32,557 bases of DNA. Origin: Campylobacterales bacterium (GTDB taxonomy: Bacteria; Campylobacterota; Campylobacteria; Campylobacterales; QNZT01). Under the pieces are notes generated by a model, which did not search any database, was not told the origin of the DNA, and saw only the letters and a list, made by a program, of their open reading frames with translations. Within the stretch, counting starts at the first letter, position 1. Each line of letters begins with the position of its first letter. Shown piece after piece: positions 1 to 32,557 of this stretch. The DNA lies in contig JAMOMC010000105.1 in the NCBI GenBank assembly GCA_027068765.1, forward strand, positions 1 through 32,557, written 5' to 3'. The translations under genes were made by a program, and so were the position numbers.

Positions 1-524
1 CAGATGGGGATAATAAAAAGAAGATGTGGTTAAGTGAAGGAGTTGAAAATTTTGATATTTTAACTCATAAATGGAGAGCTATAAATAGATTTCATATTCA
101 AATTGGTGGTTATACCTCTATGATAGAGAATGAGTCTAAGATAGTTTTAGGTACAGATTATCTTGGTGGTACAAATTTTTTAATTGAGACAAAAGATGGT
201 AAAAAATATACTAAAAAAGTAATCCCCGACCCATACAGAAGAAGCCCTGTTATGTGCCTACTAAAAAGGGTCTCAAAAAACGGTGATGAAGTTTGGGCAT
301 CTTTATACAATGCAATTTCAAATGAGACAAAATGTCTACTAATGTACTCAAATGATAATTGCAAAACTTGGACAAAAGTTATAGAGTATGACGGCACAAA
401 ATATGAAATTATTTTAAATAGCTCTAGTATAAAACCTCTAAATAAGCTATGTTTTGAAATCACATCAAGTATAGAAGATAAATCTGTCTCATACGAAATT
501 GCGGACAAAAAATGTCAAAATTAA
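1..524 (+). CDS. C-terminal part of a BNR/sialidase-like beta-propeller protein (5' truncated)
   Basis: The frame is open from base 3, so the true start lies before the window; the ATG at 24 is probably internal. The visible part ends in a region rich in short beta-strand-like segments. It contains SNDNCKTW, which fits the Asp-box pattern SxDxGxTW with Cys in place of Gly. Asp-boxes occur in sialidases and other beta-propeller, often sugar-related proteins. The 3' end overlaps the following acyltransferase gene by 13 bp, so the two are probably co-transcribed at the left edge of the polysaccharide locus. No catalytic residues can be judged from this fragment, and the substrate is unknown. Confidence 0.55.
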   Translation, partial: DGDNKKKMWLSEGVENFDILTHKWRAINRFHIQIGGYTSMIENESKIVLGTDYLGGTNFLIETKDGKKYTKKVIPDPYRRSPVMCLLKRVSKNGDEVWASLYNAISNETKCLLMYSNDNCKTWTKVIEYDGTKYEIILNSSSIKPLNKLCFEITSSIEDKSVSYEIADKKCQN

Positions 525-1099
525 AAAAAGATATATTAAGAACTTACAACATAAGCAATGGAAGTAAATTAAAAAGAGTTGTAAGCACAATGTTTGCCCC
601 TGGAGTTCGTGCTATGGTTGTTGTCCGTTTTGGACAGTGGATACAAAAACAAAATTTTCTAATCAAAATATTCTTAAAACCTATATATTTTATATTAAAC
701 CAGAGGCTAAAAAGTAAATGGGGTATACAAATCCCCGTATCTGCACAAATTGGAGAGGGATTTTATATAGGGCATTTTGGAGGCATCACATTAGCATCAG
801 ATGCAGTAATTGGAAAAAATTGTAACATTTCACAACTTGTTACTATCGGAGAGTCAGGGCAAGGTGAAAAAGCAGGAGCTCCAATAATCGGAGATTATGT
901 CTACATGGGAGCTGGAGCTAAAATAATCGGCAAAATAAAAATTGGAAACAATGTAAAAATAGGAGCAAATGCAGTAGTATATAAAGATATTCCAGATATG
1001 GCTATTGTAGTCTCTTATCCTGGATTTAAGATCTTATCTTATGATGGGAATATATCAAAAAATAAGATGGAAAACATAGAAGCAAATAAATCTCACTAG
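512..1099 (+). CDS. Serine-acetyltransferase-like hexapeptide-repeat acyltransferase
   Basis: A 195-residue protein with a left-handed beta-helix (LbH) domain from about residue 70 to 165. It contains repeated [IV]G-x-x hexapeptides, for example SAQIGEGFYIGH, DAVIGKNC and NNVKIGANAVV. H88 within GFYIGHFGG sits where CysE-type enzymes carry the catalytic histidine. The protein is shorter than a true CysE and lacks its long N-terminal helical domain. Location in a surface-polysaccharide locus suggests O- or N-acetylation of a glycan rather than cysteine synthesis; that is inference. The start at 512 overlaps the upstream gene by 13 bp. Confidence 0.8.
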   Translation: MSKLKKDILRTYNISNGSKLKRVVSTMFAPGVRAMVVVRFGQWIQKQNFLIKIFLKPIYFILNQRLKSKWGIQIPVSAQIGEGFYIGHFGGITLASDAVIGKNCNISQLVTIGESGQGEKAGAPIIGDYVYMGAGAKIIGKIKIGNNVKIGANAVVYKDIPDMAIVVSYPGFKILSYDGNISKNKMENIEANKSH

Positions 1100-1135
1100 A
1101 GAGAGCTTATTTGCTCTATTTCACTAACTTTTTTT
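1081..1135 (+). terminator. Possible weak terminator / alternative hairpins after the acyltransferase gene
   Basis: Bases 1081-1089 (AGCAAATAA) pair perfectly with 1107-1115 (TTATTTGCT) across a 17-nt loop containing the stop codon. A competing 5-bp stem pairs 1102-1106 with 1113-1117. Seven T residues follow at 1129-1135. The T-run is about 11-13 nt from either stem, so this is not a textbook intrinsic terminator. Confidence 0.3.
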
Positions 1136-1260
1136 AATCAAATTTAATTATAAATCATATTTTAGATTTAAATTTTTAAAAATTTATTATTTAATAAGCA
1201 TAAATTATTATTATTTAAGATAATATCATAATATATAGATAAAATTACTGGGGATAATAA
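1136..1260 (+). promoter_or_regulatory. AT-rich leader/promoter region of the kdnB-like gene
   Basis: This is the only long gap within the first ten genes, so the main polysaccharide operon probably starts here. It is almost pure A/T. Candidate -10 boxes are GATAAT at 1219-1224 and CATAAT at 1227-1232, but no single one stands out. A weak ribosome site, GGGGAT, lies just before the ATG at 1261. No other gene is visible in the gap. Confidence 0.35.
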
Positions 1261-2340
1261 ATGAGTAATTCAAAAAATATTTTAAATTATATGTTTGGTC
1301 TAAACACAATTGAAAACTTAAAAGATATTTTAAATGCAAAAAGAGCAGTTGAAAATCAATATGTTATATATTTTGTTGACGAATACTTTAGAAATAAAGA
1401 CTTAATTAACTGTTTGCCAATAGATAATCTAGATGTGTTATTTTTTGTGCAAACTATAGATGAGCCCAAAACAACTTTTATAAATAACTATAGAGATACC
1501 TTGCATAAAAGCAATAAAAACAATCCTTTTGCCATCGTTGCTATAGGTGGAGGTATCACACTCGATACAGGAAAAGCCGTTGCAAATATTTTAACAAACC
1601 CTGGAAATGCAGAAGATTATCAAGGATGGGATTTGATTAAAAATCCAGGTATTTATAAAATCGGTATTCCTACAATTTCTGGAACAGGAGCAGAAGCTAG
1701 TCGTACTTGTGTTATGACAAATGTTGAAAGTGGTTTGAAACTTGGTATGAATAGTGATTATACTATTTATGATCAACTTATTTTAGACCCAAATCTTACC
1801 AAAACTGTACCAAAAGAACAATATTTTTATACAGGGATGGATACGTATATTCATTGCATTGAGTCACTAAATGGTTCTTATAGACATCCTATGGGAGATG
1901 CTTATTCACGAGAAGCAATTTCTTTAGTAAAAGAAGTTTTTTTAAATGAAGACATGATGAGTGATGAAAATAGAGAAAAACTTATGGTAGCCTCTTATCT
2001 AGGTGGACAAGCAATTGCAAATAGTTATGTAGGATTAGTGCATCCATTTTCAGCTGGATTAAGTGTGGTTCTCGATACTCATCATTGTATAGGAAACTGT
2101 ATAACTATGAATGCAATGGAGGAATTTTATCCAAATGAATATAGAGAATTTATGCAAATGGCACGAAAACAAAATATAAAGATACCAAAGGGTATAGCAA
2201 GTAATTTAGATGATGAAACTTATTTAAAATTGTATAACTCAACAGTTATTCATGAAAAACCACTTAGTAATGCTCTTGGTGACAATTATAAAGAGATATT
2301 AACACTTGAAAAAGTAACTGAAATATTTAAAAGGATGTAA
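1261..2340 (+). CDS. kdnB: Iron-dependent alcohol dehydrogenase, KdnB-like (Kdo 8-oxidase)
   Basis: A 359-residue group III (Fe) alcohol dehydrogenase. The nucleotide-binding GGG lies at 96-98 (AIGGGITLDTGKAV), followed by PTISGTGAEAS. The four metal ligands of the family are present with correct spacing: D194 and H198 (MDTYIHCIE), H261 (VHPFSAG) and H275. In Shewanella, KdnB oxidises C8 of Kdo so that KdnA can aminate it to 8-amino-3,8-dideoxy-manno-octulosonate. The KdnB assignment rests on remembered family resemblance and on the directly adjacent aminotransferase (3-nt gap). It could be another sugar-oxidising Fe-ADH of the same clade. The gene follows a 161-bp AT-rich gap and is probably first in its operon. 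Confidence 0.72.
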   Translation: MSNSKNILNYMFGLNTIENLKDILNAKRAVENQYVIYFVDEYFRNKDLINCLPIDNLDVLFFVQTIDEPKTTFINNYRDTLHKSNKNNPFAIVAIGGGITLDTGKAVANILTNPGNAEDYQGWDLIKNPGIYKIGIPTISGTGAEASRTCVMTNVESGLKLGMNSDYTIYDQLILDPNLTKTVPKEQYFYTGMDTYIHCIESLNGSYRHPMGDAYSREAISLVKEVFLNEDMMSDENREKLMVASYLGGQAIANSYVGLVHPFSAGLSVVLDTHHCIGNCITMNAMEEFYPNEYREFMQMARKQNIKIPKGIASNLDDETYLKLYNSTVIHEKPLSNALGDNYKEILTLEKVTEIFKRM

Positions 2341-2343
2341 TCT

Positions 2344-3516
2344 ATGAATTTTAAAATACCTTTTAGCGGAAGGGCACATACTTATACAAAAAAAGAGCAA
2401 GAAGTTGTTATGGAAGTTATGCAAAATGCTATTCCTCTCACTCAAGGATGCTTTCAAAATGAGTTTCAAGAAAAATTTTGTCAATACATAGGAAGTGATT
2501 TTGCATTTGCAGTAAATAATGCAACTGCTGCACTAGAACTTTCAGCTCAAATATGTCAATTTAAAAATGGAGATGAGTTTATCTGTCCAGCACATACTTT
2601 TACAGCATCTGCTTATCCTTTTATTAAAAAAGGTGCTAAACCAGTTTGGGCAGATATAGATAAAGAGACAAGGGTTGTAAATGCTAATACGATAAAACTA
2701 TGTATTACACCTAAAACAAAGGCTATTGTAGTTGTTCATTTATATGGATTTTGTATAGATATGGAGCCTATTGTAAAGTTGGCAAAAGAGCATAATTTAT
2801 TTCTTATTGAAGATGTTGCACAAGCCATGGGAACAGATATAAATGGGAAAAAAGCTGGTACATTTGGTGATTTTGGTGTATTTTCTTTCCATTCTCATAA
2901 AAATATCACAACACTTGGTGAAGGTGGAATGCTTATTGTAAAAGATAAAAAATATGCTGAAATAATTCCACAACTTCGTCACAATGGTCATTGTGCGTGG
3001 GATATAGAGAGACCAAATTATTGGACACCTGCTATGGGAAATGTTGATTTACCATCTCTTGATGATAAATACTTAATGCCAAATAATTACTGTTTAGGTG
3101 AAGTTGAATGTGCATTAGGTGTTGTCTTATTGGATAGACTTGATGAAATAAATGCACAAAAGAGAGAAAGAGCATTAAAAATCATTGATGAATTAAGTAA
3201 GTATAAGTTACTACAATTCCATCGGGTAGAAGACAATCGTCACAATTATCATCTATTAGTTGCTTATGTCAAAGATGGTAAACGAGATATTTTTATGAAA
3301 AAAATGAGTGAAGAAAAAAAAATTCAATGTGTAGTGCAGTACTATCCCTTAAATCGTTATGATTTATATCAAAAACTTGGTTTTGGTGGGGCAAATTGTC
3401 CACAAACAGATGATTTTTTTGACAATATGGTCTCTTTTCCTTTTAATCATATGCTTTATGATTATGATATAGATTATCTTTTAGAGTCCATTAAAGAAAC
3501 AATTGAAGATATTTAG
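2344..3516 (+). CDS. kdnA: DegT/DnrJ/EryC1 PLP aminotransferase, KdnA-like
   Basis: A 390-residue sugar aminotransferase of the DegT family, fold-type I PLP enzymes. The PLP-phosphate-contacting region NNATAALELS is at 58-67, the ring-binding Asp at D157 (EDVAQAMG), and the Schiff-base lysine at K186 (FSFHSHKNITTLGEGG). Length and motifs are complete, so it should be active. It begins 3 nt after the Fe-ADH stop and uses an AAGGATG ribosome site inside that gene's last codons. The pair is most simply read as KdnB then KdnA: oxidation of the C8 hydroxyl of Kdo, then transamination from glutamate. An aminotransferase for another keto-sugar cannot be excluded. Confidence 0.72.
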   Translation: MNFKIPFSGRAHTYTKKEQEVVMEVMQNAIPLTQGCFQNEFQEKFCQYIGSDFAFAVNNATAALELSAQICQFKNGDEFICPAHTFTASAYPFIKKGAKPVWADIDKETRVVNANTIKLCITPKTKAIVVVHLYGFCIDMEPIVKLAKEHNLFLIEDVAQAMGTDINGKKAGTFGDFGVFSFHSHKNITTLGEGGMLIVKDKKYAEIIPQLRHNGHCAWDIERPNYWTPAMGNVDLPSLDDKYLMPNNYCLGEVECALGVVLLDRLDEINAQKRERALKIIDELSKYKLLQFHRVEDNRHNYHLLVAYVKDGKRDIFMKKMSEEKKIQCVVQYYPLNRYDLYQKLGFGGANCPQTDDFFDNMVSFPFNHMLYDYDIDYLLESIKETIEDI

Positions 3517-3519
3517 AGA

Positions 3520-5103
3520 ATGAAAGATTTTTGTATTGTAATCCCTGCAATTAAAAAAAATGCTATCATTCCTGATCAATTAATTAAAAAACTAGACGGA
3601 ATAACTTTAATACAAAGAGCTATTAATACATCCTTGGAGATTAGGGATTCATCTGATATTTTGATAGTAACAGATTCAGAAGAAATTTTACTTATTGCCG
3701 AGAGAAATAATATAGATTATCATTATGATAAAACATTAAAATTTAACTCTACAAATATACTTACAAAGTTGAATCCAATTTTAAAACGAAAAGTAGATAT
3801 ATATAAAAATATGATTCTTTATCGTGCCAATGCACCACTAATTAAGAGTGAAAAGATTTTGAAAGGATATGAAAAGTTTTTAACAAATGATTCATATATT
3901 TTAACTACAGTTGAATATAAAAATAAAGAAATTTATGAAGACGATAATGGCTCATTTGTTTTTAAGACAAAAAATTTCTATAAAGAGATTAAAGCTTTTC
4001 AAATACTTTCATTTAAAACATTGTTAAAAAAAGATTATAAATTCAGCCCTTTTATTTTAAATGAAGAAGAGTCTATTGAAATCGAAAAATATCAAGATTG
4101 GTGGATATGTGAAAAACTGCTTCAAAGAAAACGAATAGTTTTTAATGTAATTGGTTCTATTGAAATTGGCATGGGACATATATATCATTCATTAGCTTTA
4201 GCACATGAAATAACCAATCATGAGATTATTTTCATATGTGATAAACAGTATGAAATTGCGGTGGATAAGATAGCAGCTATGGATTATAAAGTAATAGCCA
4301 CAAATGATGTCCTAACAGAAATCATATCATTAAAACCTGATTTACTTATCAATGATATTCTCAATACAGAAGCAGAGTTTATTAAAAGAATAAAGCAAGA
4401 AGATATTAAAATTGTTAATTTTGAAGACCTTGGAGAAGGTTCAAAATATACCGACCTAACTATAAATGAACTGTATGATACTCCTCAATTTAAAGATGAT
4501 AATTATCTTTGGGGATATAAATATCTTTTTTTACGAGATGAATTTAACGAATCTAAACCTCATAATTTTATAGAACATATAAGTGGTGCTTTGATAACTT
4601 TTGGCGGTACAGATCAAAATAATTTAACTTTAATTGCTTTAAAAAGTATTATAAATATTTGTCAACAGTTTAATATCAAAATCTATCTACTATGTGGAAA
4701 AGGATATAGATACAAATCTAATTTAGAAAAATTTGTATCTAAATATAATGATGTTGATATTGAAATATTTTATACTACCAATACAGTTACAAAAATTATG
4801 GAAAAAACACAAGTTGCAATATCTTCTAATGGCAGAACTATTTATGAATTAGCAGATATGAATATTCCATCAATTATTATATCTCATCATAAAAGAGAAG
4901 CAACACATACATTCGCAACACTAGAGCACGGTTTTATTAACTTAGGTATTTTTAACAAGAATACTGAACAGTTAATCAAAAAAAATTTTAAAAAAATAGC
5001 TATAGATAGAATTTTTAGAAAGCTATTATATTTAAATATAAAAAAATTTCATTTTAGAGATAATAAACAGAAAATAGTTAAGAAAATTATGGAGTTATTA
5101 TGA
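3520..5103 (+). CDS. Fusion: degenerate CMP-sialate-synthetase-like domain + PseG-like glycosyl hydrolase
   Basis: A 527-residue two-domain protein. Residues 1 to about 200 resemble NeuA/PseF cytidylyltransferases, but the first motif reads IPAIKKNAIIPDQ where active enzymes have IPARxGSKxIPxKN; the key Arg, Gly and Ser are missing. Residues about 205-527 resemble PseG, the GT-B-fold UDP-sugar hydrolase of pseudaminic acid synthesis. The evidence is GSIEIGMGHIYHSLALA with H220 at the catalytic-base position, ALITFGGTDQNN at 357-368, and SSNGRTIYELA at 435-445. The hydrolase half may release a free amino sugar from its UDP form for the NeuB-like enzyme two genes downstream. The N-terminal half may be catalytically dead or altered. 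The start is 3 nt after the kdnA stop. Confidence 0.72.
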   Translation: MKDFCIVIPAIKKNAIIPDQLIKKLDGITLIQRAINTSLEIRDSSDILIVTDSEEILLIAERNNIDYHYDKTLKFNSTNILTKLNPILKRKVDIYKNMILYRANAPLIKSEKILKGYEKFLTNDSYILTTVEYKNKEIYEDDNGSFVFKTKNFYKEIKAFQILSFKTLLKKDYKFSPFILNEEESIEIEKYQDWWICEKLLQRKRIVFNVIGSIEIGMGHIYHSLALAHEITNHEIIFICDKQYEIAVDKIAAMDYKVIATNDVLTEIISLKPDLLINDILNTEAEFIKRIKQEDIKIVNFEDLGEGSKYTDLTINELYDTPQFKDDNYLWGYKYLFLRDEFNESKPHNFIEHISGALITFGGTDQNNLTLIALKSIINICQQFNIKIYLLCGKGYRYKSNLEKFVSKYNDVDIEIFYTTNTVTKIMEKTQVAISSNGRTIYELADMNIPSIIISHHKREATHTFATLEHGFINLGIFNKNTEQLIKKNFKKIAIDRIFRKLLYLNIKKFHFRDNKQKIVKKIMELL

Positions 5104-5783
5104 AAAGAGTAGGAATTATACAAGCTCGTTTAGGATCAACAAGACTACCATTAAAAATGTTACTTTCATTACACGGAAAACCAATTATCGAATGGGTAGT
5201 AACAAGAGTAAGACAATCAAAATTACTAGATGAAATTGTTGTTGCTATTCCAAATACAAAAGAGAATAATACTTTAGCAAAGTATTTGCAAAAACTAAAT
5301 GTGAAAGTGCATCGTGGTAGTGAAAATGATGTATTAAGTCGATTTTATAAAGTAGCAAAAGAGTATAATGCTACTCACATTATTCGTATTTGTGCGGATA
5401 ATCCACTTATTGATGGGGAGGAAATAGATAATTTAATCAAGTTTTATGAAAAAGAACAACCTGATTATGCATATAATCATATTCCTAAAAACAATAATTA
5501 CCCAGATGGAATTGGTGCCGAAATGGTATCTTTTGAACTTTTTGAAAAAATACACAATGATGCAAAAGAACAAGGACACAGAGAACATTGTTTGTCATAT
5601 ATTACTGATAATTATGATAAATTTAATATTAAAACTTTTGATCCTTTAGACAATCTTCTTTGTTATCCTGAGCTGAAATTTGATGTAGATACATTTAGCG
5701 ATTATGAAAAACTTGCAATGAAAGATATCAAGATAAATATAAATAGTAAAGAGTTAATAGCTCTGTTTTTGGAGAAAAAATGA
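5100..5783 (+). CDS. SpsF-like cytidylyltransferase-family protein
   Basis: A 227-residue nucleotidyltransferase of the SpsF/CMP-KDO-synthetase fold. The nucleotide-binding signature IIQARLGSTRLP is at residues 6-17, with RICADNPLID near 100 and a final FDVDT motif. SpsF proteins accompany SpsE/NeuB enzymes in spore-coat, flagellin-glycan and LPS loci and are presumed to make a CMP-sugar. Unlike the N-terminal half of the preceding fusion, the first motif is intact, so this could supply the missing cytidylyltransferase activity. The ATG overlaps the upstream stop (ATGA), indicating translational coupling; the next gene overlaps in the same way. Confidence 0.75.
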   Translation: MKRVGIIQARLGSTRLPLKMLLSLHGKPIIEWVVTRVRQSKLLDEIVVAIPNTKENNTLAKYLQKLNVKVHRGSENDVLSRFYKVAKEYNATHIIRICADNPLIDGEEIDNLIKFYEKEQPDYAYNHIPKNNNYPDGIGAEMVSFELFEKIHNDAKEQGHREHCLSYITDNYDKFNIKTFDPLDNLLCYPELKFDVDTFSDYEKLAMKDIKININSKELIALFLEKK

Positions 5784-6838
5784 AACTTATAGAATTATTT
5801 AAAACTATAAATCCTTATGAAAACAAGGTATACCAACCATATGTCATAGCCGAAATTGGTGTAAATCATGAGGGTAGTATGCAAACTGCAAAAAAACTTG
5901 TAGATGAAGCAAAAGAGGGTGGAGCAGATGCTGTCAAGTTTCAAAGCTATAAAGCTGAAACATTAGCATCTAAAGACTCACCATCTTACTGGGATACAAC
6001 AAAAGAACCAACCACTTCTCAATATAAGTTATTTAAAAAACATGATAGTTTTTGGATAAATGAGATGGAAGAGTTAAAAGAGTACTGTGATAGTGTTGAT
6101 ATAGAGTTTATGAGTACTCCTTTTGATATAGAATCAGCAGACTTTTTAAATGATATGATGGATGTATATAAAATATCATCATCAGACATTACAAACAAGC
6201 CTTTTATAGAGTATATTTGCAAATTCAACAAACCAATTATACTCTCAACAGGAGCAAGTAGTCTTCATGAGATACAAGAAGCGGTCTCTTGGATAGAGAA
6301 GTTTGGTAATTCACTTTCACTTTTACACTGTGTTTTGAATTATCCTACTCCAGATGAAAATGCCAACCTTGGAATGATTTTAGATTTAAAGCAAAAATTC
6401 CCAGATAAAATAATAGGCTATAGTGACCATACTTTACCAAAGGATATGAAAGTTTGTGAGATGGCTACAATGCTAGGATGTGTAATAATAGAAAAGCATT
6501 TTACCAATGATAAAACGCTACCAGGAAATGACCACTATCATGCTATGGATAAAGAAGATTTAAAAATATATAGAAAAAATCTTGAAAGAACTTTTGAGAT
6601 ATTAGGCAGTTTTAAAGTTGAAGCACTTGAAGATGAAGCACTTTCTCGTGCAAATGCAAGAAGAAGTTTAGTTGCTCTAATAGATATTCCAAAAGGTAAA
6701 ATAATAGAAAAAAATGACTTAACTTTCAAAAGACCAGCTTTTGGAGTAAGTCCTAAATTTATTGATGATATTGTAGGGCAAAAAGCAGGGCAAAATATAA
6801 AAGAAGATGATGTTTTAAAGTGGAATATGTTTGAGTAA
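5780..6838 (+). CDS. neuB: NeuB-family nonulosonic acid synthase with SAF domain
   Basis: A 352-residue enzyme condensing PEP with an N-acyl hexosamine to a 9-carbon 2-keto-3-deoxy acid. The NeuB barrel spans about residues 20-275, with AEIGVNHEG (E25), AVKFQSYK, FMSTPFD, KISSSD, ILSTGAS, GYSDHT, EKHFT and GNDHYHAM. An antifreeze-like SAF domain follows from about 285 to the end. The sequence alone does not separate NeuB (sialic), LegI (legionaminic), PseI (pseudaminic) and SpsE. No PseB/PseC or LegB/LegC is in the window, so the substrate is open; the PseG-like domain upstream hints at a diacetamido-trideoxyhexose. The ATGA overlap with the spsF-like gene implies coupled translation. Confidence 0.85.
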   Translation: MKLIELFKTINPYENKVYQPYVIAEIGVNHEGSMQTAKKLVDEAKEGGADAVKFQSYKAETLASKDSPSYWDTTKEPTTSQYKLFKKHDSFWINEMEELKEYCDSVDIEFMSTPFDIESADFLNDMMDVYKISSSDITNKPFIEYICKFNKPIILSTGASSLHEIQEAVSWIEKFGNSLSLLHCVLNYPTPDENANLGMILDLKQKFPDKIIGYSDHTLPKDMKVCEMATMLGCVIIEKHFTNDKTLPGNDHYHAMDKEDLKIYRKNLERTFEILGSFKVEALEDEALSRANARRSLVALIDIPKGKIIEKNDLTFKRPAFGVSPKFIDDIVGQKAGQNIKEDDVLKWNMFE

Positions 6839-6841
6839 TTT

Positions 6842-8467
6842 ATGATACAAAAACTTTATATCGTTGACATTAAGAAAAAAAGCTATATTAATATTTCAGA
6901 CTATTTAGCTGATGGTGATATTATAGCATTAACACCATTTTCTATATACATGTTAGAAGAAAAAGATATAAAGTATTTAACTTTTCACAATTTAATTTCA
7001 GTTGAAAATTTCAGAAATGATATTTTAAATAAAATAGCTCAATTTAAAAAAGTGATTTTACCGTATGATTATTTAGAATCTACACTATATCGCTACTCCA
7101 TGGTAATCAATTACTTTTATTATATTGATATAATTAAGAAATTTCTTGATTATAAAAAATATGATGAAATAATTTATATTACCGACACCATGAATAGCAA
7201 AACAACTATTAGTTCACTTTTAAACAATAAAACATCTTTGATATCTAGTTTACATAATATAAAAACTGTTCATGTTGACAATTTAGTAGATTATAAATTT
7301 TATATAAAAAGATCAAGAAAATTTAAATTTAAAAGAATATTAGAACTAATCTTGTCAGGAAGGATTTTAGCAAAAGATAGAAAAAATATATATAAATATG
7401 ACAACATGTTTTATAAAAAATTCTATAATAAACTTAACAAAAAATTAAACAAAATCGAAGTGATAGATAAATTAAATAGTAATTATCGCAGAGATATTAT
7501 AAAATTTTTTTCTAACTCATACTCATTAAATGTTGAAAAATTATTAATTGAATTTATCGATGAAATGCAAAAAGAAATAAAAGCTATAAATAAAAATAAA
7601 GAACCTTTAAAAATTATACCTTTTACATTTTTAGCCACTATTCAAAATGCAATTTATGCTAAATCTATAAATAAGAGTGAATATCCTGCTATTTTTTATC
7701 AACATGGAAATTATTTATATCAATCTATCTTTCTCAAAGACTCAGAAATCAGACCAGCTAATATAAATTTTGTAATCAATGATTATACAAAAAAAATATT
7801 TGAAGATTTAGGTGCTAAAAAAGTTTATAGTGTAGGTTCACTGCTTTTTAACCGCCCTATACTACAGAAAAAAAGAGATTATGATTTTTTATATATTACT
7901 CAGGGGCATGATTATATGGGAAATAATTGTTATGTTGATTTCAATAACTCTTTACATAGTATTGATGGTTATGAACTATATAAAAAGCACCTAAATATTA
8001 TCAACATCTTTGGTAAAAATTTTACTCAAAAAACAATATGTATTAAAATTCATCCAGGTATGCTTACATCAATGTTATATGTACCTTTATTGGAGGTATC
8101 AAAGACTTATAACAATATAACCATTGAGACCTCTTCATCTACTCATAACTTAATCGAAAAATCAAAATATATCATTAGTGATTACTTTACTACAGATTTT
8201 TTAAATCGTAAACTTCACTATAAGAGAGATATTCTTATGTTTTGTGGCTCCCCTACTCCACTACCTAAAGAGACAATAAAAGATATGAAAAAAATGTTTA
8301 TTTTGATTGACAATATAGAAGACTTAAAAGATAAAATTCAAAATATTGAAAAAATTACAAAAAATAGAGAAAAAAACGATGAAATTATTGAATACTACTC
8401 ATCAAAAAAATGTGATACTAAAAAAATAGTGACACAAATACTTGAAAAAGAATTCCATGGAAGATAG
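6842..8467 (+). CDS. Putative GT-B-like surface-carbohydrate transferase, family not recognised
   Basis: A 541-residue soluble, lysine- and tyrosine-rich protein with no signal peptide or membrane segment. The C-terminal half carries motifs typical of GT-B-type capsule/teichoic-acid or sialic-acid transferases: YQHGNY at 286-291, VGSLLFN near 331, IKIHPG at 401-406, and SKYIISDYFTT near 445-455. The N-terminal 250 residues show no motif I know. Its position directly after neuB (3-nt gap) and before the flippase makes it a candidate for the enzyme that transfers the CMP-activated keto sugar to the lipid-linked glycan. Donor and acceptor are not determinable from sequence. Confidence 0.5.
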   Translation: MIQKLYIVDIKKKSYINISDYLADGDIIALTPFSIYMLEEKDIKYLTFHNLISVENFRNDILNKIAQFKKVILPYDYLESTLYRYSMVINYFYYIDIIKKFLDYKKYDEIIYITDTMNSKTTISSLLNNKTSLISSLHNIKTVHVDNLVDYKFYIKRSRKFKFKRILELILSGRILAKDRKNIYKYDNMFYKKFYNKLNKKLNKIEVIDKLNSNYRRDIIKFFSNSYSLNVEKLLIEFIDEMQKEIKAINKNKEPLKIIPFTFLATIQNAIYAKSINKSEYPAIFYQHGNYLYQSIFLKDSEIRPANINFVINDYTKKIFEDLGAKKVYSVGSLLFNRPILQKKRDYDFLYITQGHDYMGNNCYVDFNNSLHSIDGYELYKKHLNIINIFGKNFTQKTICIKIHPGMLTSMLYVPLLEVSKTYNNITIETSSSTHNLIEKSKYIISDYFTTDFLNRKLHYKRDILMFCGSPTPLPKETIKDMKKMFILIDNIEDLKDKIQNIEKITKNREKNDEIIEYYSSKKCDTKKIVTQILEKEFHGR

Positions 8468-9947
8468 TTTAAAAAAACGATATGCAGTTAAATTAGTTGC
8501 AAATTTTTTAAATGGCATAATAGGTGTTCTTATAATTGCAATAGTGCCAAAAGCACTAGGTCCAATTGCTTATGGGCAATTTTCTTATCTTCAGCAATTC
8601 TTTACACAAATTATTGGATTTTTGGATATGGGTAGCTCTATTGCATTTTTTACAAAGCTTTCGGCAAAATCAAATAGAAAAGAGTTAATTACTTTTTATT
8701 TTATTTATGCTTTTATGCTTTTAATATTGATTTTTCTATTCATATTTTTTATAGATATATTTGATTATACTAAAGCAATATTGCCAGACATCCCTAATCA
8801 ATATATTTATTTTGGTCTTATGTTTGGATTTTTCACATGGTTTACTCAGATATATATCAAAATATCCGATGCATATGCTTTAACAGTTTCAGTTGAGTTG
8901 ATTAAAATTATTCATAAAATATTCTCTCTTTTTTTATTGCTCTTTTTTGTATACGGTATAACTTTTGATTTAACAACTTATTTTTATTTTCACTATATTT
9001 CAATTTTTTCATTGTTAGTAATTATCTCTTTTTTATTTTGGAAAAAAAAGATTTTTTCCAAAAACTTATTAACACTAAAACTGGAATTTAAAAAACTAAC
9101 CAATGAATTTATAAAATTTTGTTCACCATTAGTGGTTTATAGCACTGTTTCTATCATTGTAGGGTTATTTGATATCTGGCTTATACAGAAAATGGGTGGT
9201 TCAACACAAACAGGATTTTATGGATTAGCTTATAGTATAGCTGCTATGTGTTTTTTATTTACAGGTGCTATGACTCCTATCATCATGAGAGAATTTTCAA
9301 AGTCTTTTGAGCAAAAAGATTTTGAAAATATGAAAAAACTTTTTAGTCGTTATGTTCCAATGCTCTACTCTATAGCTGCTTTTTTTGGAGTATTTATATC
9401 TCTTCAAGCTGAAAATTTACTATCTATACTTACAGATGAAAAGTTTAAAGATGCATTATGGGTGGTGGTAATTATGGCTTTTTATCCTATACACCAAACA
9501 TATGGACAATTAAGCAGTTCAATTTTCTATGCAACTGAGCAAACAAAGCTTTATAGAAATATCGGGTTAGTCTCTATGGCAATTGGTATGATTTTCTCAA
9601 TTATTTTCATATATTTTTTAGATTTAGGTGCTATGGGATTAGCTATGAAAATGATTTTAGGACAATTTATAGGAGTAAACATACAATTATATTTTAATAG
9701 TAAATTTTTAAATCTTAATATATCTTATTTTCTTAAACATCAAATTTACTCTATACTGTTTTTTCTATTTTTTGCTTTAGTTAGTCAAAGTCTAGCTCCT
9801 GTTACTCAAAAACCAATATTTGATTTCTTAGTTTCAGGCTTTATATATTTTATTTCAGTTATAATTGTGTCTTATCTATATCCAAATATTTTTTCAGTAT
9901 CAAAAAATGAAATTAATACATTTTTAATGAAATTTAAGAAAAGGTAA
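8457..9947 (+). CDS. wzx: Wzx-type oligosaccharide flippase (MATE/MOP superfamily)
   Basis: About 496 residues, with some 12-14 hydrophobic segments spread over the whole length and basic loops between. The opening pattern AVKLVANFLNGIIGVL...PKALGPIAYGQFSYLQQF is typical of polysaccharide flippases. These move undecaprenyl-linked repeat units across the inner membrane. I chose the ATG at 8457; a TTG at 8442 is in frame but has no better ribosome site. The chosen start overlaps the preceding transferase gene by 11 bp. Together with the Wzy-like polymerase at 17187 it indicates Wzx/Wzy-dependent assembly rather than an ABC exporter. Confidence 0.85.
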   Translation: MEDSLKKRYAVKLVANFLNGIIGVLIIAIVPKALGPIAYGQFSYLQQFFTQIIGFLDMGSSIAFFTKLSAKSNRKELITFYFIYAFMLLILIFLFIFFIDIFDYTKAILPDIPNQYIYFGLMFGFFTWFTQIYIKISDAYALTVSVELIKIIHKIFSLFLLLFFVYGITFDLTTYFYFHYISIFSLLVIISFLFWKKKIFSKNLLTLKLEFKKLTNEFIKFCSPLVVYSTVSIIVGLFDIWLIQKMGGSTQTGFYGLAYSIAAMCFLFTGAMTPIIMREFSKSFEQKDFENMKKLFSRYVPMLYSIAAFFGVFISLQAENLLSILTDEKFKDALWVVVIMAFYPIHQTYGQLSSSIFYATEQTKLYRNIGLVSMAIGMIFSIIFIYFLDLGAMGLAMKMILGQFIGVNIQLYFNSKFLNLNISYFLKHQIYSILFFLFFALVSQSLAPVTQKPIFDFLVSGFIYFISVIIVSYLYPNIFSVSKNEINTFLMKFKKR

Positions 9948-9952
9948 ATAAA

Positions 9953-12304
9953 TTGTCTATAAATATTCTTGATTGCACATTAAGAGATGGTGGATATGTA
10001 AACTCATTTTTATTTAATAATAATCAAATAAAAAGTATAATAACTAATTTACAAAATGCCAAAATCGATATTGTTGAATGCGGTTTTTTAGATCACGATA
10101 GCGGAAAAGAGAGTGATTTTACACGATTTAAAAGTTGTAAATCAATTAACAAATTATTAAAAGATATTCCAAGTGAATCAAATACACTGAAAGTTGCTAT
10201 GATTGAATATGGCAAATATAATATTCACAACTTGCCAAAAATCGATACATCTATATCAAATCAAATTAATGGTATTCGTTTTTCTTTTAGAAAACCAGAC
10301 CATTTGGAAGTATATTCGCAAATGGAAAGTATTGTAGAAAAGGGGTATAAACTTTTTATTCAGCCTATTGCCACTGAATCATACACCGATAGTGAAATCA
10401 TAAATTTTATTCAACAGTGCAACCAACTAAATGCTACAGCAATGTATATTGTAGATACACACGGCTCTATGTTTAGAGATGATTTTAGACGACTCTATTA
10501 TCTATTTGAACACAATTTAAATCCTAAAACCTCTTTAGGTTTTCACTCGCACAATAACTTACAACTATCATATTCTAATGCTATAGATTTTATAGAAATT
10601 TCTTCATATTCAAACAGAAATATTATGATAGACGCATCTATATACGGAATGGGAAGAGGTGCTGGAAATTTAAATACCGAATTACTGGCTAATTATATCA
10701 ACAGAAGAGTGGGTATAAAATATGATATAGATCCGCTATTAGAGGTTGTTGATAAGTACTTATTAAGTATACACAAAAACAATAGTTGGGGATATTCATT
10801 GGAGCATTTTTTGTCTGCAACCGAATATTGTCATCCAAATTATGCTTCTTTTTTAATTAATAAAAAAAATTTAGCTATCACTGAAATAAAACAATTGTTA
10901 TCAAATATACCTACAAAAGAGCGTAGAGAATTTAATAAAAATATCATAGAACAGATATATATTGCTCATAAAGAAAAACTAATCCTCTCAATTAAAAACC
11001 TAAATAATGATTTTTTTAATTCTAAAATATTGTTAATTGCCTCAGGAAACAGTGTGAAAGAGCACACAAATAAAATAATAAATCGTATTAAAAAAGAGCT
11101 ATATATAACTATTGGTTTAAATCATATTGACTCTTATATAAAAACAGATTATCTATTTTTTTCAAATCAGATCCGATATGATGAATTTTGTGATTTTATA
11201 GAAGATTCTAATAAATTGATTATCACATCCAATATCAAAGTAAAAGCAACACATAATGATTGCTATGTGCTTAACTATAAAGAACTTTTTAATTTTATGG
11301 ATATAAAAGTAGACAATGTGGCAATTTTATTGCTAAATTATTTTATTATGAATTCTGTACAAGATATTGCAATTGCAGGGTTTGATGGATATAGTAAAAA
11401 TAGTATGAGCAATTATAGTTATCAAGAGTGTAATCAAATTATAGAAGAGAGTGCCATATCGAATTTAAATAGAGATTTATCAGATGCAATAAAAAAAATA
11501 TCTAATAAAATTCATTTAACCTATATAACTTCATCTATGTTTAAGAAGTTTTCAAAACAAAAAATTATTGGAATAATTCCTGCGAGATACGCATCTAGTA
11601 GATTGCCAGGTAAACCTTTGAAAGACATCTGCGGATTACCGATGATCATACATGTTTTAAAACGAGCTCAAATGTCAAAAATACTAGATGAGCTTTATGT
11701 TGCTACTGATGATTTACGCATTTATAATGTCGTTGAAAAATATGGTGGTAAAGCAATTATGACGGATATAAAACATAGTAATGCCACAGAAAGAGTTTAT
11801 GAAATTTCTCAAAAAATACAAGGAGACTTATATATTATTATCAATGGTGATGAGCCGTTGTTAACTCCTAAACACATAGATATTCTTATAGATAAATCGA
11901 TGCAACTAAATGCAAATATTGCCATGCTTTATAACGATTTTTATAAAAAGAATTCACCTTCAGATCAAAAAGTAGTTGTTAATAAAAAAGAAGAAATTAT
12001 ATATATTTCAAGAAGTGATATACCTTATGGTTATAAAGAAGGAGTAAAAAAAATGCATAAGGCTTATTTTATTGTCTCTTTTGTAAAAGATTTTTTGGAT
12101 ACCTATATGACTTTAGAAAATACACCTCTAAGTACTACAGAATCTAATGAGTTTACAAAAGTTCTTGAACATGGATATAAAATACAAGGTGTGAAAGTAA
12201 GCAGTAGTGCCATAAGTGTTGATACTCAAGAAGATTTAGTTTTTGTTAGGAAAGAGATGGCAAATAATATAATATTTGATAAGTACAGGACTATTATTGA
12301 TTAA
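9953..12304 (+). CDS. Three-domain protein: DRE-TIM pyruvate aldolase + middle domain + CMP-Kdo-synthetase-like domain
   Basis: A 783-residue protein translated from TTG, with AAGG at 9941-9944 placed 8 nt upstream. Residues 1 to about 300 are an HMGL/DmpG-type aldolase with TLRDGG (R11, D12), metal-binding FHSHNN (H198, H200) and GMGRGAGN (232-239), as in 4-hydroxy-2-oxovalerate aldolase. Residues about 355-530 begin ILLIASGNSV and contain GLNHIDSY and AGFDGY, a pattern recalling DUF115/MptE-like or GT42-like Rossmann domains. Residues about 538-770 are KdsB-like: IIPARYASSRLPGKPL, ATDD, NGDEPL (631-636) and VDTQEDL (756-762). The usual SGTDR of KdsB reads NATER (610-614). All catalytic motifs look intact, so the protein may both handle a 2-keto-4-hydroxy acid and activate a keto-deoxy sugar with CTP. 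Confidence 0.8.
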   Translation: MSINILDCTLRDGGYVNSFLFNNNQIKSIITNLQNAKIDIVECGFLDHDSGKESDFTRFKSCKSINKLLKDIPSESNTLKVAMIEYGKYNIHNLPKIDTSISNQINGIRFSFRKPDHLEVYSQMESIVEKGYKLFIQPIATESYTDSEIINFIQQCNQLNATAMYIVDTHGSMFRDDFRRLYYLFEHNLNPKTSLGFHSHNNLQLSYSNAIDFIEISSYSNRNIMIDASIYGMGRGAGNLNTELLANYINRRVGIKYDIDPLLEVVDKYLLSIHKNNSWGYSLEHFLSATEYCHPNYASFLINKKNLAITEIKQLLSNIPTKERREFNKNIIEQIYIAHKEKLILSIKNLNNDFFNSKILLIASGNSVKEHTNKIINRIKKELYITIGLNHIDSYIKTDYLFFSNQIRYDEFCDFIEDSNKLIITSNIKVKATHNDCYVLNYKELFNFMDIKVDNVAILLLNYFIMNSVQDIAIAGFDGYSKNSMSNYSYQECNQIIEESAISNLNRDLSDAIKKISNKIHLTYITSSMFKKFSKQKIIGIIPARYASSRLPGKPLKDICGLPMIIHVLKRAQMSKILDELYVATDDLRIYNVVEKYGGKAIMTDIKHSNATERVYEISQKIQGDLYIIINGDEPLLTPKHIDILIDKSMQLNANIAMLYNDFYKKNSPSDQKVVVNKKEEIIYISRSDIPYGYKEGVKKMHKAYFIVSFVKDFLDTYMTLENTPLSTTESNEFTKVLEHGYKIQGVKVSSSAISVDTQEDLVFVRKEMANNIIFDKYRTIID

Positions 12305-12929
12305 AAATATTTTATTTGATTTTGATGGTGTCATTCTTGATTCGATGGAGATTCGAGATTATGGCTTTAAAAAAATAGTTTCCACATATCCAAAAGAGAT
12401 GGTTGATGATTTTATAAAATATCATAGATACAATGCAGGACTTTCAAGATTTGTAAAAATTAAATATTTTTATAATCACTATTTGGATCAAGAGATAAGT
12501 AAATTAGAAATTCAAGTTTTAGCAGATAAATTTTCTAAGATTATGAGAGAGAAGTTACCAAATAAAAAATATCTAATTAAAGAGGCACTTGATTTTATAA
12601 AACAAAATAACTCTAATATGCATATAGTCTCAGGATCAGAGGAAAAAGAACTAAATTTTCTATGTAACAAACTTGAAATTTACAAATACTTTAAAACTAT
12701 TGAAGGGTCTCCAACCCCTAAAGTTAATTTGGTTAAAAATATTATGCTTCATTTTAACTACGAGCCTAGAGAAACGATTTTAATTGGTGACAGTATCAAT
12801 GACTATGAAGCTGCAAAAGATAATTATATAGATTTTTATGGTTATAACAATAAAGACTTAATCAAATTTTCCAAACAATATATTTATTCATTTCAAGAGA
12901 CCTTTAAAAATATAGAAATAAAAAAATGA
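12297..12929 (+). CDS. HAD-superfamily (subfamily I) phosphatase
   Basis: About 210 residues with all four HAD motifs: DFDGVI (nucleophile D8, acid D10), VSGS (S112), the lysine K142 in SPTPKVN, and IGDSINDY (D165, D169). A helical cap lies between motifs 1 and 2. I chose the TTG at 12297, because AGGA at 12287-12290 lies 6 nt before it and IKNILFDFDG is the normal HAD beginning; a TTG at 12276 is possible. It overlaps the end of the aldolase/KdsB fusion by 8 bp. It may remove phosphate from a sugar-phosphate intermediate (as KdsC or sialate-9-phosphatase do), but the substrate is unknown. Confidence 0.8.
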   Translation: MIKNILFDFDGVILDSMEIRDYGFKKIVSTYPKEMVDDFIKYHRYNAGLSRFVKIKYFYNHYLDQEISKLEIQVLADKFSKIMREKLPNKKYLIKEALDFIKQNNSNMHIVSGSEEKELNFLCNKLEIYKYFKTIEGSPTPKVNLVKNIMLHFNYEPRETILIGDSINDYEAAKDNYIDFYGYNNKDLIKFSKQYIYSFQETFKNIEIKK

Positions 12930-14794
12930 ATTTAGTTTTTTTAAATACTGAGAAATTTGTAGATATTCAACTCAATAACGAAAAGACATATATTTTAGAT
13001 TTTAATGGCAATAGTGAAAACTTATATTTTAAAAATCTTTCAAAATATAATATAGAAAAAATTAACTTTTTAGAAGAGTTTGAAAACAGTAAAGAAGAGT
13101 TAAAAAAAGATTATTTAGAATGGATTTATAATTTTCCACTCCAACAAATCTCGGATACAACAATATTGAAATATATGAAGTTTGATGACAACTATTCATT
13201 GTGGTGGTCAACAAAATTAGCGGAAAAAAATCCTCTAAAATCTGACAGCCTTTTTAGGTCTCTAAAATTAATAAAAACAGTTGACATCATCAATCAATTA
13301 AAGATTAAAAAGATATATATTTTAAGTGATAAACAAGATATTTCGATAACTTTACAAAATTTTGCTCAAAAAAACTCAATTCAATACATCAATAAAATTA
13401 AAACGAAACATAAATTTAATTTAAAATCTTTTTTTCTTAAATCAACTTTATTATCTTCAATCTATTTTTTAAGCAGAGAAATTAAACATACCTTGACTGC
13501 AAAAAAGATGCTAAAACATTTCAATAATACAGAAGATATAAATTCTATATTAACATATTATCCCAATATAGATAAAGAAGGCTATCAAAAAGGAAATTTC
13601 ATCAGTAAGTATTGGGGTAAAGAGCTACATCATCTATTTGAAAAAGATAGTGTTAATCATATACTATTTTATACTGCGAAAAAAGAGTTATCATACAAGC
13701 AATTCATTGAAGATTTGATAATGTACAAAACTAATAACCCTAAAAATAATTATATATCTATTGAGCAATTTAACAAAATTTATGACTTATTTAAGCTATT
13801 TGCAAAGATTGCTTTTTTTACAAAAAAATATAAGATTTTATTTGATAGCAAGTTGTTTTTAATGCCTAATAAAAATATCAATTTATTTGAAATACATAAA
13901 GATGATTGGCAAGAATCTATCTCTGGCAGGAGTCTTGTTCTAGCATTGATATGGTTATATAAATATAATAAGGTATTTAAAAATTTAAAAACATCAAACT
14001 CTCTTTTTTATTTACTTGAGATGCAGGGCTGGGAAGGTATTGTAAACCATACTTATCATAAAAACTGTTCTACAAAAAGCTATGGAGTTGTTCATGTTAC
14101 ATTAAAAACTATGATGTTAAACTATTTTAACAAACCAGAGACTTATCAATTAATAAATTTTTCATATCCATTGCCCAATATTATAGCTTGCAACGGAAAA
14201 AAATCTAAAGAATTTTTTAGTTCTCAAGGATTAAATAATTTAAAAGAAGTAGAAGCAAACAGATATAGTTATCTGGCAGAAACAGACACTACAAAGAGAG
14301 ATATCAAAAATAATACAGCTTTGATTACAACATCAATTAACTTTAAAGAGAGTCAAGAGCTTTTGATGAAATTCTCCCAAGCTTATAATAAATGTAAAAA
14401 AAAATTTACAAAAATCATTATCAAACCACACCCAAATTTGAATGTCAAAGAAATTATAGATAATATCAAAGACTTCCCTCAATATGAACAAGTTAATACT
14501 TCTATAAATATTTTATTAAAAAATGTATCTGTGGTCATCACAACAAACAGCTCTTCGGTTCTTGTAGAATCACTTTTTAATAATATACAAACAATTACAT
14601 TAATATCTTTAAATAGTTTAAATATGGCAGCTATTGAAAAACATACCTTACTCACAATAGCCAAAGATATAGATACATTTTCTAAAGCTTTGGATCAACC
14701 TATTACAAAAAATGAAAACAACCATAAAGAGAATTTCTTATTTTTAAATAAAAAATTCTCTTTATGGAAAAAACTAATTAGTCAAATTAATTAA
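12926..14794 (+). CDS. Large putative surface-carbohydrate biosynthesis/transferase protein
   Basis: A 622-residue protein with no membrane segment. An early SLWWSTKLAEKNPLKS block (about residues 91-106) resembles, from memory, the surface-carbohydrate family TIGR04326. The C-terminal third carries GT-B-like motifs IIIKPHPN and TTNSSSVLVESLFN, as in CDP-glycerol/polysialyl-type transferases. Together these suggest a cytoplasmic glycosyl- or phosphosugar transferase acting on the lipid-linked glycan. It is translationally coupled to the phosphatase (ATGA overlap). The N-terminal half has no function I can name. Confidence 0.5.
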   Translation: MNLVFLNTEKFVDIQLNNEKTYILDFNGNSENLYFKNLSKYNIEKINFLEEFENSKEELKKDYLEWIYNFPLQQISDTTILKYMKFDDNYSLWWSTKLAEKNPLKSDSLFRSLKLIKTVDIINQLKIKKIYILSDKQDISITLQNFAQKNSIQYINKIKTKHKFNLKSFFLKSTLLSSIYFLSREIKHTLTAKKMLKHFNNTEDINSILTYYPNIDKEGYQKGNFISKYWGKELHHLFEKDSVNHILFYTAKKELSYKQFIEDLIMYKTNNPKNNYISIEQFNKIYDLFKLFAKIAFFTKKYKILFDSKLFLMPNKNINLFEIHKDDWQESISGRSLVLALIWLYKYNKVFKNLKTSNSLFYLLEMQGWEGIVNHTYHKNCSTKSYGVVHVTLKTMMLNYFNKPETYQLINFSYPLPNIIACNGKKSKEFFSSQGLNNLKEVEANRYSYLAETDTTKRDIKNNTALITTSINFKESQELLMKFSQAYNKCKKKFTKIIIKPHPNLNVKEIIDNIKDFPQYEQVNTSINILLKNVSVVITTNSSSVLVESLFNNIQTITLISLNSLNMAAIEKHTLLTIAKDIDTFSKALDQPITKNENNHKENFLFLNKKFSLWKKLISQIN

Positions 14795-14822
14795 TTTAAG
14801 CGGTTATATATTTTTCATAAGT

Positions 14823-14828
14823 TATAAT
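14823..14828 (+). promoter_or_regulatory. -10 box (TATAAT) of an internal promoter before the second aminotransferase
   Basis: A perfect TATAAT sits in the 103-bp gap between the stop at 14794 and the ATG at 14898, within an A/T-rich tract. Transcription would begin near 14835, giving a leader of about 60 nt. No conserved -35 is visible, as is usual in this phylum. It could transcribe the distal aminotransferase-GT2-polymerase-GT4 block separately. Confidence 0.5.
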
Positions 14829-14897
14829 AAATATATCTCTTTTCTAGAAAATATAAAAGTGGTCAGAAATAAATTAATTTTAGAGGATTATTTAACC

Positions 14898-16196
14898 ATG
14901 TTGATAGATAAGATAAAAAAAATAATCAATATCCTCCCTTCATATCCTCACTACAAAATGAATATTTTTAGTGGAACTAACAACAAGCATGAATTTAAAA
15001 AAGTTTTCAAATTTCTTCTTCTAGGTAAAGATATTGTAACTGGTGAAGATATTAACAAATATGAAAAAAGTATAAAAAATCTTTTACAAAATGATGATAT
15101 ATACACTTTTGCAAGCGGAAGAATGGGATTTTATACTATTTTAAAATCTATAGGTATCAAAGAAGATGATGAAGTTATTATTCCCTCATATACTTGTATA
15201 GTTGTTCCAAATGCCATTATATATCGTGGTGCTAAACCTGTTTATTGTGATATAAAAAACAATGACTTTAACATTGATGTATCTAAGATAGAAAACCTTA
15301 TTACAGATAAAACAAAAGTTTTATATGCACAACATACTTTTGGTCAAATGTGCGATATAACAGCTATAAAAAATATAGCTAAGAAACATAATTTAATAAT
15401 TGTTGAAGATGCGGCATTGGCATTAGGAGCAAAAGCTGAAGAGGGCTATGCTGGTACAATTGGTGATTTTGGATACTTTTCAACAGATAGATCAAAGGTA
15501 ATAAATACAGGACTTGGAGGCTTTGTCTCTGTTAACAATGAGATTTTTAAAGAAAAATTTCAAAAAGAATATGAAGGTGTACCTTTTTTAGATAAAAAAT
15601 ATACAAAAAAAATTGCTATCACATTTTTACTAAATCTCATTTTTTCTCATCCTAGAGTATATTGGATTGGTAAATTTATGAGTGTAATATTGACTAAATT
15701 AAATATCATGAGATATTTTTTAGATGAAAAAATGTTAACAAAACCTACAAATTATTCTTATCCTGCAAAATTATCAAATATTTTAGCAAAAGTAGGTCTA
15801 ACTCAAATGCAAAATTTAGATAAAAATATACAACATAGAAAAAAAGTTGCAAAATATTACAATGATATTTTAAATATTTATACAGATGATTATATAAATA
15901 ATAGTAAAAATATCTTTTTAAGATATTCATTTTTAGTAAACAATAGAGATAAATGGGAAAAGAAGTTTTCAAAAGTGATTGAACTTTCTAGTTGGTTTAA
16001 AAGTGTGACTGAAGGAAGAGATTCCAATTTTGAAGAGATTTTTTATAAAATTGGCTCAAATACAGTTTCAGAAAATGCAACTAAACATGTATTAAATTTA
16101 CCAACTCACAATAAAATTAATCCTAAAAAATTGAAGCAATATTTAATTGCATTGAAAAACTCGGAAGATATTATCACAAACAAAGGAGTATTGTGA
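14898..16196 (+). CDS. Second DegT/DnrJ/EryC1-family aminotransferase
   Basis: About 432 residues from the ATG at 14898, which has GAGGA 10 nt upstream; an upstream GTG at 14859 lacks a ribosome site. PLP signatures are ASGRMGFY near 72-79, D171 (VEDAALALGA) and Schiff-base K200 (STDRSKVINTGLGG). The catalytic context differs from the classic SFxxxKN of the KdnA-like paralogue upstream. Between about residues 225 and 285 it has an extra hydrophobic stretch (ITFLLNLIFSHPRVYWIG). It probably aminates a second keto-sugar of the glycan, although some DegT relatives with such inserts have other roles. The end overlaps a short ORF at 16193. Confidence 0.75.
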   Translation: MLIDKIKKIINILPSYPHYKMNIFSGTNNKHEFKKVFKFLLLGKDIVTGEDINKYEKSIKNLLQNDDIYTFASGRMGFYTILKSIGIKEDDEVIIPSYTCIVVPNAIIYRGAKPVYCDIKNNDFNIDVSKIENLITDKTKVLYAQHTFGQMCDITAIKNIAKKHNLIIVEDAALALGAKAEEGYAGTIGDFGYFSTDRSKVINTGLGGFVSVNNEIFKEKFQKEYEGVPFLDKKYTKKIAITFLLNLIFSHPRVYWIGKFMSVILTKLNIMRYFLDEKMLTKPTNYSYPAKLSNILAKVGLTQMQNLDKNIQHRKKVAKYYNDILNIYTDDYINNSKNIFLRYSFLVNNRDKWEKKFSKVIELSSWFKSVTEGRDSNFEEIFYKIGSNTVSENATKHVLNLPTHNKINPKKLKQYLIALKNSEDIITNKGVL

Positions 16197-16261
16197 AAAC
16201 ATTATTGTTAGCAAGCGAATTTAAAGCAAATAAGATAGAGAAACATAAAGGATTTTTATAA
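16193..16261 (+). pseudogene. 22-codon ORF between aminotransferase and GT2: probable glycosyltransferase start remnant
   Basis: GTG at 16193 overlaps the upstream TGA. It has a strong ribosome site AAGGAG at 16183-16188 (4-nt spacing), and its TAA overlaps the next ATG (TAATG). The peptide begins VKTLLLASEFKANK, resembling the conserved N-terminus of GT-B glycosyltransferases (LLLxxEFPPN), and ends after 22 residues. It is either the leftover 5' end of a deleted glycosyltransferase gene or a small coupling ORF keeping ribosomes on the transcript. Confidence 0.4.
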
Positions 16262-17187
16262 TGATTAAACAACCTTTAGTCTCAATTATAATGAATTGTT
16301 ACAACAGTGATACTTATCTTGTAGAAGCAATTGATAGTATATTTGCACAAACTTATCAAAATTGGGAAATTATCTTTTGGGACAATCAATCCACAGATAA
16401 AAGTGCTGATATTATAAAATCTTACAACGATAGTCGGATAAAATACTTTTATGCTCCAAAACATACCAATTTGGGTGAAGGTAGAAACAATGCTTTAAAA
16501 AAAGTTAATGGTGATTTTTTCTCATTTCTTGACTGTGATGATATTATAGATAGTAAAAAAATTGAAATACAGGTTAGTATTTTTTTAGAAAATACTAACC
16601 TAGGCTTTGTCTATTCAAATGGATACAGAATTAATAATAAAGGAGAAAAAAAAACTGTTTTTTATCGAAAAGCTTTACCAAATGGGCATATTTTTAGAGA
16701 AACATTAAAACATTATGATATTTATATACCAACGGCTATGATTAAAAAAAGTATAGTTAAAGAAAATAATATCACTTTTAACAAAAACTATAAACATATA
16801 GAGGAGTATGATTTTTTTTTAAGAATTTTATTTTTTTCTCAGGCAAAATATATAGATCAAGAGCTAGCATATTGGCGTGTTCATGAACAAAGTGCTACTT
16901 GGAATAATTATGAAATATTTCTTGAGGAAAGAAAAGATTTTTTGGAAAAATTTTTTAATACAAAAGCATTGAAAAATCAATATAAAAATGAAATCAATGC
17001 AGTAGAAAAATTTAATATATATCAAGAAGCAATCTCTAATTGGAAACAAGGAAACAATAAAATAGCAACAAAGTTAATGAATACAATAAAGTTTTTTAAA
17101 AGTAAATATTTACTTGTATTTATATTAGTTCATATAAATTATAAAATACTCTATCCAATAATAAGTAAGTTTAAGTATATTAAATAA
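16261..17187 (+). CDS. Family 2 (GT-A) glycosyltransferase
   Basis: A 308-residue protein with the canonical GT2 start PLVSIIMNCYNSDTYL, followed by DNQSTDKS (40-48), GRNNALKKVNGDF and the metal/nucleotide-binding DCDD at 91-94. A WRVHEQSAT motif lies near 205. It transfers a nucleotide-activated sugar to the growing repeat unit on the cytoplasmic side. AAAGGA lies 8 nt before the start, and the ATG overlaps the stop of the short ORF upstream. The C-terminal 30 residues are hydrophobic and basic and may associate with the membrane. The gene contains a perfect 13-bp inverted repeat (see 16571-16601). Confidence 0.88.
   Translation: MIKQPLVSIIMNCYNSDTYLVEAIDSIFAQTYQNWEIIFWDNQSTDKSADIIKSYNDSRIKYFYAPKHTNLGEGRNNALKKVNGDFFSFLDCDDIIDSKKIEIQVSIFLENTNLGFVYSNGYRINNKGEKKTVFYRKALPNGHIFRETLKHYDIYIPTAMIKKSIVKENNITFNKNYKHIEEYDFFLRILFFSQAKYIDQELAYWRVHEQSATWNNYEIFLEERKDFLEKFFNTKALKNQYKNEINAVEKFNIYQEAISNWKQGNNKIATKLMNTIKFFKSKYLLVFILVHINYKILYPIISKFKYIK
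16571..16601 (+). repeat. Perfect 13-bp inverted repeat inside the GT2 gene
   Basis: AGGTTAGTATTTT at 16571-16583 is exactly complementary to AAAATACTAACCT at 16589-16601, with a 5-nt loop (TTTAG). The arms encode part of the region just after the DCDD motif. No T-run follows on the + strand, so it is not a standard terminator. Confidence 0.85.
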
Positions 17188-18374
17188 TGAGTAAAAGATT
17201 AAGTATAAAAAGAGAGACCTTTTTTTATACTTTTTTATTACTGCTACCATGGATGAATGTAATATCAAATAGAATATCAGGAAGCCTAAACTTAATTATC
17301 ATAATCTTATTAATTTTATTAACAATTATATTATTCAAAAAAAAAGATAAAAAATTAAATAATCAAAATATAACTTTTTATATTGTTCTACAAATTATCT
17401 TAATAATGTTAACTATTATATATAAAATTTTACTTTACGGAAATATAAATTTCAATGTATATATTGTTTTTTGTTTTAATTATTTTATATTGTTTATTTT
17501 TTTACATCTTATTGATATAAAGTCTTTTTTAGATAAATATTTATTTTTTTATATAAATTATATATTAACTATAAGCTTTATAGCTATAGTAATTGGGCAT
17601 ATAGTTTTATATACGGATATACCAGATACTTGGCAATTACTATATAGAGCAGGAATGGGTCATGATTATTTTAATAGACCTTTTGGATTATTTGGTCAAC
17701 CATCAATAAATATTGGTGTTGTATTATTTTTATATTTAACAAGACTTTATATGATAGATACACAAAAAATCCAAATTTCAAAAAAAAATAAAATCATATA
17801 CTCTATAATGCTTTTATTGACTGTTGTTTTTCAAAAATCTGGAACAGGTATTTTAGGATATTTTATTATATTAATATTTTTATTTTCTAGAAATAAACTA
17901 CTTATGTTTTTTATTATGATACCGCTTGTTATGGTTGTACTGTTTATTTATTTCACCTATCAAGAAGAGTTAATATTTACATATAAAATATTAAGCCATA
18001 AAATAAGTATTGACTATATTTCCGCTAATCTAATATATTTTTATCAGGACATTATTGAGCCATATTTTATGAATCTAACATTTTTAGATTTACTTTTTGG
18101 TATAGATGATGCTAGAAATATTGCAATTGATTTTGGTCCCATATATGTTATTGGTAAAATTGGATTACTTTATACATCTGTAATGATTATATATATTCTT
18201 CATTTAATGATTAAAGCAAAAAATTTTTATTTTAACTTGTCTATATTTGTACTTTTTTTTATTGGTCTACATTACCCAGTTTTGATATATCCAATACCCT
18301 TCATATTCTTTTTATTATTTGGAATTTATATGACTCCAACTAAATATACTAAATATAAAAAGGTATCACAATGA
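17187..18374 (+). CDS. Putative O-antigen/repeat-unit polymerase (Wzy-like)
   Basis: A 395-residue, very hydrophobic protein with roughly 10-11 predicted transmembrane segments. A larger soluble loop around residues 255-310 follows the long hydrophobic block, and RPFGLFGQPSINIG (from about 167) is similar to polymerase/ligase loops. Wzy proteins are poorly conserved, so the call rests on topology and on its place beside glycosyltransferases and a Wzx. Polymerisation of flipped repeat units in the periplasm is the expected role; an O-antigen ligase is the alternative. The ATG overlaps the GT2 stop by one base. Confidence 0.65.
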   Translation: MSKRLSIKRETFFYTFLLLLPWMNVISNRISGSLNLIIIILLILLTIILFKKKDKKLNNQNITFYIVLQIILIMLTIIYKILLYGNINFNVYIVFCFNYFILFIFLHLIDIKSFLDKYLFFYINYILTISFIAIVIGHIVLYTDIPDTWQLLYRAGMGHDYFNRPFGLFGQPSINIGVVLFLYLTRLYMIDTQKIQISKKNKIIYSIMLLLTVVFQKSGTGILGYFIILIFLFSRNKLLMFFIMIPLVMVVLFIYFTYQEELIFTYKILSHKISIDYISANLIYFYQDIIEPYFMNLTFLDLLFGIDDARNIAIDFGPIYVIGKIGLLYTSVMIIYILHLMIKAKNFYFNLSIFVLFFIGLHYPVLIYPIPFIFFLLFGIYMTPTKYTKYKKVSQ

Positions 18375-19495
18375 AAATTTTTGTTATTGGAGCAAGAGGT
18401 TTTCCAAATACAATAGGAGGTATTGAGAAACATTGTGAAGAGCTATATCCAAGATTATCAAAAAAAAACAATATTGAAATTTTAGTTTGTGCTTTCAAAG
18501 ATGACTCTCAAAACCAGCTCAGTAAATGGAAAGATATAAAATTTAAATATTTTAGAACTTTCAATTCAAATGGTTTTGATAAACTTTATTATGCTTTTAA
18601 AAGCATAATTTATGCCATACTAGTCTACAAGCCTGATATAATTCATTTTCAAGGTCTTAATAGTACACTTTTTGTACCTATAGCTAGATTATTTGGAATA
18701 AAAGTTATTACAACTGTTCATTCAAGAGATTATATATATCCAAAATGGAATTGGATTCAAAAAAGAATTATTAAATTTTCTGAGCAATGCTCAAAACTAT
18801 CAAATATAACTATAACAGTATCTGAACATGACTATTATGAATATAAGCTACAATATAAAAACATACATTTAATAAAAAATGGTGTAGATATAATTTCTAA
18901 TATTGATTTTAATAAAAAGAAATATTTAGAAAAATATGATTTATTATCAAAAAAATATATCTTTACTGCAGCTAGATTTACAAAAGAAAAAGACTTAAAG
19001 ATAATGATTAAAGCTTACAATAAACTAGAAACTGAATATCCACTTGTTATTGCAGGTGATGGAAATACAAAATATGCTCAGAAAATAAAAATATTGGCAA
19101 AAAAAAATAAAGATATTATATTGACAGGATTTGTATCTGGAGATGAACTTAAAACATTATTTTATAATGCTAAAATATTCTTATTAACATCAGTTAATGA
19201 AGTGGCTGTTCCTATTTCAGTTTTAGAAGCTATGAGTTTTAAAACTGAAGTTTTAATAAGTGATTTAGAAGTAAATAAAATATTGCCACTCGAATTCCAT
19301 AATTATTTTAATACAGGTGATTTAAATGATTTAGTAAAAAAATTAAAAAATACACTATTAAAAACTGAAAATAAAAAAATATTTGAAAATAGGATTGAGT
19401 ATTTGCAACTTAATCATAATTGGGATTTGATAGCAAATAAAACTTATGATTTATATAGTCATCTGCATCAAATCGAAGAAAAGAATACATTATAG
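18371..19495 (+). CDS. Family 4 (GT-B) glycosyltransferase
   Basis: A 374-residue enzyme with N-terminal MKIFVIGARGFPNTIGGIEKH, the acceptor-side glycine-rich loop seen in DUF1972/rhamnosyl-transferase-like GT4 proteins. A donor-site region follows: TVSEHDYYEY, IKNGVD, FTAARFTKEKDL, and NEVAVPISVLEAMSF holding the E-x7-E-like element. It is predicted to add a hexose or deoxyhexose to the lipid carrier glycan. It overlaps the polymerase gene (ATGA) and is the last gene of the + strand locus. The convergent moeA ends only 10 bp away, and I see no hairpin between them. Confidence 0.88.
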   Translation: MKIFVIGARGFPNTIGGIEKHCEELYPRLSKKNNIEILVCAFKDDSQNQLSKWKDIKFKYFRTFNSNGFDKLYYAFKSIIYAILVYKPDIIHFQGLNSTLFVPIARLFGIKVITTVHSRDYIYPKWNWIQKRIIKFSEQCSKLSNITITVSEHDYYEYKLQYKNIHLIKNGVDIISNIDFNKKKYLEKYDLLSKKYIFTAARFTKEKDLKIMIKAYNKLETEYPLVIAGDGNTKYAQKIKILAKKNKDIILTGFVSGDELKTLFYNAKIFLLTSVNEVAVPISVLEAMSFKTEVLISDLEVNKILPLEFHNYFNTGDLNDLVKKLKNTLLKTENKKIFENRIEYLQLNHNWDLIANKTYDLYSHLHQIEEKNTL

Positions 19496-19505
19496 ATTAT
19501 AAACA

Positions 19506-20717
19506 TCAAAGTGCCATCAAATCAATAACCTCTACCCTATCCCCTACTTTCAAATCTTCACTACTCTCATTTACAACCATCAAACCTACATCTCCTAACA
19601 TATTTGTAAGTATAGCACTTGAACCACTTTTTTTGCCTTCAAAATCAACTTCATAATTGCCATCTTTATAACTTAAATTTACTGCAACAAACTCTGTTTT
19701 GTTGGATTTTTTCTTGTAAGAATTTTTTAGTATGGCTTCAAGCATTGGAAGTGCAGGTTCTCTTCCTTGTAGCTGATAAATAAGCGGTATCACATAGAGT
19801 ATAAATGCTACAGTTGAGCTGTATGGAAAACCAGGAAGTGCAAAAATATATTTTCTACCAATTTTTACAATTTTGATATGTTGTGCTGGCTTTATCAAAA
19901 CACCATCTGCAATATACTCTGGTTCAAGCTCTGCAATTATATCTTTTACAAAATCATAATCTCCAACACTAACTCCACCAGTTGTAACAACTATATCACT
20001 ATCTTCTAAAGCTTGTGAGATAATCTGCTCGATAATCTCTTTGTTATCTTTAGCTAAGGGTGCTCTTAATGTTTTTGCTCCTGCTTTTTTACTTAAAGCT
20101 TCTAGCGTAAATTGATTTGAGCTTCTTATTTGTGATTCATTTGTCTGTTTCTCTCCAACATCAAGTATCTCACTTCCAGTAGCAATGATTGTAACTTTTG
20201 GCTGTTTAAAAACTTCAATTTGAGATATATTAAGGCTAGCCATCACTCCAATATGAGCAAAATTAAGTACAACTGCTTTTTCAATCAATACCTCATTTTT
20301 TTTATAATTTTCACCAATTACACGAACAGCAAACCCCTTTGGAACCTCTTTGTTTATGATAATTTCACTTCCATCTACTGAAACATTTTCAATTGGTATC
20401 AAAGTGTCAGTTCCACTGCTCATAAGTGAGCCTGTAAAAGTTTTTATACCCTGCCCTTTAAAAATCTCCTCTTTATGCATCTCTCCCGCTGGTAAAGAAC
20501 CAACAATTTTAATACGACCTAAAGATTGATCACTATGCTTTAAAGCATAACCATCCATTGCAGAGGTTAAAAATTTTGGAGAGTTTTCTCTAGCTACAAT
20601 ATCTACTGCTAAAACTCGACCAATTGCATCGCCTAAAAAGATTTTTTCTGTGATAGTTGGTATTTGAAAACTCTGTTGTAGGTTTTTTATAGATTTCTTA
20701 TAAGTTATAAATGCCAT
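19506..20717 (-). CDS. moeA: Molybdopterin molybdenumtransferase MoeA
   Basis: A 403-residue enzyme inserting molybdate into adenylylated molybdopterin. Conserved blocks are SAMDGYAL, LPAGE, FTGSLMSSGTDTLIPIENV, ATGSEIL, TTGGVSVGDYDFVK and LPGFPYSS, with the C-terminal beta domain complete. Length is normal for the family. The ATG directly abuts the moaE stop (TAG then ATG, no spacer), so the two are translationally coupled. The molybdopterin genes point to molybdo-enzymes such as nitrate reductase or formate dehydrogenase elsewhere in the genome. Confidence 0.95.
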   Translation of the reverse strand: MAFITYKKSIKNLQQSFQIPTITEKIFLGDAIGRVLAVDIVARENSPKFLTSAMDGYALKHSDQSLGRIKIVGSLPAGEMHKEEIFKGQGIKTFTGSLMSSGTDTLIPIENVSVDGSEIIINKEVPKGFAVRVIGENYKKNEVLIEKAVVLNFAHIGVMASLNISQIEVFKQPKVTIIATGSEILDVGEKQTNESQIRSSNQFTLEALSKKAGAKTLRAPLAKDNKEIIEQIISQALEDSDIVVTTGGVSVGDYDFVKDIIAELEPEYIADGVLIKPAQHIKIVKIGRKYIFALPGFPYSSTVAFILYVIPLIYQLQGREPALPMLEAILKNSYKKKSNKTEFVAVNLSYKDGNYEVDFEGKKSGSSAILTNMLGDVGLMVVNESSEDLKVGDRVEVIDLMAL

Positions 20718-21158
20718 CTACTTTCCTAATAAGCCACTATTTGGAAGAGGTGTACTTCTATCTTTTGCATAAACTCTTTTTCCTTTGATTATATCATACT
20801 TCCAAATGGGAGCTTTTGCTTTAAAATCCTCAACAAACTCATCAATCATCTCTAATGCAGTTCGTCTTTTAGGAGATAATACAGCGGAGATATAAGAGCT
20901 TTGATGATTTAAAACATCCCCACGAGAGTGAGCCATAAGGAGCAGAGCATTTTGTGATTTTGCTTTTTTTTGCCATTTGTCAAACCAAGAGTTCAATATA
21001 GGCTCATAAACATCAAAACTAAGTCCTTGTATACCATCTTCATCTCTAACAATTCCAACAAAGTTTATAAAAGCACCGTAGTTTTCCTCTTTATAAGTAT
21101 TATACCATCTAGTTAAAATCTCTGGAGCTTCCAATGCTCCATCGTACAACTCTAGCAT
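20718..21158 (-). CDS. moaE: Molybdopterin synthase catalytic subunit MoaE
   Basis: A 146-residue large subunit of MPT synthase, which transfers sulfur from MoaD to precursor Z. Conserved GAFINFVGIVRD, the HSRGDV block and KAKAPIWKYDIIKGKRVY are present, with the expected active-site lysines. The start codon abuts the moaD stop and the stop abuts moeA, giving a gapless moaD-moaE-moeA unit. Length is typical. Confidence 0.95.
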   Translation of the reverse strand: MLELYDGALEAPEILTRWYNTYKEENYGAFINFVGIVRDEDGIQGLSFDVYEPILNSWFDKWQKKAKSQNALLLMAHSRGDVLNHQSSYISAVLSPKRRTALEMIDEFVEDFKAKAPIWKYDIIKGKRVYAKDRSTPLPNSGLLGK

Positions 21159-21380
21159 CTAGCCTCCACAAACAGGTGGTAAAAATGAGATTTTATCTTG
21201 TGAGAGAAGTGGAATGTTTAGATGCGAAACTAACTCATCATTAACCGCAATTGCAGAAGTCTCTAACCAACCTTGAATATCTTGATCATCTTTAAATACC
21301 TCTTTTAGCTCTGATAAGTTTGCTATATCTATCTCCATAGATTCTCTATTTATCGGGCCTAAAAATTCAACTATCGCCAT
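21159..21380 (-). CDS. moaD: Molybdopterin synthase sulfur carrier MoaD
   Basis: A 73-residue ubiquitin-like protein ending in PPVCGG; the C-terminal Gly-Gly is the site of thiocarboxylation. ISFLPPVCGG matches the usual VAFFPPVAGG ending of the family. A good AAGGAG ribosome site precedes the ATG. It lies 21 bp after ilvD and directly before moaE, its partner. Confidence 0.93.
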   Translation of the reverse strand: MAIVEFLGPINRESMEIDIANLSELKEVFKDDQDIQGWLETSAIAVNDELVSHLNIPLLSQDKISFLPPVCGG

Positions 21381-21401
21381 TTTTCTCTCCTTTTAATTTA
21401 C

Positions 21402-23093
21402 TTACTCAGTCCTAAGCATAGCCCCATTGCTAGCATTTGTGACCAATAGCCGATACTGTTTTAACCAAGAGCCTTCAACATCTTTAACAAGAGGCTTAAA
21501 TACTGCTCTTCTTTTTGCAATCTCTTCTTCAGATATTTTAACACTAAGCTGATAATTATCAACATCAATATCGATAATATCTCCATCTTCCAAAAGTCCA
21601 ATCAAGCCACCTTCAGCAGCCTCAGGACTAACATGTCCTATACTAGCTCCTCTTGTTGCACCTGAAAATCTACCATCAGTTATAAGTGCAACTTTGTCAC
21701 CAAGTCCCATTCCAGCTATCAGTGAAGTAGGAGCTAGCATCTCTTGCATCCCAGGTCCTCCTTTTGGACCCTCATATCTGATAACCACAACATCTCCAGC
21801 TTTTACTTTGCCACCTGTGATACCAACTATCGCCTTTTGTTGTGAATCAAAACAGACCGCTTTTCCGCTAAACACTCTCATGTTTTCATCAATTCCAGCA
21901 GTCTTTACAACAGCTCCCTCTAGTGCTAAATTTCCAAAAAGTATCGCTAATCCGCCTACTTTTGAGTAAGGGTTATCGATAGTGTGTATAACTCTTGCAT
22001 CTATTATCTTTGCATCAGCAACTCTCTCACCTATTGTTTGTCCTTCAATTGTTAAGTTATCAAGCTCAAGTACTTTACCTTTGGTTTTTGATATTTCGCA
22101 CATTACAGCACTAACTCCTCCAGCATTGTGAACATCTTCCATGTGAACAGTTGTTAAAGATGGAGAGATTTTAGCGATGTGAGATACTCGTTTACTCATT
22201 GTGTTTATATCTGCTAAGTTAAACTCAACATCAGCTTCTTTTGCAATTGCTAACATATGAAGAACTGTATTTGAGCTTCCACCCATCGCCATATCTACGG
22301 CAAAGGCATTGTTTACTGCTTTTTTATTTAAAATATTTTTCATCTTAAATTTTTCTCTTAAAGCTTCATCTTTTGCAATTTCACAAATTCTACGAGCTGC
22401 TACTCTCAAAAGTGCTTCTCTCTCAGGTGTGCGAGCTAATATCGTGCCATTTCCTTTAAGTGCAATTCCCATAGCTTCCATTAGAGTATTCATAGAGTTT
22501 GCTGTAAACATGCCAGAACAAGAACCGCCACTAGGACAAGCTTCACACTCAATCTCTGTCAATCTATTCTCATCAATCTCTCCAGCTTCAAACTGTCCAA
22601 CAGCTTCAAAAGCAGTAGCAAGGTCAATCGCCGTTCCATCTTGAAGTTTTCCAGCTTTCATAGGTCCGCCACTTACAAATATAGTTGGAACATTTACCCT
22701 TAAAGCTCCCATAATCATACCAGGAGTAATTTTGTCACAATTTGGAATACATATCATTGCATCTAGCTTATGAGCATTCATAACCGTCTCAATAGAGCTA
22801 GCGATAATCTCACGACTTGGAAGAGAATAGAGCATGCCATCATGCCCCATCGCAATACCGTCATCTACGCCAATAGTATTAAACTCAAACGGTACACAAC
22901 CATTTTTTAAAATCTCATCTTTAATTATTTTTCCATACTCATCCAAGAAAAAATGCCCTGGTATTACTTCATTAAATGAGTTTGCAACCCCAATAAACGG
23001 CTTATCAAAATCCTCATCTTTTAATCCAGTTGCTCTAAACAAACTTCTATGTGGGGCTCTGTTATATCCTTTTTTTACCTCATCACTTCTCAA
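21402..23093 (-). CDS. ilvD: Dihydroxy-acid dehydratase IlvD
   Basis: A 563-residue enzyme of branched-chain amino acid synthesis that dehydrates 2,3-dihydroxy-isovalerate and -methylvalerate. Motifs include [25 protein letters not shown] (C119), [21 protein letters not shown] (C192), [19 protein letters not shown] and [10 protein letters not shown]. The IPGH in place of a PCN motif resembles the E. coli-type, oxygen-sensitive [4Fe-4S] enzymes. Translation starts at TTG (23093), preceded by AAGGA with a 6-nt spacer; no nearby ATG fits. It heads the molybdopterin genes, an association with no obvious metabolic logic. Confidence 0.96.
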
Positions 23094-23121
23094 TAATAAT
23101 CCTTATTATTTTTTAACTCTT

Positions 23122-23127
23122 ATTGTA
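23122..23127 (-). promoter_or_regulatory. -10 box (TACAAT) for ilvD
   Basis: On the - strand the 44-bp gap upstream of ilvD reads TAGATACAATAA, giving TACAAT about 28 nt before the TTG start. The same 16-nt string lies upstream of the antitoxin gene at about 30880-30895, supporting it as a promoter element. It would let ilvD-moaDE-moeA be transcribed independently of the DUF945-like gene. Confidence 0.5.
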
Positions 23128-23137
23128 TCTAAAAAAA

Positions 23138-24436
23138 CTACATCATAGGCTGACCATTGATGTTTAAAGCTCCATCTTTTAGATCAATATCATAAACTTT
23201 ATGCCCATTTTCATCTTTTGGTTTAAACATCATAAGCATCATTGCTTTTGGATCTTTTATTATGATTGAAAAAAGTTCATCTGATACCTCTATCTTTGAT
23301 TTCATCTCTATAGCAGAGATAGCTAGCATCGGTGATACTTGAATGTTTTTTAGAAAATTTGAATCTTTTAATATATTGATTTTTGACTTGACTGAAAATC
23401 CTTTTAAACTCTCTTGGTCATATTTTATATTGTCAACTCCAAATTTATTTAAATAAATTTCAACCCCATTTGAAAGAATTTTTTCTACATTTGTAGTTAC
23501 TTCTGGAGAGTCAAAGTTTGTTCCATTTTCATCTAATAATTTTACTAATTTATTAAAAGCTTCTAAGTTAATATTGCTAATTCCATAATCAAATATAAAG
23601 TCATCAAGTTCTACTTTTTTCTTAGCTATATCTGCATCTATTAATTTTATCGTGGTTTTAATACCGCTATCAAAGAGATTATTTTTAACATCTGTAATAA
23701 TTTCTATATTTGTATCTATTACATTTACAATAATATTATCAGATTCAAAAAACATTTTATCAAATTTTACAAATCCATTTAAAATCTGATTATTTACTCC
23801 TGCGTAACTCATATTACTACTGATGTCTTTTACATCTACTACAAATTTATCTTTAGCAAATGATGATAAATTTAAATTTTTTATATTATATTTTATATCT
23901 ATTTTATCGCCACTTATGTCGTTAAAATTTAATCCTGTTACTTTTATTCCTATATCTTTAATCTTTTCATCTATATCTCTTAGTGTTCCATCAATTTTTT
24001 TTGTAACACCGTTATAATTCATCTTTAGAAAAAGAGCTTTTTTATCTATAAGTTTTTGAAATATATCTCTCTCCTCTTGTGAAAATGTCTCTTTTGGAAA
24101 AGAGACAGGGTAAATATCTGCAGAAACCGTAGCCGCAGAGGATGTAACATCTACTCCAAATTTAAACTTTTTTAAAATATCTTTTTTAGCTCCTTCTAAA
24201 GCTTTTTTATATTCTGGAAAATGTTGCACAAATTTATCTGTATCCACAAGAGATACAACAAAATGTTTTACATCTGTATTTGTATCTTGGACTTTTTCAT
24301 TAACCTCAAATCCATGTGCTTGAAGCATAGCAATCTGCTCATCCACTTTTACCTCAATAATCTTTTTAGAACTAAATAGAAAAAATGCCCCTACAATTAA
24401 AACTACACCTACTAACCCTATGATAACTTTTTGCAT
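23138..24436 (-). CDS. DUF945-like membrane-anchored protein
   Basis: About 432 residues from the ATG at 24436, which has AAGGAG 7 nt upstream. A longer frame to 24697 exists, but it runs antisense through the start of dnaG and has no support. An N-terminal signal-anchor (residues 4-22, VIIGLVGVVLIVGAFFLF) exports a long beta-rich domain to the periplasm. The sequence ends GALNINGQPMM, the kind of ending seen in DUF945 (YdgA-like) proteins, whose role is unknown. Its promoter candidate TATAAT lies at 24458-24463. Confidence 0.65.
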   Translation of the reverse strand: MQKVIIGLVGVVLIVGAFFLFSSKKIIEVKVDEQIAMLQAHGFEVNEKVQDTNTDVKHFVVSLVDTDKFVQHFPEYKKALEGAKKDILKKFKFGVDVTSSAATVSADIYPVSFPKETFSQEERDIFQKLIDKKALFLKMNYNGVTKKIDGTLRDIDEKIKDIGIKVTGLNFNDISGDKIDIKYNIKNLNLSSFAKDKFVVDVKDISSNMSYAGVNNQILNGFVKFDKMFFESDNIIVNVIDTNIEIITDVKNNLFDSGIKTTIKLIDADIAKKKVELDDFIFDYGISNINLEAFNKLVKLLDENGTNFDSPEVTTNVEKILSNGVEIYLNKFGVDNIKYDQESLKGFSVKSKINILKDSNFLKNIQVSPMLAISAIEMKSKIEVSDELFSIIIKDPKAMMLMMFKPKDENGHKVYDIDLKDGALNINGQPMM

Positions 24437-24457
24437 CACTTGACTCCTTTTTATATC

Positions 24458-24463
24458 ATTATA
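24458..24463 (-). promoter_or_regulatory. -10 box (TATAAT) for the DUF945-like gene
   Basis: Read on the - strand, the intergenic region holds TATAAT about 21 nt before the ATG at 24436. The RNA start would fall near 24451, just before the AAGGAG ribosome site (24449-24444), giving a leader of about 15 nt. It is divergent from the dnaG promoter 60 bp away. Confidence 0.55.
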
Positions 24464-24522
24464 ACTAAAAATATTAAGAAAACTATAATAATCAAAAAAA
24501 CTAATTTTTTTAATTAATAAGC

Positions 24523-24528
24523 TATAAT
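24523..24528 (+). promoter_or_regulatory. -10 box (TATAAT) immediately before dnaG; leaderless mRNA likely
   Basis: TATAAT ends exactly 7 nt before the dnaG ATG (24536), so transcription would start at or within a base or two of the AUG. No ribosome site is present in the bases before the ATG (TATCTCTC). Confidence 0.55.
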
Positions 24529-24535
24529 ATCTCTC

Positions 24536-26203
24536 ATGATAGAAGAAGAATCGATTGAAACTCTTAAAAATAGACTTGACATTGTTGATGTGGTTGGAAG
24601 TTATATAGAACTTAAAAAGAGTGGAGCTGGATTTAAAGCAAATTGTCCTTTTCATGGTGAAAATACTCCATCTTTTAATGTGAGCCCAAGTAAGCAAATT
24701 TATAAATGTTTTGGGTGTGGTGTTGGTGGAGATGCTATTAAATTTGTTATGGAGTATGAAAAGTTAAACTACCCTGAAGCTATAGAAAAACTTGCAAGCC
24801 AATATAGTATTCACTTAAAATATAGTGAAAAAAAAGAAGACCTCTACGATAAAGAGAAAAAAATAGTCGAAAATCTCAACCTTTTTTATAGAAAAAACCT
24901 CGATTTAAAACAGAGTGCAAAAGAGTATCTACTCCAAAGAGGAGTTTATGAATCTTCAATTGAAAAATTTGAGATAGGATATGCCCCTCAGTCCATTCAC
25001 ACTTTAGATTATCTTCGCAAAAACTCTGTTAATTATGGTGATGCTAAAGATTTGGGGCTTGTTGCAGTTGGTGATAATGATAAACCATATGCCCGTTTTT
25101 CACAAAGAATTACTTTTGCTATTTTTTCACCAACTGGAAAAATTGTAGGTTTTGGAGGACGAACAATCACAGACCACCCAGCAAAATATATAAACTCCCC
25201 ACAAAGCAAGATTTTTGACAAATCAAAACTCCTTTATGGATACCACAAAGCAAAAACAAGCATCCTTCAAAAAGGAGAAGTGATAGTAACTGAAGGGTAT
25301 TTAGATGTTATAATGCTACATCAAGTAGGGTTTACAAATGCAGTTGCATCTCTAGGAACCGCACTTACAGAGTATCATGTTCCACTATTGGCTCGTGGAA
25401 ATCCTAAAGTTATTTTGGCATATGATGGTGATAAGCCTGGGCTTGAAGCTGCTTTTAAAGCTGCGTCTTTACTCAGTTCCAAAGGAATTAACGGAGGTGT
25501 TGTTATATTTGGTGGTGGACTAGACCCCGCCGATATGGTTAAAAACAATCAGATAGAAAAGTTGAATAAGCTTTTTAGAGATAAAAAACCTCTGATAGAG
25601 TATGCACTTGAGCATATACTCTCAAAATTTAATATAAAAGATCCTATTCAAAAAGAAGAAGCTTTAAAACAAGCGACCTCTTATCTGCAAACTCTTTCAC
25701 CAATTTTACAAGATGAGTACAAAGGGTATTTAGGTGCAATTCTTGGCATAAATGAGAAATTTGTACGAGTTCAAAAAAAACATCCCCTAATATCTGATGA
25801 AGTTCAAAACAGACAAAGAGAAGATATATCTGAACTCTCTATGATAAAGAGCTTTATCTCTAAACCTCACTTGATTGATATGGTTATGGATACAGTTGGA
25901 GAAGATATTTTTATAACACATCAAGCAGAGTTTAGGCTTTTACTTCAAAATAAGCTTGATGAGCCCACAATTATAGGAATTAATATCAGAGACGACTTGA
26001 TGGAATTAAACGAAAAGGAGCTTAAAAATCAAATTCGTGTTTTTTTGATAAAACATAATAAAAATTCACTTTTAAAAATCAGACAAAATCGTAACATATC
26101 TTTTGAAAAAAAAAGTTTTTATCTACGAAAAATAAAAGAAAACTTACAAAAACTAGATAGAGGTGACCTTGTAATATATGAGGATTTTGAGAGATGCCCT
26201 TAA
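24536..26203 (+). CDS. dnaG: DNA primase DnaG
   Basis: A 555-residue replication primase making RNA primers at the fork. The N-terminal CHC2 zinc finger uses C37, H40, C58 and C61 (NCPFHGENTPSF...KCFGCGVGG). The catalytic core has GRTI and the TOPRIM motifs EGYLDVI and AYDGDKPG. The C-terminal third is the variable helicase-binding part and is short, as in other Campylobacterota. The ATG at 24536 is chosen because MIEEESIETLKNRLDIVDVV is the normal primase beginning; it has no ribosome site. Confidence 0.97.
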   Translation: MIEEESIETLKNRLDIVDVVGSYIELKKSGAGFKANCPFHGENTPSFNVSPSKQIYKCFGCGVGGDAIKFVMEYEKLNYPEAIEKLASQYSIHLKYSEKKEDLYDKEKKIVENLNLFYRKNLDLKQSAKEYLLQRGVYESSIEKFEIGYAPQSIHTLDYLRKNSVNYGDAKDLGLVAVGDNDKPYARFSQRITFAIFSPTGKIVGFGGRTITDHPAKYINSPQSKIFDKSKLLYGYHKAKTSILQKGEVIVTEGYLDVIMLHQVGFTNAVASLGTALTEYHVPLLARGNPKVILAYDGDKPGLEAAFKAASLLSSKGINGGVVIFGGGLDPADMVKNNQIEKLNKLFRDKKPLIEYALEHILSKFNIKDPIQKEEALKQATSYLQTLSPILQDEYKGYLGAILGINEKFVRVQKKHPLISDEVQNRQREDISELSMIKSFISKPHLIDMVMDTVGEDIFITHQAEFRLLLQNKLDEPTIIGINIRDDLMELNEKELKNQIRVFLIKHNKNSLLKIRQNRNISFEKKSFYLRKIKENLQKLDRGDLVIYEDFERCP

Positions 26204-26242
26204 GGTAAAAAACAATAATATAAAAAGAGATAAGGATAAAAG

Positions 26243-27226
26243 ATGAGAGCATTAGCACTATTTAGTGGTGGACTTGACAGTATGTTGGCTATGAAAACTA
26301 TAAGTGATATGGGCATAGAAGTGACTGCACTGCATATGAATACAGGATTTGGTGGTACAAGTGACAAGAGTGACATCATGAGAAGAAGAGCAGAGATTGC
26401 AGGGGCTGAATTTGTAGTTGTAGATATAAGAGAAGAGTATATCCAAAAGATACTGTTTGATCCAAAACATGGGTATGGAAAGTATTTTAATCCTTGTATA
26501 GATTGCCACGGATATATGTTCAAGATTGCCAAAGGGCTTTTATCAAAATATAATGCTTCATTTATAATTACAGGGGAAGTTTTAGGACAACGCCCTATGA
26601 GCCAAAGAGCCGAAGCGATAGCAATAGTAACACATATTGCAGAAGATGAAGAGGGATTAATTCTTCGCCCAATGTCTGCAAAACATATGAAACCTACAAA
26701 AGCTGAACTTGAAGGCTGGGTAGATAGAGAAAAGCTTTATGATATTAAAGGAAGAAGTCGTCAGGTTCAACTTGGTTTAGCTAAAAAGTTTGATTGGGAA
26801 GATTATCAAAGTCCTGGTGGTGGATGTTTATTGACTGAGGGAGCATTTGAACAAAAAATTAAAGATATTGTAGCTTATGGTAAATTTACACTAGAAGATA
26901 TTGACCTTCTTAAAGTTGGAAGACATCTTAGATTAACAGAGGGTGCGAAACTGATAATTGGAAGAGACCAAGAGGAAAATGAAAGATTAGAGAAGATACA
27001 AAACTCTAAATATATGCCAGCTACTGCTTTGGATATACCTGGTCCATTATCTCTTATCTCTAAAGATGCAAGTGAGTCTGATAAAAAACTTGCAGCAAAA
27101 TTGATTTTAACTTATACTAAAACTTCTCCAAGTGAGAGCAGAGATGTTCAGTTTGAAAAAGAGATTATTTCAGCTATTCCATTTGAAAGTAAAAATGCAA
27201 CAAAAGAATTTTTTGTTGTTACATAA
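26243..27226 (+). CDS. PP-loop ATPase, MnmA/ThiI-like predicted tRNA sulfurtransferase
   Basis: A 327-residue protein starting with the ATP-pyrophosphatase P-loop LFSGGLDS (residues 6-13). It has a CxxC pair (NPCIDCHG, C85/C88), GEVLGQRPMSQ at 111-121 resembling the ThiI GxxLGQVASQ motif, and C195 in SPGGGCLLT at a position like the persulfide cysteine of thiolases. The family probably thiolates or otherwise modifies a tRNA base, but I know of no proven substrate. The gene lies 39 bp after dnaG on the same strand, with an AAGG ribosome site, so they may be co-transcribed. Confidence 0.7.
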   Translation: MRALALFSGGLDSMLAMKTISDMGIEVTALHMNTGFGGTSDKSDIMRRRAEIAGAEFVVVDIREEYIQKILFDPKHGYGKYFNPCIDCHGYMFKIAKGLLSKYNASFIITGEVLGQRPMSQRAEAIAIVTHIAEDEEGLILRPMSAKHMKPTKAELEGWVDREKLYDIKGRSRQVQLGLAKKFDWEDYQSPGGGCLLTEGAFEQKIKDIVAYGKFTLEDIDLLKVGRHLRLTEGAKLIIGRDQEENERLEKIQNSKYMPATALDIPGPLSLISKDASESDKKLAAKLILTYTKTSPSESRDVQFEKEIISAIPFESKNATKEFFVVT

Positions 27227-27245
27227 AGGGGATTAAGAATTAATA

Positions 27246-27326
27246 ATGGATTATTCAAAAGAAACTTTGGAAATGGTAAAAGAAATAGACCTATACAACA
27301 TACTTAGTTTGAAATTAAATTTTTAA
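27246..27326 (+). CDS. Possible 26-residue ORF downstream of the PP-loop gene
   Basis: A short frame from ATG 27246 encodes MDYSKETLEMVKEIDLYNIL plus six residues. Its end overlaps the 3' end of the convergent purN by 12 bp. The nearest AGGGGA is about 14 nt upstream, too far for a good ribosome site. The amphipathic, well-formed peptide could be the 5' remnant of a lost gene or a real small protein; I do not recognise it. Confidence 0.25.
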   Translation: MDYSKETLEMVKEIDLYNILSLKLNF

Positions 27327-27887
27327 AACTTTTAATACTGCTTTGTAGTAGATTTCATGTTCACACTCATGGATTTTGCTTTTAAAGTTATCAAAATCCA
27401 TCTCTTTTTTATCAAAACATCTCTGCATAATAATCTCTCCTGCATCAATCTCACTAACTACATCATGGACACTAACTCCAGCAACTTTCATATCTGAGTC
27501 AAAACTTCTCTCTAGTGCATTAGCTCCTTTAAAAAGTGGCAAAAGTGATGGGTGGATGTTGATAGCTTTTATCTCGTTTGTAAAAATTGGGGTTAAAATC
27601 CTCATAAATCCTGCCAAAACTGTTAAATTGACTTCTAGATTTTTAATCGTTTCAACTAGCTTTGTGTCAAACTCTTCTCTACTTTTAAATGTTTTATGGT
27701 TTAAGATTATCGTATCTACTCCTAAGTTCTTGGCTTTTTGTATCCCTTTTGCATCTGGGTTATTTGTGATAGCTGAGACAACTTCTACTTGAAAAGATTT
27801 AAAACTCTTTTTATGAAGTTTTTTTAAAAGATTTTCTAAATTGCTACCCTCTCCACTAAAAAGTATAACGATTTTTTTTATAAGCAT
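27315..27887 (-). CDS. purN: Phosphoribosylglycinamide formyltransferase PurN
   Basis: A 190-residue GAR transformylase of purine synthesis that uses 10-formyl-THF. Motifs are ILFSGEGSNLENLL (phosphate loop), LAGFMRIL, the catalytic NIHPSLLP block (Asn and His) and GVSVHDVVSEIDAGEIIMQ (catalytic Asp). Length is normal. It overlaps the upstream nnr gene by 10 bp and is therefore probably translated from the same mRNA. Confidence 0.95.
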   Translation of the reverse strand: MLIKKIVILFSGEGSNLENLLKKLHKKSFKSFQVEVVSAITNNPDAKGIQKAKNLGVDTIILNHKTFKSREEFDTKLVETIKNLEVNLTVLAGFMRILTPIFTNEIKAINIHPSLLPLFKGANALERSFDSDMKVAGVSVHDVVSEIDAGEIIMQRCFDKKEMDFDNFKSKIHECEHEIYYKAVLKVLKI

Positions 27888-29269
27888 TTTACACCCTCTA
27901 TCAACTCTTGTGAGCTAAGTGCATAAGAGTTTTTCTTGAAACTTCTAGCTGAAAATGCATGAGCCAATGAACCAGTAATCGCCGCTTGAAGAGGATTTAT
28001 ATGTTGTGCTAAAAGTGAACCTATAAGTCCAGCTAAAACATCTCCGCTTCCCCCTTTGCTAAGTGCATTTGTGCCAAATCTTTGGATAAATATCGTATCA
28101 TTTTTACAAATAAGTGTATTTGCTCCTTTTAAAACAGTTACAATTTCTGGGTATTTTTTACTAAAAAGCCTAATATATTTAAATCTGTTTTTTTGAATCT
28201 CTTGCACACTAACATCTGCGATATTTGTCATTTTTAACAAAGATGCAAACTCTTTTGGATGTGGAGTTAAGACAAGATCTCTCTTTTTTTCCAAAACTTC
28301 TATCAATATATCTTGATAAAAAAGATCTGCATCTATAACCATTGGCTTATCGTGAAATAGAAGAAACTTTGATAAACACTCATCATCAAACTGATTTCCA
28401 AGCCCCATTCCGATACAAAGTGCTGTAAAGTTATGAGGTAAAGTTGTGCTACTCATAAGTTCATAAGGCACGATATAAGGCTCATTTTCTACAACCGTTA
28501 CAAGACCTGCTCCAAAAGCATAGGCTGCATGTGCTGTTATGACTCCTGCACCTTGTTTTTTCCCTGCTACTACTGAGAGATGCCCAAAATCACCTTTGTG
28601 AGTGTTTTTTTCTCTTCTATGTGGAAGATGCATATCTCTTTTTTCAAGAAGATAAGTTTTAGTACTCTCTTTATAAAGTTTATGGCTAACTCCAAGATCT
28701 GCACATATAATACGGCCTGTAAAATTTTTAGCACAATCACTAAAAAGAGCTTCTTTAAATGCCCCCATAGTCACAGTAATATCAGAGATAAAAGCATTTT
28801 TCTTTATATCTCCATCAATATCTATACCACTTGGAATATCACAAGCAATCTTATAAGCTTTTTGCTCATTTAGTCTATCTATAATCTCTACACTCTTTGC
28901 ATCTAACTCTCTTTTTAATCCTGAACCAAAGATACAATCTACAATCACATCAGCTTTACAAGGCTTATCTATCTCTTTTACACCTATGCATCTTGCTCTT
29001 TTTAGTTGGAGTTTTGCCATTTTTGATTTTGCACCAAAAGGTAGATATAAAAAAACTTTTTTGTACTTTTTATAAATCATACGAGAGAGTGCTATACCAT
29101 CTGCTCCGTTATTTCCAGGACCTGAGACTATTAAGATCGATTTTGCTTTTTTTGGTAAAGCATCTTTTAATCCAATCGCAGCATTTTCCATAAGTATATC
29201 TTCAGTTAAAAGATATTTGTCATAGCATTTTTGGTCAAGTTTTAAGACTTCTCTATATACAGATTTCAT
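27878..29269 (-). CDS. nnr: Bifunctional NAD(P)HX epimerase / ADP-dependent NAD(P)HX dehydratase
   Basis: A 463-residue metabolite-repair enzyme restoring damaged NAD(P)H hydrates. The N-terminal epimerase (YjeF_N, about 1-205) has LMENAAIGL-type start residues, SGPGNNGADGIALSR and DIPSGIDIDG. The C-terminal ribokinase-like dehydratase (about 215-463) has HKGDFGHLSVVAG, LTPHPKEF, VLKGANTLI and GGSGDVLAG with the catalytic Asp. Both halves are intact. The ATG at 29269 has no ribosome site; an extended -10-like TGCTATCGT ends 7 nt upstream, so the mRNA may be leaderless. Confidence 0.93.
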   Translation of the reverse strand: MKSVYREVLKLDQKCYDKYLLTEDILMENAAIGLKDALPKKAKSILIVSGPGNNGADGIALSRMIYKKYKKVFLYLPFGAKSKMAKLQLKRARCIGVKEIDKPCKADVIVDCIFGSGLKRELDAKSVEIIDRLNEQKAYKIACDIPSGIDIDGDIKKNAFISDITVTMGAFKEALFSDCAKNFTGRIICADLGVSHKLYKESTKTYLLEKRDMHLPHRREKNTHKGDFGHLSVVAGKKQGAGVITAHAAYAFGAGLVTVVENEPYIVPYELMSSTTLPHNFTALCIGMGLGNQFDDECLSKFLLFHDKPMVIDADLFYQDILIEVLEKKRDLVLTPHPKEFASLLKMTNIADVSVQEIQKNRFKYIRLFSKKYPEIVTVLKGANTLICKNDTIFIQRFGTNALSKGGSGDVLAGLIGSLLAQHINPLQAAITGSLAHAFSARSFKKNSYALSSQELIEGVKCL

Positions 29270-29306
29270 GTTTATAACGATAGCAAATAGTTTCTTTTGA
29301 TTTAGA

Positions 29307-29312
29307 TATAAT
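29307..29312 (+). promoter_or_regulatory. -10 box (TATAAT) before the membrane protein gene; leaderless mRNA likely
   Basis: AGATATAATAA places TATAAT exactly 7 nt before the ATG at 29320, the same spacing as at dnaG. The intervening bases AACCATT hold no ribosome site. It shares the 50-bp divergent region with the nnr start. Confidence 0.5.
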
Positions 29313-29319
29313 AACCATT

Positions 29320-30369
29320 ATGAGAGTATTTTTAAAAATTATTGCATTTTTTGTGTTACTTTTATCTATATTTATGATTTATGATAGATATGATTTAAAA
29401 CAAAAAGCACATTTTGAAGCACTAAAACAGATAGATCCATTACCTGAAACTTTGCAACTTGTTGAAAAAGAGAGATATTTGGAAGCTTATGAGTATTTGC
29501 GGTTTTTTATGAATTATGATTATGTGAAAAATGACCCAAAAGCCCTAGAACTTTTTGAGTTAATCTCAAAGATAAGAGAGTCCAATGCTTATAAAGGGCA
29601 GAAGATTTATGAGGGTGTGATGTATGGCAAAAGTGATGAGACGATAGGACAAGTTTCAGCTGGAGTTAGTGACTTTTTTCTCTTTGGAGATTTGCGGGAC
29701 TTGGTGATTGAGGGGTATCATCACTATAAAGGTGAAAAAGTTGATGAAGTGCTGGTTGGTCTCTCTAGCATAGGTGTTATAGCAACTGGAGCTACTATGT
29801 TTAGTGCTGGAAGTTCTGCTCCTGTAAAAGGTGGAGTTACTACTTTGAAATTTATTAGAAAAAGTGGCAAGATGCCTAAATGGCTAGAAAAATTTATAAT
29901 AAGATCTGCCAAAGAGGTCAAAAAAACAAGAGATATCAAACCTGTAAAAAGTTTTTTTGAAGATATCTATATAGCAACTAAAGCAACTAGCTTCAACACA
30001 ACAATGAAACTCTTAAACAAAGCCCCAAACAAAAAAGCTTTTCACAACTCTTTGGGCTTTGCTAAAACATTTAAAAAAGATAGTGGAGCAGTTTTGAAGA
30101 TACTTGGTGATGATGCGACAATTTACTATCGATTACTAAAAGATAAAACAAGTAAAAAGACATTTTTAAAAGCTTCAACTTATGGAAAAGTAGGTATCAA
30201 AAGATTGGCAAAAATGGGTGAAAAGGGATTTTTAAAAAGTCTAAAAGCTCCTGTTAAAGTCTCAAGATTGACAAAGATTTTTAACAAAAATGCTATAGAT
30301 ACATTAAATAAAATCCCAGATACTCTCTTTTTTGTTTTGGGGCTTGTTGCTTTGGTTGTGCTTGTTTAA
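29320..30369 (+). CDS. Uncharacterised membrane-anchored protein with glycine-rich hydrophobic core
   Basis: A 349-residue protein with an N-terminal hydrophobic segment (about 5-21) and a charged region. A GLSSIGVIATGATMFSAGSS hydrophobic stretch lies near 148-167, then a long very basic region (many K, few acidic residues), then a C-terminal hydrophobic segment TLFFVLGLVALVVLV. The FGDLRDLVIEG...GEKVDEVLVGL pattern recalls, from memory, a family of proteobacterial hypothetical proteins without a name. It is probably inner-membrane anchored at both ends; function unknown. Its last 77 bp occur again at 32139-32215. The start is set by the TATAAT 7 nt upstream. Confidence 0.7.
   Translation: MRVFLKIIAFFVLLLSIFMIYDRYDLKQKAHFEALKQIDPLPETLQLVEKERYLEAYEYLRFFMNYDYVKNDPKALELFELISKIRESNAYKGQKIYEGVMYGKSDETIGQVSAGVSDFFLFGDLRDLVIEGYHHYKGEKVDEVLVGLSSIGVIATGATMFSAGSSAPVKGGVTTLKFIRKSGKMPKWLEKFIIRSAKEVKKTRDIKPVKSFFEDIYIATKATSFNTTMKLLNKAPNKKAFHNSLGFAKTFKKDSGAVLKILGDDATIYYRLLKDKTSKKTFLKASTYGKVGIKRLAKMGEKGFLKSLKAPVKVSRLTKIFNKNAIDTLNKIPDTLFFVLGLVALVVLV
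30292..30368 (+). repeat. 77-bp direct repeat, copy 1 (3' end of membrane-protein gene)
   Basis: Matches 32139-32215 at 74 of 77 positions, with the last 54 bp (30315-30368) identical. It covers the final 25 codons of the membrane-protein gene up to the stop. Together with copy 2 it brackets the toxin-antitoxin/Fic module. Confidence 0.95.
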
Positions 30370-30375
30370 TCTATT

Positions 30376-30633
30376 TTATTTATAGTGATATTTACATGAA
30401 ATAATAATAAGTTGATTATTTTCAATTTTATAAACAAGTCTATGTTCATCAGTGATTCTTTTTGACCAGTAACCTTTAAGATTATTTTTCAATGGTTCAG
30501 GCTTACCTATGCCTGAAAACGGGTCTCTGAGAGTCTCTTTTATAAGCCTTTGTATTCTTTTAAAAACTTTTTTATCTTTTGTTTGCCATTCATTATAATC
30601 TATCCAACTCTGCTCAACAAAAGAGATAATCAT
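30376..30633 (-). CDS. yoeB: YoeB/Txe-family mRNA interferase toxin
   Basis: An 85-residue RelE-superfamily ribosome-dependent endoribonuclease. It aligns along its whole length with E. coli YoeB as remembered: SWIDYNEWQTKDKK, GIGKPEPLKNNLKGYWSKRI, DEHRLVY and the C-terminal KYHYK. The catalytic residues fall on the E. coli numbers E46, R65 and H83. One extra Lys follows the terminal Tyr. The start is 3 nt after the antitoxin stop, the normal order for this family. It ends 6 bp from the convergent membrane-protein gene. Confidence 0.93.
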   Translation of the reverse strand: MIISFVEQSWIDYNEWQTKDKKVFKRIQRLIKETLRDPFSGIGKPEPLKNNLKGYWSKRITDEHRLVYKIENNQLIIISCKYHYK

Positions 30634-30636
30634 AAA

Positions 30637-30855
30637 CTAAATCTCTTCAAGACTTTTGTGTATAAGCTTTGATTTATTAACTTCTGCTATCGCTTTTTCT
30701 AGAACTTCTCTATTTTTTGGTGAACTGTTAAGATAATCTGTATCATCAAACTCTTTGATAATAATATCTACTTTTGCATCACGAAATTGTTTTTTAATCA
30801 TCTCTAAAAACTCTATTGTTAACTCACTGGTAGTGGTATGATAAATAGTTTGCAT
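30637..30855 (-). CDS. Antitoxin partner of YoeB, atypical N-terminal half
   Basis: About 72 residues from the ATG at 30855, which has GGAG 6 nt upstream; an in-frame ATG at 30867 overlaps that ribosome site and is less likely. The C-terminal half (YLNSSPKNREVLEKAIAEV) matches the YefM toxin-binding tail (YLLRSPANARRLMDSI). The N-terminal half (MQTIYHTTTSELTIEFLEMI) is not the Phd/YefM DNA-binding fold pattern. It should bind and neutralise the YoeB toxin and may autorepress the operon. Confidence 0.8.
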   Translation of the reverse strand: MQTIYHTTTSELTIEFLEMIKKQFRDAKVDIIIKEFDDTDYLNSSPKNREVLEKAIAEVNKSKLIHKSLEEI

Positions 30856-30884
30856 GAACAACTCCATTTAATTTTATTATGATT

Positions 30885-30890
30885 ATTGTA
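30885..30890 (-). promoter_or_regulatory. -10 box (TACAAT) of the toxin-antitoxin operon
   Basis: On the - strand TAGATACAATAA lies about 30 nt upstream of the antitoxin ATG, matching the element before ilvD over 16 nt. The RNA start is expected near 30878. Confidence 0.45.
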
Positions 30891-30978
30891 TCTAAAAACT
30901 AAATTATATACAAAAATACTTTTTTATCTTTAAGGTGGCTCTTGTTTAAGGGCATTTCTAAAAATTAAAATAGGCATG

Positions 30979-30984
30979 TATAAT
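30979..30984 (+). promoter_or_regulatory. -10 box (TATAAT) upstream of the remnant ORF and fic
   Basis: ATGTATAATAA in the 30868-31043 gap gives a perfect TATAAT preceded by TG. Transcription from about 30991 would run through the start-less remnant at 31044 and into fic. The rest of this gap is AT-rich with no gene visible. Confidence 0.45.
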
Positions 30985-31043
30985 AAATTAATTATTCTTA
31001 TTTAGCTAAAATGTAAAACAAAAAAATAATTAAGGATAATATC

Positions 31044-31136
31044 ATCAATTTTACTCAATATCATTTAAAATATTATTCTCATTTATTAACACTAGATGAA
31101 GACCATTTTAAAATGAAGTCGATGTTTGATGAGTAA
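31044..31136 (+). pseudogene. 5' remnant of a probable SNF2-type helicase gene, start codon lost
   Basis: An open frame of 30 codons begins with ATC, 7 nt after a clean AAGGA ribosome site (31032-31036), where an ATG would be expected. The peptide NFTQYHLKYYSHLLTL resembles, from memory, the N-terminus of large SNF2/DEAD-type helicases (FTxYHxKYYAxELT). It runs to TAA at 31134-31136, overlapping the fic start by 8 bp. The rest of the helicase is absent, pointing to a deletion that joined the remnant to fic. Confidence 0.4.
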
Positions 31137-32109
31137 CTATAAGCCACCCTACACAATCACCTCAAATATTCTAAAGCTTGTTAGTGAGATTAGTGAATTA
31201 ATATCTGATATTAAATATATAGACAAAACATACAGCACATTATCACTTCGTAAAAAAAATAGAATCAAATCTATCACAGGAACACTTCAAATAGAGGGAA
31301 ATACCTTTAATGAAGCCAAAGTTACAAGTGTAATAAATGGCAAAACAGTACTAGGAACTATGAGGGAGATAGAAGAGGTAAAAGGGGCGATAAAAGCTTA
31401 TGATTATATAGACAAATATAACTATAAAGATGAAAAATATTTGCTAGAAGCTCATAAAAATTTGATGAATAATTTACTTGAAAATGCAGGAGCTTATAGA
31501 GATAGTAATGTAGGAGTAGGAGGAAAAGATGGAGTTACCCATGTAGCACCTCCACCAAATATGGTTCCTGTACTTATGGAGAGTCTATTTGATTGGTTAA
31601 AAACTACTGATGAACATCTACTTATAGTTAGTTGTATATTTCATTATGAATTTGAGTTTATTCATCCATTTAGTGATGGAAATGGTAGGATTGGAAGACT
31701 TTGGCAAAGTGTAATTTTAAAATCATTCAGAGATTTTTTTAGCTTTATACCAATAGAGAGTATGGTTAGAGATAACCAACAAAAATATTATAAGGCTTTA
31801 GAAGATGCGGGAAGTATGGGAGAGAGTACTCCTTTTATAGAATTTATGCTAGATATAATCAGAAAAACACTACAAGAATATATAAAAGATAGTAAAAAAA
31901 GTGACCAAAAAAGTGACCAAAAAAGTGACCAAAAAATTCTTCTTTTAATTAAAAAAAATAATAAAATTACAATCAAAGAGTTATGCGATAAAACAGCTTT
32001 AAGCCAATCAGGTATCAAAAAAATCATTAAAAACCTAAAAGATGAAGAAAGACTTGTAAGAGTAGGTAGTTTAAAAGGTGGACATTGGGAGATTATAAAT
32101 GAAATTTAA
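31129..32109 (+). CDS. Fic-domain protein (class II) with C-terminal winged helix
   Basis: About 326 residues from ATG 31129 (a TTG lies one codon upstream). The Fic core carries HPFSDGNGRIGR at 179-190, with catalytic H179, and transfers AMP or another nucleotide moiety to protein hydroxyls. The inhibitory-helix motif [S/T]xxxE[G/N] is present before the core as TLQIEG (52-57, E56), so the enzyme is of the N-terminally self-inhibited class. After residue 268 a winged-helix segment follows (ITIKELCDKTALSQSGIKKI), joined by a KSDQ repeat linker encoded by three 12-bp repeats. The target is unknown; transcriptional self-control through the winged helix is possible. Confidence 0.9.
   Translation: MSNYKPPYTITSNILKLVSEISELISDIKYIDKTYSTLSLRKKNRIKSITGTLQIEGNTFNEAKVTSVINGKTVLGTMREIEEVKGAIKAYDYIDKYNYKDEKYLLEAHKNLMNNLLENAGAYRDSNVGVGGKDGVTHVAPPPNMVPVLMESLFDWLKTTDEHLLIVSCIFHYEFEFIHPFSDGNGRIGRLWQSVILKSFRDFFSFIPIESMVRDNQQKYYKALEDAGSMGESTPFIEFMLDIIRKTLQEYIKDSKKSDQKSDQKSDQKILLLIKKNNKITIKELCDKTALSQSGIKKIIKNLKDEERLVRVGSLKGGHWEIINEI
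31901..31936 (+). repeat. Three perfect 12-bp tandem repeats in fic
   Basis: GTGACCAAAAAA is repeated three times without change, encoding the linker SDQK-SDQK-SDQK between the Fic core and the winged helix. Because the unit is 12 bp, copy-number changes would alter linker length without breaking the frame. Confidence 0.95.
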
Positions 32110-32120
32110 TGAAAAAATAA

Positions 32121-32216
32121 AAAATAAAAGATAAAAAAGCTATAAATGCATTAAATAAAACCCCAGATACTCTCTTTTTTGTTTTGGGGCTTGTTGCTTT
32201 GGTTGTGCTTGTTTAG
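32121..32216 (+). pseudogene. Fragment of a second copy of the membrane-protein gene 3' end
   Basis: The frame from 32121 ends AINALNKTPDTLFFVLGL plus seven residues and TAG, matching the C-terminus of the 29320 gene product except for two D/N-and-T/A-type changes and one I/T change. A stop codon lies just upstream (32118-32120) and no start codon is available, so it cannot be a complete gene. The six codons before the clear repeat still resemble the parent at protein level (KI-x-x-K), suggesting an older, decayed paralogue. Confidence 0.7.
32139..32215 (+). repeat. 77-bp direct repeat, copy 2
   Basis: Partner of 30292-30368, differing at 3 positions, all in the first 23 bp. The last 54 bp (32162-32215) are identical to copy 1. 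It starts 29 bp after the fic stop. Confidence 0.95.
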
Positions 32217-32307
32217 GTTGTTTTGTATAAAAGAGATATTTATAACTCTTAGTTTTATCATCTTTATTAGGTTTAAGCTACCCCATTGTTTTTGACAAAA
32301 TCAAAGG

Positions 32308-32557
32308 TTATATCTCAAGCTTTATCTTACCCGTCACATAGTTGTGAACCAATGCCTGAATAATGTTCTGATAAGGGATACTGACATCTTTTGCTTTTTG
32401 TTTGATGATTCGTAAATCTTTCTCTTTTAATTTTATGCTGATTTGCTTTTTATTATCTTGTAGGTCAAGTGTCTGTTTTGCACTACTTTGTAACATATCC
32501 AATCTCTCTTGACTTGGTTTTTCAAAAAAGACATCACTGCTTTCAATAGCCTCTATC
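32308..32557 (-). CDS. CopG/BrnA-like antitoxin (5' truncated by window end)
   Basis: The frame is open to the window edge, so the start lies beyond 32557; a TTG at 32502 is probably internal. The visible 83 residues include DVFFEKPSQERLDML and the ribbon-helix-helix-like QISIKLKEKDLRIIKQKAKD followed by SIPYQNIIQALVHNYVTGKI. This is the pattern of CopG-family antitoxins that bind their own promoter. A toxin gene would be expected on the - strand just upstream, outside the window; none is seen downstream. Confidence 0.65.
   Translation of the reverse strand, partial: IEAIESSDVFFEKPSQERLDMLQSSAKQTLDLQDNKKQISIKLKEKDLRIIKQKAKDVSIPYQNIIQALVHNYVTGKIKLEI

Follow-up and report, generated by a model that had tools for sequence, protein, structure and literature searches.

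The window, by which we mean the whole analysed stretch of 32,557 nt from a Campylobacterales bacterium, carries a gene for a three-domain fusion protein among genes related to sugar acids. The features considered here are:

1261–6838, forward strand: second sugar-acid pathway (KdnB-family Fe-ADH, DegT aminotransferase, PseF–PseG-like fusion, CTP transferase and NeuB); block kept in locus L151
8442–9947, forward strand: Wzx-type flippase (PF01943), 5 nt upstream of the fusion gene; 53–63% identical in L147–L151
9953–12304, forward strand: fusion gene, with an HMGL/DmpG-type aldolase (residues 1–330), a Rossmann-like domain (~350–530) and a KdsB-like cytidylyltransferase (536–783)
9953–10942, forward strand: predicted aldolase domain, residues 1–330; HMGL/DRE-TIM barrel (PF00682, 1.6e-17; PDB and Foldseek matches 3dxi and 1nvm)
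11000–11542, forward strand: middle domain, residues ~350–530; predicted Rossmannoid, distantly MptE/DUF115- or SteA-like, with bounds taken from an HMM of relatives
11558–12301, forward strand: predicted KdsB-like CMP-sugar-acid synthetase domain, residues 536–783 (PF02348, 1.4e-37; Foldseek 1gqc/1h6j, probability 1.00)
12297–12929, forward strand: HAD phosphatase (HAD_2, 1.2e-18), with a likely TTG start at 12297 that overlaps the stop codon of the fusion gene

The fusion gene is an intact open reading frame with a TTG start and a product of 783 amino acids. The motifs TLRDGGY, HSH and GMGRGAGN occupy residues 9–15, 198–200 and 232–239, while PARYASSRLPGKP, NGDEPL and VDTQEDL are located in the KdsB part at residues 543–555, 631–636 and 756–762. 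Pfam identified an HMGL-like domain (residues 3–253, E = 1.6e-17) and a CTP_transf_3 domain (539–743, E = 1.4e-37), both far above the cut-off. Sequence matches in the PDB included the CMP-Kdo synthetase 1gq9 (4.7e-42), the putative aldolase 3dxi (5.7e-23) and DmpG, 1nvm (9.8e-14). The AlphaFold2 model of the full chain, built from a 45-row alignment, had a pLDDT of 92.4 and a pTM of 0.83, and a Foldseek search with this model placed the barrel with 3dxi and 1nvm and the C-terminus with the CMP-Kdo synthetases 1h6j and 1gqc, all at a probability of 1.00. The initial annotation had described an aldolase, a Rossmann-like and a KdsB-like domain in a single 783-residue chain; the reading frame, the motif positions and the Pfam, PDB and AlphaFold2 results are all in agreement with this description. 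Since the same three-domain chain is encoded in eight other genomes of Campylobacterota, Verrucomicrobiota and Bacillota (~35–50% identity), the fusion is real and is no sequencing artefact.

The N-terminal domain displays the characteristics of the HMGL/DRE-TIM class II pyruvate aldolase superfamily, namely TLRDG with its Arg and Asp, the HxH metal ligands and a TIM barrel. Residues R11, D12, E42, D168, H198, H200, N239 and E243 are invariant in 92 relatives, and the metal ligands are thus retained in all of them. This set corresponds to the enolate-binding R17 and the metal ligands D18, H200 and H202 of DmpG. The equivalent of the catalytic His21 of DmpG is Tyr15, as it is Tyr in 84 of the 92 family members; this Tyr could act as acid/base in place of His. 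The barrel, the Arg, the Asp and the two His metal ligands are common to the fusion, DmpG/BphI 4-hydroxy-2-oxovalerate aldolase and 3dxi. Unlike DmpG/BphI, the fusion has Tyr15 for His21, falls below the NCBIfam cut-offs for 4-hydroxy-2-oxovalerate aldolase (DmpG/MhpE; TIGR03217, 83.4 versus 286 bits; NF006049, 88.5 versus 229 bits), lacks a Pfam hit for the C-terminal domain of DmpG and is seen without an acetaldehyde dehydrogenase partner. Pyruvate aldol activity is predicted for the barrel. A Claisen-type condensing enzyme, acting on acyl-CoA and a keto acid in the manner of isopropylmalate or homocitrate synthase, would belong to the same superfamily, and LeuA and homocitrate synthase were indeed matched weakly (39–36 bits). 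Such an enzyme is nevertheless very improbable here, since 4-hydroxy-2-oxovalerate aldolases (88 bits) and 3dxi match better and HpcH/HpaI pyruvate aldolases substitute for the barrel in sister operons (see below).

The middle domain, modelled alone with a pLDDT of 90.6, appears to be Rossmannoid. Its best and sole significant fold match in Foldseek was SteA, a cell-division regulator (probability 1.00, TMq 0.50–0.53). No Pfam match to PF01973 (MptE-like/DUF115) above the cut-off was obtained for the middle domain of the window protein, and one of 11 relatives matched this family weakly (7.8e-4). Any relation to MptE/DUF115 appears weak, with a probability of just 22% in an hhalign comparison with true MptE-like domains. 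A GT42/sialyltransferase nature, suspected from motifs, found no support in Foldseek.

In the C-terminal domain, the CTP P-loop PARYASSRLPGKP, ATDD, GDEP (as NGDEPL) and VDT (as SVDT) are kept. The conserved residues include the two Mg-binding Asp (Asp98 and Asp225 of 1GQ9; PMC2901514) along with the P-loop. The Gln of KdsB that touches both sugar and metal (Gln96 of 1GQ9, Gln98 of L-CKS; PMC2901514) is replaced by Asn631, turning QGDEP into NGDEP. Both catalytic parts had earlier been called intact, which holds for the aldolase metal ligands and the KdsB catalytic motifs and fails at two positions, Tyr15 and Asn631. The sugar-site motifs HxGIYxF and EKLEQLR of canonical Campylobacterota KdsBs read HKAYFIVSF and TESNEFTK in the fusion, and the TIGR00466 KdsB equivalog cut-off of 155.2 was narrowly missed (150.6 bits for the domain in the genome search, 146.9 in the protein scan). 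By mechanism, the domain is predicted to be a CMP-sugar-acid synthetase, which does not imply specificity for CMP-Kdo.

Among 399 genomes of the order searched for the full fusion, it was present in the window and in four other genomes (50–39% identity); split versions occur elsewhere. A search of genome contigs with an alignment query revealed 577 places encoding relatives of the aldolase plus middle domain. The best 80 of these 577 were examined, of which 79 loci were analysable; the relatives among these best 80 belong to Bacillota, Bacteroidota, Campylobacterota, Verrucomicrobiota, Melainabacteria, Fusobacteriota, a Treponema and one archaeon. Overall, nine full fusions from three phyla were found (the window, L033–L036, L051, L052, L054 and L069). 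"Relatives" in Salmonella and Legionella (phage and plasmid records) were dropped because their surroundings are catabolic or unrelated. L044/L045 encode a short aldolase beside FliK and RNase H that represents a different branch.

A CMP-sugar synthetase is fused to the aldolase in four of the 79 loci and immediately adjacent in a further 50 (together 54/79), whereas 2000 draws of random centres gave a mean of 7.6 and a maximum of 17 adjacent synthetases. Half of the 50 are KdsB-class (25) and half NeuA-class (25). The usual gene order is synthetase, aldolase, phosphatase. A HAD gene is adjacent to the aldolase in 34/79 loci and a KdsC-family gene lies within two genes of it in 11/79; five KdsC-like genes beside the aldolase or its synthetase (L075, L090, L095, L103 and L112) scored 143–175 bits with TIGR01670 (cut-off 107). 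The HAD gene of the window has all four HAD motifs intact (DFDG, SGS, PK and GDS). In the Campylobacterota loci L033–L038, L052 and L054, its orthologue comes directly after the aldolase gene or the associated KdsB gene, and the HpcH-type sister operons have one as well. Phosphatase genes are frequent companions of the module, and each Campylobacterota fusion has one immediately alongside; the aldehyde therefore probably carries a phosphate group, which makes a third enzyme necessary.

In the aldolase tree, all nine fusions clustered with three unfused relatives in a single group of 12 rows. In the KdsB tree, by contrast, the window and L033 were separated from the remaining seven fusions and joined the KdsBs of HpcH operons, with 93% support and on long branches. 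The fusion therefore arose more than once, or domains were exchanged. A KdsB remnant with up to 62% identity to the domain of the window was detected in genome G302 (L046:11158–11751); its frame is broken and the aldolase is absent alongside.

The Wzx-type flippase serves as the syntenic landmark for comparing the fusion locus with the sister operons (loci L146–L151). Locus L151 shares with the window the whole set of genes that precede the fusion (KdnB-like, DegT, PseF-G, CTP transferase, NeuB, an unknown protein and Wzx), conserved at 45–81%. In the slot of the fusion, however, it encodes a 255-aa HpcH/HpaI aldolase (PF03328, 1.6e-37) followed by a separate KdsB; a HAD with 54% identity is located further on. 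An HpcH/HpaI-type aldolase also precedes KdsB in L146–L150 (that of L147, which was checked, gave 191 bits to HpaI), and the HAD is present in five of the six sister loci (49–54% identical), the exception being the short contig L148. HpaI-type enzymes are pyruvate aldolases. Those of the sister operons belong to an unrelated family and are encoded by a separate gene, unlike the fused HMGL-type aldolase, but share its operon slot and its KdsB and HAD partners. That this slot is filled by either of two unrelated aldolase families, while the partners stay the same, suggests that pyruvate aldol chemistry is what has been conserved, and it favours a PEP-free route.

The Fe-ADH heading the 1261–6838 block resembles KdnB-family Kdo 8-oxidases (5k8c, 3e-92; next family, 6e-26), and the block suggests that a terminally aminated nonulosonic acid occurs in the same polymer. 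Positions 12926–14794 of the window encode a TIGR04326 surface carbohydrate biosynthesis protein (Leptospira O-antigen type) with no Pfam match.

Genomes G361 and G414 have just the fusion and the HAD gene inserted between the single housekeeping waaA and apparently non-polysaccharide genes, one of them pseudouridine-synthase-like. This suggests that the two proteins would be enough to make an activated sugar from central metabolites, which is perhaps used by WaaA in these organisms. An extra Kdo transferase travelling with the fusion was considered for L036 and L054 and rejected; the one WaaA per genome is the housekeeping copy.

The host genome carries KdsA, NeuB and WaaA, and a genome search found no separate canonical KdsB in it. 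An IS200-like transposase remnant occupies the syntenic kdsB site (G000 C86, L165:5505–5927), at which four genus mates have kdsB. Because KdsA and NeuB are present and a separate KdsB is absent, the KdsB domain of this host could be fed by PEP routes, and in this strain the fusion might also have to make CMP-Kdo. Alternatively, the KdsB domain could activate Kdo from the host KdsA, or Kdo modified by the KdnB-like enzyme, with the aldolase working in the breakdown direction and cleaving surplus keto-acid. Such a role would fit the empty kdsB site in a host with KdsA and WaaA, the KdnB-family Kdo 8-oxidase in the same cluster, the position of the fusion behind waaA in G361 and G414, and the known Kdo aldolase reaction, which converts Kdo to D-arabinose and pyruvate (cited in PMC4412817). 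We consider it rather unlikely, however, since canonical KdsB is kept by every other Campylobacterota carrier tested, the pocket motifs of these canonical copies are altered in the fusion, and Bacillota carriers lack KdsA. Twelve Campylobacterota genomes whose module is fused, split or HpcH-type retain a canonical KdsB (240–273 bits), a finding in favour of another sugar for the module; this retention and the differing pocket motifs suggest that the sugar of the fusion is probably not Kdo.

Should the ulosonate be a product of the aldolase, neither KdsA nor NeuB would be required in carriers. None of the 12 Bacillota carriers tested has KdsA: their best matches scored 100–131 bits, which is the level of DAHP-synthase relatives and is also reached in Bacillus subtilis, versus at least 367 bits for true KdsA. 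NeuB was absent (30–44 bits) from nine of the 11 Bacillota carriers with a synthetase fused or close by; the other two have true NeuB (241–340 bits). In G399 (Pseudogracilibacillus), a carrier of the full fusion without KdsA and NeuB, the fusion is the sole KdsB-like protein. Incomplete assembly is possible for each single genome but unlikely as the cause of a gap common to nine. These nine module-bearing Bacillota, which lack both KdsA and NeuB, favour the view that a CMP-activated 3-deoxy-ulosonic acid is made without PEP.

The reading put forward in the initial annotation, that one protein may make a 3-deoxy-ulosonic acid without PEP and activate it with CTP, gains support from comparative genomics: the intact metal ligands and KdsB motifs, the adjacency of synthetases across phyla, the nine Bacillota without a PEP-dependent ulosonate synthase, and the aldolase swap all point to it. 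We consider the fusion likely to be a bifunctional sugar-acid enzyme. Its N-terminal metal-dependent barrel would couple pyruvate enolate with an aldehyde that is probably a sugar phosphate, to yield a 3-deoxy-2-ulosonate or its phosphate. The co-translated HAD protein would take off the phosphate, and the KdsB-like domain would use CTP to form the CMP-ulosonate, which would draw the reversible aldol step towards synthesis. The product would be delivered to a surface polysaccharide or LPS. The direction, substrate, product and order of these steps are what we infer from the observed architecture, intact catalytic motifs and conserved module. With less assurance, we lean towards a widespread and so far unrecognised PEP-independent route to CMP-activated 3-deoxy-ulosonic acids, in which an HMGL-type pyruvate aldolase takes the place of the PEP synthase, in some cases within one chain with the product-trapping CMP synthetase, and which would operate also in Gram-positives without KdsA and NeuB.

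In the established bacterial routes to CMP-activated ulosonic acids (Kdo, sialic, legionaminic and pseudaminic acids), the C–C bond is formed with PEP. This is the case in Neu5Ac biosynthesis (PMC10795189). The proposed route would share ulosonate synthesis, dephosphorylation and CMP activation with the Kdo pathway (KdsA–KdsC–KdsB); the KdsB-like domain is homologous and a KdsC-family phosphatase is present in some modules. It differs in its sugar-pocket motifs and in having a pyruvate-type aldolase instead of the PEP-dependent KdsA. The laboratory one-pot system of sialic acid aldolase and CMP-sialic acid synthetase follows the same logic of coupling a reversible pyruvate aldolase to a CMP synthetase (PMC10795189), but is an artificial mix in which NeuA works with a class I (Schiff-base) lyase, whereas the fusion is a natural single chain. 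While CMP-ulosonate synthesis itself is known, a pyruvate aldolase in the role of the PEP synthase would be new; a literature search limited to open-licence PMC papers found none on an aldolase-based CMP-ulosonate pathway. If the proposal is true, many gut and marine bacteria would make unknown acidic sugars that are missed by KdsA/NeuB-based genome searches. The module would then represent in nature what chemists set up as cascades of an aldolase and a CMP synthetase to obtain such sugars, and would offer sequence-level candidates for Kdo-aldolase-type activity.

No synthetase is located within three genes of the aldolase in 22/79 loci, many of which have a TPP enzyme and some RfbH plus CDP-glucose dehydratase. 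The product of the family is therefore not always CMP-activated, and the 4-hydroxy-2-oxo acid of these members may also serve branched-sugar synthesis. The aldolase product of the fusion could go to another enzyme, such as a TPP-dependent carboligase for branched sugars, with the KdsB domain acting on a different sugar acid and the fusion serving co-expression alone. A TPP enzyme does occur near the aldolase in 18 loci, in some of them with RfbH and CDP-glucose 4,6-dehydratase, but these mostly lack a CMP-sugar synthetase, and it was not found in the window or the other fusion loci examined. Moreover, the module of G361 and G414 consists of the fusion and the HAD alone, and in the nine Bacillota carriers there is no other ulosonate synthase that could supply the synthetase. 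This division of labour is accordingly improbable for the fusion, and a bifunctional enzyme remains the preferred reading.

In L105, L107, L117, L118, L123, L126 and L128, the aldolase occurs without a CMP-sugar synthetase beside a TPP enzyme, in several cases with RfbH or CDP-glucose 4,6-dehydratase; the products of these loci are possibly branched 3,6-dideoxyhexoses. A Desulfobaculum plasmid (L048:8837–13005) carries a row of RfbH, a split transketolase and a 337-aa aldolase of the same family as that of the fusion. Finally, a PfkB sugar kinase is encoded directly behind or near the aldolase in L050, L053, L068 and L119; those of L053 and L068 resemble 2-keto-3-deoxygluconate kinases and the kinase half of KHG/KDPG aldolase/kinase fusions.
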